Assembly: GCA_023701365.1 (NCBI GenBank)
Contig: JAMPXD010000003.1
Coordinates: 1-64,000, forward strand
Source of the DNA: Geobacteraceae bacterium
Lineage (GTDB): Bacteria; Desulfobacterota; Desulfuromonadia; Geobacterales; Geobacteraceae
DNA: 64,000 bases
Reading direction: 5' to 3'
Shown here: positions 1 through 64,000 of the stretch, piece after piece
Position numbering within the stretch: the stretch's first letter is position 1
Layout of the letters: each line of letters begins with the position of its first letter
The notes under the pieces: model-generated
What the model saw: the letters and a program-made list of their open reading frames with translations, nothing else
The model's database searches: none
Told to the model about the DNA's origin: nothing
Program-made: the position numbers and the translations under genes

Positions 1-74
1 CCGACGAATATATTTATTCATTTGTGCCCCCTCGCGATCGAACTATCGGACCTATAGCGTCAGTACCACACAGG

Positions 75-1274
75 TCATTTTGTTTCACTGGTTAGCCTTG
101 TATGAAGCGAATCTAGTAACGGCGTCATTATATGTATTAAAAGAGGTATAAAAAAGTAGCCGGTTATGGCAATTGGCTGAAAAATACCAAAAATCATGAC
201 AAATGCAGCGATCACATTAATTGGATAAAGCTTTTGAAATCCGGCACCCACGCCAGTTCTAAGCAAGTAACCCAACAAACAAAACATTGTAAAGGAGAAT
301 ATAAAACCTCCATCCAAGTAAAATGGAAGAATGTTTGTGGCAAATGCATTAAAATATCCGAAATTATCAATATATGTAACATCTGACATGGCAGTATTTA
401 GCGCTTGTTGTGTATACTCAATAGATATTCCAAAGCGTCGAAGATATAACGAAAGGATGTACTGAAAGTATCCGAGAGTATAACTAGGAAATATATAAGG
501 TGTCTGCAAAACTGGATTCTGCATTAAGCTTTCTAACAAGTAAAAGCCACCAACATGATACTTCAACACAGCTTCTTCAAATATGGTTTTAATCAGATCT
601 GCATTAACTTCACCAAGGAAACTTCTCCGTGAAAGTAATTGATACACACTCAAAACAGGAAGTCCTATCAGCATAGGAATGATATGTGATAGTTTCAACC
701 TTATGGTTCCTAACAACTGAGCTACAAGCAGGAAAAATACAAGATAATAAAGGGGGAATCGCCCTGCTTTAATTACTGCATCGAGCAGAAAGAAAGCTGC
801 GACATATAAAAACCACCACCCACCATGACTTCTCCTGCACATCCACACAGCAACCAGGTATATTCCGATTGGAATTAAAAACTGCTCATACAATACAAAT
901 GACTCGCTGCTGCCATGCACACCGGACTCAAAATACGCTTCTCTGAATCCAGCACCTAGATCTTCAATAATAAGTGAGGATTTTCTGTAAAGGATTAATT
1001 GATATCCGATTATTGCCGTCAAACCGTAAACTGGCAATTTAATGGATGAGCTGACTTCATTTTGTAGAGCTCTATTTTGAATTGATATTTTGCTTAATGG
1101 TAATGTCCCCAGATAAAAACCTAGAACTGAAAATAAAACCAGAAGAATTACCTTATATGATAGCCCTCCATATAGCAAGCTGGCAAGCATAAGCCAAAAG
1201 ATCCACCAACCTACAATACACCTACGTAGATTTGTTACCATGTCAAAGTTGTGATCGGAATAACAATCACTCAT
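75..1274 (-). CDS. O-antigen/exopolysaccharide repeat-unit polymerase (Wzy-like)
   Basis: This 399-residue protein is very hydrophobic, with about ten membrane-spanning stretches spread over its whole length, as in O-antigen and oligosaccharide polymerases. These are variable inner-membrane proteins that join repeat units on the periplasmic face. Sequence motifs are weak in this family, so the call rests on topology, size and position in a polysaccharide operon that also holds a flippase, a Wzz-type protein and an SLBB export protein. I chose the ATG at 1274 because it overlaps the upstream gene's stop in an ATGAGTGA junction (8 bp), which suggests translational coupling; an in-frame start at 1373 would overlap that gene by more than 100 bp. 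The gene is AT-rich compared with the rest of the window. It could instead be another polytopic O-unit modifying enzyme. Confidence 0.7.
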   Translation of the reverse strand: MSDCYSDHNFDMVTNLRRCIVGWWIFWLMLASLLYGGLSYKVILLVLFSVLGFYLGTLPLSKISIQNRALQNEVSSSIKLPVYGLTAIIGYQLILYRKSSLIIEDLGAGFREAYFESGVHGSSESFVLYEQFLIPIGIYLVAVWMCRRSHGGWWFLYVAAFFLLDAVIKAGRFPLYYLVFFLLVAQLLGTIRLKLSHIIPMLIGLPVLSVYQLLSRRSFLGEVNADLIKTIFEEAVLKYHVGGFYLLESLMQNPVLQTPYIFPSYTLGYFQYILSLYLRRFGISIEYTQQALNTAMSDVTYIDNFGYFNAFATNILPFYLDGGFIFSFTMFCLLGYLLRTGVGAGFQKLYPINVIAAFVMIFGIFQPIAITGYFFIPLLIHIMTPLLDSLHTRLTSETK

Positions 1275-2025
1275 TACCAGGCTTCCTGAACAGAAAACAA
1301 CCGCAGCCATAGACTTGTCTCTCGACAAGCTCCTCATCGGCATGGCGAATAAGCCCCTCTGTAGAACTGTCATCAGGTATCAATGAGAATTCAATCAAAG
1401 TCAAGCCAGGAAACATTCTTACCAGATCAATGTGTTTATATATTCGATGCGCATTAAACTGAATTTTAGAGACGCCTCCGACAGGAACTACTACCATTAA
1501 ATACCCACCCAACGCTACCACTCGCGACAATTCCTGCGCAGCTTTGAGATCACCATCATAATCAAGTGGGTCCCCGTAGCGTCCAAGTCCAATATGTTCG
1601 ATAACATGCATGCATGATAATGACTCGACTTGATTGTCTTCAAAAGGCAATTTAAGAATATCACCTTGCTTACAGGTCAACCCACCAAGTCGGAGATCAG
1701 CAGGCCTGTAATCATAGAACTCTATTGGTACAAATGCAGATGCACTTGCACAAAAATATAATGAGCTGGAAATATCTACATGCTTTTCAGGGGATAATTC
1801 GGATAGTATCCTGCAAGCCCAAGCTGTGTGGTAAACATAGTGCTTGTCAAAGCCGGTGAAAGGAGTGGCGTCGCTGTAACATGGCCAGCGATCATGCCAT
1901 CTTATCCTGAATCGATTGCTTTTATTATTCTTAAATGAAAGATATTGGAATACAAAAAGCATTCGCATACGTATGCTCATGGCCTTTCGCATGAGATACC
2001 TATGTAGTCTATTAGAATCAATCAT
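1267..2025 (-). CDS. DUF268-type SAM-dependent methyltransferase-like protein
   Basis: The 252-residue product resembles the DUF268 group of class I methyltransferase-like proteins found in surface-polysaccharide clusters. A segment around residues 120-150 ends a strand with LPFEDNQVESLSCMHVIEHI, the usual post-motif of SAM methyltransferases (acidic turn, then HVIEHIG). A glycine-rich strand-turn (GGYLMVVVPVGG) follows. The N-terminus is basic and partly hydrophobic. Its likely job is methylation of a sugar or nucleotide-sugar in the repeat unit, but the substrate cannot be read from sequence. It lies between the glycosyltransferase and the polymerase, and its stop overlaps the polymerase start. 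It has low GC like its neighbours. Confidence 0.7.
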   Translation of the reverse strand: MIDSNRLHRYLMRKAMSIRMRMLFVFQYLSFKNNKSNRFRIRWHDRWPCYSDATPFTGFDKHYVYHTAWACRILSELSPEKHVDISSSLYFCASASAFVPIEFYDYRPADLRLGGLTCKQGDILKLPFEDNQVESLSCMHVIEHIGLGRYGDPLDYDGDLKAAQELSRVVALGGYLMVVVPVGGVSKIQFNAHRIYKHIDLVRMFPGLTLIEFSLIPDDSSTEGLIRHADEELVERQVYGCGCFLFRKPGNE

Positions 2026-2100
2026 TTAATTTCTTTCTCAAGAACGGCAGTGTGATTATTAATATTAACGTAAAACAATCAGGGTACATACATAAGTATT

Positions 2101-3087
2101 TCAAATATTATCACGACTAATTTTCCCCATCATCCTTCTAATGAATGATGCTATTCTTCGAGCGTTACGAATCTTTTCTTTACCAATATGTTTTTTTATA
2201 CAGTATTTAATGTAAGTGGACTTGTCAGCACCGAATAAGGTCTTTTCAATTAGGCGATCAATATTTTCGTTGTTATCAATGAATGGTGGGTGATTGATGG
2301 CGATAGGTGAAGAATTCAATTTCAATCTGGTAACCCAATCAGGCATGTCACCTTTAGTATGAGTTGCTTCATCGCTATATCCGATATTAGAAACCAAATT
2401 GTACTTAGGAATAGCCACAAAAGAGTTATTATAATTAATAGAGAAGAACCATTGATAATCCCATGTATCTATCTGCCCTAAATATACTTTGTCATATATT
2501 TCTGTCCAGATTGCTTCAAAATTTTTATCAACCTTTGACACTTGCGATAGTCGATTCTGTTTTTTGAATGTAGGCCATTTACTCAAATCAACATCATAGT
2601 GCTTCCATGCTCTTCTCCAAGAAGCCCAACCCCAAACTATCGCATAATTACTAAATTCATATGCATATGTAGACTCATAGAGACCAGCGACAGGGTTACA
2701 ACCTGATATCATCATAACTTTGTTATTATATCTATACTTGTCCAAAAGCAACTCACAATAGTCAAAGAAAAGGTGCCCTGGAATAACATCATCTTCCAGT
2801 ATTATTCCTTCCTCCTCATTTTCAAAAAACCAAGTGATTGCACCGGATACAGCGTGCTTGCAACCCTGGTTTATATCTCTAAATAATGTTTTTATTTCAC
2901 ACGGCCAGTCTACAGCAGTCGCAATCTTCCGCACCTCATCGCAACGTTCTCTTTCCCCATCGCGATCTGGACGAGGTCCATCCGCCGCCACATAAAGACG
3001 TGGTGGTTTCGCTTGCCGAATTGCTTCAAATACCTGCCGTGTCGTATCTGGGCGATTAAAAACGAGAAATAGTACTGGCGTATTCAT
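2101..3087 (-). CDS. Glycosyltransferase family 2-like protein (HlpA-type)
   Basis: The 328-residue protein begins with the GT-A fold signature of family-2-like sugar transferases: a first strand PVLFLVFNRPDTTRQVFEAI, a second strand LYVAADGPR with its acidic turn, and an acidic EDDVIPG metal-binding motif near residue 98 in place of DXD. This pattern matches glycosyltransferases annotated as hemolytic protein HlpA-like. It should add one sugar of the repeat unit on the cytoplasmic face of the inner membrane; donor and acceptor are unknown. It has no membrane segment. It sits between flippase and methyltransferase genes in the same orientation, and it is AT-rich. Confidence 0.8.
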   Translation of the reverse strand: MNTPVLFLVFNRPDTTRQVFEAIRQAKPPRLYVAADGPRPDRDGERERCDEVRKIATAVDWPCEIKTLFRDINQGCKHAVSGAITWFFENEEEGIILEDDVIPGHLFFDYCELLLDKYRYNNKVMMISGCNPVAGLYESTYAYEFSNYAIVWGWASWRRAWKHYDVDLSKWPTFKKQNRLSQVSKVDKNFEAIWTEIYDKVYLGQIDTWDYQWFFSINYNNSFVAIPKYNLVSNIGYSDEATHTKGDMPDWVTRLKLNSSPIAINHPPFIDNNENIDRLIEKTLFGADKSTYIKYCIKKHIGKEKIRNARRIASFIRRMMGKISRDNI

Positions 3088-3159
3088 GTTAAAGTTACCA
3101 ACATTTTTGATAATTAGAATCTAAATTTGCATTTCAAGTAAGATGATATATTTACTCGA

Positions 3160-4521
3160 CTACGCACTCGACTTTTTTGCCAACATTAATCTTTTAATAA
3201 AGTAAAACTGGAAAAGACCAGATAATTGCATCTTAAGTATTCGAGGTGAGAAAAAGATATTACTACCAACTGCCGATGAAAATTGGACCAGGACAGCAAC
3301 TATCGCTGCACCACATGCACCAAATTTAGGGACCAAAATGAAATTGCCAATGATGCATATTATTAAACCAATGATTGTTTTATATAATCCAATACGACCG
3401 GCCCGTTCATTTACTATCCACAAATTTTGCGCTATACCTAGTGAAATAAAAATAAATGTAAAAATATGAATCGAGAGAATCAGCTTCGATGCTGAATATG
3501 CTTTTCCATATAGCAGATCAACCGCAAATGGCCCAGTTATAAGCACAAGTACGACAACAAGAACAGACACAGCACCGTAAGCTCCAAATATCATCTGCAA
3601 AGCTTCGTAATATGCTTGCTCCGACTCGGCTTTTTTACGGGCTACATAGGGACCTAAAGATGTCGATAATGTGAGGGGTATAAATCCCCAAAAACTTGAT
3701 AATGCCATGCCTGCAGAATAAATTCCAAGCTCTTTGTCACTTACGAATTGCCTGACCATAATCTGGTCAATTCTCATGTAGATCATGATTGCCAGGCCAC
3801 TTAACAGGAAAGGAAAGGATTGTTTAAGTATTTCTCCTGCAAGATGAAATTGAAACCGCCATCTTTTATTGCTTGGAAATCTCTTGTATGAAACCCACAA
3901 CCCTAGTGCGGCAATAATTACGTCCAATAACAGTGCTGTAGCAAACAATAAAAGAGATGCGTGAATTAGAATCAGGACAACTTTCACTCCATTGGTAAGA
4001 ATATATGCCAATAACTTTGGGATGACAGTCCGTCTATTTTGATTCTGACTTTGAAACCATAAATCTATGGTATCAGCCGCTTGAAAAACCAGAACGCCAC
4101 CTACAATTCCGGTTACAAGCAATGCCTCCATGTCTTGGGGTCTTAAGAACCACACGATACCAAGCATGATTACCCAGGAAAGAAGACCAAACAGCACCCT
4201 TAACCAAAAAACCGTTCCAAGAATTTCTGGAGCACCTTCCGGATGCTTAACCAGGTCGCGAATTATTATTCCGTCTGCTCCCAAATTTGCCACGCCTTGA
4301 AACAACGCAACCATTGCAATTGAATAGGCAAGCTCTCCGTATCGCTCCGGACCAAGATACCGGGCAACCCAAGCCCCAATGGTAAGACCCAACGCAAGAC
4401 GAACAAATTTATCCAGCATGAGCCACCCGGTGTTATCAACTATGGTTCGCAGGTTTGGTCTTCCAGCGAAACGGTCGCGAATGACCTGTGGCATTTGTCT
4501 CATCCATGCTGCTTCAGACAA
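3160..4521 (-). CDS. Oligosaccharide flippase (Wzx/PST family)
   Basis: The 453-residue protein has about twelve hydrophobic segments and the N-terminal pattern typical of polysaccharide transporters: NTGWLMLDKFVRLALGLTIG followed by WVARYLGPERYGELAYSIA. Members of this MOP-superfamily group move undecaprenyl-linked repeat units across the inner membrane. A conserved loop (WFQSQNQNRRTVIPKL) and the YMRIDQIMVRQFVSD segment of the second half are also present. The gene lies between the UDP-xylose synthase and glycosyltransferase genes, consistent with a Wzx/Wzy-dependent pathway. GC content falls across this gene compared with the export genes to its right. Confidence 0.88.
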   Translation of the reverse strand: MSEAAWMRQMPQVIRDRFAGRPNLRTIVDNTGWLMLDKFVRLALGLTIGAWVARYLGPERYGELAYSIAMVALFQGVANLGADGIIIRDLVKHPEGAPEILGTVFWLRVLFGLLSWVIMLGIVWFLRPQDMEALLVTGIVGGVLVFQAADTIDLWFQSQNQNRRTVIPKLLAYILTNGVKVVLILIHASLLLFATALLLDVIIAALGLWVSYKRFPSNKRWRFQFHLAGEILKQSFPFLLSGLAIMIYMRIDQIMVRQFVSDKELGIYSAGMALSSFWGFIPLTLSTSLGPYVARKKAESEQAYYEALQMIFGAYGAVSVLVVVLVLITGPFAVDLLYGKAYSASKLILSIHIFTFIFISLGIAQNLWIVNERAGRIGLYKTIIGLIICIIGNFILVPKFGACGAAIVAVLVQFSSAVGSNIFFSPRILKMQLSGLFQFYFIKRLMLAKKSSA

Positions 4522-4610
4522 GTTTTTTTCCTAAAGAATGCTTGTCTTCGAACAGATATATTTCTGTCGATATGAAGCAATTATCTTGTTGATGAAGGAA
4601 CTGCAGAAGA

Positions 4611-5543
4611 TCACCTTTTTGCTATTTGTCCGACAAAATACTCCACTGTCATGCGTAAGCCGCTTTCAAGTGTGACACTGGGCTTCCAGCCCAACTTTTC
4701 TTCAGCCAGAGAGATACTGGGGCGTCGTTGTTTGGGATCATCTTGTGGAAGTGGGTTGAATATGATTCTTGATTTAGATCCGGTTAGATCAATGATTTTT
4801 TCAGCAAACTCAAGGATTGTATTTTCCACCGGGTTTCCTAGGTTGACCGGACCGATGAAACCGGGGCATTCCATCATGCGGATCATCCCCTCCACCAGGT
4901 CGGAGACATAGCAGAACGAGCGAGTCTGGGAGCCGTCGCCATAGACGGTAATGTCTTCGTTTCTGAGTGCCTGCAGGATGAAGTTTGACACTACGCGGCC
5001 ATCATTCTCGGCCATGCGTGGGCCATAGGTGTTGAAGATGCGGATGATGCGGATGTCGACGCCGTTCTGGCGGTGATAATCCATCATCAGGGTCTCGGCG
5101 ACCCGCTTGCCTTCGTCGTAGCAGCTCCGTATCCCGATCGGGTTGACGTTTCCCCAGTAATCCTCGGTCTGTGGATGCACATGAGGATCGCCGTAAACTT
5201 CCGAAGTGGAGGCCTGCAGGATGCGGGCTCTGACCCGTTTGGCCAGACCCAGCATGTTGATGGTCCCCGCCACGCTGGTTTTGATCGTCTTGACCGGATT
5301 GTACTGGTAATGCACCGGGGAGGCGGGACAGGCCAGGTTGTAGATACGGTCGACTTCCAGCAGGATCGGCTCGATTATGTCATGGCGGACAAGTTCGAAG
5401 TGGCTGTCCATCAGATGAATGATGTTTTTTTTGCTGCCGGTGAAAAAGTTATCCAGACAGATGACATCATGCCCTTCTTTAATGAGGCGTTCGCAGAGGT
5501 GCGAGCCGACGAAGCCGGCACCGCCGGTTACCAGTATGCGCAT
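4611..5543 (-). CDS. UDP-glucuronate decarboxylase (UDP-xylose synthase)
   Basis: This 310-residue extended short-chain dehydrogenase starts with the NAD-binding motif [11 protein letters not shown] and carries the YxxxK catalytic pair in SCYDEGKR (Tyr and Lys about residues 144-148), a [10 protein letters not shown] loop and [17 protein letters not shown]. These are hallmarks of UDP-xylose synthase, which oxidises and decarboxylates UDP-glucuronate and re-reduces the intermediate to UDP-xylose. The length fits the soluble bacterial form. It would supply a nucleotide sugar to the glycosyltransferases of this operon. The start follows a plausible AGGAGAAGTG ribosome site. A related dTDP-glucose or UDP-sugar dehydratase is less likely given the SCYDEGKR motif. 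Confidence 0.9.
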
Positions 5544-5672
5544 TTTATATCACTTCTCCTCAGATTCATTCGCTCCACATTTCCTTAACAGTGATTTCCG
5601 GAATCCAACCGAGTTTTTATTTTTAATTTATCCGCCATTGCAAGTGAGGAAGTAGCTATGAAACTATTTCGT

Positions 5673-6896
5673 TCAGTTTTTTCGAAACGCCAACTCAGCA
5701 AGCAACGTTTTAATACGCTTCCGTTCTTCCACCGGTAGACGACTGAGATATTCCCAGATGAAGACAAAAAACAAAGTGCAGAAAAAAACTGATACGGTAG
5801 CCATAATAACCATCTTGGATCGAGTAGGCTTGCTCTTTCTCTCCGGAACTTTGGCTTTCTGCAAGACCTGGAAGGGAGAGAGGTCCTTTGATTCCGAGAG
5901 CCGTGCCATCTCGTACTGCTTGGTCAGCAGTTCTACCATGGTTTCCTGGATCTTGACCTCGCGCATGAGCCGCAGATAGTCCTGACCCAGTTGAGGCACC
6001 GAGCCGACGGTAGGGATGGAACTTGTGCCGCCGCTCCCCTCAAGCCGGGCAATCTGAGCCTTCAGGTTTTCGATGCCGACCCTGGCGCCTTTTACCTCCT
6101 GACTGGAATCGGTAAACTGGCGCCGCAAGGCGGCAAGCTGGACCTCCTGCACGGCAAGCTGCCCCTTGAGCTGAGCAACCCCTTCGATGGACGCCTTGGC
6201 CTGTTCCGTGACGTTCACCACCTTGTTCCTGGCCTGGAAGTCCTTCAACTCGTCTCCGGCCCGGGCCAGGTCCGCCTTGGCAGTTGCCAGACGCTCCTCC
6301 AGAAACATGCGGTTTTTGCCGGCACCGCTCATGCTGAGCCCTGTGGCTAGTCTGCTTAGCTCCTCCACATAGCCATTGGCCATTTCGGCGGCGCGTTTCG
6401 GGTCCTTGTCACTCACGGCAATCGAGATGATGCCGTCTTTTTTCCCTGCATTAATCACTGCAGTGGAATTAAGCTTTGCATAGACATCGCTTCTGAATTT
6501 CGCCTTGTACACATCCAACAGCTTGAAACGATCTATGATCGGGTCCCTGACCGTCTCACTCTTGAGCATGGATACGTACAGATCAGTCTTGGTGGGACCG
6601 CCAAGGGAACCACCGGCGATGCCGGCAAGTCCACCCAGTTGAGCCATCATGGCGCTCATCCCGGCTTTATCATCTTCCGCGGCCATGATCATGGCAGTGG
6701 CGGTGTAGATGTTCGGCAGTAAAAGGGTATAGATGACCATTATGAACGCTGCGCCGAAAGTGGTAAGCAGGATCATTCTTTTGTGCCGGACAATGACGAG
6801 GAGGTAATCGACAAGAGATACAGATGTGCTCAGGGAAACGTCAGGCTCGGGATTTGAGGATCGAGAATTAATGTTCGGATTATCGTCTTGCTGCAT
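5673..6896 (-). CDS. Wzz/GumC-type chain-length determinant (polysaccharide co-polymerase)
   Basis: The 407-residue protein has the co-polymerase layout: a cytoplasmic N-terminus, one membrane segment at about residues 38-58, a large periplasmic part rich in coiled coil (about residues 180-290) and a second membrane segment near residue 375. A Pro-rich KVPERKSKPTRSK stretch precedes the second segment, as in GumC/Wzz proteins. There is no tyrosine-kinase domain. It probably controls polymer length and contacts the outer-membrane export protein encoded just upstream. The start at 6896 is separated from that gene by about 50 bp, and transcription is continuous on the minus strand. Confidence 0.88.
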   Translation of the reverse strand: MQQDDNPNINSRSSNPEPDVSLSTSVSLVDYLLVIVRHKRMILLTTFGAAFIMVIYTLLLPNIYTATAMIMAAEDDKAGMSAMMAQLGGLAGIAGGSLGGPTKTDLYVSMLKSETVRDPIIDRFKLLDVYKAKFRSDVYAKLNSTAVINAGKKDGIISIAVSDKDPKRAAEMANGYVEELSRLATGLSMSGAGKNRMFLEERLATAKADLARAGDELKDFQARNKVVNVTEQAKASIEGVAQLKGQLAVQEVQLAALRRQFTDSSQEVKGARVGIENLKAQIARLEGSGGTSSIPTVGSVPQLGQDYLRLMREVKIQETMVELLTKQYEMARLSESKDLSPFQVLQKAKVPERKSKPTRSKMVIMATVSVFFCTLFFVFIWEYLSRLPVEERKRIKTLLAELAFRKN

Positions 6897-6949
6897 TAAA
6901 ATACTCCTGCTGTAGAATTAACAAAACCTGTTTGGCTCTCGAACCTGAA

Positions 6950-9535
6950 TCAAAGCCCGGCCGCCACGATCACCCCGGCGGTGAGCGCTATCTGCGAAAG
7001 GATGGTGGTAATGTCCTTGATCTCCCTCATCCAGGCGATCCGCTCCAGCCGCTGCGGCACGACCAGGGTATCGCCCGCCTCCAGATCGGCGGAGAGGAAT
7101 TTGCTGAAGTTCCAGGTGCCGGCCTCGTCATCCCAGCGAAAACCGAATGCGGTCTGCTGCCTGCTGGCGACCGTGCCATCGGCCTTGATGATGTACATTT
7201 CCCCCTCTTCCGCGTCTCTGGTCGGACCGCCTGCCCTGTTCAGGTAGTACGCTGCCTCTTTCCCCTGGATGTGCAGCAGCGTGGTCGGATTGTAGACCTG
7301 CCCCATTACGTTGACGGCATTGGGGGTCCGGGGAACCAGCAGGGTGTCGCCACCCAACAGCTCCAGGTCATACTGGCTGTTCCTGAAATCTGCCAGTTGG
7401 GTGAGACGGATCACCATTCGCCCCTCGGCCCTGACCGACTTCAATTTCTCCAGGCTTTTCAGCAGCCCTTCCAGCGAAGCCTTGGTGGCTTCCAGTTCCT
7501 CCTTGGAGGCGGCTACTGCGGTGAGTTCACCCTGCTTTTTCAGGATATCCTGCTCGGTCCTGGCGATGACCTCTTCCATCCGCTTCTGCTGCTCTTCCTG
7601 TAACGACCTGCGGGTGAACTTCGCCCCCCGCAGATAGGCCCTGTCGGTAAAGCCCCCAGCCCTCTCGATGACCGAGCTCAGCCTTTCCCCTTTATAGACC
7701 GGGTAAACGCCGGGAAACTGCACCTCACCCTGCAGCGCTACGTATCTCTCCTTTTCTTCGGCCCAGTTGGGAATCTTCCTGACGGTCAGCTCATCGAAGG
7801 GGGCGAGCGCCAGATTGTCCTTCGGGCTTCCCTTGATGGCCTCCTCCAGGTTGATGGTGATGGGAAAAGACATTGCCGCCTCGCAGTCCCACCTGATGCG
7901 GTTGATCTCGGCATTCTTCCGGTAGGCGGTAATTTTCGGGTTGCCCGCCAGCATCAGGAGATCGCGCACCGTCATATTGGTGAAGAGGCGGTATTCACCC
8001 GGTCTCTGCACCTCCCCGTTCACCTTGACGGTGGGCATCTCTTCCATCTCCCAGCGGGAGAATATCCGCACCTCGTCAAACTCCCGCAGTTCCAGGTCAT
8101 GGCCGGGATCGCCCACCAGCGCCTTGGCAACGTTGACGAAGATTTTCTCCGGATGATAATCGGGCGGGTAAAGACGGGTGATTTCAGCGGCAGCCTTGTA
8201 ATATTCAGGGAGGAGGTTATCCTCGGCCAACAGCCGGCTCAGCCGCATCCCGGGCTGGAGGGCATAGTCTCCGGGGCGGAGCACATAGCCGTTGAGCCGG
8301 ACATGGTCCCGCAAGGTAGTGGAGATGGGAAATATCTTGACGATATCCATGTCCTGGATCGGTATGGCAGCCACAACCTGGTCCAGGGATTTCCCCACCC
8401 CCTTCGGATCGATGTTGAAATCGGTCACCAATTTCTTTTCGTGGGCCTCCACCCGGGAAATCTGCACCCGCTGGAGATAACCGGTGGGGAGCAACCCTTC
8501 CGCCAGGGCGATCAGATCGCCAAGGTTCCTCTCTTCCCTGAGTTCATAGATGGCCGGTCTTTTGACATTGCCGGCGATCCCGGCAACCCTGCCGATAACC
8601 GGGACAAAGATGGTGTCGCCGGGCTGGAGGCGGATATCCCTGCTCTTGTCCCCCTTGAGGAAGAAATCATAGAGGTCGGCCGTTTCCACGACCTTGCCCG
8701 CCCGCTTCACCTGGATATTGCGGAGGGTGCCGGTTTTCACCGGTCCGCCGGCGGCGGCGAGCGCGTTGATCAGCGTGGAGAGAGAGCTCAGGTTATAATC
8801 GCCGGGGGCCTTCACCTCGCCGACCACGAACACCTTGATGACCCGCAGTTTCCCCATGGTCACGTTCAGCTCGAAATCCTTGAAAACCTTTGACAAAGCG
8901 CCCTTCAAGACATCCGGCAGCCGGCCGAAGGTGATTCCCCAGACCTTGACCGTCCCCACCCGTGGCAGCACGATTTCCCCGCTCCGGTTAACCTCCAGCT
9001 CGTGGGTCCCTTCGACGCTCCCCCAGAGGCTGAGGACAATCCTGTCCCCCGGCCCGATGACATAATCGGCGCCGACCGGGATATCGGTGAGCGGTGCAAA
9101 GCCGGCTGCTGACGGCCTGAAAAAATTGTAGCCGAACTGGCTGAGACTCTTTATCCGGTATGGTTGGGGGAGGGCTTTTGCTTCCGCTTTTTCTTCCGCT
9201 TGTTCCTCGGCCAGCACAGCCTGTTCGATGGGGGACAGATCAGCCTGGGCCGGCTGTCCGCTTTCCGCGCCGGGAAGTTTTTCCGATTCCGCGCCGGTCC
9301 CCGGCTTTGCCCCCTCTCTCCTTTTCAGGGGATCAGTTTCCGAAATAACGCGGGACGGGATTGTCGCGGTTGAAAAGAGCTGAAACGGGGTCGTCATTGC
9401 CGGGCGTGTTGAAGTCTGTTGTGCCGACTTGGTGGCAACGGGTTGGGAAACTCCCGCGGCAAAGGCCCCGTGACAAGGGATGAACGATGCGCCAAGCAAC
9501 AGCAGGGAAATGAAGATTGAATTTCCTCTTTTCAA
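6950..9535 (-). CDS. SLBB-domain polysaccharide export protein (Wza-like)
   Basis: The 861-residue protein has a signal peptide (basic start, hydrophobic core, cut near AFA-AG). A Poly_export domain begins at about residue 155 with DYVIGPGDRIVLSLWG, and a series of SLBB repeats follows (VVGEVKAPGDYNLSS, LNGYVLRPGDYALQPG, VNGEVQRPGEYRLF, LQGEVQFPGVYPVYKGE, VMGQVYNPTTLL). A coiled coil of about 60 residues lies near position 650-710. It is much longer than E. coli Wza (about 380 residues) and lacks a clear lipobox, so outer-membrane anchoring is uncertain. The start codon is TTG, chosen because AGGAGAG lies seven bases upstream. It is the first gene of the polysaccharide operon. Confidence 0.9.
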   Translation of the reverse strand: MKRGNSIFISLLLLGASFIPCHGAFAAGVSQPVATKSAQQTSTRPAMTTPFQLFSTATIPSRVISETDPLKRREGAKPGTGAESEKLPGAESGQPAQADLSPIEQAVLAEEQAEEKAEAKALPQPYRIKSLSQFGYNFFRPSAAGFAPLTDIPVGADYVIGPGDRIVLSLWGSVEGTHELEVNRSGEIVLPRVGTVKVWGITFGRLPDVLKGALSKVFKDFELNVTMGKLRVIKVFVVGEVKAPGDYNLSSLSTLINALAAAGGPVKTGTLRNIQVKRAGKVVETADLYDFFLKGDKSRDIRLQPGDTIFVPVIGRVAGIAGNVKRPAIYELREERNLGDLIALAEGLLPTGYLQRVQISRVEAHEKKLVTDFNIDPKGVGKSLDQVVAAIPIQDMDIVKIFPISTTLRDHVRLNGYVLRPGDYALQPGMRLSRLLAEDNLLPEYYKAAAEITRLYPPDYHPEKIFVNVAKALVGDPGHDLELREFDEVRIFSRWEMEEMPTVKVNGEVQRPGEYRLFTNMTVRDLLMLAGNPKITAYRKNAEINRIRWDCEAAMSFPITINLEEAIKGSPKDNLALAPFDELTVRKIPNWAEEKERYVALQGEVQFPGVYPVYKGERLSSVIERAGGFTDRAYLRGAKFTRRSLQEEQQKRMEEVIARTEQDILKKQGELTAVAASKEELEATKASLEGLLKSLEKLKSVRAEGRMVIRLTQLADFRNSQYDLELLGGDTLLVPRTPNAVNVMGQVYNPTTLLHIQGKEAAYYLNRAGGPTRDAEEGEMYIIKADGTVASRQQTAFGFRWDDEAGTWNFSKFLSADLEAGDTLVVPQRLERIAWMREIKDITTILSQIALTAGVIVAAGL

Positions 9536-9647
9536 AGGGCTCTCCTTTATTCAATTAAAACTCGATGAATTCATAATCACGCCTTTGCCTTGCAGGGTTG
9601 AGGGCAAAAACCTGAGAACCTGAAAAACCAGGAGCAGTGAATTGTCA

Positions 9648-9653
9648 ATTATA
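9648..9653 (-). promoter_or_regulatory. Possible -10 element of the polysaccharide operon
   Basis: A perfect TATAAT on the minus strand lies about 115 bp upstream of the SLBB gene and after the terminator of the preceding operon. No good -35 at 16-18 bp was found. A small palindrome (GAGAA-AAAA-TTCTC) lies directly upstream of the -10 in the transcription direction, so an activator-dependent promoter is possible. This is inference from position. Confidence 0.35.
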
Positions 9654-9676
9654 GAGAAAAAATTCTCACAAGTCGA

Positions 9677-9721
9677 GAAAAACGGAAGAGGCGGGGGAAT
9701 CCCCCGCCTCTTCCGTTTTTT
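9677..9721 (-). terminator. Strong bidirectional intrinsic terminator
   Basis: A 17-bp perfect stem (9681-9697 paired with 9701-9717) with a 3-base loop is flanked by an A-run and a T-run, so it can terminate on either strand. It lies downstream of the three-gene secreted-protein operon and upstream of the polysaccharide operon, separating the two. Confidence 0.93.
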
Positions 9722-9805
9722 CCCTTCCGGCAATCTTCCTGGCATCATTGATATCAATCGTGCCGCTCGGCGCGGGAACTCCTTTACCAGCGGAGCGACA
9801 TCATA

Positions 9806-12007
9806 CTAGAACGTTGTGACTAAACCTACCACCCTTCTGAGAATTACCAGCGCATCGGCTAAGTCCACCGTGCCGTTAGGATTGGGTATATTGGTAACGG
9901 GATCCAGTGGCGCGACATCGGCATGTGAAAATGAATCCCCAGCCAGCAGGGTAAGCTGTACCGCGTGCCGCAGCGCAATGAGAGCATCGGCGATGGTCGG
10001 GGGAGTAGCACCCAGAGAAACGATACGGCCGTCGGCGAGTACGATGGTGAAGGTCACTGTATTGGTCGTAGCAATGTTGCCGGCGCCATCGGTCGTGTCT
10101 ACCGTCAGGGTATGGAATTCACCCGCAGCGAAGGGACCGAGAGTGGTCGTGCCAGGGGGGACTACCACGGTGTCAAGCCTGACCACCGTGTTTGCGGGGA
10201 CGGGGTTGGCGTCGTCCACGGTGAATGTCAGGGCCGGGGAAGTGCTGCCAAGCCTTCCGTCAAGAGGCGCAGGTGAGGTGACCGCGATCACCGGCGGAGT
10301 AGCGTCGACGGTAAAGGTGGTCGTTGCGGTGCCGAGGTTCGCTGCCGAATCGGTGGCTTCTACAATCACGGTATGTGAGCCATCGGCCAGTGGTCCCAGA
10401 GTCGCAGGGGTCGGGGTCACAGTTGCTCCATCCACCTTGACGATGTTTATGCCGGGATTGGTTTCGGTCACGGTGAATGTCAGGGTCGGGGTAGTATTGT
10501 TGGTCAGACCGGCGGCCGGAGAGACCAGGGAAACTTGCGGCAGTATGTCGTCATGGGTAATTGTCGCGGCCAGGGGAGCCGATACATTCCCACCCACTTG
10601 CGCCAGATCGGTGGCGGTCACGGCAATCGTGTTTTCGGCATTCAACGTCAGGTTGGTGATATTGAACGACCAGGTGGGCCCGGAGGTTGTCAGGGTCTGG
10701 ATGGGGCCGTTATTGACGGAAATCTGTACCGAGGCGACACCGGCCCCGCCGGCATTGTCAGTGACGGTGCCCGAGATGGTCGCAGCCGCGGCATTGGTGA
10801 ACTGGGTCGCCTGGCCTGCGCCGAGGATAACCGTCGGTGCGATACCGTCGCCGCTGCCGGTAACAGAAACCGTAGCATCAGGATTTCCGGCGCTGGCAAT
10901 CGTGATGGCGCCGCTGGCAAGGCCGTTGGCGGTCGGCGTGAAGACTACATCAAAGGTGCAGGTATTGCCAGGGGCTAAAGCTGATACCCCGTCGGCGCAG
11001 GTGTCGGCCGGTATGCTGAACGCCGGATTGTCGGGTGTCAGTATCAGTCCTGCAGCCGGAATGTCGACACCTGCCAGGTTGGTGACGGTGAAGGTTGTGG
11101 CAGTTGACGGCGTGGCAGGCTTCCAGAAGCCGAAAGCAGCACTCGCCGGGCTGACTTCCAATCCCGTTTTCTGACCGCACACGACGAACAGCTCGGTTTC
11201 ACCGACGAGCACGTCGGGTCCGATTGCGGGTCGGAACAGTATCTGCACGATATTTCCATTTACCCCGCCGACAACCGGACTTTGAGTGAGGCAGTCGCCA
11301 AGGAAGCCGACCGGCGGGGCCGGAGTGGTCTGGGTTATGTAGTTGGAGATGGTAAACAGTGGATCGTTCCCGAGCACGCCCGCAAAATTGTCGTTGAGGA
11401 GACTGCCCGTCGCCGCGCCGATGTTGACGTCGATGGTTGCCCGGCCTCTAACTCCCCCGATGCCGAAGGGTTCCTGCTGGAGTGCGGGGGGGATGACGGT
11501 GGCTCCCCACGGGTGAACAACGACGTAGGTGCCGGGTCCTTCCGCGATGTTGGGTGAGAAGATTAACCTGAGCCGGTGGAACATCTCCTGGTTCGGGTTG
11601 GCGATAACATCGGGGTTGAAGGCCGCCTCCACCGCAAATTCCATCTCCGTTGCAATCGAGCCATTCGTCAACGTGATAGGAGCGGTACTGGCGATGAAGT
11701 AAAAGTGCTCAATGGGGAAGTTGTCCGGAAAAACTTTCGGCTCGCCCGGAAGGAAGCCCGGCTGTTCAATTACGCCATCCGGCAGGAGGCATAAGTTCGG
11801 GACGCGGGGCGGGTCGTTCAAGCAGCCCTGGAGGGCCAGACCTGTCTGATCCTGGAACCAGCTCGGGTAACCGCCGGGAGTGATGACGGGGGATTTTGCC
11901 AGCAACGCGGCGAACCCCGGTCCCGCGCCGACGGTCATGGATGCAAGGACAACTGCCGCCATGATGAACGATGATCCTTTATTTAAAATCAAGTTCTTCA
12001 TATCCAA
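9806..12007 (-). CDS. Secreted multidomain protein: ASH-type and Ig-like repeats with dockerin-like C-terminus
   Basis: The 733-residue protein has a signal peptide (about residues 1-33, cut near GFA-AL). An N-terminal region of unknown fold (about 35-275) is followed by an abnormal-spindle/choice-of-anchor type domain (about 280-385, with TFTVTN and CTFDVVFTPT signatures) and then three bacterial Ig-like repeats. The last 70 residues hold two copies of a helix of the form IADALIALRHAV / LADALVILRRVVGL, a degenerate dockerin-like pair; the first loop has lost most acidic ligands. The same C-terminus ends the two upstream genes. It is the last gene of the operon, 28 bp after the previous one, and a strong terminator follows. 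No catalytic motif was seen; an adhesive or scaffold role is inferred. Confidence 0.75.
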   Translation of the reverse strand: MDMKNLILNKGSSFIMAAVVLASMTVGAGPGFAALLAKSPVITPGGYPSWFQDQTGLALQGCLNDPPRVPNLCLLPDGVIEQPGFLPGEPKVFPDNFPIEHFYFIASTAPITLTNGSIATEMEFAVEAAFNPDVIANPNQEMFHRLRLIFSPNIAEGPGTYVVVHPWGATVIPPALQQEPFGIGGVRGRATIDVNIGAATGSLLNDNFAGVLGNDPLFTISNYITQTTPAPPVGFLGDCLTQSPVVGGVNGNIVQILFRPAIGPDVLVGETELFVVCGQKTGLEVSPASAAFGFWKPATPSTATTFTVTNLAGVDIPAAGLILTPDNPAFSIPADTCADGVSALAPGNTCTFDVVFTPTANGLASGAITIASAGNPDATVSVTGSGDGIAPTVILGAGQATQFTNAAAATISGTVTDNAGGAGVASVQISVNNGPIQTLTTSGPTWSFNITNLTLNAENTIAVTATDLAQVGGNVSAPLAATITHDDILPQVSLVSPAAGLTNNTTPTLTFTVTETNPGINIVKVDGATVTPTPATLGPLADGSHTVIVEATDSAANLGTATTTFTVDATPPVIAVTSPAPLDGRLGSTSPALTFTVDDANPVPANTVVRLDTVVVPPGTTTLGPFAAGEFHTLTVDTTDGAGNIATTNTVTFTIVLADGRIVSLGATPPTIADALIALRHAVQLTLLAGDSFSHADVAPLDPVTNIPNPNGTVDLADALVILRRVVGLVTTF

Positions 12008-12035
12008 TCTCCCTTTGGTTCCTGAATCGCCGTCG

Positions 12036-14669
12036 TTAAAAAGTCACCAGCCCCACGGCCTTCCTGAGGATCAGCAGGGCATCGGCGACGTCGATGGCAT
12101 TGTTCTGGGTGGGAACGCCATCCACCAGCGGGGCGACATCGCCGTGCAGCATATCTAGCGACGTCACCTCGACCAGACCTGTGGCCATCCGCAGGGCCTT
12201 GAGGGCATCGGAAATATCCGTGGCTCCCGTGCCGTCGAAATCGCCGTCGGCAACGCTGAAGGTCACACTGGCAGTTCTGACGGCGACGTTGCCGGCCGGA
12301 TCGATGGCTATGACCGTGAAGCTGTTGACTCCGGCCTCAAGGCCGGTGATGTTGCTGCTCCAGGTACCGCCGGAAGCCGCGACCGGGCCGGCGGTTGCAG
12401 CCGAGCTGATCAGGATGACGGGGGTCAATCCGGCTTCCACCGTGCCGGAAAGGGTCTGGGAGGCAACGGCGGTCGGGGTGGTGACGGCATTGATGGTCAG
12501 GGCCGGCTCAACCGTGTCCAGGATAATGCTGCCGGTCAAGGTGGTCAGGTTTCCACCCGAATCCGAAGCGGTGGCCGTGATGCTGTTCGGCCCCTCCACC
12601 AGGCCGGTCAGGGTGATGCTCCAGCTGGTGTCGGTCACCACCGCCGGCGCCGGCGGGCCATTGTTGAGGCTGACCTGGACCGTTGCTCCCGTTTCTTTGG
12701 TGCCGCCGATGGTCTGGCTGGACAGCCTGGTGGGGCTGGAAACGGGAGCGAGGGTGATGCCGATCGCAGAGGCGGCGACGCCGCTGGCGTCGCGGGCGGC
12801 GATCCTGATGAATTCCGTGTCGCCGTTGGGCAGGTCGCCGTTGGGGACAAGGAGTTCGGGATGGTCGAAGGGGGCCGACTCGTTCCTGACCCGCTCATCG
12901 GTCAGCGACTTCATGAAGGCGACCATGGCCGCCGTCTTGTCGGGAGCGTTCTGCAGGGTGCCGATCTCGGTTATGTTGAAGTCCAGGTTCGGGCTGGCCG
13001 TAACCGACGGGAAGTTCCCCCCGCGGGTGTAGAAATCGACCATGTCCTCCAGGGTCATGACGCTGCCGTCATGGAAGAAGGGGGCGGTAAGCTCCACGTT
13101 GCGCAGTCCGGGGGTCTTGAAGGCGCCGCCGTTGGTAACCGGGAAGTCGACGGGGATCTGTTCCAGCAGCACGATGGAGGCAAAGGGGAGGTTGCCGAGC
13201 GCCTGCAGCTCGGCCATTTCGCAGAAGCCTAGGGGTATGAGCAGACTGGTCAGGGGGTTGGTGAAGGGCGAAAGGCCTCCCCTGCCGATATCGTCCGCCG
13301 TCGGCCGCACCGCGGTGCTGTTGTAACCGGTGTCGTAGATCCCGTCCACGCCGCTTGTCACCGCCATCTGGTCGATCAGTCCGTTATCGAGGTTGGTGAC
13401 GAACGCGGCGGCCGAGGCCGAGGCGCTGGTGAGCTCGGTGCCGGCGTGACACGCGTCGCACTTGCCGGCGCCGAAGAAGATGTTCATCCCGTTCACCTGC
13501 TCGTCGGTCAGGGCGGCCTGGTCACCCCCCAGGAACCTGTCAAACGGGGTCTGGTCGGCGATCAGGGTCGCCTCGTAGAGCTGGATGGCGAGCCCCCAGA
13601 AGAGGGAGAAGTTCGCCTCCATCTGGGTGAATCCTTCCGGAGTCAGCTGGCTGGACTTCCAGAAAGTGTCGACGAAGGCATCCCTGATCATCTGCGAGTA
13701 GCTGCTTGAAAGGCCGTTGCTGCCGCCTGTTTTTCCGTCGGGCTGCAGCACCGCCCGCGACAGTGGGCCGAGCACGCTGTCATTGGGGTGGACCAGCTGC
13801 TTGCCGAGGGGGGTGAGGCTGAGCATCTTCCTCCCCAGCTGCGGGAAGGTGCGGCCCCGGAAGGACATCTCGGTGGTATCGAGGGGAGGCCCGGTCGCCT
13901 GGGAGGCGAGGCTCGCCATCTCTATGGCGATCTTCTGCTTCGTGAGGTTGCCGGCGGCGTCGCTGAACCAGACCCCGGCGGTGATGTCCTGGGGCCCGAA
14001 CGGGTTTACGCCGTTGAAGATGAAGTGGGCCCTGCCGTCCCAGAAATTGTTGAAGTTGAAGACCGCGTTGATGACGGACGGGGTGTTGCGTGCGGTAACC
14101 TGCCGCATGTTGACGCCCCCCACCTGGAAGACCGTGTCAGTAACCGGCGTCCCGTTGTCTACCGCGGAACCGGGATTGATGGCCACGAAATCGGTAAGTT
14201 TCACCCCCTGCGAGCCGACCACGTCATTGGCGTCGCGGATGACCGGCGAGGCCTGGAAGTCGGGGTTCTGCCGCTGGTGGAAGGGAAAGTCGGTCAGCTG
14301 GAGGGTATCATTGGGACCCCGCACCTGAAAGGTGCTGTCCCCGGCCCTGGCCCCCGGATTGACGGTGTTCTTCAGCCGGTTGTCGGCGCCGGCGGAGAAA
14401 TGACAGCTGGCGCACGCCTGGACCCCGTCGCTCCCCGTCTGCATGTCCCAGAACAGGGCCTTGCCCAGCTTGATGGCGGCAGGCTTGCTCTTGACGAACT
14501 GGAACAGGTTGGGAGGTTCCGGTACCGGAATCTGGTTGAGGGGGAGCTGGAACAGGCCGGGAGGTGCTGCCGCGCCCCATGCCGCGACTGTCGGCAACCA
14601 GGTGCAGATCAGGGCCGTGGCGAGCAAGCGCGCGTATCTTCGTGTCTTCATGATTAATCCTCTCTTCAT
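12036..14669 (-). CDS. Di-haem cytochrome c peroxidase-like (MauG/CCP family) with Ig-like and dockerin-like tail
   Basis: The 877-residue protein carries a signal peptide (cut near VAAWG-A). The CCP/MauG catalytic region spans about residues 40-620 and has two CxxCH haem sites (C86-x2-C89-H90 in a CASCHFSAG context, and a second in CDACHAGTEL near residue 408). Bacterial Ig-like repeats follow, and the C-terminus is a dockerin-like pair with a good EF-hand-like loop (DFDGTGATDISD) and a second IDVADALLILRKAVGL helix. Family members reduce peroxide or oxidise protein substrates in the periplasm or outside the cell; the substrate here is unknown. Starts at 14669 and 14651 both have purine-rich sites upstream; the second gives a more usual signal peptide. 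It is 25 bp downstream of its larger paralogue. Confidence 0.82.
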   Translation of the reverse strand: MKRGLIMKTRRYARLLATALICTWLPTVAAWGAAAPPGLFQLPLNQIPVPEPPNLFQFVKSKPAAIKLGKALFWDMQTGSDGVQACASCHFSAGADNRLKNTVNPGARAGDSTFQVRGPNDTLQLTDFPFHQRQNPDFQASPVIRDANDVVGSQGVKLTDFVAINPGSAVDNGTPVTDTVFQVGGVNMRQVTARNTPSVINAVFNFNNFWDGRAHFIFNGVNPFGPQDITAGVWFSDAAGNLTKQKIAIEMASLASQATGPPLDTTEMSFRGRTFPQLGRKMLSLTPLGKQLVHPNDSVLGPLSRAVLQPDGKTGGSNGLSSSYSQMIRDAFVDTFWKSSQLTPEGFTQMEANFSLFWGLAIQLYEATLIADQTPFDRFLGGDQAALTDEQVNGMNIFFGAGKCDACHAGTELTSASASAAAFVTNLDNGLIDQMAVTSGVDGIYDTGYNSTAVRPTADDIGRGGLSPFTNPLTSLLIPLGFCEMAELQALGNLPFASIVLLEQIPVDFPVTNGGAFKTPGLRNVELTAPFFHDGSVMTLEDMVDFYTRGGNFPSVTASPNLDFNITEIGTLQNAPDKTAAMVAFMKSLTDERVRNESAPFDHPELLVPNGDLPNGDTEFIRIAARDASGVAASAIGITLAPVSSPTRLSSQTIGGTKETGATVQVSLNNGPPAPAVVTDTSWSITLTGLVEGPNSITATASDSGGNLTTLTGSIILDTVEPALTINAVTTPTAVASQTLSGTVEAGLTPVILISSAATAGPVAASGGTWSSNITGLEAGVNSFTVIAIDPAGNVAVRTASVTFSVADGDFDGTGATDISDALKALRMATGLVEVTSLDMLHGDVAPLVDGVPTQNNAIDVADALLILRKAVGLVTF

Positions 14670-14694
14670 GGCAATCTCTCCCGTGATATGTCCG

Positions 14695-17600
14695 TTAGAA
14701 CTGAATTAATCCGACTACCTTCCTGAGAATAACCAGGGCATCGGCAACGTCTATCCTGTTGTCAGGCGCCGGCACACCGTTCGCGTCCAGAGGCGCCACG
14801 TCACCATGGAGCATATCAGTGGCCGAAGGGGTGTCAAGACTGACCGCGATGCGCAGCGCCTTGAGGGCATCGGAGATGTTCGCGCTGCCCGCGCCGCTGA
14901 AATCGCCGTCGGCAACGACAATAGTGACTTCGGCCGTGCTGGTGGTGACATTGCCCGCCTGATCGGTGGCGCTGACCGTTATGGTGTTGTTCCCCTCTGC
15001 CAGCCCGCTCAGCTGGGCGCTCCAGGTGCCGCCGCCGGCGGTCACCTGGTCGACGACCGCCGGCGCAATGACCGCTATCACCGGGGTCAGCCCCTCCTCA
15101 ACGGTGCCGGAGACGGTCTGGACGGTGCCCAATCTGGCAGGGGTGGAGACAGTGGTGAGGGCCAGGGCCGGCGGCGTGATGTCGACGATTATGGTGGCGC
15201 TGATAGTGGTGACGTTGAAGACGAAATCGAACGCGGTGACCGTGATGTTGTTGGCCCCTTCGACGAGTCCGCTGATGTCGCAGCTCCAGGTGCTGATGCC
15301 GGTGCCGCCGATGGTCCTGACCGGGCCCGCAGTGGCGCCGCTATCGACCCTGACTGTCGGCACCGACCCCAGCTCCACCGTGCCGCTGATCGTCTGGCTG
15401 TTCCCCCGCGTCGGAGAGCTGAGCAGGTCCAAGGTCAGCACCGGCGGGTTGGCCTTGACCGACCAGATCCCGGTGGTGGGGAGCGTTTCGGGCTGCTGGT
15501 TGCCGGCGATATCCTTGCCGAGGACGACTATGGTGTGCGTTCCGTCGGCGAGTCCGCTCAGGACGATCGGTGTTGCCACAGGAATATCGGCGCTGAAAGC
15601 ACTGCCGTCGAAGCTGAACCGGTAGCTCACCACTCCGGCTCCCCCTATCGTCAGGGTTGCGCCGGTCAGGGTGGTTCTTCCCCCCAGCGGGATGCCGCTG
15701 ATGGTGGCGGACGGCATCACCTGGATATCCGCGACCACACTCTGCGTTCCGCCGGTGGTGCTGGTGGCGGTGACCGTGATGCTGTTGTGGCCGACGACCA
15801 TCCCGGTGACAGTGGCGCTCCAGTTGGAAGTTACGGGGGCGTTGGTGGTGCATTGCAGGGTGAGGGGATCGATGATGCAGGGGACGGTCGCAAAGACCGG
15901 GGTGCCGTTGTTGACGCTGACCGTTACCGTTGCCGCTGAGTCCACCGTCCCGCTCAGCAGCTGGCTGGTCAGCAGGGTCGGCGTGGTGACCGGATTCAGG
16001 GTCAGGGTGGCCGGCGGAACCGGGTCGGGAGCGCCGCCGGTGGCAGGCAGCGTGATCATGAGCTCGGCTCCGCTCAGTTCATCGACGCCGTGGGGTATCT
16101 GGAGCTCCGGATGGTCGAAGGGAGCCCATTCATTCCTGACCCGCTCATCGGTGAGGGCCTTCAGGAATTCCACCACCTCCAACCGGCCGGCCGCGTCGCC
16201 GCGCAACTTGCCGATCGGCTGCATGGCCGCAGCCAGCTCGCGATTGCCGGGGAAATCACCGCCGCGGGTGTAGAATTCCACCACCTGATCGAGGCTGAGG
16301 GCGTCGCCGTTGTGGAAATAGGGGGGGGTCAGCTCCACGTTGCGCAGGCCGGGGGTCTTGAAGGAGCCGTTGACGATGTCCGGGGTGGCCAGCGCAACTC
16401 CGGCCGGCAGTCTGGGGGTGACGAACGGCAGCCCCCCAAGGGCCGCCAGCTTTGCCAGCCGCGTAAAGGAGAGGGGGAACGGGAAGTCGGGCTCTCCGGC
16501 CCCCCTCCCCGCATTCTCCGCGGTGGGTCTGACGCCGATGTTGGAAAAGCCGGTATCGGTCAACCCTATGGCAAAGGTAATGGGATTGACCTCCTGCTTG
16601 ATCAGGGTGTGGCTGGTGTTGTTCGTGAAGACCAGACGATTGCAGTCGGGAGCGGTGCATTGGCCGATACTGCTGCCGGTCGCGGCTGTGGTGAACTCCG
16701 TGCCGGAATGGCAGACGGCGCACTTGCTGTCAAAGGTCGCCAGTCCCCGCTGGGCGACGGGGCTCATGGCGTTCTGGTTACCCGACTGGAACCGGTCGAA
16801 CGGGGTCTGATCGGAGACCAGGGTCGCTTCGTAGAGCTGGATTGCCAGCCCCCAGAAGAGGGAGAAGTTGGCCTCCATCTGGGAGAAGCCGTCCGGGGTA
16901 GTGGAGGTTGAATTCCAGTAGATGTCCTGAAAAGCGTCCCTGACCATCTGGGCGTAGTTGGCGTTCAGTCCCTTGCCGGGGTTGGCGCTGGGGCCGAGCA
17001 CGCTGTCATTGGGATGGACCAGCTGCTTGCCGAGCGGCACCAGGCCTGGGTTGAGCATCTTCCTCCCCAGCTCCGGAAAGGTGCGGCCCCTGAACGACAT
17101 CTCCACATCGCTGAGCGGCGGCCCGGTTGCCTGGGAGGCGAGGCTCGCATTGCGGATGGCGATCTGCTGCTGCTCGAGGGTGCCGTTGTTATTGACCCAG
17201 ATCCTGGCATTGACGTCGAGCGGACCGAGCGGATTTACGCCGTTGAAGATATTGTTGGCCCGACCGTCCCAGAAATTGGCGTAGTTGAAGACCGCGTTGA
17301 TTGCGGCCGGGGTGTTGCGCCCGGTAACCTGCCTGATGTTGACCCCGTTCAGCCTGAACAGCTGGTCAGTGAGCGGGGTGGACAGATCCTGATCGGAGTT
17401 GGGATCGATGCCGGCGAACTGGGCCAGCCTTACCCCCTGGGAACCGACGACGTCGTTGGTGTCGCGCAGGAGCGTCACCTCGTCGCTGGTGAGGCCGGTA
17501 ACCGGATCGATGACGAGCCTGGAGGTAACCGGGAATACCCTGAAGAGCGGGAAATCGAATGTCTGCAGGGTGTAGTTCGGCCTGAACAGCGGGAACCCTG

Positions 17601-18003
17601 AAGCCTCCAGGGTCAAAGGGGCGGTCAACCCTGTCAGCGGGTCGGTGGTGAAGGTCCTGATGACCGTGGAGTTGTTGCCGAAGATGACATCGGGACCGGG
17701 GTGGAGCTGGTTCCTGGCCCGTATGTTGACCGGGTCTGCGCCGGCACGGTAGTGGCAGGAGGCACAGGCCTGGATGCCGTCGCTCCCCACCTGCATGTCC
17801 CAGAACAGGGCCTTCCCCAGCTTGATGGCTTCCGCCTTGCTCTTGACGAACTGGAACAGGTTGGCAGGTTCGGGTACCGTGATCAGGCTGAGCGGCAGCT
17901 GGTTGCCAGCCCACGCCACGCCGTTTGTCAGGCAGGAACAGACAGCGACGCCTGCCAGCAAACGCATGATCGTTCGTGACTTCATGAAAAACCTTGCGAC
18001 CAT
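14695..18003 (-). CDS. Giant di-haem cytochrome c peroxidase-like protein with Ig-like repeats and dockerin-like tail
   Basis: The 1102-residue protein is a longer paralogue of the gene downstream. It has a signal peptide (cut near VAWA-GN), a CCP/MauG region with CxxCH sites in CASCHYRAG and CAVCHSGTEF, and shared landmarks (GLRNVELTPPYFHNG, LTDERVRNEWAPFDHPEL). At least four Ig-like repeats run from about residue 660 to 1020. The C-terminus is a dockerin-like duplex with a loop DFSGAGSANISD and a final IDVADALVILRKVVGL helix. Ordinary bacterial peroxidases of this family are about 300-400 residues, so most of this protein is appended binding or spacer domains. The start at 18003 has GAGGAG six bases upstream. 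It is first in the operon and probably sigma-54 controlled. Confidence 0.82.
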   Translation of the reverse strand: MVARFFMKSRTIMRLLAGVAVCSCLTNGVAWAGNQLPLSLITVPEPANLFQFVKSKAEAIKLGKALFWDMQVGSDGIQACASCHYRAGADPVNIRARNQLHPGPDVIFGNNSTVIRTFTTDPLTGLTAPLTLEASGFPLFRPNYTLQTFDFPLFRVFPVTSRLVIDPVTGLTSDEVTLLRDTNDVVGSQGVRLAQFAGIDPNSDQDLSTPLTDQLFRLNGVNIRQVTGRNTPAAINAVFNYANFWDGRANNIFNGVNPLGPLDVNARIWVNNNGTLEQQQIAIRNASLASQATGPPLSDVEMSFRGRTFPELGRKMLNPGLVPLGKQLVHPNDSVLGPSANPGKGLNANYAQMVRDAFQDIYWNSTSTTPDGFSQMEANFSLFWGLAIQLYEATLVSDQTPFDRFQSGNQNAMSPVAQRGLATFDSKCAVCHSGTEFTTAATGSSIGQCTAPDCNRLVFTNNTSHTLIKQEVNPITFAIGLTDTGFSNIGVRPTAENAGRGAGEPDFPFPLSFTRLAKLAALGGLPFVTPRLPAGVALATPDIVNGSFKTPGLRNVELTPPYFHNGDALSLDQVVEFYTRGGDFPGNRELAAAMQPIGKLRGDAAGRLEVVEFLKALTDERVRNEWAPFDHPELQIPHGVDELSGAELMITLPATGGAPDPVPPATLTLNPVTTPTLLTSQLLSGTVDSAATVTVSVNNGTPVFATVPCIIDPLTLQCTTNAPVTSNWSATVTGMVVGHNSITVTATSTTGGTQSVVADIQVMPSATISGIPLGGRTTLTGATLTIGGAGVVSYRFSFDGSAFSADIPVATPIVLSGLADGTHTIVVLGKDIAGNQQPETLPTTGIWSVKANPPVLTLDLLSSPTRGNSQTISGTVELGSVPTVRVDSGATAGPVRTIGGTGISTWSCDISGLVEGANNITVTAFDFVFNVTTISATIIVDITPPALALTTVSTPARLGTVQTVSGTVEEGLTPVIAVIAPAVVDQVTAGGGTWSAQLSGLAEGNNTITVSATDQAGNVTTSTAEVTIVVADGDFSGAGSANISDALKALRIAVSLDTPSATDMLHGDVAPLDANGVPAPDNRIDVADALVILRKVVGLIQF

Positions 18004-18084
18004 GTCGAACTCCTCTTGCCCCTCATTACTTCAGGGTAAATGCCACTCAGGGGACAAATCAAGTATTCTTCCTGCCATTTTATC

Positions 18085-18100
18085 AGCAAGTTTCATACCA
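18085..18100 (-). promoter_or_regulatory. Sigma-54 (-24/-12) promoter for the peroxidase-like operon
   Basis: On the minus strand the sequence reads TGGTATGAAACTTGCT. GG and GC are separated by exactly 10 bp and the -12 box is TTGC, close to the consensus TGGCACG-N4-TTGCA. The predicted start of transcription is near 18074, about 70 bp before the first gene's ATG. The gene immediately upstream encodes an NtrC-type sigma-54 activator, which is the natural candidate regulator. Confidence 0.72.
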
Positions 18101-18102
18101 TA

Positions 18103-18116
18103 CACGAATATCCGTG
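18103..18116. promoter_or_regulatory. Near-perfect palindrome abutting the -24 box
   Basis: CACGAATATCCGTG matches its own reverse complement at 12 of 14 positions and sits two bases upstream of the -24 element. It is closer than usual for a sigma-54 enhancer site, so it may be a repressor or co-regulator site, or chance. A second dyad (TTAACC-N6-GGTTAA at 18280-18297), overlapping the upstream stop codon, is better placed for an enhancer. Confidence 0.35.
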
Positions 18117-18293
18117 CTATCCGGCCAGATGAGCGCACCAGGAAAGTTCAGGTTGATGCCGAAGGATGAAAAATATGACTGCCGCTAGAAAAGGAAAGTC
18201 GGGGCAACTCCTTGTCAACAGGCCATCAACGGCCAGCGCCGGGATTTTTCTGATGCAAAAAATGTGACACCCCTGCAACTTAACCCTATCCGG

Positions 18294-19706
18294 TTAATCT
18301 TTCGCCCTCAGCCGCTTGTTGAGGGTCTGGCGGCCAATCCCGAGCAGGTTGGCGGCAATGCCCTGGTTATCCTTGGCCAGCTTCATTGCCTCGCTGATCA
18401 TGTACTCCTCCACTTCGCCGATGGTGGGAAAATGACCGAACATGGCGGTCAGCGGGTTTTCCCCTGACTGCTGCGGTATCGCCCCCTGGACGGCCGGCCG
18501 CTCGTCGCCGATCACCGCCCGGAAACTCTCCATCGACAGGATTCCCGAGCCATGCCGGGCAACCGCATCGAACACCATCGCCTCCAGCTCCCTGATGTTG
18601 CCCGGGAAGGGGTAGATCGACAGCAGGGTGGCGAGCTCGGGGGGCGGGGTCGGTTTTTTCTTGTTGAGGGTGGCTGCCGCAGCGCCGAGAAAATGGTCGA
18701 GCAGCAGCGGCAGGTCGTCGAGCCGCTCGCGCAGCGGCGGGATATTGATCTGGTGGGCGCAGAGCCGGTAATAGAGGTCGTTGCGGAACTTCCCGGCCGC
18801 TATATGCTTCTGCAGATCGCGGTTGGTTGCGAGCAGGATGCGGGCATCGCTCTTCCGCACCATGTCCGAGCCGACCGGGTAGTACTCCTTTTCCTGCAGC
18901 AGGCGGAGCAGCTTGATCTGGGATGACTCGTTGAGGTCGCCGATTTCGTCGAGGAACAGGGTACCCCCGCCGGCCTTGGCGATCAGCCCCTCCCGGGCCT
19001 GGTCGGCGCCGGTGAAGGCCCCCTTCTTGTGACCGAACAGGGTGTCGGAGAACATGTTGTCATCCAGCCCCGCCACGTTCAACGCCACCAACTCCCCGGC
19101 ACAGCCGCTCAGCCCATGGATCGCCCTCGCCACCAGCTCCTTCCCGACCCCGGTCTCGCCGGTGATCATGATCGGCTGCCGCGTCGCGGCGACCACCTCC
19201 ACGTACTGAAACAGCGCCCGCATCTTCCTGTTGCCGGTGACGATCGCGGCAAAGGCCGCCGGATGATCGAGGGTGTCGGTCAGCAGCCGCTCCTTGAGGG
19301 ATGACAGCTCGTTGGACAGGTCGCACAGCTCGAGGGCCTTGCCCACGCTGGTGACCAGCCTGCTGGCATCGACCGGCTTCACCAGATAGTCGAAGGCCCC
19401 CATCTTCATGCACTCCACCACTGTCTCGATCTCATCGTTCGCCGTCATCATGATTACCGGGGTCTGGGGAAAATCCTGGATTATTCGCGGCAGCAGGTTC
19501 AGGCCGGACAGATACGGCATGTGCAGATCTAGCACTATTACCGCTACCGGCCGGGCCGCCAGAAACGGCAGGACCTCGCGGCTGTCGCTCAGGGTCAGCA
19601 CTTCGCTGATCCCGCCGCTCTGGAGGAACAGCCGGGAGATGTTGAGGATGTGCGGCTCGTCGTCGACCAGCAGTACCGGCCTCTGGATGGTGTTCTTCTG
19701 ATTCAC
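18294..19706 (-). CDS. NtrC-family sigma-54-dependent response regulator
   Basis: The 470-residue protein has a receiver domain at about 10-125 with phospho-acceptor Asp in VIVLDLHMP, and a sigma-54 AAA+ domain at about 145-375 with Walker A GETGVGKE, the sigma-54 contact loop KGAFTGA and Walker [14 protein letters not shown]-terminal Fis-type helix-turn-helix ends in [19 protein letters not shown]. It should activate sigma-54 promoters when phosphorylated by the kinase encoded just upstream. The GTG start overlaps the kinase stop (GTGA), with AAGGAG eight bases before it, so the pair is co-translated. Its closest downstream target candidate is the promoter at 18085-18100. Confidence 0.93.
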
Positions 19707-22700
19707 GCTGATGGCTCCTTGACGGCGGCCTCTCCCGCCGGAATTTTCACGATGAAGGTGGTCCCCTTGCCCGGCTCCGATTCGAACTCCAGCGAGCCGT
19801 TATGCTCCTTTACTATCGAGTGGGAGATGGAGAGCCCGAGACCGGTGCCGCCGCTATCCAGCCTGGTGGTGAAAAAAGGCTCCATGATCCTGTCGCCGAG
19901 CTCCCGCGACATCCCCCCCCCCTCGTCCCTGACGGCAATGGTCACCCGGTCGGCTGCCGCATCGAAGCCGGTCGCCACCCAGATGCCGCATTGCTTGGCC
20001 GGGAGGGCCTGGCAGGCATTCATCAGCAGATTGATGACGACCTGCTCCAGTTGCTGGCTGCTCCCCTTGACGCGGGGGATGTTCTCCGCCAGATCGAGGT
20101 GGAAGTTCTCGGTATGTCTGACCAGCTGGTGATGGAGGATGGAGACAGCAGCGGTCACCACCTGGTTGACATCCACGTCGAGCCCGGTCATGACCCGGTC
20201 CCGGCGGGCGAAGCTCTTCAGGTTGTTGACGATTTCGTTGATCCTGCGGGCGCCGTCGACAATCCCTGCAAAGAGCTGCGGCGACTGCTCGGCCATCTCC
20301 GAAAAGGGAATCCCCCCGATCAGGAAATCGCCGTTTTCCCGGTAGTACTCCCGGAGGATCTTCAGGGCGTCATCCCATGCCCTGGCCAGCAGCTGGGAGT
20401 TGGCCATGATGAAATTGTTCGGGTTGTTGATCTCATGGGCGACACCCGACACCAGCAGGCCGAGCGAGGTCATCTTGTTGGCCTGGATCAGTCTTGCCTG
20501 GATATTGCGCGCCTCTTCCTCCAGCCGGATCCGTTCGGTGACGTTGCGGAAGGTGCAGTAGACGAGATCCACCCCACGGATAGTCACTATCTTGCCGCGC
20601 ATGGAGACGATGATTTCCGCTCCGTCCTTGCGCAGGTTGACGATCCTGTCCAGGTAGGACATTTCGCCGCGCCTGATGCCGCTGACAGCGCTGCTCACCC
20701 TGGCGAAGTCCTCGGGACTGGTGAGGCGCTCCAGCCCGGCCTCCTTCAGCTCCGCCTTGCTGTAGCCGTAGAGCTGCTCGGTGGTCGCATTGGCGTCGAT
20801 GATGTAGCAGCTGCCCGGCTTGAAGAAGATGATGGCGTCCTCGGACTGCTCGAAAAGCTGGCGGAAACGCTCTTCACTCTCCCGGAGCGCTTCATCCGCC
20901 TCCTTTCGCTTGGTGATATCGGTGATGGAGCCGGCCATGCGCAGGGGCCTGCCGGTTTCATCCCACACAGCCCGGCCGCGGGTCCTGAACCAGCGGTAAT
21001 CACCCTCCCTGGTGCGCAGCCGGCATTCGATATCGTAGGGGGTCCGCTCCTTCAGATGGGCGCGGACCGCCGCTACCACCCGGTCATGGTCCTCCGGATG
21101 GAGGAGTCCTTCGAAGGTGCCGGTCACGTTGGGGAACTCCTCGACGGTGTAGCCGAGCATCTCCTTCAAGCGTGGGGTAAAGTAGATCGTTTCGCTCTGG
21201 ATATTCCAGTCCCAGATGCCGTCATTGGCCCCGTTGACGGCGATCTTGAAACGTTCCTCGCTCTCCCTCAGCGCCTCCTCCGCCTCGGTAGCAGCGGTGA
21301 CGTCGCGGAAACTCCAGACCCTTCCGATGCTCTTCCCCTCCAGCAGCTCGGCCTGGGAATAGCGCTCGATTACCCCGCCATCCTTGAGGCGGATGAGATC
21401 CAGGGCCGTTGTTTCCGGCTGGCTGTTGAGTTCTTCAATCCGGGCCACGAAGGCCTCCGGGTCGTGCAGCTGCTCCCTGACCAGATCGATGAGCTGGTAC
21501 CCGTCGCAACCCTCAGCAAGGTGACGGGGAATCCGCCACATGTCGAGGAACTTCTGGTTGAAGGTCAGGACCCGCCGCTCGGCATCGATCGCCAGAATGC
21601 CATCCGCGGTCGATTCCAGTATGGCGCCAAGAAGAGACAGGGACTTTTGCAGCTCCTGCTCCGCCCGCTTTCGTTCCGTGATTTCTTCATAGGTACCCAC
21701 GTAGCCGATGATGCGGTCATCCGCCGAGCGCAGCGCTGCCGTGCGGGCCAGCACCCAGCGCACTTCCCCCCGGGGGGTAAGGAGCCGGAATTCGTGCATG
21801 AAATCGCGCCCTTCTGCTACCGACCGGCGCCACTCGGCACAAACGGTCTGCTTGTCCTCCGGATGATCTACCTGTGTCCAGCCGACGCCGAGGGATTCGG
21901 CCGCGCTCAATCCGGCGATCTCCTGCCACCGTTGATTGGTGTAGAGACAGTTCCCCTCCGGGTCGATATGGAAGACTCCGACCGGCGAGGACTCGCTCAA
22001 CGAGCGAAACAGTTCCTCGCTCTCCCGCAGCGCCGATTCCATCTTCCTGCGACCGCTGATGTCGCGCATGATCAGCAGCAATTGCCACCGCCCATCGTAG
22101 AGTATCCGGCTGAGCGAAACGTCCATGGTCAAGGACGAGCCGTCCCGGCGTCTGCCGACGACCTCATGGGTTACCGGAGTGACTGTCCGATTTTCGGTTG
22201 CTGTCGCTGTCCGCATCAGCTCGTCCAGACCCGGACCCGCGCCGCCGAACAGAAGGTTGGCTGGCTTGCCGTTGATCTCGGCGGTGGTGTAACCGAAAAT
22301 CATCTCTGCCGCCGGATTGAAATTTTCGACAGCACCCAGTTCGTCGATGGTCACGATCGCCTCGACCACCTGGGCCCGGACCGCATCGGAACTGGACTTT
22401 TCGGACTGGGCCGCTATTCGCAGCGGCCGGATGATGAACCACCAGCTAAGTGGGGCGATGATCAGGACAGTCAGGAATGCATCAACAAATCTGCTGAAAA
22501 TGTCTTCACGGCCGGGAGCGATGGAAGCTATGAGCGGCATCTCCACCATTTCTACCATGAACACCCAAGCGAGCAGCATGGCATAGAGCTTCACCGGGCT
22601 TTTTAGCAGGTCGTTCAGGGAATCTATGTGGCTGCGCTGTTCCTTGGACAGTGTCCACCATAGGAGGGGGCCGCAGGAGAAGGTGGTGATGCTTGCATCA

Positions 22701-23068
22701 GCCAGGTACAGGGTGGCGATGCCAGCACCCGGGAGAATGACCGGCAGAAAAAGCATCATCGGGAATTCAATCAGGAAGATTACCGTCAGCACCTTGATGA
22801 ACAGGCCAGCCGGCGATAGCCGCGGCCCTGCCCCAACCGCATTGCCACAGGCCAGCGGCCGGACGACCGCATACCAGATCAGGGGGGCGCAGCCAAGGGT
22901 CAACAGGGCCGCTTCTGTCAGGGCGGATTGAAACAGGCCCAACCGGGAGATTCTGTCGAATAACAGCCACATCTCGACCAGATCGACGCCGAAAATGATG
23001 AGCAGCAGCCGGGCAAAATAACCTGCCGACGAGGTGACCTGCGAAGGGTCTGTATAGTGGCGCGGCAT
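19703..23068 (-). CDS. Membrane-anchored multi-PAS histidine kinase
   Basis: The 1121-residue sensor has about six membrane segments in residues 1-215, then at least five PAS domains in series, several introduced by RESEERF-type linkers (starts near 230, 350, 475, 600 and 725). An NtrB-like phospho-acceptor helix (SLGLLVSGVAHEINNPNNF, His near residue 880) and a HATPase domain with GGGMSRELGDRIMEPFFTTR and GTGLGLSIS follow. The many PAS domains suggest small-molecule or redox sensing, but no haem- or flavin-binding Cys/His is obvious. It partners with the overlapping NtrC-type regulator. Confidence 0.92.
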   Translation of the reverse strand: MPRHYTDPSQVTSSAGYFARLLLIIFGVDLVEMWLLFDRISRLGLFQSALTEAALLTLGCAPLIWYAVVRPLACGNAVGAGPRLSPAGLFIKVLTVIFLIEFPMMLFLPVILPGAGIATLYLADASITTFSCGPLLWWTLSKEQRSHIDSLNDLLKSPVKLYAMLLAWVFMVEMVEMPLIASIAPGREDIFSRFVDAFLTVLIIAPLSWWFIIRPLRIAAQSEKSSSDAVRAQVVEAIVTIDELGAVENFNPAAEMIFGYTTAEINGKPANLLFGGAGPGLDELMRTATATENRTVTPVTHEVVGRRRDGSSLTMDVSLSRILYDGRWQLLLIMRDISGRRKMESALRESEELFRSLSESSPVGVFHIDPEGNCLYTNQRWQEIAGLSAAESLGVGWTQVDHPEDKQTVCAEWRRSVAEGRDFMHEFRLLTPRGEVRWVLARTAALRSADDRIIGYVGTYEEITERKRAEQELQKSLSLLGAILESTADGILAIDAERRVLTFNQKFLDMWRIPRHLAEGCDGYQLIDLVREQLHDPEAFVARIEELNSQPETTALDLIRLKDGGVIERYSQAELLEGKSIGRVWSFRDVTAATEAEEALRESEERFKIAVNGANDGIWDWNIQSETIYFTPRLKEMLGYTVEEFPNVTGTFEGLLHPEDHDRVVAAVRAHLKERTPYDIECRLRTREGDYRWFRTRGRAVWDETGRPLRMAGSITDITKRKEADEALRESEERFRQLFEQSEDAIIFFKPGSCYIIDANATTEQLYGYSKAELKEAGLERLTSPEDFARVSSAVSGIRRGEMSYLDRIVNLRKDGAEIIVSMRGKIVTIRGVDLVYCTFRNVTERIRLEEEARNIQARLIQANKMTSLGLLVSGVAHEINNPNNFIMANSQLLARAWDDALKILREYYRENGDFLIGGIPFSEMAEQSPQLFAGIVDGARRINEIVNNLKSFARRDRVMTGLDVDVNQVVTAAVSILHHQLVRHTENFHLDLAENIPRVKGSSQQLEQVVINLLMNACQALPAKQCGIWVATGFDAAADRVTIAVRDEGGGMSRELGDRIMEPFFTTRLDSGGTGLGLSISHSIVKEHNGSLEFESEPGKGTTFIVKIPAGEAAVKEPSA

Positions 23069-23434
23069 AAACGGACCTTAAGATGTTTTTTCAGCAGCGG
23101 ATTCTCATTTTCAGATCACCGCAACTGCTTAATAGCAAAGGGTGCAAAAATTATTACAGACGGACATTATTTGAGCAAGCCCTGAACGCCCCGTTTTTCA
23201 AAGGTTTCCTGCACTCTTCCGGGAACCTCCGGCAAGTTTGCCGACACCCGGCAGCCGCGCAAGAACCGGCAGCTCAGGGAGCAAAGCCGCCAAAACAGGC
23301 TGCGCAGGCGGCTTCTCTAACATGGCATGTTTATTGTAACATATAATCCTGAAAAAGGCATAACAACAGTACCGGCTGGAACACATCGGCGCTGCGAGCG
23401 CGCCATTATCGGAACGAGACAAAGGACAGACGCT
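23069..23434. other. Non-coding stretch between the histidine kinase gene and transposase remnant
   Basis: No convincing gene lies here. It holds a short hairpin GGCAA-GT-TTGCC, a perfect 8-bp inverted repeat AAGCCGCC/GGCGGCTT (23284-23291 and 23307-23314), a palindrome ACATGGCATGT at 23320-23330 and a TATAAT at 23342-23347. The kinase promoter must read leftward from this region but was not identified. Confidence 0.5.
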
Positions 23435-23755
23435 ATGGAACAGCCTGCGATATTTTCCGCGACCCTCGGGCTCTCCCATCCCTGGCAGATCACCGCGGTT
23501 TCATTCTCCAAAGACGAGAAGCGGATGGATATCACCATCGACTTTGCCCACGGCAGCACCTTCACCTGTCCCACCTGCGGCAAGGAGGGGATCGCCTGTG
23601 ATGGGGAAAACGAGACGTGGTACCACGACAATTTTTTACAGTATGCGACCTACCTCCATGTCCGGGTGCCGCGTATCGAATGTTGCTGCTGCGGCATCTG
23701 TACGGTGGAGCGCCCCTGGTCCAGGGAAGGTTCCAGGTTTGCCCTGCTCCAGTGA
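23435..23755 (+). pseudogene. ISL3-family transposase, N-terminal zinc-finger fragment
   Basis: The reading frame encodes 106 residues that match the zinc-binding N-terminus of ISL3-family transposases (IS204/IS1001/IS1096/IS1165 type). It has a CPTCGKEG knuckle, a WYHDNFLQYATYLHVRVPRIECCCCGIC core and the RPWSREGSRFALL segment that normally leads into the catalytic domain. A stop then ends the frame, whereas full transposases are about 400 residues. The ATG at 23435 has AAAGGA nine bases upstream, so a zinc-finger peptide could still be made. The break lies next to a pair of tRNA genes. No full IS ends were recognised. Confidence 0.75.
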
Positions 23756-23786
23756 GATGATGCTGGAAACCGGCCGCACCAAAACA

Positions 23787-23827
23787 AAAAGCCGTAGAGA
23801 CGCTGAATGCACGTCTCTACGGCTTTT
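23787..23827 (-). terminator. Intrinsic terminator after tRNA-Val
   Basis: A 16-bp perfect stem (AAAAGCCGTAGAGACG at 23787-23802 with 23812-23827) with a 9-base loop has A/T runs on both sides. On the minus strand it lies just after tRNA-Val and would end the HU-tRNA transcript; on the plus strand it would end the transposase remnant. Confidence 0.9.
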
Positions 23828-23834
23828 GTCTGCC

Positions 23835-23910
23835 TGGTGGGCGAAACAGGGATCGAACCTGTGACATCCAGCTTGTAAGGCTGGCGCTCTCCCAGCTGAG
23901 CTATTCGCCC
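23835..23910 (-). tRNA. tRNA-Val (anticodon TAC)
   Basis: The 76-base cloverleaf has an encoded CCA end, 7-bp acceptor stem GGGCGAA/TTCGCCC, anticodon loop CTTACAA and T-loop TTCGATC. It follows tRNA-Asp by five bases. Confidence 0.97.
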
Positions 23911-23915
23911 TTAAA

Positions 23916-23992
<77 letters not shown>

Positions 23993-24000
23993 TAATGCTA

Positions 24001-24285
24001 CTACTTCTTCTTGGTGTTAACAGCGTCCTTTAATGCCTTGCCCGCCTTGAACTTGGGAGAAACCGAGGCAGCAATGTTTATCTTTTTGCCGGTCTGGGGA
24101 TTCTGCCCTTTCCTCGCGGCCCGCGCGGTGGTGCTGAACGTGCCGAATCCCACCAGGGTCAGCTTGTCCCCGTTCTTCAAGGAACCGGTAACCCCTTCAA
24201 TTATAGCCTTAACCGATTTCTCTGCAGCAGCCTTGGTCAAACCAGCCTGTTCAGCAACGGCGCTCACCAGCTCAGATCTCGTCAC
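24001..24285 (-). CDS. hup: HU-family DNA-binding protein
   Basis: The 94-residue protein has the full HU fold: a helical N-terminus (MTRSELVSAVAEQAGLTKAA), GFGTFSTTARAARKGQNPQTG forming the DNA-embracing arm with the conserved Pro, and a basic C-terminus ending KKK. It bends DNA and compacts the nucleoid. The start is GTG with GGAGGTGA just upstream. It has its own promoter and is followed at once by two tRNA genes. It could equally be named HU-alpha or HU-beta type; IHF is less likely from the arm sequence. Confidence 0.95.
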   Translation of the reverse strand: MTRSELVSAVAEQAGLTKAAAEKSVKAIIEGVTGSLKNGDKLTLVGFGTFSTTARAARKGQNPQTGKKINIAASVSPKFKAGKALKDAVNTKKK

Positions 24286-24328
24286 GACTCACCTCCACGC
24301 TGTATTTCATAAAAATCAAAGAGAATGT

Positions 24329-24358
24329 CTTATACCAGAGACCGGCTTTTTGTGTCAA
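24329..24358 (-). promoter_or_regulatory. Sigma-70 promoter of the HU-tRNA unit
   Basis: On the minus strand a consensus TTGACA (24353-24358) is separated by 18 bp from TATAAG (24329-24334). The start of transcription would be about 35-40 bp before the HU GTG. It lies between the lon stop and HU. Confidence 0.75.
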
Positions 24359-24383
24359 GATAATTTATTTAGCGAAAACCCGT

Positions 24384-26801
24384 TCAGTGGGCTGTCACGG
24401 CATCATCAGGGAGCTTGATCGGACTTTCCGGGGCAATGCCCCGCACGGAATGGCCGGCCTCGCCCAGGAGGGCAAGGGAAATGACCTCGTCCATGTGGGT
24501 CACGCACTTGATGGAGAGCCCGTTGGTCACCTCAGCGGGGACTTCGGCAAGGTCCTTCTCATTTTCTCCCGGAATTACCACGGTCTTGAGCTGGCCCCGC
24601 CTGGCGGCCAGCAATTTCTCCTTCAGCCCGCCGATCGGGAGCACCCTCCCCCGCAGGGTGATTTCTCCCGTCATGGCTATGTCCCGCCGCACTGCCCGCC
24701 TGGTCAGGGCCGAAATAATAGCCGTTGCCATGGCTATCCCGGCGGACGGTCCGTCCTTGGGAATCGCCCCTTCGGGGACGTGGATATGGATGTCCAGCTC
24801 CTGGTAAAAGTCCCGCTCCAGTCCGAGGAGCTGGGCCCGGGAGCGGACATAGGTCATGGCCGCATGGGCCGATTCCTGCATGACCGATCCGAGCTTGCCG
24901 GTAATGGTAAGCTTCCCCTTCCCCGGCAGGACCGCCACCTCGATGTTGAGCAGTTCGCCGCCGACCTCGGTCCAGGCGAGCCCGGTGACGACACCGATGG
25001 CGTCCTTTTCTTCGGCCGTGCCGATTCTGTAGCGCTGCACCCCCAAGTATTCCCTGATCTGCCTGGGCTGGATGAGGAATTTCCTTTTCCCCCCCTTGAC
25101 CGTGCCGTGGGCGATCTTGCGGCAGACGTTGGCGATCTCCCGCTCCAGGTTCCGCACCCCCGCCTCGCGGGTATAGTACCTGATGATCTCCTGCAGCGCC
25201 CGGTCGGTCAGGGTGACGTCTTTCTCCTTGAGGCCGTGGGCCGCCAGCTGCTTGCCGATCAGATATTGCCGGGCGATATTCAGTTTCTCCAGCTCCAGGT
25301 AACCCTCCAGCCGGATCACCTCCAGCCGGTCCAGCAGGGGGCGGGGAATGGTGTGGAGCGAATTGGCCGTGGTGACGAACAGGACATTGGAGAGGTCGTA
25401 GTCCAGATCGAGAAAATGGTCGTTGAACATGGCGTTCTGCTCCGGGTCCAGCACCTCCAGCAGGGCGGAGGCGGGGTCGCCGCGGAAATCGGAACTCATC
25501 TTGTCGATCTCGTCGAGGAGAAACACGGGATTGTTGCTGCCGGCCTTTTTCAGGCTCTGGATGATCTTGCCCGGCATCGCGCCGATATAGGTCCGGCGGT
25601 GCCCCCTGATCTCAGCTTCGTCGCGCACCCCCCCCAGTGACATTTTGACGAAGTTCCTGCCGGTCGCCCGGGCAATCGAGCGGGCCAGGGAAGTTTTTCC
25701 GACCCCCGGGGGTCCGACGAGGCAGAGGATCGGCCCCTTCATCTTCTTTACCAGGGCATTGACCGAGAGGTACTCCAGTATCCGCTCCTTGACCTTCTCG
25801 ATGCCGTAGTGATCGGCGTTCAAGATGGCGGCGGCCTCGGCGATGTCGCGCTTTTCCCGGGTCATCTTCCCCCAGGGGAGAGAAATCAGCCAATCGACAT
25901 AATTTCGCACCACCGCTGCCTCGGCCGACATGGGGGACATCAGCTTCAGCTTTTTCAGTTCGGCGAGTGCCTTCTGTCTGGCCTCCTTGGAGAGGGGCAG
26001 TTTATTCACCTTCTCCTCGAGCTCGCGGAGCTCCTCCTTGAACTCGTCCTTCCCCCCCAATTCCTTCTGGATGGCCCGCATCTGCTCGTTCAGGTAGTAT
26101 TCGCGCTGGGCCTTCTCCATCTGCTTCTTTACCCGGGCATGGATCCTTTTCTCGATCTGGAGAATCTCGATCTCGGATTCCATCAGCGCCAGCAGCTTCT
26201 CCAGCCTGGCAGCAGGGTCTGTTGTCGCCAGGAGCTCCTGCTTGTCCGTTATTTTTAGATTGACATGCACCACCACGCTGTCCGCCAGGAGGGCCGGATC
26301 GGCAATGCCGGTGACGTTGCCCAGCATCTCCGAAGGTATGGTCTTGGTCAGCTTGATATAGCTCTCGAAGGTTGCGCAGACGCCGCGCATCAGGGCTTCC
26401 ATCCGCGGGGTCACCTTGCTCGGCTCGACAGCGGCCGCCACCTCCACCAGAAAATATTGATCACAGGGGAGGTAGGAAACGATGGCGCCCCGTTTTTTCC
26501 CTTCAACGAGTACCTTGACGGTGCCGTCGGGTAGCTTCAGCAGCTGGATTATCTGACATATGGTCCCGGCAGTATAGACGTCTTCAACGCCGGGCTCTTC
26601 GGTGGTGGCGTTTTTCTGGGTGGCGAGAAATATGTTCTTGCCGCACCCCATGGCTGCTTCCAGGGCCTCTATCGACTTTTGCCGCCCCACGAACAGCGGC
26701 ACCACCATGTGGGGGAATATTACGATATCCCTTAAAGGCAAAAGAGGGAATCTTTGCAGATCCCCTCCCTTCCTGCTGATTACGGTTTTATTGATTTTCA
26801 T
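24384..26801 (-). CDS. lon: ATP-dependent protease Lon
   Basis: From the preferred start this is an 805-residue Lon: N-terminal substrate-binding domain (begins [20 protein letters not shown]), central coiled coil, AAA+ module with Walker [10 protein letters not shown] and Walker [10 protein letters not shown], and a C-terminal protease domain with the catalytic Ser in [14 protein letters not shown] and Lys in [13 protein letters not shown]. It degrades misfolded and regulatory proteins in the cytoplasm. I prefer the ATG at 26801, ten bases after the clpX stop; an in-frame ATG at 26837 lies inside clpX. It is the last gene of tig-clpP-clpX-lon. Confidence 0.96.
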
Positions 26802-26811
26802 CTCTGTCCCG

Positions 26812-28065
26812 TCAGGCTGATTCAGCCATGTTTTCATAGACTATTATCGGTTTTTCCTTGCGATAGATGACGTCGTCATTGATGACCACTTCCTTGATCA
26901 TCGTCTGGGAAGGGATCTCATACATGATGTCGAGCATGGCGTATTCCAGGATGGAACGGAGCCCCCGGGCGCCGGTCTTCCTCTTCAAGGCCTCCCGGGC
27001 AATGGCAACCAGTGAGCCGTCGGTAAATTTCAGCTTCACATGCTCCATTTCAAAGAGCTTCTGGTACTGCTTCACCAGGGCGTTTTTCGGCTCCTTCAGG
27101 ATCTGCACCATCGCCTCTTCATTGAGTTCGGCAAGGGTGGCAAGGACCGGCAGCCGGCCGACAAACTCGGGGATGAAGCCGTATCTGAGCAGATCCTCGG
27201 GGGTCGCGACGGAGAGGAGTTCACCCGCCCTCTTCTCCACCTTCTTCTTCACATCCGCGCCGAAACCGAGTGTTTTCACCCCGATCCGCTGCTGGATGAT
27301 GTTGTCCAGACCGGCAAAGGCGCCGCCGCAGACGAACAGGATGTTGGTGGTATCGACCTTGAGAAACTCCTGCTGCGGGTGCTTTCTCCCCCCCTTGGGA
27401 GGAACGCTCGCAATCGTCCCCTCGATTATCTTCAGGAGCGCCTGCTGGACCCCCTCCCCCGAGACGTCCCTGGTTATCGAGGGGGAATCGGACTTGCGGG
27501 CGATCTTGTCGATCTCGTCGATGTAGATGATCCCCTTCTGGGCCCTCTCCACATCGTAGTCAGCGGCCTGGAGGAGGCTGAGGATGATATTTTCCACATC
27601 CTCCCCCACATAGCCCGCCTCGGTGAGGTTGGTGGCGTCAGCCATGGCAAAGGGGACCTTGAGTATCCTGGCCAGGGTCTGGGCCAGGAGGGTCTTGCCG
27701 GAGCCGGTGGGACCGAGGAGGAGAATGTTGCTCTTCTGCATCTCCACTTCGCCCGGCTTCACCATCGCCTCGATCCGCTTGTAGTGATTGTACACCGCCA
27801 CCGCCAGGATCTTCTTGGCCTGTTCCTGGCCGATCACGTACTCGTCGAGGACCTCCTTGATTTCCCGGGGCTTGGGGAGCTTCTTTATATCCGGCCCCAT
27901 CGCCTCTTCCAGCTTGGATTCCTCTGCTATGATGTCATTGCACAGTTCGATGCACTCGTCACAGATATAAACCGTCGGACCTGCAATAAGTTTTTTCACC
28001 TCATCCTGGCTCTTTCCGCAAAAAGAACAGATGAGGTTGTCGGTTCTGTCGTCTCTTCGACTCAC
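26812..28065 (-). CDS. clpX: ATP-dependent Clp protease ATP-binding subunit ClpX
   Basis: The 417-residue protein has an N-terminal zinc-binding domain with Cys13, 16, 35 and 38 (CSFCGKS and [10 protein letters not shown]), Walker A GPTGSGKT, Walker [11 protein letters not shown], the pore loop region and the sensor motif of ClpX unfoldases (about residues 70-400). It unfolds tagged substrates and feeds them to ClpP. The GTG start overlaps the clpP stop by four bases (GTGA), with GGAGG six bases upstream. Confidence 0.97.
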
Positions 28066-28661
28066 CTGGGACCTCCCGTTACGGCATTTCTTGTTACCAG
28101 TGCATCAATAATACCATAGTTGCGGGCTTCCTCACCAGACATAAAATAGTCACGCTCGGTATCGTTTTCGACCCTTTCCAGCGGCTGGCCGGTGTTCTCC
28201 GCCAGCAGCTCGTTCAGCTTATTCTTCAGGCGAAGGATCTCCTGGGCATGGATGTGAATATCGGTCGCCTGCCCCTGGAATCCGCCGAGCGGCTGGTGGA
28301 TCATGATCCTTGAGTGGGTGAGGCTGAAGCGTTTTCCCTTTTCCCCGCCGGCCAGGAGAAAAGCGCCCATGGAAGAGGCCTGGCCGACGCAGATCGTTGA
28401 AACGGGGGCCTTGATATACTTCATGGTGTCGTAAATGGCCATCCCCGCAGTGACCACTCCGCCGGGGGAGTTTATGTATAGATGGATATCCTTGTCCGGG
28501 TCCTCGGCCTCCAGGAACAGGAGTTGGGCTACTACCAGGTTGGAGATGTGATCGTCGATCGCGCCGCCGAGAAAAACGATCCGATCCTTGAGAAGCCTCG
28601 AGTAGATATCGTACGACCGTTCACCCCTGCCGGTTTGTTCGACAACTATGGGTACAAGCAT
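28062..28661 (-). CDS. clpP: ATP-dependent Clp protease proteolytic subunit ClpP
   Basis: The 199-residue serine peptidase shows the catalytic Ser in [11 protein letters not shown], the His in [11 protein letters not shown] and the Asp in [11 protein letters not shown], with the usual N-terminal [19 protein letters not shown]. It forms the two-ring degradation chamber with ClpX. It sits between tig and clpX, about 75 bp after tig, and overlaps clpX. Confidence 0.97.
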
Positions 28662-28735
28662 AACACCTCCGGTAAATCTGTTTTTCTAAGCGCCGGGCCG
28701 CGCTTCGGCGCTGACCGGGCTCGGCTGAAACAGCC

Positions 28736-30043
28736 CTATTTCTCAATCTGTTCGCGCGGAACCTCGGTCACCTTGGCCTGGGCAATGAGGAAGGCGATGG
28801 TCTTGTCTTCCCTCAGCTGGGACATGAGGTTTTCCTTGGCCTTGTCGTTTTGCAGGTAATATTTCCTGATCGCATCCAGGCTCTGTTCATTGTCTCCCGA
28901 CATCTGCCTGAACTTTTCTTCCAGATCGTTCTCGGTTACCTGGATTCCCTCCTGCCTGGCAAGGGCCTCGAGAAGGAGAGAGCCCTTCACCTGGCTTTCC
29001 GCTACCGAGCGGAACTGGACCTTATACCTGTCCTCGTCGAGCCCCATCATTTCCAGGCTGAGCCTTTGATAGGCGAGCCTCTTCTTGGAATTATCGAGCA
29101 TCAGATCGAGTTGCTGGTCAATGAACGCATCGGGTATTTCCAGGTCATTCTTCTCGATCAACGCCTTGACGACCCTCTCCCTGAACTCGGTCTCTATCCT
29201 CTCCTTCTCATGTTTTTCGTACTCTTGCGCGATCTTTGCCCGCAACTGATCGAGGGTGTCGACTTCGCCCAACTCCTTGACAAAGTCGTCATCTAGCGGC
29301 GGGAGTTCCTTGACCTTTATCTCCTTGACCTTGATGGCGAACGTCGCCTCCTTGCCGGCCAGTTCTGCATTCCCGTAACTCTCGGGAAAAGTTACCCTGA
29401 TTTCCCGTTCTTCACCCGCCCTGATCCCGCAGGCCTGCTCCTCAAAACCGGGGATGAAACGGCCCGAGCCGAGCTCCAGCGGGAAGTCCTCCCCCTTGCC
29501 CCCTTCAAACGGGACCCCGTCGACGAACCCCTCAAAATCAAGGGTCACGTAATCACCGTTGGTTGTGGGCCGCTCTTCCTCCACGGGCTTCAGCTGGGCA
29601 ACACTCTCCCTCATCTCCTCGATGCGCCGGTTGATCACTTCCTCGTCGAACAGGTACGTTTCCCTGGTCACTTCCAGGCCGGCATACTCCTTGATCTCCA
29701 CCTCGGGGAACACTTCGACAACCGCACAATAGCGGAAGGGCTCATCCCTCTTCAGATCTTCGCTGTCGATTACCGGATAGGAAACGGGGTTGATTTTTTC
29801 GTCGGCAATTGCCTTGAAATAGGTGTCATTGATGAGATTTTTCACCACATCCTGTTCCATCATGTGGCTGTAATGCTTCTCGATGAGCGCCCTCGGCACC
29901 TTCCCCTTGCGGAACCCCTTGATGGCAGTCCTTTTCCCTATTTCATCGTAAACCTTGTCGATTTCGGACGCGACGCGGGCTGCCGGGACTTCAAGGCTGA
30001 TCTTCTTTTTCACCTTGCTCAGCGATTCGACTGTGATCTGCAT
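28736..30043 (-). CDS. tig: Trigger factor (ribosome-associated chaperone)
   Basis: The 435-residue protein has the ribosome-binding N-terminus with the signature GFRKGKVPRALIEKHY (about residues 43-58), a central FKBP-like peptidyl-prolyl isomerase domain (about 150-245, GDYVTLDFEGFVDGVPFEGG) and a helical C-terminal domain. It shelters nascent chains at the ribosome exit. It is the first gene of the tig-clpP-clpX-lon unit. Its promoter was not clear in the 115 bp that separate it from tRNA-Leu. Confidence 0.96.
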   Translation of the reverse strand: MQITVESLSKVKKKISLEVPAARVASEIDKVYDEIGKRTAIKGFRKGKVPRALIEKHYSHMMEQDVVKNLINDTYFKAIADEKINPVSYPVIDSEDLKRDEPFRYCAVVEVFPEVEIKEYAGLEVTRETYLFDEEVINRRIEEMRESVAQLKPVEEERPTTNGDYVTLDFEGFVDGVPFEGGKGEDFPLELGSGRFIPGFEEQACGIRAGEEREIRVTFPESYGNAELAGKEATFAIKVKEIKVKELPPLDDDFVKELGEVDTLDQLRAKIAQEYEKHEKERIETEFRERVVKALIEKNDLEIPDAFIDQQLDLMLDNSKKRLAYQRLSLEMMGLDEDRYKVQFRSVAESQVKGSLLLEALARQEGIQVTENDLEEKFRQMSGDNEQSLDAIRKYYLQNDKAKENLMSQLREDKTIAFLIAQAKVTEVPREQIEK

Positions 30044-30158
30044 TTGAAACCTCTCTCCATGTAGTTTATTGGTGTGTCGTTGGGCTCTTTGACAGATAAA
30101 TGCTGTTGAATTGTGTTGGGTATCGGCGGGAAATTCGTTCCGGAAGCATCTTGATGGC

Positions 30159-30241
30159 TGGTGCGAGAGAGGGGAGTCGAACCCCTACGGTTGCCCGCTG
30201 GATCCTAAGTCCAGTGCGTCTGCCAGTTCCGCCACTCTCGC
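30159..30241 (-). tRNA. tRNA-Leu (anticodon TAG)
   Basis: The 83-base class II cloverleaf has acceptor stem GCGAGAG/CTCTCGC, discriminator A and encoded CCA, anticodon TAG in a CTTAGGA loop and a long variable arm CGGGCAACCG. It is the last gene of the Pro-Arg-His-Leu cluster. Confidence 0.96.
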
Positions 30242-30259
30242 AACACTGGGTATATACGA

Positions 30260-30282
30260 AGGCCCCGCTCATCGCGGGGCCT
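30260..30282. other. Spacer hairpin between tRNA-His and tRNA-Leu
   Basis: AGGCCCCGC and GCGGGGCCT pair perfectly (9 bp) around a five-base loop. There is no T-run, so it is more likely an RNA-processing or stabilising hairpin than a terminator. Confidence 0.6.
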
Positions 30283-30291
30283 CTGGTTAAA

Positions 30292-30368
30292 TGGGGTGGC
30301 TAGTGGGATTCGAACCCACGTATGTACGAGTCACAGTCGTAAGTGTTGACCGCTTCACCATAGCCACC
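30292..30368 (-). tRNA. tRNA-His (anticodon GTG)
   Basis: The 77-base cloverleaf includes the extra 5' G(-1) opposite discriminator C that identifies tRNA-His, acceptor stem GTGGCTA/TAGCCAC, anticodon loop CTGTGAC and encoded CCA. Confidence 0.97.
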
Positions 30369-30382
30369 ATAAAAGGAGTATC

Positions 30383-30459
30383 TGGCACGCCTGAAGGGAT
30401 TCGAACCCCTGACCTACGGCTTAGAAGGCCGTTGCTCTATCCGGCTGAGCTACAGGCGC
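30383..30459 (-). tRNA. tRNA-Arg (anticodon TCT)
   Basis: The 77-base cloverleaf has anticodon loop CTTCTAA, acceptor GCGCCTG with CAGGCGT (one G-U pair), discriminator G and encoded CCA. It reads AGA codons. Confidence 0.96.
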
Positions 30460-30464
30460 AGAGT

Positions 30465-30542
<78 letters not shown>

Positions 30543-30556
30543 ATTGGTAAGCGTTT

Positions 30557-30585
30557 TATATAGCACAGGAAGGAGAGCTGTGCAA
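30557..30585 (-). promoter_or_regulatory. Sigma-70 promoter of the tRNA-Pro-Arg-His-Leu cluster
   Basis: On the minus strand TTGCAC (30580-30585) and TATATA (30557-30562) are separated by 17 bp. Transcription would start only a few bases before tRNA-Pro. The spacer contains GCACAG/CTGTGC arms that overlap the -35. Confidence 0.78.
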
Positions 30586-30629
30586 GCTTTTTTTCCCGGA
30601 TCACGGACCGGCTGCCACAATCTTAACCG

Positions 30630-31229
30630 TCACGGGTCCTGCAAGCACTGCAGGTACTCCTTCAACCAGGCGAACGCCCTGCCGCGATGACTGATGGCGT
30701 TTTTCACCTCCAGCGGCAGCTCCGCCAGGGTTTGACCGAATTCCGGCACGAGGAACAGCGGGTCATAGCCAAAACCGGCCGTCCCCCTCGGCTCGTCCAG
30801 GATGACCCCATTGAGCGCACCAGCGAACGTCATGCAGGCACCGTCCGGCATGCAGAGGGCAATGACACAACGGAAGGCGGCGGTCCGCCGTTCGGCGGGC
30901 ACGCCGGCCAGCTCCCTGAGGAGCCGCGCGTTATTATCCGCGTCACTGGCCGTTTCCCCGGCAAAACGGGCCGAACGGACACCGGGACGGCCGTCCAGTT
31001 GGTCCACCACAAGGCCGGAATCATCGGCGATCACCGGCATGCCGGTAGCAATTGCCGCGCTCCGTGCCTTTTTGACGGCGTTGTCCGTGAAGGTCTCACC
31101 GTCCTCCACGACCTCGGGAAGGGTGGGGAAGTCCACGGGGGAAAAAAGGCGGGCAACTGTTCCCTGCAAAAGGAGCTCTATTTCCCTGAGCTTTCCCTTG
31201 TTCGCCGTTGCGACGAGAAGCTCCCTCAT
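30630..31229 (-). CDS. rdgB: dITP/XTP pyrophosphatase (RdgB/Ham1)
   Basis: The 199-residue protein has the Ham1 family signature: N-terminal [44 protein letters not shown] around residues 68-93 and [20 protein letters not shown] near 150. It hydrolyses ITP, dITP and XTP to monophosphates and so keeps deaminated purines out of nucleic acids. Its start overlaps the end of rph by four bases, and the pair forms an rph-rdgB operon as in many bacteria. Confidence 0.95.
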
Positions 31230-31942
31230 TTTCCCAGGGCCTCATTCTGGATGGCGAACAGCCTATTGATCCCTTGCATCGCCAGCGAACGCATGGCGTC
31301 CATTTCGGCTGCGGTAAAGGGATTGGATTCCGCGGTGCCCTGGACCTCGACAAAACGGTCTGAAGAGGTCATCACTATGTTCATGTCGACCTCGGCGGCG
31401 GAATCCTCCTGATAATTCAGGTCAAGGAGCGGCACTCCCCCGACCATGCCGACGCTGACGGCGGCCACCCCCTCCACTATCGGGTTTGCCGCTATCATGC
31501 CACGCGCCTCGAGACCGCGGACGGCGTCCACCAGTGCAACATACGCCCCGGTGATGGAAGCGGTGCGGGTCCCCCCGTCTGCCTGAATCACATCACAATC
31601 TATCATGACGCAACGCTCACCGAGAAGCGTCAAATTTATGACGGCACGCAATGAACGGCCGATCAGCCGCTGAATCTCGTGGGTCCTCCCCCCAACCTTC
31701 CCCCTCGTCGCCTCTCTTTGCGAGCGGGTATGGGTGGCCCGGGGCAGCATGGAATACTCCGCGGTCACCCAGCCGGTCCCCTTGCCGCGGAGAAACGGGG
31801 GAACGCTTTCTTCAACCGAAGCCGTACAGATGACTTTCGTATCGCCGAATTCTACGAGGACCGATCCCTCCGCGTGTTTTGTGAAATTCCGGGTTATCCT
31901 GACCTCTCTGAGCTCTTCGGGTTCCCTGCCGTCGTGTCGCAT
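31226..31942 (-). CDS. rph: Ribonuclease PH
   Basis: The preferred start (ATG at 31942, after GGGAGAG) gives a 238-residue protein, the usual RNase PH length. It opens with [20 protein letters not shown], has [19 protein letters not shown] and the phosphate-binding [15 protein letters not shown] region. It trims tRNA 3' ends by phosphorolysis. A longer in-frame start at 32014 would add 24 residues without family similarity. Confidence 0.95.
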
Positions 31943-32036
31943 ATCTCTCCCTGAATATATTGTGTGACTGCAAGGCGAGAGTATCCCAGCAGCCTGCGAG
32001 TTGTCAACGATCATGCCCCTTCAGCAGCGAAATTAT

Positions 32037-33077
32037 TTACTCTATCAGCCGGCGCGGCTTGACATCCGTTATCCCCAGTTCGGCCCGGAGCCTCTCGATC
32101 AGCGTTTTTTCTATCGCCAGCATCGCCTCTCGGTCCGGGGGGACGTTGTCGATCTTCCCCCCCGCCATCATGCCGTGACCTCCGGCCGTCCCCATACCGA
32201 GCACAAGCCGTTTGATTATCTCGCCCGCGTTGAGGTCATGCCTGACGGTGCGGATGGAGAGGATCATGTCATTGGCATATTGTCCCATGCAGAGGGTGGT
32301 TTCTATATCTTCCAGCCTGACGAGAAAATCGGCCATTTCAGCAACCAGCTCGGGAAACAGGATGCTCCCAAGATCGGTAATCAGCACCCTCTGGATGATT
32401 ATTGCCTGCTCCACGGCGGTGTTGATGGTCAGAAAATATTCCTTGGGAAGTTTCGGATGGGTGATCTCGTAGAGGAGCTTCTTGTTGGTCAGCGGGAACA
32501 GGCGCAGATAGGCATCCCTGTCGGGCCGGTTCGCCTCCCTGCCGAGGTCCTGGGTCTCCGACTTTATGGCGTAAAACAGCGCGGTTGCCAGTTTCGTCCC
32601 GATATTCACCTCCTGGGCGATCAGATACTCGTAGAGGATGGATGCAGTAACCCCGTAATCGTCACGGACATCGACCCATCTGCTCTTTTTGCTCGACTCC
32701 CGCAGCGGGTGATGATCGACTATGATGTCCACCCTCGTCTCCGCTGGAAGCGAATTATTCCCCGTTCCTGGCTGGGTATCGAGCATGCAGACCACCTGGA
32801 ACTCCTTCAGGTTGACGATCCCGAGCGGGGTGAGGGTTATTTCCAGCTCCTTTGCCATGACCAGGTTTTCGCTGCGGGCGATCATCCCCGAAAAGGCGAT
32901 GACAGCATCCTTGTTCAGCTTCATCACGAACAGATGGCGCAGCGCCAATGCCGAGGCAAGACAATCGGGGTCAGGGTTGTCATGAACGATTATGATGATT
33001 TTCCCCCGGCCCCTCACCCAGGCGAGCATCTCATCGGTATATTTCTTCGTATTAACAGCACATTCTGCCGTTGCCAT
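32037..33077 (-). CDS. DHH/DHHA1-family phosphoesterase (NrnA-like)
   Basis: The 346-residue protein has the DHH-family metal motifs: IIVHDNPDPDCLASALAL (about residues 29-46), a CMLDTQPG motif and VDHHPLRES (about 118-126), with a C-terminal DHHA1 domain containing the GGHGMMAGGKI substrate loop. Relatives are nanoRNA and pApA phosphodiesterases. A link with c-di-AMP turnover is tempting because cdaA lies 12 kb away, but specificity cannot be read from sequence. Confidence 0.85.
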   Translation of the reverse strand: MATAECAVNTKKYTDEMLAWVRGRGKIIIIVHDNPDPDCLASALALRHLFVMKLNKDAVIAFSGMIARSENLVMAKELEITLTPLGIVNLKEFQVVCMLDTQPGTGNNSLPAETRVDIIVDHHPLRESSKKSRWVDVRDDYGVTASILYEYLIAQEVNIGTKLATALFYAIKSETQDLGREANRPDRDAYLRLFPLTNKKLLYEITHPKLPKEYFLTINTAVEQAIIIQRVLITDLGSILFPELVAEMADFLVRLEDIETTLCMGQYANDMILSIRTVRHDLNAGEIIKRLVLGMGTAGGHGMMAGGKIDNVPPDREAMLAIEKTLIERLRAELGITDVKPRRLIE

Positions 33078-33108
33078 AGCCCCCCCTGATCAGCGAAGGA
33101 ATGTAAAA

Positions 33109-33139
33109 AAAAAGAGGGAGAAATATTCTCCCTCTTTTT
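33109..33139 (-). terminator. Intrinsic terminator after the small zinc-ribbon gene
   Basis: AAAAAGAGGGAGAA pairs with TTCTCCCTCTTTTT (14 bp, loop of three) and continues into a T-run on the minus strand. It lies between the small zinc-ribbon gene and the DHH gene, so the latter probably has its own promoter or depends on readthrough. Confidence 0.85.
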
Positions 33140-33167
33140 CCGATAAAGCGATCATCAGCCTGAACAG

Positions 33168-33323
33168 TTAGCCGAGAAAAAGACTGTTGTTCCTCGCCCT
33201 GTTTGTCAATATGGTGGGATCGACCACTTCGCCGCAGCAGGTGCATCTCCAGGCGTCAAAGGATCTCACGAAATCATAGAATTTCTCTGCAAACATGCGG
33301 CCTCTACACTTTGGACAATTCAT
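33168..33323 (-). CDS. Small zinc-ribbon-like protein
   Basis: The 51-residue protein starts MNCPKCRGRMFAEKF and carries a second CTCCGE knuckle, so four cysteines in two pairs can bind one zinc ion. It is soluble and has a mixed basic/aromatic core (FYDFVRSFDAWRC). The ATG at 33323 follows GGGGTGG; an upstream in-frame start at 33419 would add residues with no zinc-ribbon similarity. Function is unknown; such proteins often bind nucleic acid or act as small regulators. A strong terminator follows. Confidence 0.7.
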   Translation of the reverse strand: MNCPKCRGRMFAEKFYDFVRSFDAWRCTCCGEVVDPTILTNRARNNSLFLG

Positions 33324-33459
33324 ATCGCCACCCCCCCATGAATATGTACCTGTTGAAATCGAGTACAAAGGAGGGTTACAGAATACGTGCCAATGTGAGC
33401 GGAAATCTCTCCCGCTCAACCGGCAAAATATTTTTACGTTTTAGTCCGGATGGTTACGC

Positions 33460-34017
33460 CTATCGAAAAAAGTTCCTTATCATCTCCACCTTCTTTTTGC
33501 CCATTCCGGGCACCCTCTGGACCGCTTCAATAGAGCAATAATCGCCATTATTTTGACGGTCATCAACGATGTTTCTCGCCATTACGGGTCCTATCCCCGG
33601 CAGGGACTCCCAATCCTCGACACCCATCCGGTCGGGGTCAAGTGGTATGCCCAGCAGCATCTGCTCCCCTGCCTTCATTCTCTTCAGGCTGATTGCGGGG
33701 TGCCGAGGGATTTCCCCCGTCACCTCCACTACATCTCCGGAACGCAGGCGCGTGTCCAGGACCGGCATCTCCTCTCTTCCGGCCGCCATGGCAGGCACCG
33801 TCAAATTTATGACGTGTGCTACGGTGGCCCCGTCAGGCAAGGTATGAACCCCAGGGACCTGCACCCCGCCAATGACTCTCACCGTAACGCCGGAAGAGGT
33901 ATACGGCAAAAAGGCCACGTTCCCATTATGGTGAAATGGGAGGTGGCCTTTGGAAAAGAGTGCTGCAGTCAGAGCTGTTGCGGCAAGGAAGAGAATGAGA
34001 CGCCGGTTTCGCTCCAT
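33460..34017 (-). CDS. ComEA-type helix-hairpin-helix protein
   Basis: The 185-residue protein has one N-terminal membrane segment or signal anchor (about residues 7-22), an SLBB-like region (VTVRVIGGVQVPGVHTLPDG) and a C-terminal pair of helix-hairpin-helix motifs (LPGIGPVMARNIVDDR and VPGMGKKKVEMI). This is the ComEA layout, a periplasmic DNA-binding protein of competence systems. Its ATG shares one base with the stop of cimA. No other competence gene is adjacent, so a role in DNA uptake is only inferred. Confidence 0.82.
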   Translation of the reverse strand: MERNRRLILFLAATALTAALFSKGHLPFHHNGNVAFLPYTSSGVTVRVIGGVQVPGVHTLPDGATVAHVINLTVPAMAAGREEMPVLDTRLRSGDVVEVTGEIPRHPAISLKRMKAGEQMLLGIPLDPDRMGVEDWESLPGIGPVMARNIVDDRQNNGDYCSIEAVQRVPGMGKKKVEMIRNFFR

Positions 34018-35603
34018 TACTTCCTGGCGGCCTCAGCCTCCTCGGTTTTATGGAGCTTGTACTCGATACTGTCGATCAGTGCCTGATAGGAGGCGTCAAT
34101 GATATTGTCGGAGACACCGACCGTTCCCCAGCGGCTCTCCCGGTCACCCGATTCGATCAGGACCCTGGTAGCCGAAGCAGTCCCCTGACCGGCGGGGAGT
34201 ACCCGCACCTTGTAGTCGAGGAGCTTGACCTCCCTGAGCTTCGGATAGAACTTCTCCAGGGCCTTGCGGATGGCGTTGTCCAGCGCGTTGACCGGACCGT
34301 TCCCCTCGGCGGCGGTATGCTCGACCTTCCCCCCCACCTTGACCATGATGGTGGCCTCGGAGATCGGCTTCTGGTCCTCGTGGCGCTTCTCATCGATGAC
34401 CCGGAAGCCGATCACGGAAAAAAACTTCCTGTGGGTGCCGAGTGCCCTTTTCATCAGGAGCTCGAACGATGCCTCGGCCCCTTCGAACTGGTAGCCGCGG
34501 TTCTCCATCTCCTTGATGTTGTCGAGGATGTCGAGGGTTACCGGGTCCTTGCTGTCCAGGTTGATGTTGAACTCCTCGGCCTTGGCCAGGATGTTGGAGC
34601 GGCCCGACAGGTCGGAGATCAGGACCCGGGTGGTGTTGCCCACCAGTTCCGGCCGGAGATGCTCGTAGGTCTCGGGATGGCGCTGGATGGCGCTCACGTG
34701 GACCCCCCCTTTGTGGGCAAAGGCGGAATTCCCGACGTAGGGCTGATGCTTGTCGGGGGACAGGTTGGCAAGCTCGTAGACATAGCGGGAAAGCTCGCGC
34801 AGCTTCTTCAGCTGCTCCGCACTGATGCAATCCCGTTTCATCTTCAGCTTCAGGGCCGGAATGATGGAGCAGAGGTTGGCGTTGCCGCACCGCTCGCCGA
34901 AACCGTTGATGGTCCCCTGCACCTGCACGATCCCCTGATCGACGGCATGGAGGGAGTTGGCGACCGCGCACTCCGAATCGTTGTGGGTATGGATGCCGAG
35001 CGGGGTCTTGATCTGTTTCCTGACCTCGCCGATGATCTGCACCAGCTCGAAGGGCATGGTGCCGCCATTGGTGTCGCACAGCACGATGCAGTCCACGTTG
35101 GCCTGCTCCGCAGCCTGCAGGGTCTTGATGGCATATTCCGGATTGGCCTTGTAGCCGTCGAAGAAATGCTCGGCGTCGTAGAACACTTCCGGCGCATGTT
35201 TTTTCAGATACTCAAGGGAGTCAAAAATGAGTTCGAGGTTTTCCTCCAGTGATATCCGGAGCGCCTCGTGGACATGGAAATCCCAGGTCTTGCCGAAGAT
35301 GGTGATCGCATCCGGCTCGGCCTGGACCAGGGTCCGGATATTCTGGTCCTTGTCCGGCGTCACCTTGGCGCGGCGGGTGGAACCGAAGGCCGCGATCTTT
35401 GCCTGGGACAGTTTCTCCTTCTTGATGTCCTTGAAGAACGCCACATCCTTGGGATTGCTCCCCGGCCATCCCCCCTCGATGTAGTGGATGCCCAGCTCGT
35501 CCAGTTTGTGAGCGATGCGGATCTTGTCCTCCACCAGGAAGGAGATGTCCTCCGCCTGGGTACCGTCGCGGAGGGTCGTATCGTACAATTTTACCAGGCT
35601 CAT
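34017..35603 (-). CDS. cimA: (R)-citramalate synthase
   Basis: The preferred start (ATG at 35603, AGGGG upstream) gives 528 residues. The N-terminal DRE-TIM barrel has [30 protein letters not shown] and [12 protein letters not shown]; a C-terminal LeuA-type regulatory domain follows (about 390-510). The length and the TQAED motif favour the citramalate synthase group over 2-isopropylmalate synthase. It joins pyruvate and acetyl-CoA to make citramalate for threonine-independent isoleucine synthesis, a route known in Geobacter. It lies just downstream of lysC across a hairpin-rich spacer. Confidence 0.92.
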
Positions 35604-35629
35604 GCTTTTCCCCTCTGGATGAATGCGGA

Positions 35630-35697
35630 ATGCGGAATGCGGAGTGCGGAATAAAAGATTTTTCATTCCGAATTCCGAACTCCGCACTCCGCACTCC
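35630..35697. repeat. Heptamer-based inverted repeat between lysC and cimA
   Basis: The left arm is a run of GGAATGC-type heptamers (35630-35652) and the right arm a run of CACTCCG/AATTCCG heptamers (35664-35697); together they can fold into a long imperfect hairpin in the lysC-cimA transcript. A related fragment (ATTCCGCATTCCGC) occurs near 60138. It looks like a dispersed intergenic repeat. Confidence 0.75.
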
Positions 35698-35698
35698 T

Positions 35699-36931
35699 TT
35701 ATTCCGCGACCACATCCTTGCCGGACAGGCCGAACGCATCGTGGAGCACCCGGACCGCAAGCTCGGTGTACTTGGCGTCCACCACGACGGAAACCTTGAT
35801 TTCCGAAGTGGAGATCATCTGGATATTGATCCCCTCCCTGGCCAGGGTCTGGAACATCTTGGTGGCAACCCCCGCGTGGCTCCGCATCCCGACCCCAACC
35901 ACGGAAACCTTGGCAATGTTCTCATCAGTCACCAGATCCCGGGCGTTCACCTCCTTGGCTGTTTCCCTGGTGATGGCAACCGCCTTCTTGAAATCCGCCT
36001 TGGCCACGGTAAAGGTGAAATCGGTGAGCCCCGCCTCGCTGACGTTCTGGACGATCATGTCCACCGATATGTTGGCGTCGGAAAGGGGGGACAGTATTTT
36101 AGCGGCAATGCCGGGCTTGTCCGGCACGTGCATGACGGCGATCTTCGCTTCGTTTTTGTCATAGGCGATACCCGAGACGAGAACTGCTTCCATATCCTTA
36201 TCCTCCTTGGTGACCATTGTTCCTGGATTATCATTGAAACTGGAGCGGACATGCACGTCCACGTTGTACTTCTTGGCGAACTCCACGGAGCGGATCTGCA
36301 GGACCTTCGCCCCGAGACTGGCCAGCTCCAGCATTTCGTCATAGGAGATCTTCTCGATCTTGCGGGCGTCGGCACAGATGTTCGGGTCGGTCGTGTAAAC
36401 GCCGTCCACGTCCGTGTAAATCTCGCAGACATCGGCCTTCAGCGCGGCAGCAAGGGCAACCGCGGAGGTGTCGGAGCCGCCCCGGCCGAGGGTGGTGACG
36501 TTTCCCTCCCTGTCCACCCCCTGGAAGCCCGCCACGATCACGATGGTGCCGTCCTTCAGGTCGGCGCGCATCTTCCCGTCGTCGATCTCCTCGATGCGCG
36601 CCTTGCTGAAGGCGCTGTCGGTGACGATCGGCACCTGCCAGCCATGGTACGACCTGGCCTTGTACCCCATCGACTTGAGGCACATGGCGAGCAGGGCAAT
36701 GGAAACCTGCTCCCCGGACGCAACCAGCACGTCATACTCGCGGTTGTCCGGGAATTCGCATATGTCGTTGGCCAACGCCACCAGCTTGTTGGTCTCTCCG
36801 GACATGGCCGAAACGACCACCACCATGTCGTTGCCCGCGTCGTAGGTTTTAGCGACCCTCTTGGCAACATTGCGGATCCGTTCAACCGTCCCCATCGAGG
36901 TCCCACCGTATTTTTGGACCACCAGTGCCAT
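35699..36931 (-). CDS. lysC: Aspartate kinase
   Basis: The 410-residue protein begins [18 protein letters not shown], the aspartokinase signature, and has [22 protein letters not shown] in the catalytic domain and two C-terminal ACT domains (about 265-400) for feedback control. It phosphorylates aspartate for lysine, threonine, methionine and diaminopimelate synthesis. The ATG at 36931 has AAGGAGGA nine bases upstream; a longer frame to 37003 has no ribosome site. Single-enzyme form, no homoserine dehydrogenase fusion. Confidence 0.95.
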
Positions 36932-37036
36932 CTGCCCATCCTCCTTAACCGCGTTAATAAAAAACCGCGTTCTATGTAAGTTTTTGCATACCCTTAATAG
37001 CAAGAAACGCCACGCCGGTCAAAGAATTTTTTTCGC

Positions 37037-37558
37037 TCATTCCGCGTCGGGCATGTCATGCGGGGCTTTCTCCGTTACCGGTCCGTCTTCCCCGCGAGGA
37101 AAAGCCAGTTTCCTGACGATCGACCGGTAACGCGGACCATCAGGCTCAAAGGAAATACTGCGGCAGTTTTCGTCCAGGTAACTGAACGATACCGTCAGCC
37201 GCTCCTGCGGCAAGAGGTCCCGGAGCCGTTCCGCCCATTCGACGATACAGACGCCGTCCCCGTAAAAATACTCCTCGAAACCGAGCTCGGCCACCTCCGG
37301 ATCGCCGGCGAGCCGGTACAGATCGAAATGGTAGAGCGCAACCCTGCCGGAGTAGAGGTTCATCAGGGTGTAGGTGGGGCTGGTCACCGGGACGGAGGGA
37401 TCGACCCCGAGACCGGCGGCCAATCCCCTGGCGAACTGGGTCTTGCCGGAGCCCAGCTCTCCCGTCAGGGCGATGAAATCACCGGGGCCAGCCAGGCTGC
37501 CGAGCCTTTCCCCGAGGAGAACAGTCTCCTCGACACTGCTGGTGACGACCGTCAGCAA
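37037..37558 (-). CDS. tsaE: tRNA threonylcarbamoyladenosine synthesis ATPase TsaE
   Basis: The 173-residue protein has Walker A GELGSGKTQFARGLA, VTSPTYTLMNLYSG and the HFDLYRLAGDPEVAELGFEEYF motif with the acidic residues typical of TsaE (YjeE). It supports the TsaBD complex in making t6A in tRNAs reading ANN codons. It follows the CBS-domain gene by four bases and precedes lysC. Confidence 0.94.
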   Translation of the reverse strand: MLTVVTSSVEETVLLGERLGSLAGPGDFIALTGELGSGKTQFARGLAAGLGVDPSVPVTSPTYTLMNLYSGRVALYHFDLYRLAGDPEVAELGFEEYFYGDGVCIVEWAERLRDLLPQERLTVSFSYLDENCRSISFEPDGPRYRSIVRKLAFPRGEDGPVTEKAPHDMPDAE

Positions 37559-37562
37559 AGAG

Positions 37563-38018
37563 CTACGCCTGGCCGATCATGGTCCGGACCAGGTCGATGC
37601 GGGCGATGATGCCGACCACCCGGTTCCCCTCGACGACCGGGATCGCATGGACCTTCCTGGTGCTCATCAGATCGGCCACCTCGCTGAGCGGAGTGGTCGG
37701 CGAAACCGTCTCCACCTCCGTGGTGAAGATGTCCCCCACGGTCTGGCCGGTCATTTTCTTCAGCTCCTTTTCGAACTTCTTGCCGCTCTCCAGGTAGATC
37801 ACCCAGTCGAACAGGGAGATGACCGTCGGGATATGGAGGCTCTTGTCCTGCTCCACCAGATCGGATTCGGTGACTATGCCGATCAGGACACCGTCATCGT
37901 CCACCACCGGGGCGCTGCTTATCCGCCTGGTAGTGAAGATCTCCGCCAGTTCCCGGATGGAAGTCTCCCTTTTCACCGTCACGACATCTCTGGTCATTAC
38001 CTCACCGGCAGTCAGCAT
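37563..38018 (-). CDS. Two-CBS-domain protein
   Basis: The 151-residue protein consists of two CBS modules (about residues 4-60 and 90-148; VMTRDVVTVKRETSIRELAEI and VGDIFTTEVETVSPTTPLSEVADLM, quoted in part). Such stand-alone CBS pairs bind adenine nucleotides and modulate enzymes or transporters. No catalytic domain is attached. It lies between nnr and tsaE; no functional link is visible. Confidence 0.85.
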   Translation of the reverse strand: MLTAGEVMTRDVVTVKRETSIRELAEIFTTRRISSAPVVDDDGVLIGIVTESDLVEQDKSLHIPTVISLFDWVIYLESGKKFEKELKKMTGQTVGDIFTTEVETVSPTTPLSEVADLMSTRKVHAIPVVEGNRVVGIIARIDLVRTMIGQA

Positions 38019-38164
38019 GTTTCCTCCTTAATATCTGGTTGATAGACTGATAGGTTGAAGACTGTAAGGAAAAACCTGAACAATCAACAATCTAAATCTG
38101 TTTGAACCGGGTGAGAAAGTAACGCAATTGTTTACTTCAGCCTTCAGCCTTGAGCCTGCCGTCA

Positions 38165-39715
38165 TCAGCCTGTCGTCATCAGTTGATGTAGCGCAAAAGG
38201 GAGGCGCTCCTGCACATCGGTCGCGGAGATGCCGATCTCCCCCTTGTCGGCCGCCACCAGGTCGGCGGCGAAACCGTGCAGGAAGACCCCCAGCCGGCAC
38301 GCTGAAAAGGGATCGTACCCCTGCCCCAGCAGGGCAACCAGCACCCCGGTCAGGACATCCCCCATCCCCCCCGACGCCATGCCGGGGTTGCCGCTCCCGT
38401 TGATGGCCATTCTGCCGTCGGGAGCGGCGATGACGGTCCGGGCCCCCTTCAGCACCAGAAAGACCTGATGCTGCGCGGCAAACTCCCGGGCCGTGCCGAT
38501 CCTGTCCCCCTCCACGTCGACGGTCGCCATGGAGGCGAGGCGCGCCATCTCCCCCGGATGGGGGGTCAGGATCAGCGCGCCGCTCTTGTTCCGCAGCAGT
38601 ACCGACGGGTCCTCCGAAAGCGCGTTCAGGCCGTCGGCGTCTATCACCAGTGGCAGCTCCGTCTCTGCCGCCATCTCCCGCACCAGCCGGGCGGTCCCGG
38701 GCTGGCGGGAGAGCCCCGGACCGAGCGCCAGCGCATCCTTTCCGGCCAGGGCCGCCAGGATATCCTTTTTCGCCTCTGCCGGCAGATGACCCTCGCCGCG
38801 GTCAGGAAGGGGGAGGGTCATCGCCTCGGTGGTCTTCACCTCCAGAATGGCATTGAGGCCCGCCGGAACCGCCAGGGTGACCAGCCCCGCCCCGCTCCGC
38901 ACCGCGCTGTTGGCCGCCATGGCCGCGGCCCCGGTCTTTCCCGTTGAGCCGGCCACGATCAGGCAGTGGCCGAAACTCCCCTTGTGGGCGCACCGGTCGC
39001 GCCTCCGGAGCAGCGGCCGGACCGCCGCGGCATCGAGGAATTCGCAGCCGTCGGCCGACGCGGCGACCTCCGCCGGGATGCCGATGTCGACGATCCGGAG
39101 CCTGCCGCTGTACTCTGCACCGGGGAAGAGGACATGGCCGAGCTTGGCCAGGGCGAAGGTGACCGTCAGCTCCGCCCGCACCGCGCAGCCGAGGACCCCG
39201 CCGGTTGCCGCGTCGATGCCGGACGGGATATCGACCGCCACCACCGGTTTTCCCGCGCCATTGATCAGCTCGATCGCATCTGCGTAGATCCCCCGTACCT
39301 CGCTCTTCAGGCCGGTCCCGAGCAGGGCGTCGACTATGACGGTCGCATCCCGGAAAGCCGCTACGTAGCGCCCCAGTTGTCGCGGCTCCGGACAGAACAC
39401 CACCACCCCGTCCTGCAAACGGTCGAGGTTTGCCCGGGCGTCGCCGGCGATATCCTCCCGCCGGGCGAGGACGAAGGTCGCCACCTGCCAGCCCCGCTCC
39501 CGCAGCAGGCGGGCAATTACGTAGCCGTCGCCGCCGTTGTTCCCCTTTCCCGCCACCACCACCGCCCGCTGTCCCGCACCGGAGCCGTACCCGGCAATGA
39601 TCGCCTCGGCGCAGCCGCGCCCGGCGTTCTCCATCAGCGTGAGGCCGCTGACACCGAACTCCTCGATGGCGCGCCGGTCCATACTCTGCATGATTTCGCC
39701 GCTGACGACCTTCAT
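38165..39715 (-). CDS. nnr: Bifunctional NAD(P)HX epimerase/dehydratase
   Basis: The 516-residue fusion has an N-terminal YjeF epimerase domain (about 1-215, with [19 protein letters not shown]) and a C-terminal ADP/ATP-dependent carbohydrate-kinase-like dehydratase (about 225-510, with [11 protein letters not shown] and [19 protein letters not shown]). It repairs hydrated NADH and NADPH. Its start overlaps the acpS stop by four bases, an acpS-nnr pairing common in bacteria. Confidence 0.94.
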
Positions 39716-40092
39716 CGGATCTCCAGTATTACCGATGCCACGGCACAGTTGCCGTCATGGGAGAGGGAGAGGAAGCAGCCGCTCAGCCCCTTGCTCAGGA
39801 ACAGCCGCTGCGCCTCTCCGCTAAGCCGCAGTTCCGGCTTGCCGTAACTGTCGTGCACCACTTCCATGTCGCGCCAGGAAAGGCCTTCCCGCAGGCCGGT
39901 ACCGAGAGCCTTGAGAAAGGCCTCCTTGGCGGCGAAGCGCAACGCATAGTGCTGGGCGCTGTTCTTCTTGGCCGCGCAATATGCCAACTCCCCCGCCGTA
40001 AAAAGACGCTGGAACAGGGGAACGTTATTCTGGGCGACAAACCGCTCAAAACGGGAGATATCCACCAGGTCTATGCCGGTGCCGAAAATCAT
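39712..40092 (-). CDS. acpS: Holo-[acyl-carrier-protein] synthase
   Basis: The 126-residue protein has the AcpS motifs [14 protein letters not shown] (Asp of the metal site) and [14 protein letters not shown] (Glu/Lys). It transfers 4'-phosphopantetheine from coenzyme A to apo-ACP. It overlaps nnr and lies ten bases after the PilZ regulator gene. Confidence 0.95.
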
Positions 40093-40102
40093 CTGGTCAT
40101 CC

Positions 40103-40852
40103 TCATGACTGGCGCCCCCCCTCCGTTTCCTCTTCGGCTATGGATATCCCCTGGCCGATGAATTTCCTGATAAGCCTGACCGACTCATCGGTGATGGCCA
40201 GGATTTCCACGCCGAACCCTTCCGGCAGCGCCTGCTTTATTCTCGGAGAGCCGGTATTGACCCAGGAGACCCGGCCCCAGGCCTCCACCAGGTCGTCGCT
40301 GCTCCCCGCGACGAGAAGGCTTACCTCCACCCTGTCTTCCGCCTCGACCTGACCGCTATAGGCAACGTACAAACCACTGCAGCAGAGATCGATGCAGGTG
40401 CCGTACACATTGTCCCCGTTATTGATCCGGAACAGGGCCTTTATCCTGCAGGTGACCCTCTTTTCCCGGCGGTCGATGTCCGGCAGAAACTTGCGGCCGA
40501 GATCCAGGAATACTTTCCGATTGATCGGTTTGGTCAGGTAGCCGTCGCACCCCGCAGCACGGCAGAGCGCCTTGCTGTCGTCCTTCCCCTCCGTGGTGAC
40601 CAGGATGACCGGGATGGAGCGGAGCTCCGGGTCAGCCTTGATGGTTGCGCAGCAGGTCACCCCGTCCATCTCCGGCATGTTCAGGTCCATGAAGATCAGG
40701 TCGGGACGGTTGCCCCTGATAATCTCCAGGGCTTCCCGTCCGTTCCCCGCGGTAAGCACGACCGCCGAGGTCTGCTTCAGGTATTCCTGCTCCAGCCTGA
40801 GAAAGAGCTTCGTATCGTCCACCAGCAGAATTCTTGGCGCGGCCATGTTCAA
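40103..40852 (-). CDS. Response regulator with C-terminal PilZ domain
   Basis: The 249-residue protein has an N-terminal receiver (about 6-122; phospho-acceptor Asp in [13 protein letters not shown]) and a C-terminal PilZ-type region (about 130-235; [16 protein letters not shown], quoted in part, then [13 protein letters not shown]). PilZ domains commonly bind c-di-GMP through an RxxxR and a D/NxSxxG motif. Here the second motif reads DLCCSG, so binding needs testing. No kinase is adjacent. It could couple phosphorylation to motility or surface behaviour. Confidence 0.88.
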
Positions 40853-40923
40853 CCCCTCTATCGTACAGAGTACGCAGACAATCCGGCGGCATCATCCCCG
40901 AAATTCCGGGGGCCGGAAGAAAA

Positions 40924-41142
40924 TCAACTCACATATTCGGCGCACCGGCCGTTGCCCGGGATCTTGCGCCTGGCCTTCACCATGTGGATGGTGCACTGCC
41001 CTTTCACATTCTTCAGGCATTCCTCGGCGGAACAGACGACATAGGCGCGATCATCGGCCTCGGTCAGGACCATGTCGAGCATGTCGACTATTTCCGCACT
41101 CTGACCGATGGTGGCGGCAACGTCCTCCCTTGTCTCTTTCAT
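40924..41142 (-). CDS. Small four-cysteine protein of unknown function
   Basis: The 72-residue soluble protein has cysteines at 37, 42, 50 and 67 (CSAEECLKNVKGQC, then GRCAEY), enough for one metal site or an iron-sulfur cluster, and an acidic helical N-terminus. The ATG at 41142 follows a purine-rich stretch. It stands between the HD-domain gene and the PilZ regulator. I do not recognise the family. Confidence 0.6.
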   Translation of the reverse strand: MKETREDVAATIGQSAEIVDMLDMVLTEADDRAYVVCSAEECLKNVKGQCTIHMVKARRKIPGNGRCAEYVS

Positions 41143-41207
41143 GCGGGGCTACTCCTTTGCCGCTCTGCGCAGGCAGCGCAAGCGACCGTCCGTTTTCTCC
41201 GAATCCC

Positions 41208-41774
41208 TTAGATCGTGCCTTGCATCGTCATATCATCATGGAGTGCGGCCAGCAGGCGCACCGCATCACCTTTCTTGCTGCTCCCCAGGGAGGCGGCTGC
41301 GTCTGCCGCGCAGACCTGCAACAGGAAGGGAAACAGCGGATGGCCCATGAAGCGGAGCTGGTTGCGGGCAAGTCTTGCGCCGGGCGTCACATGCCAGGAG
41401 AAATGGAACATATGGTGCTTCACCAGCCAGGCGACATCCCGGGCCAGCTCCGGCAAACCGAGCCGTTCCATGACCGCCTGCGCCATTGCCGCGCCGGCCT
41501 CCGCATGGCCTAAGGAGCGCCAGCGGCCGTGAATCAGTTCGGTGGTAGCGCTCTTGCCGATGTCGTGCAGCAGTGTCCCCCAGAACACCCGGATATCCGC
41601 CTCATCCGCAACCGCCTCGATCGCCAGCATCGTGTGGACAAAGGCGTCCCCCTCCCCATGGTACTCCCCGGGCTGGGGCACGCCCTTCAGTCTCTCCAGC
41701 TCGGGAAGCCTTTCCGCAAAGAGACCCTGCTCCCGCCAGGAGGCGATCATTTTCTTGCCGTCGCGGGCTGTCAC
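41208..41774 (-). CDS. HD-domain phosphohydrolase
   Basis: The 188-residue protein carries an HD domain: HTMLAIEAV (first His), FWGTLLHDIGKSATT (the HD pair) and HAEAGAAMAQAVMERLG (later His ligand), followed by VKHHMFHFSWH. HD proteins hydrolyse phosphate esters such as nucleotides or cyclic dinucleotides; the substrate is not clear. It starts three bases after pdxJ ends and is probably co-transcribed. Confidence 0.82.
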   Translation of the reverse strand: MTARDGKKMIASWREQGLFAERLPELERLKGVPQPGEYHGEGDAFVHTMLAIEAVADEADIRVFWGTLLHDIGKSATTELIHGRWRSLGHAEAGAAMAQAVMERLGLPELARDVAWLVKHHMFHFSWHVTPGARLARNQLRFMGHPLFPFLLQVCAADAAASLGSSKKGDAVRLLAALHDDMTMQGTI

Positions 41775-41777
41775 CCT

Positions 41778-42491
41778 TTATCCTATCAACTCCACCATGT
41801 CCCGCACAGCCCGGTCGAGCCCGACCAATACCGCCCGGGAAATGATGGAATGGCCGATATTGTACTCCTCGATCCCCCCAAGAGCGGCAACCTTCCTGAT
41901 GTTCGCATAGTTCAGGCCATGGCCGGCGTTGACCCCCAGCCCGAGCGTGGCGGCAAGCCTGACCGCGTTGTCGATCTTGGTCAGCTCCGCCTCCACGGCC
42001 TCGGCATCCTTCGCCTCCGCGTAGGAGCCGGTATGGATCTCCACGCAGTCGGCGCCGGCCTTTTCGGCGGCCTTCACCTGGTCCGGGTCCGGATCGATGA
42101 AGAGGCTGACCGGAATTCCCCCTTCGTGGAGCTTGTGCACGGCTCCGGTGATGCTCTCCAGGTTCCCTCTGACATCGAGGCCACCCTCGGTGGTGAGCTC
42201 CTGGCGCTTTTCCGGCACCAGGGTGCAGATGTCGGGGCGGACCGCGAGGGCGATGTTGACCATCTCCGCGGTGGCTGCCATCTCCAGGTTGAGCCTGGTC
42301 TGCACCGTCTGGCGGAGCAGCCGCAGGTCCCGGTCCTGGATGTGGCGCCGGTCCTCGCGCAGATGGATGGTGATCCCGTCCGCTCCGGCCAGCTCTGCGA
42401 GAACCGCGGCGGCGACCGGGTCCGGCTCGGCCCCCCCCCGCGCCTGACGGATCGTGGCGACGTGATCTATGTTCACTCCCAGCCTGGCCAT
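41778..42491 (-). CDS. pdxJ: Pyridoxine 5'-phosphate synthase
   Basis: The 237-residue TIM-barrel protein begins [18 protein letters not shown] and has [16 protein letters not shown] and [11 protein letters not shown], all PdxJ signatures. It condenses 1-deoxy-xylulose 5-phosphate with aminoacetone phosphate to give pyridoxine 5'-phosphate in the DXP-dependent vitamin B6 pathway. It follows glmM by one base. Confidence 0.96.
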
Positions 42492-42492
42492 G

Positions 42493-43848
42493 CTACTTCC
42501 CCCCGATCTTCTGTTCGACCAACTCGGCGATCTCCTTGGCCCAGCCGGTGATCTGATATTTGTCCTGCCCTTCCAGCATGATCCGGAGCAGCGGCTCGGT
42601 GCCGGAATAGCGGATCAGGATCCTCCCCGCATCCTGCAGCTTCTCCTCGATGTCCCGGATCAGCCCGGCCACCTCGGGGATGGTCATGATGTCCGTTTTC
42701 TCTGCGACCCTGACATTGACCAGCACCTGGGGCAGCGGAATCATCACCTCGGCCAGCTCCGAGAGGGTCTTGTCGCGCCTCCGCATCACGGCGAGCACCT
42801 GGAGCGCCGACAGCATGCCATCGCCGGTGGTGTTGTGATCGAGGAAGATCATGTGCCCCGACTGCTCCCCCCCCAGGTTGTAGCCACCCCGGCGCATCTC
42901 CTCCACCACGTAGCGGTCGCCGACAGCGGTCTTGACAATCTTGCCGCCGGCATTTTTCACGGCAATGTCCAGCCCCATGTTGCTCATCACCGTTGCCACC
43001 ACGGTATTCTTGCGGAGTTTCTTCTGCTTCAGCATGTCGGTCGCGCAGATGGCCATGATATGGTCGCCGTCCACCTCGTTGCCGAATTCGTCCACGAAAA
43101 TCACCCGGTCCGCATCGCCGTCCAGGGCGATCCCCAGGTCCGCCCGGTGCTCCTTGACCGCCTCGCTGATCAGTTCCGGGTGGAGCGAGCCGCAGCCGGC
43201 ATTGATGTTGGTGCCGGTCGGCTTCACCCCCAGCGCCACCACCTCGGCGCCGAGCTCTTCCAGCACGGCCGGCGCCACCTTGTAGGCCGCCCCGTTGGCG
43301 CAGTCGAGCACGATCTTCAACCCGGCCAGGTCGAGCTCTTTCGGAAAGGTGCTCTTCAGAAAGACCACATAGCGGCCGACCGCGTCGTCGATCCGGAAGG
43401 CCTTGCCGACTTCCGAGGCGATGGGGCGCAGCGAATCGATCTTGCGCGAGAAGATCAGCTCCTCCATCCTGATCTCCATCTCGTCGGGGAGCTTGTAGCC
43501 GTCACGGGAGAAGAACTTGATGCCGTTATCCTGAAAAGGGTTGTGGGATGCGGAGATCACCACTCCGGCATCGGCCCGCATGGATGAGGTGATATTGGCG
43601 ATCCCCGGGGTCGGGAGAGGCCCGACCAGCAGGACATCCACCCCCATCGAGCAGATGCCGGCGGCCAGGGCGTTTTCGATCATGTAGCCGGAGAGGCGGG
43701 TGTCCTTGCCGATCACGATGCGATGCCGTTTATGGCCGTTCTTGAAGATATAGGCAGCGGCCCTGCCGATCTGCATGGCCATTTCCGAAGTCATCGGGTG
43801 GACATTGGCCACTCCCCGCACGCCGTCGGTTCCAAAAAGCTTCTTCAT
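42493..43848 (-). CDS. glmM: Phosphoglucosamine mutase
   Basis: The 451-residue protein begins [14 protein letters not shown] and has the phosphoserine loop [18 protein letters not shown], the metal loop DGDADR and the sugar-binding GGEQSGH. It interconverts glucosamine 6-phosphate and 1-phosphate for UDP-GlcNAc. It completes the conserved cdaA-ybbR-glmM group, in which CdaA activity is known to be tied to GlmM in other bacteria. Confidence 0.97.
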
Positions 43849-43865
43849 GATATCTCCTGTTCTAT

Positions 43866-44249
43866 TTACTCTTGTCGCACCAGTTGCAGCTCGATGGCGG
43901 ACGGCTGAATACGGGTGATGCGGAGCCCGCTCCGGAGCCGGACGGTCCTTTCCAGGCTGGTGAAGGCGACGCTCCCCTCCCCCACCCCTTGCAGGTCCAG
44001 GGTAACCGCCAGCCGCTCCCCGGCGAGCTGCCAGAGGAGTATCCTGGGCCCGGCAATCTTCAGCTCGACAGCGGGCGGCGCCTTGCTGCCCGGGGAGAGC
44101 TGCGGCGGGATATTCCTGAACTGCACGGGAACCGTCAGCGCCACCTCTCCCTCCGTTCCCGCTGTGACGAAGAGCCAGAGAGCCATGGCAAGAAAAAGCG
44201 CCAGAGCCTTGAACCCCAGATTTTCCGAGAGTTTTTCCCTGACGCTCAT
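43866..44249 (-). CDS. YbbR-domain membrane protein (CdaR-like)
   Basis: From the ATG at 44249 the product has 127 residues: one N-terminal membrane segment ([21 protein letters not shown]) and a single extracytoplasmic YbbR-like domain. Firmicute CdaR proteins have several such repeats, so this is a short version. The start overlaps the cdaA stop by four bases (ATGA). A role as CdaA partner is inferred from the operon. A longer frame to 44471 runs inside cdaA and is not credible. Confidence 0.85.
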
Positions 44250-45022
44250 GAAAGCCACCGTGGCTCCAGCAACTTCTTCAGGACCTTCCGCAGGGTTGCC
44301 GGTTCGAGGTCGCGGGTTATCCGGCCGCCGACCACCACCGATATCTTGCCGGTCTCCTCGGAAACCACCACGACCACTGCGTCCACTACCTCCGTCAGAC
44401 CGATGGCGGCCCGGTGCCTGGTGCCGAGGGCCTTGCTGACCGCCGGATTCTGGGTCAGGGGGAGGAAGCACCCCGCCTTGGTCAGCTTCCCCTTCTGGAT
44501 GATGACCGCGCCGTCGTGAATCGGCGAATAGGGGAGGAAAATGGAGGAAAGCAGTTCGCTGGTGACCTTGGCGTCGATTTCGGTCCCCACCCCGATGAAA
44601 TTACTGAGGGGCATGTCCCTTTCGAGCACCACCAACGCACCGATTTTCTTCTGGGCGAGCGCTTCGGCCGCAGAAGCGAGCTCCTCTATGACCTCGTAGA
44701 CCTCACCCTGGCCGTGCTCGGTGCCGAGCCGGTTACGCCTGGCGGAGACAAGCGCCCTGCGGATATCATGCTGAAAGACAACGACGAGAATTACGATGAA
44801 GGAGCCGAGAAAATTTTCCGACAGCCAGCTTAATGTCCGCAGCCCGGCAAAACTGGAAAAGATTGAAAGCACTATGATGAGGGCGAAGGCGAGGATAAAG
44901 CGGGTCGATACGGTCCCTTTCAGGAGGAGAATGACACGATAGACGAGGCAGGCAACCAGGACGATATCCAGAAAATCGAGGAGCCAGCCGATATTGTGCA
45001 GAAAATCCGTCATCCTTGTCAC
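44246..45022 (-). CDS. cdaA: Diadenylate cyclase CdaA
   Basis: The 258-residue protein has three N-terminal membrane helices (to about residue 80) and a DAC domain (about 100-240) with the catalytic DGAVIIQKG and GTRHRAAIG motifs. It makes c-di-AMP from two ATP. Start choice is between GTG at 45022 and ATG at 45013; neither has a strong ribosome site. It is followed by ybbR and glmM, the most conserved cdaA neighbourhood. Confidence 0.94.
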
Positions 45023-45076
45023 CGCGGCGTCTCAATGGTCGGCACACTCTGTGATCATGCTGTTCGCAGGACATAT

Positions 45077-46294
45077 CTAATGCGGCCCGGCCGCCGGCGC
45101 GATAACCGCCATTGCCATATCTGCGACGTCCCGCATCTCCCGGACGTCATGAACCCTGAATATCGAAGCGCCGTTGACCAGGGCGAGGGCGACCGTCGCT
45201 GCGGTGCCGAAGCTCCTCTCTGCCACTGGACTCCCCAGGACCGCCCCGATGAAAGACTTGCGGGAGGTACCGACCATGATCGGGCGCCCGAGGACGGAAA
45301 ATTCCGACAGCTTCCTGAGTATCTCCAGGTTCCCCTCGACGCTTTTCCCGAAACCTATCCCGGGGTCGACAACGATCCTCCCCTGCTCTATGCCGGCCGC
45401 TTCCGCCAGGGCGAGCGAGCTCCGCAGGGCGGCAGTGACCTCGGCAATCAGTGAACCGTAAGCCGTCTCCTTCTGCATCTCGGCAGGTGTTCCCCTGGTG
45501 TGCATGAGGACCAGTCCGGCATCCGCCGCGGCGACCACCTCGGCCATCCCTTCGTCAAAGGTGAGGCCGCTGATGTCATTGACGATCTCGGCCCCGGCGG
45601 CAATGGCCTCCCTGGCAACGACGGACTTGAAGGTGTCGATGGAGACCGGGATCTTCAATCTTCCGGCCAGCCCCTCCAGCACGGGGATGACCCTGCGCAA
45701 CTCTTCGTCATGGGGGACCGGGCGGGCAGAGGGCCGGGTGCTCTCTCCGCCGATGTCGATGATATCGGCCCCCTCCTGCTCCATCTCCAGGGCGCGTTCC
45801 ACGGCTTTCGCGACAGTTGGGTAACTGTTGCCGTCCGAGAACGAGTCAGGAGTCACATTGAGTATCCCCATGATGCAGGGGCGCCGGGAAAGATCGAGGG
45901 TCCGTCTCCCTGCTTTCCAGCGCCGGGGGGGATCGTTCTCCAGATCGAGGAGACGGAGAATGTCGGACGACAGCGACGGCAGGCCGAACGCCTGCTGGGT
46001 AAGGTTTGCGCAGAGCCTGCGCAACTGCTTGTCGGTTCCCATCAGGATAACAGGAACCTCGGCAGGGCCTATTGCTCCCCCCCTCCCCGCCATCGCCGCA
46101 GTTGCCCCGAGTGAGCGGGTCTCCTGCTTGAGGATATGCGCTTCCCCTGAGCCGATCCCTTCCAGCAGTATCAGCCGGTGGAGCATCATCGGTCCCAGAT
46201 TGCGGATGCTGAACGGGTCGAGGCCGATCGCTGCCAGCTCCCGTTCCGCATCCGCCGGTGACCTTACCGATAGAACCCGCGGGTAACAGGCCAT
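45077..46294 (-). CDS. folP: Dihydropteroate synthase with N-terminal extension
   Basis: From the ATG at 46294 the protein has 405 residues. The C-terminal 270 are a full dihydropteroate synthase (IMGILNVTPDSFSDGN, DIGGESTRPSARPV, NDISGL, DPGIGFGKSVEGN). About 135 extra residues precede it (AERELAAIGLDPFSIRNLGP, quoted in part); typical enzymes are about 280 residues. The reaction joins p-aminobenzoate to the dihydropterin pyrophosphate in folate synthesis. It begins one base after ftsH ends, without a good ribosome site, suggesting coupling. Confidence 0.93.
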   Translation of the reverse strand: MACYPRVLSVRSPADAERELAAIGLDPFSIRNLGPMMLHRLILLEGIGSGEAHILKQETRSLGATAAMAGRGGAIGPAEVPVILMGTDKQLRRLCANLTQQAFGLPSLSSDILRLLDLENDPPRRWKAGRRTLDLSRRPCIMGILNVTPDSFSDGNSYPTVAKAVERALEMEQEGADIIDIGGESTRPSARPVPHDEELRRVIPVLEGLAGRLKIPVSIDTFKSVVAREAIAAGAEIVNDISGLTFDEGMAEVVAAADAGLVLMHTRGTPAEMQKETAYGSLIAEVTAALRSSLALAEAAGIEQGRIVVDPGIGFGKSVEGNLEILRKLSEFSVLGRPIMVGTSRKSFIGAVLGSPVAERSFGTAATVALALVNGASIFRVHDVREMRDVADMAMAVIAPAAGPH

Positions 46295-46295
46295 C

Positions 46296-48134
46296 TCAGG
46301 AAGCTGCTGCTCCCGCTGCCGGGGTCCCGACGGGGGCCCCGCCCCTGACGATCCTCTCCACTTCATCGCCCCCCAGGTTTTCCTTCTCGACGAGTTCATG
46401 GGCAAGCCTGTGGAGGATGTCGATGTTGTCCGTCAGCAGCTGACGGACCCTCTTGTAGGAGTCGTCCACGATGAGCCTGATTTCCCCGTCGATCTCGACC
46501 GCGGTGGCCTCGCTGTAATTCTTGTGGGTAGCCATTTCCCGGCCGAGGAAGATCTGCTCATCCTTCTTGCCGAAGGTCACCGGCCCCAGCGTATCGCTCA
46601 TCCCCCATTCGCAGACCATCTTCCGGGCAATCTCGGTGGCCCGCTCGATGTCGTTGCCGGCGCCGGTGGTCTTGCTGTTGAAGATGATCTCCTCCGCGGC
46701 CCTTCCTCCCATGAGCACGGCGATCCTGTTCAGAAGGGTCTCCTTGGAATAGCTGTGCTTGTCCTCATTCGGGAGCTGCATGGTGACGCCGAGCGCCATC
46801 CCCCGCGGGATGATGGATACCTTGTGGATCGGGTCGGTGCCCGGGATCAGCTTGGCCACCAGGGTGTGGCCGGCCTCATGGTAGGCGGTGTTCTTCTTCT
46901 CCTCTTCGGAGATGACCATGCTGCGCCGCTCCACGCCCATCAGCACCTTGTCCTTGGCGTCGTCCAGGTCCTGCATGTCGACCATGTTCTTTTCCTTGCG
47001 CGCCGCCAGGAGGGCCGCCTCATTGACCACATTGGAGAGGTCGGCGCCGGAAAAACCGGGGGTGCCGCGGGCAACGACCCCGAGGTCGACGTTGGGCGCA
47101 AGGGGGGTCTTCTTGGCATGGACCTTGAGGATCATCTCCCTCCCCTTGACGTCGGGGCGGGGCACCACCACCTGCCGGTCGAACCGGCCGGGGCGGAGTA
47201 GGGCCGGATCGAGCACGTCGGGACGGTTGGTGGCCGCGATCAGGATGACCCCTTCGTTCGATTCGAAACCGTCCATCTCCACCAGGAGCTGATTGAGGGT
47301 CTGCTCCCGCTCGTCGTGGCCTCCCCCCAGTCCTGCGCCGCGGTGCCGGCCGACGGCATCGATCTCGTCGATGAAGATGATGCAGGGGGCGCTCTTCTTA
47401 CCCTGGACGAACAGGTCGCGCACCCGGCTCGCCCCGACGCCGACGAACATCTCCACGAAATCGGAGCCGGAAATGGAGAAGAAGGGAACCCCCGCCTCAC
47501 CGGCCACGGCCCGGGCGAGAAGAGTCTTGCCGGTGCCCGGCGGTCCCACCAGCAGCACCCCTTTGGGGATCCGTCCCCCCAGCTTGGTGAATTTTTTCGG
47601 ATCCTTCAGGAACTGGATGATCTCCTCCAGTTCCTCCTTCGCCTCGTCCACTCCCGCCACGTCCTCGAAGGTTATCTTCCCCTGGGCCTCGGTGAGCAGC
47701 TTGGCGCGGCTCTTGCCGAAGGCCATTGCCTTCCCCCCGCCCGCCTGCATCTGCCTCATGAAGAAGATCCAGACCCCGACCAGCAGGATCAGCGGGAACC
47801 AGGAGATGAAGATGGAGAACCAGGAGAACTTCTCCTCTTCGGGCCGCGCCGAAATGGCGACCTTCATCTCGAGCAGTTTGTCGGAAAGGAGGGCGTCGGC
47901 CGGCTTGTAGGTCTTGAACTCCTTGCCGTCAGTGAACTTGCCGGAGACGTCGTTCCCCTGGATCGTGACGGCGGTGATCTTGCCCGCCTCCACCGCCGTG
48001 ATGAAGTCGCTGTAGCCCAGCTTCTCCTGCACCGGCTTCGGCTTGTTGAACAGGTTGAACAGCAGGATCATCATCAGGCTGATTACCAGCCAGAGCGCGA
48101 TATTTTTGTAGAACTGATTCAAGGATACCCCCAT
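46296..48134 (-). CDS. ftsH: ATP-dependent zinc metalloprotease FtsH
   Basis: The 612-residue protein has two N-terminal membrane segments (about 10-30 and 105-125) flanking a periplasmic domain, an AAA+ module with Walker [17 protein letters not shown] and Walker [12 protein letters not shown], the arginine-finger region [10 protein letters not shown], and the zinc site HEAGH. It degrades misfolded membrane proteins and short-lived regulators. A promoter candidate lies about 60 bp upstream. The order tilS-ftsH-folP is common in bacteria. Confidence 0.97.
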
Positions 48135-48189
48135 ATGATATGCACGCCGGTACGCGTGCAGTAGGTTTTAAACAGTGGTTTTAATCTAT

Positions 48190-48221
48190 ATGAAGTTAGC
48201 ACAATGGTACTTCATTTACAA
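48190..48221 (-). promoter_or_regulatory. Possible ftsH promoter with overlapping inverted repeat
   Basis: On the minus strand TTGTAA (48216-48221) and TAACTT (48193-48198) are separated by 17 bp. A perfect 7-bp inverted repeat, ATGAAGT-N12-ACTTCAT (48190-48215), overlaps both elements, as an operator would. Closer to the gene a 7-bp hairpin, TGCACGC/GCGTGCA (48141-48160), lies in the leader. Confidence 0.45.
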
Positions 48222-48227
48222 GTCCAT

Positions 48228-49610
48228 TCAAGGAGTAATATCAAGAATTTCCGCCCTCATGACCCTTGCAGTCCGTTCCGTGACGCGGGTTTCCGCGGAA
48301 TTCCCCAGACCGCAGATCCAGATCAGCCGTTCTCCGCTGAAGAGCAGGGGAACGCGCTTGCGGCTCGCCCGGGGGACCTTTGCGTCGATGAAGACATTCT
48401 TCACCTTTTTGGAGCCGGACATGCCGAGGGGGACGATGCGGTCTCCACCCCTGAACGTCCTGACCAGCCAGGGGAAAGGGGCAGCCTCGGCATCGAAATA
48501 GGCGACCCGGGCGGCAATACCGCCCCAGGAAGCGGGAGGGGCGGCCTCCTCGACCAGCAGCTTGCCGCCGCCCGGAACGGGATAGGTCCCGGGACCTTCG
48601 AGGACCATCTCGTACCCCATTGCAGGCGCCTCCCCAGGGGACGTGGTGAAGGAAACCCTGTCATAGCTCCTGGCAACCCTCGCCCCATCCGGGAGGGCAA
48701 GGGAGCCGCTGGGCCGTCCGGAGAAAATAAGCTGGTCGATGGCGCGCAGATGGCGGGCGCCGATCCGGGCGAGATCCCCTTTTGCCAGCAGAATGGCCCG
48801 GCGGTAGAGCCGCAGACGAAGCCCCGCGGCTTCCCCCCTGACCCCGGGGAGCCAGAGGGTAGCCGCCCCGTCGGACTCCTCTCCATGGCGGGCAAAGGCG
48901 GCGTCGGTGATCTCCTCAAGGAGTGCCTCATCGGCGGCCAGGGCCTCGGCCGTGGCCACGAGCCGGTCGCGGATGGAAGGGTTGTAGGTGGCCAGCGCGG
49001 GGAGCAGCTCATGGCGGACGCGGTTCCGCAGAAACTTCGTTTCGGCGTTCGAGCTGTCGGTGCGGTAGACCAGGCCCCGGCGCCGGAGATAGGCCTCGAT
49101 CTCCCGGCGGGTAACCCCGAGGAGCGGCCTGACCAGCTTATCCCCCGTCTTCGGGGCGATCCCCGCCAGCCCCGTTGCGCCCGCCCCGCGCAACAGCCGC
49201 ATCAGCACGGTCTCGGCCTGATCGTCGGCATGGTGCGCCAGGGCGATGGCGTCCGCCCGGTATTGCGCGGCAAGCCGGCGCAGGAAGGCATGGCGTGCCA
49301 CCCTGCCCGCCTCCTCCAGGGAGAGCTTCTCCCGCCTGCTCAATTCACGGACATCGGCCCTGCCTGCCTCGCACGGGAGTCCATACCGCGCGGCGAGCTC
49401 CCGGACAAAGGCTTCATCGCCGTCCGACTCGGCGCCGCGCAGGGAGTGATTCAGGTGGGCAACGATCAGGTTGAGGCGCAATGGCTGAAGGGAGGCGAGG
49501 ATATCCAGCAGGGCGACCGAATCGGCGCCGCCGGAAACGGCGACGATCACCCTGTCTCCCACGCTGAACAGGGAATGCGCCCCGATGGTTTTCAAAGCCT
49601 TGTTAAGCAC
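48228..49610 (-). CDS. tilS: tRNA(Ile)-lysidine synthase
   Basis: The 460-residue protein has the PP-loop ATPase motif VAVSGGADSVALLDIL (about residues 22-37), LNHSLRGAESDGDEAFV and the HHADDQAETVLMRLLRG motif, then TilS substrate-binding and C-terminal domains (VFIDAKVPRASRKRVPLLF). It converts C34 of tRNA-Ile(CAT) to lysidine. The start is GTG. It is read toward ftsH with a gap of about 90 bp. Confidence 0.95.
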   Translation of the reverse strand: MLNKALKTIGAHSLFSVGDRVIVAVSGGADSVALLDILASLQPLRLNLIVAHLNHSLRGAESDGDEAFVRELAARYGLPCEAGRADVRELSRREKLSLEEAGRVARHAFLRRLAAQYRADAIALAHHADDQAETVLMRLLRGAGATGLAGIAPKTGDKLVRPLLGVTRREIEAYLRRRGLVYRTDSSNAETKFLRNRVRHELLPALATYNPSIRDRLVATAEALAADEALLEEITDAAFARHGEESDGAATLWLPGVRGEAAGLRLRLYRRAILLAKGDLARIGARHLRAIDQLIFSGRPSGSLALPDGARVARSYDRVSFTTSPGEAPAMGYEMVLEGPGTYPVPGGGKLLVEEAAPPASWGGIAARVAYFDAEAAPFPWLVRTFRGGDRIVPLGMSGSKKVKNVFIDAKVPRASRKRVPLLFSGERLIWICGLGNSAETRVTERTARVMRAEILDITP

Positions 49611-49668
49611 TCGCTACCCTTTACCGGCCAATTTGCAGGCTGTTATTATTCGAAAACAGTAAACAGAT

Positions 49669-49788
49669 GAGCTTCTTGCAAAACTATCCCGGATTCGATG
49701 TAGGAGCGGCGCCCCCGCCGCGATTTCAGCCTGTTATCGCGCCGGGGGCGGCGCTCCTACGATGAATATCCACTTTTGCAAGAGCCTC
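49669..49788. repeat. REPIN-type repeat, copy A (GTAG doublet)
   Basis: A 120-bp element with two REP-like palindromes facing each other: GTAGGAGCGGCGCCCCCG at 49700 and, inverted, GGGGGCGGCGCTCCTAC ending at 49760. Both have the GTAG head known from REP sequences mobilised by RAYT transposases. The outer ends carry TTCTTGCAAAA and TTTTGCAAG. A nearly identical copy lies at 59654-59772 in the opposite orientation. No RAYT gene is in the window. Confidence 0.85.
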
Positions 49789-49793
49789 GGATT

Positions 49794-49827
49794 ATAAAAA
49801 AAACCCCTCCTGCACAAAGAGGGGTTT
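49794..49827 (-). terminator. Intrinsic terminator after the 112-residue gene
   Basis: AAACCCCTC (49801-49809) pairs with GAGGGGTTT (49819-49827), and on the minus strand the stem runs into eight T residues. It ends transcripts from the DUF4143 ATPase unit before tilS. A second hairpin, TGCAGG/CCTGCA, lies at 49832-49854. Confidence 0.88.
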
Positions 49828-49999
49828 CGGGTGCAGGCCATTCAAATGACCTGCAACACCCTGATATATCGGTTAGTTATCAGTTTTATTTTCCCGACAT
49901 ACCCACCAGATGCCCCCATCTAAATATGGAGGCTCCCCTCTTCTCCGGAGTGGATATATTTTTATAGCACATTACACAGACGACAGTCAAAAACCTATT

Positions 50000-50338
50000 T
50001 TAATGTTTTGTGTCGGATACCTTCTTTCCATCCAGCGTGCGGACATCATATCCGGCAGCCTGCATGGTAACGCCAAAGACCTTGCGCAGGTTGTTGTTGA
50101 CGGCATCGATCACGATATCGAATTCATCAAGGGTATTCACGGTGCCGCGCATCACTTTTTCTTTCAGTCCGTTATCGCGCTCGACGAAGTGCGCCCACTC
50201 AATCGTGCCGTCAGCTTTTTTCTTCGCCAGAAGTTTGTAGATGCCCACCTGCGGGATGGGCGGAGTGGCCCGCCCGGCCAAGATCTCTTCGCCTTCCGCT
50301 ACGTTCATCACGGCCATTTGGGAGAGGTTGTTTTTCAT
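50000..50338 (-). CDS. Uncharacterised 112-residue protein
   Basis: The product is soluble, mixed charge, with no signal peptide and no cysteines. A Gly/Pro-rich segment (LAGRATPPIPQVGIYKLLAKK) and a WAHFVERDNG motif stand out. The ATG has AAGGAAAA seven bases upstream and a strong terminator follows, so it looks like a real gene. It lies 44 bp after the DUF4143 ATPase gene in the same orientation and may be co-transcribed. I do not recognise the family. Confidence 0.6.
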   Translation of the reverse strand: MKNNLSQMAVMNVAEGEEILAGRATPPIPQVGIYKLLAKKKADGTIEWAHFVERDNGLKEKVMRGTVNTLDEFDIVIDAVNNNLRKVFGVTMQAAGYDVRTLDGKKVSDTKH

Positions 50339-50382
50339 GGGTTTTCCTTTTTAGTCGATTTAGTCTCTTACGACTTGAGTCG

Positions 50383-51747
50383 TTACAATATCTGCTTGCG
50401 TTCAGTTGACGTTTCGGGGGCACTTGCGGTTAAAGATTTTTCCGTTGACTGAATTGACGCGACACTAATGCCTTCCAGACACCACTTCCAGACCGGCTTG
50501 CATGAGATCGTGACGCCGGCTTCCTCAAGAACCCGTTCCTCCCCCCACGTCAGAATCAGGCCGCTGTCAGAGCCGATCCGTCCACAGGCATCGAGCAGCC
50601 CGCCCATCTCCCGCTCCCGGTTTTCGTCCGTCAGCTCATGGCATACCTGGATGGCCTGCAGCGCGCCGGCAGCATCACGGGTGATGAAATCGCACTCTCT
50701 CTTGCCATGGAAGTAGAACAACTCCAGGCCCCGACGTTTCAGTTCGAGAAAAACCACCGTCTCCAGCAGGCGTCCGTCATCGGCGGAGGTGACCCGGCGG
50801 CACAGACCGGTGTCCACGGGGTAGAGCTTTGCCGGATTGCGCATCCGCGCATACGATGATTCGGCGAACAGGCGCACCTCGTACAGGAGCATGCTGTCCA
50901 GGAAGTGACGGTAATAGCGGAACAGGAGGTCCTTGGAGAGCGGAATGCGGCCGTTGTACTGCTTGTAAAAGGCGGACAGGGTAAAACGGGTGGCGAAGGA
51001 GGAGAAGAGCCGGTCGCTCAGGGCGTCCAGCAGCGGGATATTGGTGATCTGGTAACGCTCCACCAGGTCTCGGAAATAGAGGGCTCCATAGTAGTCCTTC
51101 AGGAGCTTTAACCGGTCGAAATCGGTTTCCAGGGCGCAGACCTCGGGATAGCCGCCCCGCCGCAGATACTGCTCGAAGAGGTGCCTTACCCGGTCCCGAT
51201 CCGCTCCGAAAGCAAGCGCCGGATCAGCCGGGTTGAATCCCCTGCTCCTGACGTACTCGGCAAAGGAATATGGCATGACCTCAAGGCTCCAGGCCCGGCC
51301 CCGGAGCTCCGTGTGGATCTCCGCCGGCATCATGCGCGATGACGAGCCGGAAACGAAAACCTCCATTCCTTCCCGCTCCACGGCACGCCGGCAGAAACGC
51401 TCCCACCCCTCCACGTTCTGGACCTCGTCCAGGAAAAAGGCCAGCGGAGCGCCGATCAGATGGGGGTACAGCTCAAGGAAGGCAGGCTTAAGCAGGTCGA
51501 AGTCGGCCAGGGTAAAGCCCTGCAGGCGATCATCCTCGAAATCGAGGTAAAGAGCCCCTTCACCGTGGCGGATGCACTGGTCGAACAGGATGAAGGTCTT
51601 GCCGCTGCGGCGGATGCCATAGAGCGCCACCACCTTGTTCACCCCGGAGGGTATCTCGATACCACTGCGCGGAACGATGGCCGGCGCCCGGTTCATAATG
51701 AACTGGCGGTTACCGGCGATGACCTCTTTGAGTGTTGACAGTTGCAT
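50383..51747 (-). CDS. AAA ATPase with DUF4143 domain
   Basis: The 454-residue protein has an AAA_14-type ATPase domain (Walker A ALYGIRRSGKTFIL near residue 44, Walker B LAFFLDEVQNVEGWERF near 106, sensor VFVSGSSSRMM), and a C-terminal DUF4143 domain (about 200-420) with KLYPVDTGLCRRV and the nuclease-like ECDFITRDAAGALQAIQVC. Proteins of this type are common, mobile and poorly understood. I prefer the ATG at 51747 (AAAGGA upstream) over a TTG at 51765. A dyad overlies the ribosome site. Confidence 0.85.
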   Translation of the reverse strand: MQLSTLKEVIAGNRQFIMNRAPAIVPRSGIEIPSGVNKVVALYGIRRSGKTFILFDQCIRHGEGALYLDFEDDRLQGFTLADFDLLKPAFLELYPHLIGAPLAFFLDEVQNVEGWERFCRRAVEREGMEVFVSGSSSRMMPAEIHTELRGRAWSLEVMPYSFAEYVRSRGFNPADPALAFGADRDRVRHLFEQYLRRGGYPEVCALETDFDRLKLLKDYYGALYFRDLVERYQITNIPLLDALSDRLFSSFATRFTLSAFYKQYNGRIPLSKDLLFRYYRHFLDSMLLYEVRLFAESSYARMRNPAKLYPVDTGLCRRVTSADDGRLLETVVFLELKRRGLELFYFHGKRECDFITRDAAGALQAIQVCHELTDENREREMGGLLDACGRIGSDSGLILTWGEERVLEEAGVTISCKPVWKWCLEGISVASIQSTEKSLTASAPETSTERKQIL

Positions 51748-51755
51748 AAGATATA

Positions 51756-51772
51756 ATCCTTTCAATAAGGAT
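51756..51772. promoter_or_regulatory. Dyad over the ribosome site of the DUF4143 gene
   Basis: ATCCTT-TCAAT-AAGGAT is a perfect 6-bp inverted repeat embedded in a larger AT-rich imperfect one. It covers the AAAGGA ribosome-binding site, so it could hide it in a hairpin or serve as an operator. No experiment supports this; it is positional inference. Confidence 0.4.
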
Positions 51773-51847
51773 GAATATATCAGAAATTAGCCTTATGTCA
51801 AGGATGAAATAGCAGTGGCTCTTTGTCCTGATGCCCAGGAAATAAAA

Positions 51848-51875
51848 AAAGGCCCTGATTTCTCAGGGCCTTTTG
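51848..51875 (-). terminator. Intrinsic terminator after tRNA-Met
   Basis: AAAAGGCCCTGA pairs with TCAGGGCCTTTT (12 bp, loop of four) and continues into a T-run on the minus strand, 30 bp after tRNA-Met. Confidence 0.9.
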
Positions 51876-51905
51876 TACTGCTCCGGACGGTGCCGGACTT
51901 TTAAT

Positions 51906-51982
51906 TGGTGGCGGTGCAGGGACTTGAACCCCGGACATCACGGATATGAGCCGTGTGCTCTAACCAGCTGAGCTACGCCGCC
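51906..51982 (-). tRNA. tRNA-Met (anticodon CAT)
   Basis: The 77-base cloverleaf has acceptor GGCGGCG/TGCCGCC-like pairing, anticodon loop CTCATAT and encoded CCA. A paired first base excludes initiator tRNA. Elongator methionine is most likely, but the anticodon also fits the lysidine-modified tRNA-Ile(CAT), the substrate of the TilS encoded 2.3 kb away. Confidence 0.9.
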
Positions 51983-52002
51983 GAAAATCGTGTTTTTCCG
52001 AA

Positions 52003-52030
52003 CGTATAAAAAACCTCCTTGGATCGCCAA
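52003..52030 (-). promoter_or_regulatory. Possible tRNA-Met promoter
   Basis: On the minus strand TTGGCG (52025-52030) and TATACG (52003-52008) are 16 bp apart, about 20 bp upstream of the tRNA. A hairpin-forming dyad (ACCTCCTTGG/CCAAAGAGGT, 52013-52036) overlaps it. Confidence 0.4.
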
Positions 52031-52111
52031 AGAGGTCGGTTCCTCAAAACCGTTTCTATATATCCCATCTCCCCCCTGCTTGTCAAGAAAAATTCGGCGC
52101 CTCGCTACCGG

Positions 52112-52139
52112 TGGAAAAAGGGAATACACCGGCTATACT
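52112..52139 (+). promoter_or_regulatory. Possible promoter of the YceI gene
   Basis: TGGAAA (52112-52117) and TATACT (52134-52139) are 16 bp apart and lie about 35 bp before the YceI start. The -10 is good, the -35 weak. Confidence 0.45.
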
Positions 52140-52172
52140 AGTTGCATCAGACACCCACCCGGGAGGCACGAA

Positions 52173-52703
52173 ATGGCACAATGGACTATCGACCCGGATC
52201 ACTCGGTCGCCGCTTTTTCCGTCCGCCACATGATGGTCTGCGATGTGCACGGCCAATTCAACAAGGTCTCCGGCTCCCTCAGCTTTGACCCGGCAGCGCC
52301 TGAAATCTCGTCGGTCGAAGCGACCATCGAGGTGGCGAGCCTCTATACCGGCATCCAGAAGCGCGACGACCATCTGCGAAGTCCGGATTTCTTTGACGTC
52401 GCCGGCTACCCGCTCATGACCTTCGCGAGCAGCAGGGTCGAAGGGCGGGGGGAAAACCGGTTCACCGTCATCGGCAGCCTGACCATGCGCGGCGTAACGC
52501 GGCCGGTGGTACTTGAAGCGGAGTACCGGGGCCCGGTCAAAAGCCCCTTCGGTGACGAGACCACCATCGGTTTCACGGCGACAACCACCATCGACCGCAC
52601 CGACTTCGGCGTATCGTGGAACGAGATGATGGAGGGAGGGGGATTGGTCGTGGGCAACAGGGTGACCATCACCCTCGACCTGGAAGCGGACCTGGTCGGG
52701 TAA
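52173..52703 (+). CDS. YceI-family lipid-binding protein
   Basis: The 176-residue protein is one YceI domain: it begins WTIDPDHSVAAFSVRHMMV and has GSLTMRGVTRPVVLEAEY and TTIDRTDFGVSW near the end, the usual family landmarks. YceI folds are lipocalin-like and bind polyisoprenoid or other lipids; many are exported, but this one has no signal peptide from the ATG at 52173, which follows GGGAGG. It is the first of a plus-strand pair with the ferritin-like gene 30 bp downstream. Confidence 0.9.
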   Translation: MAQWTIDPDHSVAAFSVRHMMVCDVHGQFNKVSGSLSFDPAAPEISSVEATIEVASLYTGIQKRDDHLRSPDFFDVAGYPLMTFASSRVEGRGENRFTVIGSLTMRGVTRPVVLEAEYRGPVKSPFGDETTIGFTATTTIDRTDFGVSWNEMMEGGGLVVGNRVTITLDLEADLVG

Positions 52704-52732
52704 CGGCCCCAACCGGAAAGAGGCAGAGAGTC

Positions 52733-53227
52733 ATGAACATCCTTGAGTTTGCCAAGCAGATGGAGCTCGACGGCAAGGCCCACTATGAAAAACTGGAACG
52801 GGAAACGCCGGTCGTCGGCTTGAAGAAAATCTTCTCCATCCTCGCGGCCGACGAAATGAAGCATTATGCAGTCGTGGACGCCATGGCATCCGGGGTGATG
52901 ATGGAAATGACCGATTCCACGGCCTTGGAGAACGCGAAGAACATCTTCCAGACCATGCAGATTGACGAAGGTCTCCTGGCGGAAATGAAGACAAAGCTGG
53001 ACGGCTACCGCCATGCCATGAAGATCGAGGCGGACAGCGTCAGGCTCTACGAGGATATCGTCAGGAAGGAAAGCCAGTACGGCAGCCCGGCACTAGTATC
53101 CCTACTGGAGAGGATCATCGAAGAGGAGAAAAAGCACTACAACATCGTGGAAAATATCCACTACCTGATCGCCAGGTATGAGAACTTCGTGAGCTGGCAC
53201 GAGTTCGACCGGATCAGGGAGAGTTGA
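52733..53227 (+). CDS. Ferritin-like/rubrerythrin-type diiron protein
   Basis: The 164-residue helical protein shows the four-helix diiron pattern: Glu in the first helix (MELDGKAHYEKL), DEMKHY in the second, Glu-rich KIEADSVRLYEDI in the third and EEEKKHYNI in the fourth. There is no C-terminal rubredoxin zinc site, unlike classical rubrerythrin. It may reduce peroxide or store iron. The ATG at 52733 follows an AGAGGCAGAGAG purine tract. It is next to YceI and near a second ferritin. Confidence 0.82.
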   Translation: MNILEFAKQMELDGKAHYEKLERETPVVGLKKIFSILAADEMKHYAVVDAMASGVMMEMTDSTALENAKNIFQTMQIDEGLLAEMKTKLDGYRHAMKIEADSVRLYEDIVRKESQYGSPALVSLLERIIEEEKKHYNIVENIHYLIARYENFVSWHEFDRIRES

Positions 53228-53267
53228 TCATCGCTATCCTTCCCACCTCCCCCGCCATCGCTGCCTA

Positions 53268-53670
53268 TCCCCAGTCGCAGCGCCTCCTCCGGCCGGTTGT
53301 GGGCCGCCGAGCGGAGCGACGCCCTGACCGTCGCCATGAGCATGGCCGCCGCCATCCCCTTCCCCATGACATCGCCCAGGGAGAGGCTCCAGACGCCGAG
53401 GCAGACTTCCTGCCGGTCGAAGAAATCGCCGCCGACCTGCTTGGCGGGGAGGCAGCGGGCGGCGACGTCAAAACCGGGGATCTGCGGATAGCTGCGGGGG
53501 AGGAGCTTAGCCTGGACCTCGGCCGCGCATGCCAGCCCGACCTGGAGCTGGTAACTGCGCATCTCGCTTTCCCGGAGCGCCTGTTCCGCCTTGATCAGCT
53601 CGGCCCGCTCCGCGGCCTCGGTCAGCACCCGCCCCACCGCCGGCACCAGCCGGTCGACTGCCGGAGGCAT
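53268..53670 (-). pseudogene. Fragment of a response-regulator/SpoIIE-type phosphatase gene
   Basis: On the minus strand about 135 codons read as the end of a receiver (VDRLVPAVGRVLTEAAERAE), a linker helix (ALRESE) and the first half of a PP2C/SpoIIE phosphatase domain (VQAKLLPRSYPQIPGFDVAA, KQVGGDFFD, SLGDVMGKGMAAAMLMATVR). Similarity stops near RLGI, where the frame runs antisense into the ferritin-like gene. Neither the receiver core nor the rest of the phosphatase is present. It is a remnant lodged between two plus-strand iron-protein genes. Confidence 0.75.
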
Positions 53671-53705
53671 CAGGAGATGCCGACTACCGCTCCCCCCGCT
53701 TGCCG

Positions 53706-53737
53706 CTCCTGGCAAAGCCAGGAGGGTGTGGTATATT
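53706..53737 (+). promoter_or_regulatory. Ferritin promoter region with perfect palindrome
   Basis: CTCCTGGC-AAA-GCCAGGAG (53706-53724) is an 8-bp perfect inverted repeat followed at 53732 by TATATT, a fair -10. The palindrome covers the expected -35 position (TGGCAA, 16 bp upstream of the -10), as a repressor site would. It does not resemble a Fur box. Confidence 0.45.
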
Positions 53738-53789
53738 TTCCGGGTACGGACAATTTCAACCGCAAGTATTTCGAAAGGGGGACCCGATT

Positions 53790-54287
53790 ATGCTGAGCAA
53801 GGCCATGGTTGACAGCCTCAACAAACAGATCCAACTGGAGAGCTACTCGTCCAACCTCTATCTGCAGATGAGCGCCTGGGCGGAAATCAAGGGGCTGGAG
53901 GGGTGCGCCGCGTTTCTCCGGGCACAGGCCCAGGACGAGCTGGCCCATATGCACCGCCTGTTCAAGTACGTCTACGAGACCGGGGCGCTCCCGGTGCTCG
54001 GCACGATCAAGGCGCCGCCGACCGAATACGGGTCGGTGAGCGAGCTGTTCCAGAAGGTGAGCGACCACGAGCAGCTGATTACCGGCAAGATCAACGGCCT
54101 GATGACCCTCGCCCTTGGGGAGAAGGACCATTCGACGGTCAATTTCCTCCAGTGGTACGTCGCCGAGCAGCACGAGGAAGAGCACACCATGCAGAAGATC
54201 CTCGACAAGATAAGGAACATCGGCGAAACGGGGAGCGGTGTCTACTTCATCGACAGGGCCATCGGCATGATCGCCGGCGGGAAATGA
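53790..54287 (+). CDS. Ferritin
   Basis: The 165-residue protein matches bacterial non-haem ferritin: LSKAMVDSLNKQIQLESYSS, then LYLQMSAWAEIKGLEGCAAF, AQDELAHMHRLFKYV and WYVAEQHEEEHTMQKILDKI, which hold the ferroxidase Glu and His residues. It stores iron as a 24-mer in the cytoplasm. I chose the ATG at 53790, where ferritin similarity begins; an upstream in-frame start at 53700 is inside the promoter. It converges with the radical SAM gene five bases away. Confidence 0.92.
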   Translation: MLSKAMVDSLNKQIQLESYSSNLYLQMSAWAEIKGLEGCAAFLRAQAQDELAHMHRLFKYVYETGALPVLGTIKAPPTEYGSVSELFQKVSDHEQLITGKINGLMTLALGEKDHSTVNFLQWYVAEQHEEEHTMQKILDKIRNIGETGSGVYFIDRAIGMIAGGK

Positions 54288-54291
54288 GGGC

Positions 54292-55635
54292 TCAGCGGAG
54301 ACATTGGAACACCCCCATGCACCAGAGGCAGGAGCCGCACGGAACGTCCTTGATATGGCAGTCCTGCTGGAACTCCTCGGTCTGGACATAGTCACAGGGG
54401 GCCAGGCCGCAGGCGGAACAGTTGGGGTAATCATAGCCGAGCACATTCTCGCGGAATGAGCGGTATGCCGGGTCATTCCAGATATCCAGGATGCCCCGCT
54501 GTTCCAGGTTGCCGAACACCTTCGGCTGCACCTGCTGCAGCCAGCTGCTGGCAAAGCAGCTGTAGCGGTGCCACAGGAAGTAGCAGGGGGAGACATCCCC
54601 CTCCCAGGAGACGAACGTCCCCCCTTCCTCGACGAAGCTGCAGCGGCGCTGTTCCCGCAGAGTGACCTCGGGGAGCCGGAGCTCCAGCCCGTATTCCCGG
54701 GCCACCGCCGCGGCTTGGGCAAACACCGCGGCAACCTCCGCAATCATGGCACCGTCCAGCTGCAGGAGCTTTTTCAGGTCGATGAATATGTCGCGCTCTT
54801 TTGCCGCGCCCTTCATGGCATCGACGAGATTGACGATCCTCTGGGATTCGGGGTTCCTGGTGTACTTCCAGCGCGCCTCGAAATAGCGGCTGAGATCAAG
54901 CCCCTGCCGGTCCGCCTCTGCCTTGTACTCATGGAACAGCACCATGGCCTCATCGGTGCAGTTGCCGTAGGCGGCCTCGCCCGCATGCTGTTCATCGTAG
55001 GGGAGAACATGGGTCACTATGGCGAAGGAGGCGCCATGCTCGGCGGCCCAGCGTAGGGCGGCGGGGAGCTCCCCGAGGTTGCTCCGCATCACCACGAATT
55101 CTATCCCCACCTGAACTTCCGGCCTGTTGCAGCGCTCCTTGGCCGCGGCCAGGGCCGCAAAGGCACGGTCGACCGCCAGCAGCTCCCCCCCCTCGCGGAC
55201 CTTGCGGAAAGTCTCCGGAGATGCCGCATCAATGGAGAGGCAGATCCTGTCGAGACCGGCCTCGACCAGGGAAAGCGCCCGGGACTCGGTGAGCAGGAGG
55301 CCGTTGGACTGGAAGCCGATCCATCCCGTCGCCGGCATGGACCTCCTGGCCCGGCGGATGAACCCCTCCAGCCCGGGGTTGAGGAGCGGTTCGCCGATGC
55401 CGTTGAGGAGCAGCGCTTCCAGATGGGGAAAGGCGGGCTCCAGGGCCGCGAACCGTTCCGGCGACATCTCCCCCTCGGTCATCCCGCAGCCAGCGGTCTG
55501 CTTGACGCACATGAAGCAGCCGAGGTTGCAGCGCGTGGTGGTCTCGACGAACAGCTTGGCGGGATGAGCCCTGAGCGCGGGAGGGGTAACAGCGGTAGGC
55601 GCGGTGGCCCCGGATGGTCTTGCATTCTCCGACAT
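54292..55635 (-). CDS. Radical SAM/SPASM protein (paralogue 1), possible AOR cofactor-modifying protein
   Basis: The 447-residue protein has the radical SAM motif C36-x3-C40-x2-C43 (CNLGCFMC), the GEPLLNP motif after strand 3 and a cysteine-rich SPASM-type C-terminus of about a dozen Cys (for example NCSACGLAPC and CGSCLWCMG), enough for one or two extra iron-sulfur clusters. SPASM enzymes usually modify peptides or proteins. Similar proteins next to tungsten aldehyde oxidoreductases have been called cofactor-modifying proteins, and such an enzyme gene lies 6 kb away. The ATG has CAGGAG five bases upstream. Its 5' leader can form a nested hairpin. It shares most of its length with the gene at 56805-58142. 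Confidence 0.85.
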   Translation of the reverse strand: MSENARPSGATAPTAVTPPALRAHPAKLFVETTTRCNLGCFMCVKQTAGCGMTEGEMSPERFAALEPAFPHLEALLLNGIGEPLLNPGLEGFIRRARRSMPATGWIGFQSNGLLLTESRALSLVEAGLDRICLSIDAASPETFRKVREGGELLAVDRAFAALAAAKERCNRPEVQVGIEFVVMRSNLGELPAALRWAAEHGASFAIVTHVLPYDEQHAGEAAYGNCTDEAMVLFHEYKAEADRQGLDLSRYFEARWKYTRNPESQRIVNLVDAMKGAAKERDIFIDLKKLLQLDGAMIAEVAAVFAQAAAVAREYGLELRLPEVTLREQRRCSFVEEGGTFVSWEGDVSPCYFLWHRYSCFASSWLQQVQPKVFGNLEQRGILDIWNDPAYRSFRENVLGYDYPNCSACGLAPCDYVQTEEFQQDCHIKDVPCGSCLWCMGVFQCLR

Positions 55636-55652
55636 GTATACTCCTGAACGAT

Positions 55653-55701
55653 CTGGTAGCGGGTACGGGCATGGGATGCCCTTTTTTTGTTACGCTACCA
55701 G
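55653..55701 (-). other. Nested hairpin in the 5' leader of radical SAM gene 1
   Basis: Outer arms CTGGTAGCG/CGCTACCAG (9 bp, perfect) enclose an inner GGGCAT/ATGCCC stem. It ends about 20 bp before the start codon. On the plus strand the inner stem plus seven T residues looks like a terminator, but no plus-strand gene ends here. It may control the minus-strand gene or act as a terminator for antisense transcription. Confidence 0.5.
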
Positions 55702-55763
55702 CATTCCAGGCCGATTACCTTGACATATATCAAAACTGGCCAGGAAAAGCGCGCCGGCAGAAT

Positions 55764-56591
55764 TTACGCGCTGTCCTTGTCCCGGTGGCCGATGCCGATC
55801 GCGGTGAGACCTTGCCGCAGCTCCTGCAGGGCGGCGGCGAGCCGGCCATCCAGGAGGGCCCGGTCGCTCCCCACTGCGGAGAGGATGATGTCGATTTCCC
55901 GCGTCTCGCCGAGGGTCCTGGCCAGGGACTTGACATAGATGTCGGGATGGCCGTTGACCACCCCGGTGAGCACCGGCTCCATCAGCGACTCGTCGTTGCA
56001 CTGCACGGTGATGGCCCGCATAACCGACAGGCCGCCGCTGAAGGTCGCCCGCAGAAATGGCTGGAGGGAGCCGGCAAAGATCCCCTTCAGCTCCGACGGG
56101 ACACCGGGGAGGGAGATGATGGCGGCCCGGCCGGTCCGGAGCAGGACTCCGGGGGCGGTGCCGACCGGGTTGGAGAGCGGCACGGCCCCCGCGGGGAGCC
56201 AGGCCATCTTCTCCCGGGGGGGATTTAGCCCCCCCTGGGAGAGCACCCCCTGGGCGGCCAGCTCGTCATAACGCTCCCGGACCATCTGCAGGGCCTGTTC
56301 ATGCAGCCGCAGCTCGACAGCGGCGCCCCGCGCCACGGCGGCAAGGGTGAGGTCGTCGGCGGTGGGACCAAGGCCGCCGGAGGTGATGATGACCCGGGCG
56401 CCCCGCCCCAGCGCGGCATGCAACTCGGCGGCAATGGTTTCCGCGACGTCGCGCAGGAGTGTGACCCGGGCCACATACCCCCCCAGGCTGTTGATTTCCT
56501 TGCACAACCAGTGCGTGTTCGTGTCCTGGATATCGCCGATCAGTATTTCGTTGCCGATGATGAATATTTCCACAACAACCGGTTCTGACAT
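55764..56591 (-). CDS. Molybdopterin-binding domain protein (CinA N-terminal type)
   Basis: The 275-residue protein opens with VVVEIFIIGNEILIGDIQDTN (quoted beyond one motif only in part) and has the ITSGGLGPTADDLTLAAVA loop of the MoaB/MogA/CinA molybdopterin-binding fold. The amidase domain that ends full CinA is absent; about 100 residues follow the binding fold. In this setting a role in handling the pterin cofactor is likely, but generic CinA-like function is possible. The ATG at 56591 has GGGGGGAGG upstream; an alternative ATG at 56615 overlaps the stop of the small Cys-rich gene. Confidence 0.8.
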   Translation of the reverse strand: MSEPVVVEIFIIGNEILIGDIQDTNTHWLCKEINSLGGYVARVTLLRDVAETIAAELHAALGRGARVIITSGGLGPTADDLTLAAVARGAAVELRLHEQALQMVRERYDELAAQGVLSQGGLNPPREKMAWLPAGAVPLSNPVGTAPGVLLRTGRAAIISLPGVPSELKGIFAGSLQPFLRATFSGGLSVMRAITVQCNDESLMEPVLTGVVNGHPDIYVKSLARTLGETREIDIILSAVGSDRALLDGRLAAALQELRQGLTAIGIGHRDKDSA

Positions 56592-56611
56592 GGAGCCTCC
56601 CCCCCTGCTTT

Positions 56612-56791
56612 TCATGCGGCCGACCTCTGTACCGGGTCATGGCCCGGGCAGTCGTCCCGGGGGCCGATCCAGACCTGCTCTATCCGGAACACCGGGCAGA
56701 CGAATTTCCAGGCACATGCCCTCTCGGTACAGAAATGGCTGGCGTGTGCGATCTCGTGCTCAATCTTACATATCGGGCAATGTATTTTCAA
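56612..56791 (-). CDS. Small Cys/His-rich protein between radical SAM and molybdopterin-binding genes
   Basis: An unassigned frame encodes 59 residues with six cysteines (5, 8, 21, 26, 32, 48) and five histidines (4, 12, 16, 19, 51): HCPICKIEHEI, then HFCTERACAWKFVCPVF and DDCPGH. The start would be TTG at 56791, 13 bases after the radical SAM stop, with only a weak ribosome site, so coupling is assumed. Its stop forms an ATGA overlap with an alternative start of the next gene. It may be a zinc-binding protein, or a substrate or partner of the neighbouring SPASM enzyme. Not recognised as a known family. Confidence 0.5.
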   Translation of the reverse strand: MKIHCPICKIEHEIAHASHFCTERACAWKFVCPVFRIEQVWIGPRDDCPGHDPVQRSAA

Positions 56792-56804
56792 GATAGTTTC
56801 TCGC

Positions 56805-58142
56805 CTAATCCAGGCAGCGGAACACCCCGGAGCTCCAGAGGCAGCAGCCGCACGGTTCCGTGTTGACGTAGCAGTCCTGAATGAATTCATCCTTTTGCAG
56901 ATAGTCGCAGGGGGCGAAGTTGCAGGCGGCACAGGATGGATAGTCGTGGCGCAGGACGTTTTCCCGGTAGCCGCGGAACTCCCTGCTGTTCCAGATGTCG
57001 AGGATCCCCCTTTCCACGACGCTGCCGAACACCCGCGGCTGCACCGGGGAGAGCCAGCCGTTGGCGAACGAGCGGCACTGGTGCCAGAGCTGATAGCAGG
57101 GGTGCATCCGGCCGTCCCGGGAGATGAATGCTCCCCCCTGTTCGACAAAGGCGCATCCCCTTCTCCCCAGCGGCACCAGTTCCGGAAGCCGCAGCTCGAG
57201 CCCGGTCGTTCGGGCCACCTCGCCGGCCCGGTCAAATACCTCCGCCACCCGTTCCAGACGGGAATAGTCCATGGCGAAGAGCCGTTTCAGGTCAAGGGAG
57301 ATCCCCCGGTGCCGGGCATCGGCCCGCATGGCATCGACGAAATTGACGATCCTCTGCTCCTCGGGGGTCTTGACGTATTTCCAGAGGAGCTCGAAATAGC
57401 GGCGGATCTCCACCCCGGCGAGCTCCGCCTTGTTCTGCCAGACATGGAACAGGGAGAGGGCCTCGTCGGAACAGGTCTCATAGGCGCGCTGGCCGAGATG
57501 GCTTTCATCGTAAGGGTGGAGATGGGAGACGATGGCAAAGGTCGCCCCCCGCGCGGCGGCCCACTGGAGTGCGGCGGGGAGCTCCGCCAGGTTGTCGCGC
57601 ATGGCGACGTACTCCACGCCGACCTGCAGCTCGGGCCGGCCGCAGATCGCCTTGGCAGAGGCGACGGCGGAGAAGGCCAGCTCCAGATCGAGCAGTTCCC
57701 CACCGGTCCGGAGCGAGCTGAAGGTGGCGGGAGAAACGCCATCCATCGACAGGCAGATCCGGTCGAGCCCCGCATCTACCAGGGTCACGGCCCGCATGTT
57801 GGAGAGGAGCAGGCCGTTGCTCTGGAAGCCGATCCACCCCTGCGCCGGCATCAGCTTTCGTGCCCGGCTGATGAACTGTTCCAGGCGGGAGTTGAGCAGC
57901 GGCTCGCCGACCCCGTTCAGCACCAGGGCGTCCAGATGGGGCAAGGCGCTCTCCAGCGCCTCGAAGGTGGCCGGCTCCAGGTCCCCGTCGCCGGCTGCGC
58001 CGTCCCGGTTCTGCTTCATGCACATGACGCAGTTCAGATTGCAGCGGCTGGACGTCTCGACGTACAGTTTCGACGGGTGCTCCCGGTGCGCAGGGGAGGG
58101 ACGGAGATCCGGATGGCATACGGCCAGTGATTGTCGGGACAT
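56805..58142 (-). CDS. Radical SAM/SPASM protein (paralogue 2)
   Basis: The 445-residue protein has the radical SAM motif C34-x3-C38-x2-C41 (CNLNCVMC), GEPLLNS and a Cys-rich SPASM-type tail (SCAACNFAPC, CGCCLWSSG). It aligns with the gene at 54292-55635 from end to end, with long identical stretches such as GWIGFQSNGLLL and AGLDRICLS, so the two arose by duplication. Two tail cysteines of paralogue 1 are missing (CLWCMG becomes CLWSSG). The ATG follows GAGG. A hexanucleotide tandem repeat lies 19 bp upstream. Confidence 0.85.
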   Translation of the reverse strand: MSRQSLAVCHPDLRPSPAHREHPSKLYVETSSRCNLNCVMCMKQNRDGAAGDGDLEPATFEALESALPHLDALVLNGVGEPLLNSRLEQFISRARKLMPAQGWIGFQSNGLLLSNMRAVTLVDAGLDRICLSMDGVSPATFSSLRTGGELLDLELAFSAVASAKAICGRPELQVGVEYVAMRDNLAELPAALQWAAARGATFAIVSHLHPYDESHLGQRAYETCSDEALSLFHVWQNKAELAGVEIRRYFELLWKYVKTPEEQRIVNFVDAMRADARHRGISLDLKRLFAMDYSRLERVAEVFDRAGEVARTTGLELRLPELVPLGRRGCAFVEQGGAFISRDGRMHPCYQLWHQCRSFANGWLSPVQPRVFGSVVERGILDIWNSREFRGYRENVLRHDYPSCAACNFAPCDYLQKDEFIQDCYVNTEPCGCCLWSSGVFRCLD

Positions 58143-58160
58143 GGGGCCTCAGTGAAGAGC

Positions 58161-58199
58161 AGGTAAAGGTAAAGGTAAAGGTAAAGGTAAAGGTAAAGG
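58161..58199. repeat. Hexanucleotide tandem repeat (AGGTAA)6.5
   Basis: Six and a half perfect AGGTAA units lie in the 84-bp gap between the ribbon-helix-helix gene and radical SAM gene 2, in the leader of the latter. Hexamers do not shift frame, but copy number could change spacing or RNA structure near its ribosome site. Confidence 0.9.
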
Positions 58200-58226
58200 G
58201 AGAGGCAAGATTCTCCCTCATGAGCA

Positions 58227-58421
58227 TCAGCTCTTCGCCAATGCCCCCGCGGCCCGGGACATTTCCCAGTGGGCCTTGAACATCATGAAGGCATCCCGCA
58301 TCAGATCGGCCGGCCTCTTCTCGGTCAGCTCCATGATCTGCTGGATGCTCACCATCTCATCGTCGGTAATGCGCATGGAAACGATGTTGGGCTTCTTCGG
58401 ATTCTTGTACTTTCTCGGCAT
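58227..58421 (-). CDS. Ribbon-helix-helix (CopG/Arc-like) small protein
   Basis: The 64-residue protein has a basic N-terminus (PRKYKNPKKP), a beta strand IVSMRIT, helix DDEMVSIQQIMEL, turn and second helix RPADLMRDAFMMF, the plan of ribbon-helix-helix DNA-binding proteins. It probably binds DNA as a dimer and may regulate this cluster. The ATG at 58421 has GAGGAG upstream; a longer frame to 58520 runs through a repeat. It is the first gene of the radical SAM operon. Confidence 0.75.
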   Translation of the reverse strand: MPRKYKNPKKPNIVSMRITDDEMVSIQQIMELTEKRPADLMRDAFMMFKAHWEMSRAAGALAKS

Positions 58422-58491
58422 GATTCGCTCTCCTCTTCTATGCTGACGTATGTGGCTGGTACTATGAAGCAGTATCGATTTTATATTTCTC

Positions 58492-58573
58492 GTAGGGTGG
58501 GTTAGCGCAGCGTAACCCACCAGCCGGCATCGAACGGTGGGTTACGGCGATGAATCCGCCTAACCCACCCTAC
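58492..58573. repeat. Second GTAG-type inverted repeat doublet (REP-like)
   Basis: GTAGGGTGGGTTAGCGCAG begins a first palindrome (GGTGGGTT/AACCCACC) and the element ends with an inverted copy, AACCCACCCTAC. This 82-bp doublet belongs to a different sequence family from the repeats at 49669 and 59654 but has the same GTAG head-to-tail design. It lies between the ribbon-helix-helix gene and moaA. Confidence 0.8.
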
Positions 58574-58627
58574 AAAATCTGACCTGTCCGCCGTACAACT
58601 TTGGCAGGCGGCAGGCGGAATGCGACC

Positions 58628-59608
58628 CTAGCCGCCGATCTGCGACATGGGAATTGAGCCCCTCCCCGCCTCTTCATCCGCCAGCCGGTGCCGCCCCGGC
58701 TTGCCGGTGACGATCCGGCGCAGGGTTTCCCGCAATCCGCCGTCGTCGCCGGCATCCAGGTACTGCCTGAGATCGATCCCGCCGTCGGCGAACAGGCACC
58801 CCCGCACCAGTCCGGCGGCGCTCACCCTGATCCGGTTGCAGCTGTCGCAGAAATGGCCGGAGATCGGGGTGATAATGCCGATAGCCCCGGCAGCGCCGCT
58901 GATCTTGAAGTTCCTGGACGGCCCGGCCATCTCGCTGCTCACCAGCGGCAGCAGCGGATAGCGGCGGCCGATCCGCTCCAGGATCTCGTTGCCGGTGACG
59001 CAGAGCGCGCTTGCCCCCTGGCCGCCGACGGTCGGCATGTATTCGATGAAGCGGACCGTGTACGGCCGGCGCAGGGTCAGGGCGGCGAAGTCCAGCAGCT
59101 CGTCATCGTTTACCCCCCGCATCACCACCATGTTGATCTTGGCCGGCGGGAACCCCGCGTCCTCGGCAGCGGCAATGCCGTCGATCACCCTGCGCAGGTC
59201 CCCGCCGCGGGTGATCCCGGCGAACACTTCCGGCTTGAGCGAATCGAGGCTGATGTTGAGCCGCCCCACCCCGGCGCGGCGCAGGGGAAGGGCCATCTCT
59301 CCGAGGAGCAGGCCGTTGGTGGTGAGGACCAGCTCTCGGAGGGCCGGAATAGCTGCCAGCCGCTCGATGAAGCCGATCAGCCCCTTCCTGACCAGTGGTT
59401 CGCCGCCGGTGATCCGGATCTTCTCGATCCCCAGGGCTACCGACTCGGCTGCCACCCGCAACAGCTCCTCATAACTGAGCATCTCGCCGTGCGCCAGCTT
59501 GGCTATCCCGTCCGCAGGCATGCAGTAACTGCAGCGCAGGTTGCAGCGGTCGGTGACCGACAGCCTGAGGTAATTAATCCGTCTGCCGTAAGAATCGATG
59601 AGTGCCAT
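58628..59608 (-). CDS. moaA: GTP 3',8-cyclase MoaA
   Basis: The 326-residue radical SAM enzyme has the N-terminal cluster site C22-x3-C26-x2-C29 (CNLRCSYC), LTTNGLLL, the second cluster site CDSCNRIRVSAAGLVRGC and the C-terminal Gly-Gly needed for activity. It turns GTP into the 3',8-cyclo intermediate, the first step of molybdenum/tungsten pterin synthesis. It lies upstream of the radical SAM operon in the same orientation but is separated by a repeat. The ATG is about 45 bp from a REPIN element. Confidence 0.96.
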   Translation of the reverse strand: MALIDSYGRRINYLRLSVTDRCNLRCSYCMPADGIAKLAHGEMLSYEELLRVAAESVALGIEKIRITGGEPLVRKGLIGFIERLAAIPALRELVLTTNGLLLGEMALPLRRAGVGRLNISLDSLKPEVFAGITRGGDLRRVIDGIAAAEDAGFPPAKINMVVMRGVNDDELLDFAALTLRRPYTVRFIEYMPTVGGQGASALCVTGNEILERIGRRYPLLPLVSSEMAGPSRNFKISGAAGAIGIITPISGHFCDSCNRIRVSAAGLVRGCLFADGGIDLRQYLDAGDDGGLRETLRRIVTGKPGRHRLADEEAGRGSIPMSQIGG

Positions 59609-59653
59609 GCCGGTCCCTCGCGGGGAATGAAATGTATTTTCAATAACTATATT

Positions 59654-59772
59654 GAGGCACTTGCAAAAGTGGTTTTCATTGTAGGAGCGCCGCCCCCGGC
59701 GCGATAACAGACTGAAATCGCGGCGAGGGCGCCGCTCCTACATCGGATCCGGGATAATTTTGCAAGAAGCTC
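59654..59772. repeat. REPIN-type repeat, copy B (inverse of copy A)
   Basis: A 119-bp element whose reverse complement is nearly identical to 49669-49788, differing at about a dozen scattered positions. It has the same facing GTAG palindromes and TTTTGCAAG ends. It separates moaA from the dehydrogenase-oxidoreductase upstream region. Confidence 0.85.
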
Positions 59773-60235
59773 TATTGTTTTGGTTTAAGGGTTTAAATCC
59801 GCCGTTATCAGATTTTTCCGCCTTTTCCGCGTCCAATTATTCTTTCGCCTTTCTTGGTTGGTTCCTGCTCTTCCGCCGTAGGAAGATTCCTTTTTTGTAG
59901 ACAGGCAATTTCGATACCAATTCCCCCGGAAAGGGTGGTGGCAGGGATGACCTGCCACTTGCGGGACCGGCCGAGAGCCTGACAGCCGTGGCATGAGCCA
60001 TATTACCCGGCATCGCGGGGACAGCAGGAACGGGGTTATCACCCCGCCTGGAGAGGAGACACCCCCAGTTCCATTTCATTACATGTGTGCCATAACGGAA
60101 CAACAATACTGTTCCTTTTTAGAACTCGACTCGCCGATTCCGCATTCCGCAACAGGCGCGGCGTCCCCGGAACCCCCCTGTAACTGCCGGCAGATTCAGG
60201 GCTTACAGGAAAAGATGGAGGGGGGGCGCGATAAT
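59773..60235 (+). other. Gene-free upstream region with strong RNA-like structure
   Basis: No convincing gene was seen between the repeat and the sigma-54 promoter. From about 59925 to 60050 the plus strand is dense in stems: GTGGCAGG/CCTGCCAC around GATGA (59938-59958), CGGGGT/ACCCCG around TATC within an outer CAGG/CCTG (60025-60050), and the unpaired-looking ACCGGCCGAGAGCCTG between. This could be a small RNA or leader. I could not match it to a known riboswitch class. Confidence 0.45.
60097..60120. promoter_or_regulatory. Inverted repeat GGAACA-N7-TGTTCC: enhancer site or terminator
   Basis: A perfect 6-bp inverted repeat lies about 140 bp upstream of the -12 box of a sigma-54 promoter, the right distance for an enhancer-binding protein. 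It is followed on the plus strand by five T residues, so it might instead terminate a short upstream RNA. Confidence 0.5.
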
Positions 60236-60251
60236 TGGTACAGGCCTTGCG
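60236..60251 (+). promoter_or_regulatory. Sigma-54 promoter of the dehydrogenase-oxidoreductase unit
   Basis: TGGTACAGGCCTTGCG has GG and GC 10 bp apart and a TTGC -12 box, matching the consensus TGGCACG-N4-TTGCA well. The start would be near 60262, leaving a leader of about 87 bases with a GGGTG-GCAA-CACCC hairpin (60311-60324) just before the ribosome site. Confidence 0.7.
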
Positions 60252-60348
60252 TTTACATAAAAAGTCGTTCTAGGAAATTGTATGCGACAGAGCGCTGACC
60301 AAGGCAATCCGGGTGGCAACACCCACAATTAAAAAGGAGGAAGTAAAA

Positions 60349-61512
60349 ATGGCTTTAGCAGATCAGACATTCGGATTCTTCATCCCCACCGTCTCCCTCA
60401 TGGGCGTAGGCTGCTCCAAGGAAGCCGGCACCCAGGCAAAGGCGCTCGGCGCCAGCAAGCTGCTGATCGTCACCGATGCCGGCCTCGCCAAGATGGGGGT
60501 CGCCGACAAGATCAAGGGGTACGTGGAAGAAGCCGGCCTCCAGGCGGTCATCTTCGACGGCGCCGAGCCGAACCCGACCGACAAGAATGTCCATGACGGC
60601 GTCAAGGTCTACCAGGAGAACAAGTGCGACGGCATCATCTCCCTCGGCGGCGGCAGCTCCCACGACTGCGGCAAGGGTGTGGGCCTGGTGATCGGCAACG
60701 GCGGCAACATTCGCGACTTCGAAGGGGTCAACAAGTCGACCAAGGCTATGCCCCCCTTCCTCGCCATCAACACCACCGCCGGCACCGCAAGCGAGATGAC
60801 CCGCTTCTGCATCATCACCAACACCGACACCCACGTGAAGATGGCGATCGTCGACTGGCGCTGCACCCCGAACATCGCCATCAACGACCCGGTCCTGATG
60901 GTCGGCAAACCCCCCGCACTGACCGCCGCCACCGGCATGGACGCCCTGACCCACGCGGTCGAGGCGTACGTCTCCACCATCGCCACCCCGATCACCGACG
61001 CCTGCGCCATCAAGGCCATCGAACTGATCGCCGAGTACCTCTCCCCGGCCGTGGCCAACGGCCAGAACCTGGAAGCCCGCGACAAGATGGCCTACGCCGA
61101 GTACCTGGCCGGGATGGCCTTCAACAACGCCAGCCTCGGCTACGTCCACTCCATGGCCCACCAGCTGGGTGGCTTCTATAACCTGCCGCACGGGGTCTGC
61201 AACGCCATCCTGCTCCCGGCCGTCAGCGAGTACAACGCCATCGCCTGCCCGAAGCGGTTCGCCGACATCGCCGTGGCCCTGGGCGAGGACGTCACCGGCC
61301 TCGCCCCGATGGACGCCGCTGCCAAGGGCATCGCCGCAATCCGCAAGCTCTCCAGGGCGATCGGCATCCCCTCCGGCCTCAAGGAGCTGAACGTCAAGGA
61401 AGCCGACCTGAAGGTCATGGCCGAGAACGCCAAGAAGGACGCCTGCCAGCTGACCAACCCGCGCACCGCCACCCTGGATCAGGTCATCGACATCTTCAAG
61501 GCAGCCATGTAG
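60349..61512 (+). CDS. Iron-containing alcohol dehydrogenase
   Basis: The 387-residue protein is a group III alcohol dehydrogenase: NAD-binding IISLGGGSSHDCGKGVGLV, MTRFCIITN, and metal-binding His residues in GMDALTHAVEAYVS and HSMAHQLGGFYNLPHGVCNA. It interconverts primary alcohols and aldehydes with NAD(H). The ATG at 60349 has a consensus AAGGAGG nine bases upstream. Codons are strongly biased to C- and G-ending forms compared with neighbours, suggesting high expression. It precedes the aldehyde oxidoreductase and likely shares its transcript. Confidence 0.95.
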   Translation: MALADQTFGFFIPTVSLMGVGCSKEAGTQAKALGASKLLIVTDAGLAKMGVADKIKGYVEEAGLQAVIFDGAEPNPTDKNVHDGVKVYQENKCDGIISLGGGSSHDCGKGVGLVIGNGGNIRDFEGVNKSTKAMPPFLAINTTAGTASEMTRFCIITNTDTHVKMAIVDWRCTPNIAINDPVLMVGKPPALTAATGMDALTHAVEAYVSTIATPITDACAIKAIELIAEYLSPAVANGQNLEARDKMAYAEYLAGMAFNNASLGYVHSMAHQLGGFYNLPHGVCNAILLPAVSEYNAIACPKRFADIAVALGEDVTGLAPMDAAAKGIAAIRKLSRAIGIPSGLKELNVKEADLKVMAENAKKDACQLTNPRTATLDQVIDIFKAAM

Positions 61513-61541
61513 TTCCTGCTTGAAGCTGAATTGGAACCAGA

Positions 61542-61572
61542 GACCTGGCAGGTTTTGAAAACCTGCCAGGTC
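61542..61572 (+). other. Long perfect hairpin between dehydrogenase and oxidoreductase genes
   Basis: GACCTGGCAGGTTTT and its complement face each other with one central base, giving a stem of about 13 bp. No T-run follows, so it is probably an RNA-stability or processing element or a weak attenuator, not a full terminator. Confidence 0.65.
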
Positions 61573-61600
61573 TTGCCGTAACGGAACCATAATCAACCAT

Positions 61601-61711
61601 CTCCGAGCCTGTCAGCCTAACGGGGCAATCCTCACGGCGGCAAGGCCTACGGGTTTCACTGGAAACGGCGGAGCCTCCCTTTCGGAAAGGAGTTTTATCC
61701 GCGCGAGCGGA
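61601..61711 (+). ncRNA. Candidate structured leader (riboswitch-like) of the aldehyde oxidoreductase gene
   Basis: In the 228-bp gap an outer stem CTCCG (61601-61605)/CGGAG (61669-61673) encloses about 60 conserved-looking bases, followed by CCTTT-CGG-AAAGG (61678-61690) and a TCCGC-GCGA-GCGGA hairpin with a GNRA tetraloop (61698-61711), ending about 20 bases before the ribosome site. The Moco/Tuco RNA family, which occurs before Mo/W enzyme and cofactor genes, is the obvious candidate, but I could not confirm its consensus by eye. Confidence 0.45.
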
Positions 61712-61740
61712 GATCAACAACATGACAGGGAGAAGAAACA

Positions 61741-63471
61741 ATGGATAAGATTTTACGCGTAGACATGTCCGCCCTCAGCACCAGGATCGAGACCGTTCCC
61801 GCCGCCTGGGCCGGCCTCGGCGGCCGCGGCCTGACCTCGACCATCGTTGCCGCAGAGGTGCCCCCCACCTGCCACCCGCTCGGCGCCAACAACAAGCTGG
61901 TCTTTGCCCCGGGGCTCCTCACCGGCACTCCCGCCGCCAACTCAGGCCGTCTCTCGGCAGGGGCGAAGAGCCCCCTGACCGGCACCATCAAGGAGTCGAA
62001 CGCCGGCGGCACCGCGGCCCAGATGCTGGCCCGCCTCGGGATCAAGGCGCTGATCATCGAAGGGCTCCCCGAGGCGGACAAATGGTACAGCCTCCACGTC
62101 AGCAAGGACGGGGTCACCATCCAGGAAGAAACGGAGCTGGTCGGCAAGGGGAACTTTGCGGTGATCGAGGCGGTCGAGGCCCGGCTCGGCAAGAAGACCG
62201 GGGTCCTGACCATCGGCCCCGCCGGCGAGCTCAAGATGACCGCGGCCAACATCTCGGTCAAGGACCCGGACAGCAAGATCCGCAGCCACGGCCGCGGCGG
62301 TCTCGGCGCGGTGATGGGCTCCAAGAAGATCAAGTTCATCTCCATCGACGACCAGGGCGCCCCCGGGGTGAAGATCGCCGACCCGGAGAAATTCAAGACC
62401 GCGGCCCGCACCTTCGCCAAGGCCCTGCTCGACCATCCGGTCAGCGGCGAGGGTCTGCCGACCTACGGCACCAACGTGCTGGTCAACATCCTCAACGAGG
62501 CGGGCGGCCTGCCGACCAGGAACTTCAGCACCGGCCAGTTCGCCGGGGCCGAGAAGATCTGCGGCGAAACCATGCACGACACCATCGTCGCCCGTGGCGG
62601 CAAGCCGAAGCACGGCTGCCACGCCGGCTGCATCATCCAGTGTTCCCAGGTCTACCCCGACAAGGAGGGGAAATACAAGACCTCCGGCTTCGAGTATGAG
62701 ACGATCTGGGGATTCGGCGCCGACTGCTGCATCGACGACCTGGACGACATCGCCGAAGCCGACAACGTCATGGACGACCTCGGGATCGACTCCATCGAGA
62801 CCGCCGTCATGTTCGCGGTGGCCATGGAAGCCGGCGTTCTCCCCTTCGGTGACGGCAAGGGGGTAATTCGCCTGCTCAGGGAGGAGATCGGCAAGGGGAC
62901 CCCGCTCGGCCGCATCCTCGGCAACGGCGCGGGCTCGGTGGGCAACGCCTACGGCATCACCCGGGTACCGGTGGTGAAGAACCAGGGCATCCCCGCCTAC
63001 GATCCCCGCTCGGTAAAGGGGATCGGCATCACCTACGCCACCAGCACCATGGGGGCGGACCACACCGCCGGCTACACCATCGCCACCAACATCCTCAACG
63101 TCGGCGGTTACGTCGATCCGCTGAAGAAGGAAGGCCAGGTCGAGCTCTCCCGCAACCTCCAGATCGCCACCGCGGCGGTAGACTCCACCGGGATGTGCAT
63201 CTTCATCGCCTTCCCGGCCCTGGACATCCCCGAGTGCCTGCCGGCCCTGATCGACATGATCAACGCCCGGTTCGGCATTGCCCTCACCGGTGAAGACGTC
63301 ACTAACCTCGGCAAGTACGTCCTGAAGACCGAGCGGCAGTTCAACATCGGGGCCGGCTTCACCAACAAGCACGACCGCCTCCCCGAGTTCTTCTACACCG
63401 AGCCGGTGGCGCCCCACAATGCGGTATGGGATTTCACCGACGAAGAAATCGACGAATACTGGAATTTCTAG
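61741..63471 (+). CDS. aor: Aldehyde:ferredoxin oxidoreductase (tungsten pterin family)
   Basis: The 576-residue protein belongs to the AOR family: N-terminal domain with GGRGLTSTIVAAEVPP and FAPGLLTGTPAANSGRLSAGAKSP (quoted in part), RSHGRGGLGAVMGSKKIK, and the metal-binding second half. Cluster ligands appear to be C293, C297, C301 and C486; the first three have spacing Cx3Cx3C instead of the Cx2Cx3C known from Pyrococcus AOR. The enzyme oxidises aldehydes to acids with ferredoxin, or the reverse, using a tungsten bis-pterin. The ATG has GGGAG upstream. C-ending codon bias suggests strong expression. MoaD-like and ThiF-like genes follow. Confidence 0.93.
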   Translation: MDKILRVDMSALSTRIETVPAAWAGLGGRGLTSTIVAAEVPPTCHPLGANNKLVFAPGLLTGTPAANSGRLSAGAKSPLTGTIKESNAGGTAAQMLARLGIKALIIEGLPEADKWYSLHVSKDGVTIQEETELVGKGNFAVIEAVEARLGKKTGVLTIGPAGELKMTAANISVKDPDSKIRSHGRGGLGAVMGSKKIKFISIDDQGAPGVKIADPEKFKTAARTFAKALLDHPVSGEGLPTYGTNVLVNILNEAGGLPTRNFSTGQFAGAEKICGETMHDTIVARGGKPKHGCHAGCIIQCSQVYPDKEGKYKTSGFEYETIWGFGADCCIDDLDDIAEADNVMDDLGIDSIETAVMFAVAMEAGVLPFGDGKGVIRLLREEIGKGTPLGRILGNGAGSVGNAYGITRVPVVKNQGIPAYDPRSVKGIGITYATSTMGADHTAGYTIATNILNVGGYVDPLKKEGQVELSRNLQIATAAVDSTGMCIFIAFPALDIPECLPALIDMINARFGIALTGEDVTNLGKYVLKTERQFNIGAGFTNKHDRLPEFFYTEPVAPHNAVWDFTDEEIDEYWNF

Positions 63472-63492
63472 TATAATAAAAAGCAGGTCGAC

Positions 63493-63553
63493 AGGCTGAA
63501 GGCTGAAGGGGGTGAGGAATTACAAATTCCCTTCTGCCTTCAGTCTTCAGCCT
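63493..63553. repeat. Imperfect 29-bp inverted repeat (AGGCTGAAGG type)
   Basis: Arms 63493-63521 and 63525-63553 match at 23 of 29 positions and are built from GGCTGAA heptamers. Similar units (CTTCAGCCTTCAGCC) lie near 38135-38150, before the CBS-domain gene, so this is a dispersed intergenic repeat. Confidence 0.7.
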
Positions 63554-63555
63554 AA

Positions 63556-63582
63556 GGAGGGGCGGACCTGATCCGCCCCTCC
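63556..63582. other. Perfect 11-bp hairpin before the MoaD-like gene
   Basis: GGAGGGGCGGA pairs with TCCGCCCCTCC around a five-base loop. There is no T-run, so readthrough into the MoaD-like gene is expected; it may protect the aor message. Confidence 0.65.
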
Positions 63583-63613
63583 CCTTTACCCTGTCCTCTC
63601 GATGGGAGAAGCC

Positions 63614-63838
63614 ATGCACATCACCGTAAAGCTGTTCGCAACATTCCGCGTCGGCCGCTTTGCCGCGCAAGCCCGGGAGTACCCGGAGGGGACCCGCATC
63701 GCCGATGTCGTCAGGGATCTTCATATCCGCGAAGCGGAAATCGGCACCATCATGCTCAACAACAGGCATGCGGAACCGGACCAGCAGCTGAACGACGGGG
63801 ACAACCTGTCGATCTTCCCCCTGGTCGGCGGAGGCTAA
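63614..63838 (+). CDS. MoaD/ThiS-like sulfur-carrier protein
   Basis: The 74-residue protein has the ubiquitin-like MoaD pattern (ITVKLFATFR at the start, LNDGDNLSIFPLVGGG at the end). The C-terminal glycines are the site of adenylation and thiocarboxylation in this family. It would supply sulfur for the dithiolene of the pterin cofactor. The start at 63614 follows GGGAG; an in-frame ATG at 63602 is possible. It lies between aor and a probable ThiF-like activating enzyme, so it may be a dedicated version. Confidence 0.88.
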   Translation: MHITVKLFATFRVGRFAAQAREYPEGTRIADVVRDLHIREAEIGTIMLNNRHAEPDQQLNDGDNLSIFPLVGGG

Positions 63839-63839
63839 C

Positions 63840-64000
63840 ATGGAACAGCTCCACGCCTTTCTGCGGGACCACGCCACCGCCGATCTCCTCCCCTGGCCCG
63901 CCCAGACCGCGGCGGCGCAGCGGTTCGGCACACCTCTGGCCCTGGTCGAGGAGGCGGCCCTCGGACTGGGGCTCCTCCCCGCCCGCTATCAGCGCAACCG
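63840..64000 (+). CDS. Start of a probable HesA/MoeB/ThiF-family protein (cut by window end)
   Basis: Only 53 codons are visible, beginning one base after the MoaD-like stop. The sequence (LVEEAALGLGLLPARYQRN) resembles the N-terminal helical extension of ThiF/MoeB-type proteins, in which LPARYQRN-like words precede the adenylating domain. No ATP-binding motif is inside the window, so the call rests on this short match and on the position after a MoaD-like gene. Confidence 0.5.
   Translation, partial: MEQLHAFLRDHATADLLPWPAQTAAAQRFGTPLALVEEAALGLGLLPARYQRN

Follow-up and report, generated by a model that had tools for sequence, protein, structure and literature searches.

The window is a stretch of 64,000 nucleotides from the genome of a Geobacteraceae bacterium. 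Its terminal region (positions 54292–64000) encodes MoaA, a CinA-like protein, a small ribbon-helix-helix (RHH) protein, an iron-containing alcohol dehydrogenase (Fe-ADH), an aldehyde ferredoxin oxidoreductase (AOR), MoaD, the start of a ThiF/MoeB protein, and two radical SAM/SPASM proteins. All proteins named in the original prediction were found there, the RHH protein being recognized by pattern and homologues.

The reverse strand carries all the reading frames described here up to MoaA, among them the two radical SAM/SPASM genes, termed SPASM-A (54292–55635) and SPASM-B (56805–58142). Between them lies the gene of a CinA-type, molybdopterin-binding-like protein (MoCF_biosynth, PF00994, 118 bits; 55764–56591, alternative start at 56615), homologues of which are present in several loci of the clade to which SPASM-B belongs. 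A 59-residue cysteine-rich open reading frame with a TTG start (56612–56791) overlaps the CinA gene if the latter begins at its alternative start. Its status as a gene is doubtful, since no convincing relative was found among 141 genomes of the order and its third-position GC is 0.72, against 0.83–0.87 in the neighbouring genes. It had been counted as a part of the system; it is not conserved in the 141 genomes, and it was rejected as a substrate peptide for lack of relatives. Upstream of SPASM-B are a small RHH-like protein, a probable DNA-binding regulator (58227–58421), and MoaA, the GTP 3',8-cyclase (58628–59608; TIGR02666, 356 bits for a cut-off of 284). The RHH-like protein has no Pfam match of its own, one relative being weakly matched by RHH_1, and its homologous cluster is present in 41 of 102 loci.

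On the forward strand, the Fe-ADH gene (60349–61512; PF00465 and PF25137) is preceded by a candidate sigma-54-like −24/−12 element, TGGTACAGGCCTTGCG (60236–60251), a pattern with four matches in the window when 2.5 are expected by chance. A search of the region before the ADH gene for a common operator of the RHH protein yielded conserved words only, none of them assigned. The Fe-ADH is followed by a riboswitch aptamer (61589–61708) and by the gene of the AOR large subunit, AOR1 (61741–63471; PF02730 and PF01314). Next come a MoaD/ThiS-like protein of the WorX type ending in GGG (63614–63838, alternative start at 63602; PF02597) and a ThiF/MoeB-like adenylyltransferase (63840–64000, continuing on the contig to 64685), whose homologues stand beside AOR-MoaD in relatives. 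Just past the end of the window are the genes of MoaE (65077–65460) and TupA (from 65510 up to position 65837, where the contig ends). With these two outside the stretch and neither MoaC nor MoeA found within it, the description of the system as self-contained was too strong.

The riboswitch 5' of aor, which the original prediction had missed, scores 60.8 bits with RF01055 (gathering score 36; E-value 4e-12). The P3 columns are deleted in its alignment to the model. Moco riboswitches without P3 are of the tungsten-cofactor (Tuco) type (PMC2408646), and this is the predicted type of the element before aor. In Pelobacter carbinolicus, the AORs are tungsten-dependent and three have predicted riboswitches (PMC4275255, PMC3543383).

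AOR1 possesses both AFOR domains and matches the Pyrococcus furiosus AOR (PfAOR, 1aor) with 284 bits. The active-site Thr, Glu, Tyr, and His are present when aligned to 1aor (residue list from PMC13328260). The predicted cysteine motif of the [4Fe-4S] cluster is CX3CX3C plus a distal cysteine in AOR1 and in relatives of the order, whereas it is CX2CX3C in PfAOR; the CX3CX3C type is common to 49 of 53 AORs checked. In having a large subunit that stands alone, together with a WorX protein resembling ThiS/MoaD, the locus is like those of the WorX-associated Class I tungsten oxidoreductases (PMC13328260). The same core of AOR, MoaD, and MoeB, with MoaA and MoaE, figures in a portion of the survey of Iyer et al. 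2006 (PMC1779556), which lists Geobacter and Pelobacter among such neighbourhoods and which, in that portion, makes no mention of a SPASM protein, an RHH protein, or a riboswitch. The type of locus is already known; what appears new is the pattern of SPASM paralogues and AOR partners, together with a cysteine change, both presented below.

Both SPASM proteins have Pfam Radical_SAM and SPASM domains and are full-length members of TIGR04311, with 666.5 bits for SPASM-A and 613.9 bits for SPASM-B over model positions 1–423 (cut-off 400). They are distinct from MftC (TIGR03962) of the mycofactocin system. The NCBIfam name of TIGR04311 (rSAM_Geo_metal, putative metalloenzyme maturase) is a database proposal of function. 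The nearest other family is TIGR04317 (W_rSAM_matur), curated as tungsten cofactor oxidoreductase radical SAM maturase; the scores of 228.7 and 208.6 bits are below its cut-off of 380, so that the window proteins are not members. Two TIGR04317 members in the genomes examined directly adjoin an AOR gene. No paper mentioning TIGR04311 or TIGR04317 by name was found in the open-access literature.

The original prediction regarded the two SPASM genes as a duplication. A recent tandem duplication is ruled out, since the proteins are 57% identical and belong to two separate, deep clades, A and B, in a tree of 104 sequences. Among the neighbourhoods examined, the juxtaposition of A and B genes occurs in this genome only. 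The radical SAM cysteines (CX3CX2C; C34, C38, C41) are intact in both proteins, as are C330, C349, C404, C407, C412, C424, C431, C434, and C443 of the SPASM region. SPASM-B carries the clade-wide combination C356/S358/S437: C356 is found in 29/29 clade B sequences and C358 is missing from all of them, whereas C358 is invariant in 93/93 sequences outside the clade. The TIGR04311 model spans all clades and separates members neither by this change nor by AOR partner. An AlphaFold model has a good core, with pLDDT below 50 in the C-terminal cysteine-rich region. Its fold matches are scattered over radical SAM enzymes for peptides and for small molecules, and so do not discriminate between these kinds of substrate.

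The presumed link between the SPASM proteins and a tungsten AOR was borne out by their distribution. In the 141 genomes of the order, 70 have both TIGR04311 and AOR, three have TIGR04311 alone, nine have AOR alone, and 59 have neither. The within-genus Mantel–Haenszel odds ratio is about 123, although p-values overstate the evidence for co-occurrence and pairing as the genomes are related. In a draw from the phylum, AOR was present in 17 of 19 TIGR04311 genomes, compared to 170 of 395 overall. An AOR gene lies within 15 kb at 31 of 111 TIGR04311 places. The original prediction took wide occurrence of the SPASM genes away from AOR as evidence against it. In the order, most clade A genes are indeed located elsewhere and seldom near an AOR gene, yet nearly all their genomes carry one.

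Dependence of AOR on the SPASM proteins is less strict. Some AOR1 loci have lost the SPASM gene (L149, L150, L153): genomes G036 and G042 have kept the whole AOR1 locus with the gene gone, and G119 harbors a broken remnant of it. In the phylum, both TIGR04311 and TIGR04317 are missing from the majority of genomes that carry AOR. Together with the losses at AOR loci, this means that TIGR04311 is not universally required, and it weakens the idea that AOR needs it. TIGR04317 does not appear to act as a replacement, no member above the cut-off being found in the nine AOR-only genomes. When AOR sequences were compared for residues that shift where the SPASM gene is lost, the only differences were at positions 266 and 281, in three of six, which is not convincing.

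The two clades have different partners. Among SPASM-positive genomes, AOR2 is present in 30/33 with clade A and in 1/37 without it, and AOR1 in 28/29 with clade B and in 11/41 without it. Both pairings hold within genera (Mantel–Haenszel chi-square of 13.3 for A–AOR2 and 7.5 for B–AOR1, to be read with the same caution about relatedness). In 24 genomes, spread over several genera, the clade B gene, the orthologue of SPASM-B, stands at a distance of 3–11 kb from AOR1, and most clade B loci have Fe-ADH and AOR as a pair. The pairing is not strict: of the 17 AOR1 genomes without clade B, eight have only clade A, three only clade C, and six no SPASM gene. Citrifermentans and Geomonas have clade B and AOR1 without clade A, and A, B, AOR1, and AOR2 occur together in genome G051. 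AOR2 is present in the source genome too, as a contig-end fragment matching AOR2 C-termini. The pattern is best read as TIGR04311 paralogues biased to AOR types, with two targets rather than two steps.

AOR2, with which clade A appears to be partnered, usually resides in this order inside mycofactocin clusters (TIGR03962, TIGR03965, TIGR03969) comprising MftF, OYE_2, MftC, MftB, and MftA. No paper treating mycofactocin together with "aldehyde ferredoxin oxidoreductase" was found in the open-access literature. For clade A, the agreement with MftF is about as good as that with AOR2 (30/33). The SPASM enzymes might then serve the side of alcohol oxidation, either the Fe-ADH or redox carriers of the mycofactocin type, with AOR merely in the same pathway. 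In P. carbinolicus, three radical SAM paralogues, possibly of another family than TIGR04311, are located beside diol and glycerol clusters (PMC3543383). Clade B, however, does not follow mycofactocin, MftF being present in only 6/29 of its genomes. The window locus has no mycofactocin genes, and no MftF was found in the source genome, which is about 90% complete. In three genomes of one class-level family, one of them Geothermobacter hydrogeniphilus, the genes of TIGR04311 and AOR2 are divergent neighbours and MftF is absent, which designates AOR rather than mycofactocin as the common partner. Fe-ADH genes are found near many SPASM genes, but Fe-ADHs form a large and widespread family, so that this proximity says little. 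A role on the alcohol side is considered unlikely, while keeping some weight.

The SPASM enzymes could instead act on free tungsten pterin, to yield a special cofactor common to all AORs of the cell. The nearby genes for MoaA, MoaD, MoeB, MoaE, and TupA are compatible with this, as is the fact that the relatives by sequence and by fold include radical SAM enzymes for small molecules, MoaA being one of them. A shared cofactor would leave unexplained both the A–AOR2 and B–AOR1 pairing and the AOR1 loci kept without any SPASM gene, and is judged distinctly improbable. Poorer still are the prospects of a partnership with the RHH protein as substrate or sensor, AOR being a downstream regulatory target. 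Many clade A genes do have an RHH homologue directly upstream, and the clade B loci contain RHH homologues too; these are missing beside almost all clade C genes and kept in AOR1 loci without a SPASM gene, and they show no conserved C-terminal modification-like motif, so that the RHH protein is an unlikely SPASM substrate. Two successive modification steps on one AOR or cofactor, suggested by the presence of both genes next to a single AOR in what looks like one operon, are hardly tenable and, as a general rule, rejected. The clades follow different AORs, and their juxtaposition is confined to this genome among the neighbourhoods examined. The 56 genomes that carry A or B comprise 23 with B alone, 27 with A alone, and six with both, so that SPASM-A and SPASM-B are not an obligate pair. 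Of the originally envisaged "two modification steps or targets", it is the targets that are partly supported.

The favored reading, to which a probability of about 0.58 is assigned, is that of a tungsten-AOR locus for alcohol and aldehyde oxidation in which TIGR04311 proteins mature AOR-type tungstoenzymes. The Fe-ADH would form an aldehyde that AOR1 would oxidize to the acid. Molybdopterin would be supplied by MoaA, MoaD, MoeB, and MoaE, tungstate would be taken up by means of TupA, and the Tuco-type riboswitch would place aor under control of the cofactor level. The TIGR04311 proteins would act on AOR, most likely by recognizing the AOR protein and modifying either one of its residues or the tungstopterin that it binds. 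SPASM-B would be the resident maturase of AOR1, and SPASM-A a member of the AOR2-associated clade that has moved into the AOR1 locus. More tentatively, TIGR04311 enzymes may introduce into AOR-type tungstoenzymes a modification not yet seen, either post-translational or of the cofactor, with paralogues matched to the ADH-linked AOR1 and the mycofactocin-linked AOR2 and differing in their sets of auxiliary iron–sulfur ligands.

The association of AOR2 with mycofactocin suggests AOR as the aldehyde-oxidizing partner in mycofactocin clusters of the Geobacterales. With the clade pattern, the cysteine change, AOR loci that are naturally devoid of a SPASM gene, and cultured Geomonas, Citrifermentans, Geotalea, and Geothermobacter, the role of the SPASM proteins is directly testable.

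The originally predicted gene list for window positions 54292-64000 was correct when the window genes were checked. The minus-strand genes run, 5' to 3', from MoaA through a ribbon-helix-helix (RHH)-like protein, the radical SAM/SPASM protein SPASM-B (56805-58142), a Cys-rich ORF of doubtful status and a CinA-type protein to SPASM-A (54292-55635). The plus strand carries an iron alcohol dehydrogenase (Fe-ADH), a riboswitch, an aldehyde ferredoxin oxidoreductase (AOR), MoaD and ThiF/MoeB. ThiF is cut by the window end; the contig (C80) extends 1.8 kb more, with the remaining ThiF, MoaE and the start of the tungstate-binding protein TupA. A 6-base repeat (TAAAGG/CCTTTA, about eight copies, 58155-58202) lies between the RHH gene and SPASM-B; length variation here is possible and could influence expression. 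On reading the sequence, REP-like intergenic palindromes were seen flanking the RHH and MoaA genes (58493-58577 and 59684-59742). Window positions 1-4000 have a G+C content of 38.5%, compared with about 60% in the rest. Next to them lie polysaccharide-type genes (GDP-mannose dehydratase family, Wzz), a sign that genes for surface polysaccharide may have been acquired.

By its closest named relatives, the window genome belongs to the Geobacteraceae. Co-occurrence was counted in 141 genomes of the Geobacterales; AOR was scored present when a match to the window protein had E below 1e-100, and two partial TIGR04311 matches were also scored present. TIGR04311, the family of both SPASM proteins, and AOR were both found in 70 genomes, TIGR04311 alone in 3, AOR alone in 9 and neither in 59. 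The association persists within genera. Two AOR types were distinguished: AOR1, the window type, beside Fe-ADH, and AOR2, which shares 55-59% identity with the AOR of the window. The window genome encodes two more AORs with 76-77% identity to the window AOR (L010 and L011, contigs C107 and C78), one of which adjoins an Fe-ADH.

SPASM-A and SPASM-B are 57% identical to each other. A tree built from 104 relatives within the order places SPASM-A in clade A (40 rows) and SPASM-B in clade B (29 rows); a third set, C, comprises 35 rows. The conserved clade B locus encodes MoaA, a MOSC protein, RHH, electron-transfer flavoprotein beta and alpha, a Cys-rich-domain Fe-S protein and SPASM-B, divergent from ADH-AOR-MoaD-ThiF; no flavoprotein genes occupy the corresponding place in the window. 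Clade A genes lie mainly at other sites, often directly 3' of an RHH gene. Several are downstream of an HdrABC/flavin-oxidoreductase-like cluster with Fer4, CCG, FAD and NAD-binding proteins (L051, L093, L097, L099, L137). Among the neighbourhoods read, A adjoins B in the window genome only. The predicted SPASM duplication thus holds in that two paralogues are present, but given their identity and separate clades these are old paralogues brought together.

The clades differ in their AOR partners. Among the 70 SPASM-positive genomes, AOR2 occurs in 30/33 with clade A versus 1/37 without it, and AOR1 in 28/29 with clade B versus 11/41 without it. Both associations persist within genera. AOR2 of the window genome was scored from a contig-end fragment, 48 residues matching AOR2 C-termini. 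Among the 17 genomes that have AOR1 and lack a clade B gene, A is the sole SPASM gene in 8 and C in 3, and 6 have no SPASM gene. The pairing is a tendency and is not strict. All counts come from related genomes, so that the tests are not independent.

An alignment of 122 sequences shows C358 (SPASM-B numbering) in every one of the 93 that lie outside clade B. In clade B the cysteine is at 356 instead (C356, 29/29); position 358 is S, A or a gap, and position 437, mostly C in the others, is S or G. The outgroup state indicates that clade B is derived. These clade-specific cysteines are probable iron-sulfur cluster ligands; the C-terminal cysteines are unresolved in the structure model. Their clade-wide swap argues for altered function and against a dosage copy. 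Elsewhere in the family, the first Cys of the radical SAM CX3CX2C motif coincides with an in-frame TGA in a distant relative (L200:352-1700, minus strand, G296); selenocysteine is plausible there, as this genome has SelB. In a clade C gene (L105:9276-10658, plus strand, G122), an in-frame TGA stands where the other sequences conserve a SPASM-domain Cys; as the G122 genome yielded no full SelB, this is more likely a nonsense mutation.

AOR2 genes lie in mycofactocin clusters, with MftF, OYE_2, MftC, MftB and MftA above cut-offs and FixC-like and flavoprotein genes, and MftF is present in 36/38 AOR2 genomes. It is thus possible that clade A follows mycofactocin and not AOR2. However, clade B does not track mycofactocin, and in three genomes of another family of the class (f6) a TIGR04311 gene divergently adjoins AOR2 without MftF. 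AOR is the shared denominator of TIGR04311 genes. In Geobacterales mycofactocin clusters, AOR2 is accompanied by MoaD and ThiF (L155-L162, L167).

The riboswitch (RF01055, 61589-61708) lacks the P3 stem, a form linked to the tungsten cofactor by Regulski et al. (PMC2408646). RF01055-family riboswitches also precede aor in relatives, for both AOR types. These findings support tungsten over molybdenum. The riboswitch and the proposal of TIGR04311/TIGR04317 maturases are already known, as are WorX (PMC13328260) and AOR-MoaD-MoeB neighbourhoods (PMC1779556). A search of open-access literature did not turn up the match between paralogues and AOR partners, the altered cysteines, natural SPASM losses or the AOR2-mycofactocin link.

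AOR1 would be the target of SPASM-B. Recognition of the AOR protein is favoured over production of one modified pterin for all AORs, since a common product would not call for a separate paralogue per AOR type. AORs bind tungsten through two pterins and turn aldehydes into acids; the ADH-AOR1 pair may convert alcohol to acid. The AORs of P. carbinolicus are expressed with tungstate and active on acetaldehyde (PMC4275255).

Some AOR loci have lost the SPASM gene. TIGR04311 is absent from two genomes (G036, G042) that retain every other locus gene, and in a third (G119) the clade B gene is a broken remnant 3' of the RHH gene (L153:12263-12658, plus strand) in an otherwise intact AOR1 locus. The nearest other family, TIGR04317, does not step in for the missing TIGR04311. 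Of 395 genomes drawn from the phylum, 170 have an AOR of this broad type, 19 have TIGR04311 (17/19 with AOR) and 10 have TIGR04317 above cut-off. The SPASM protein is not universally required; given these losses and counts, it would serve only some of the AORs, or a particular condition.
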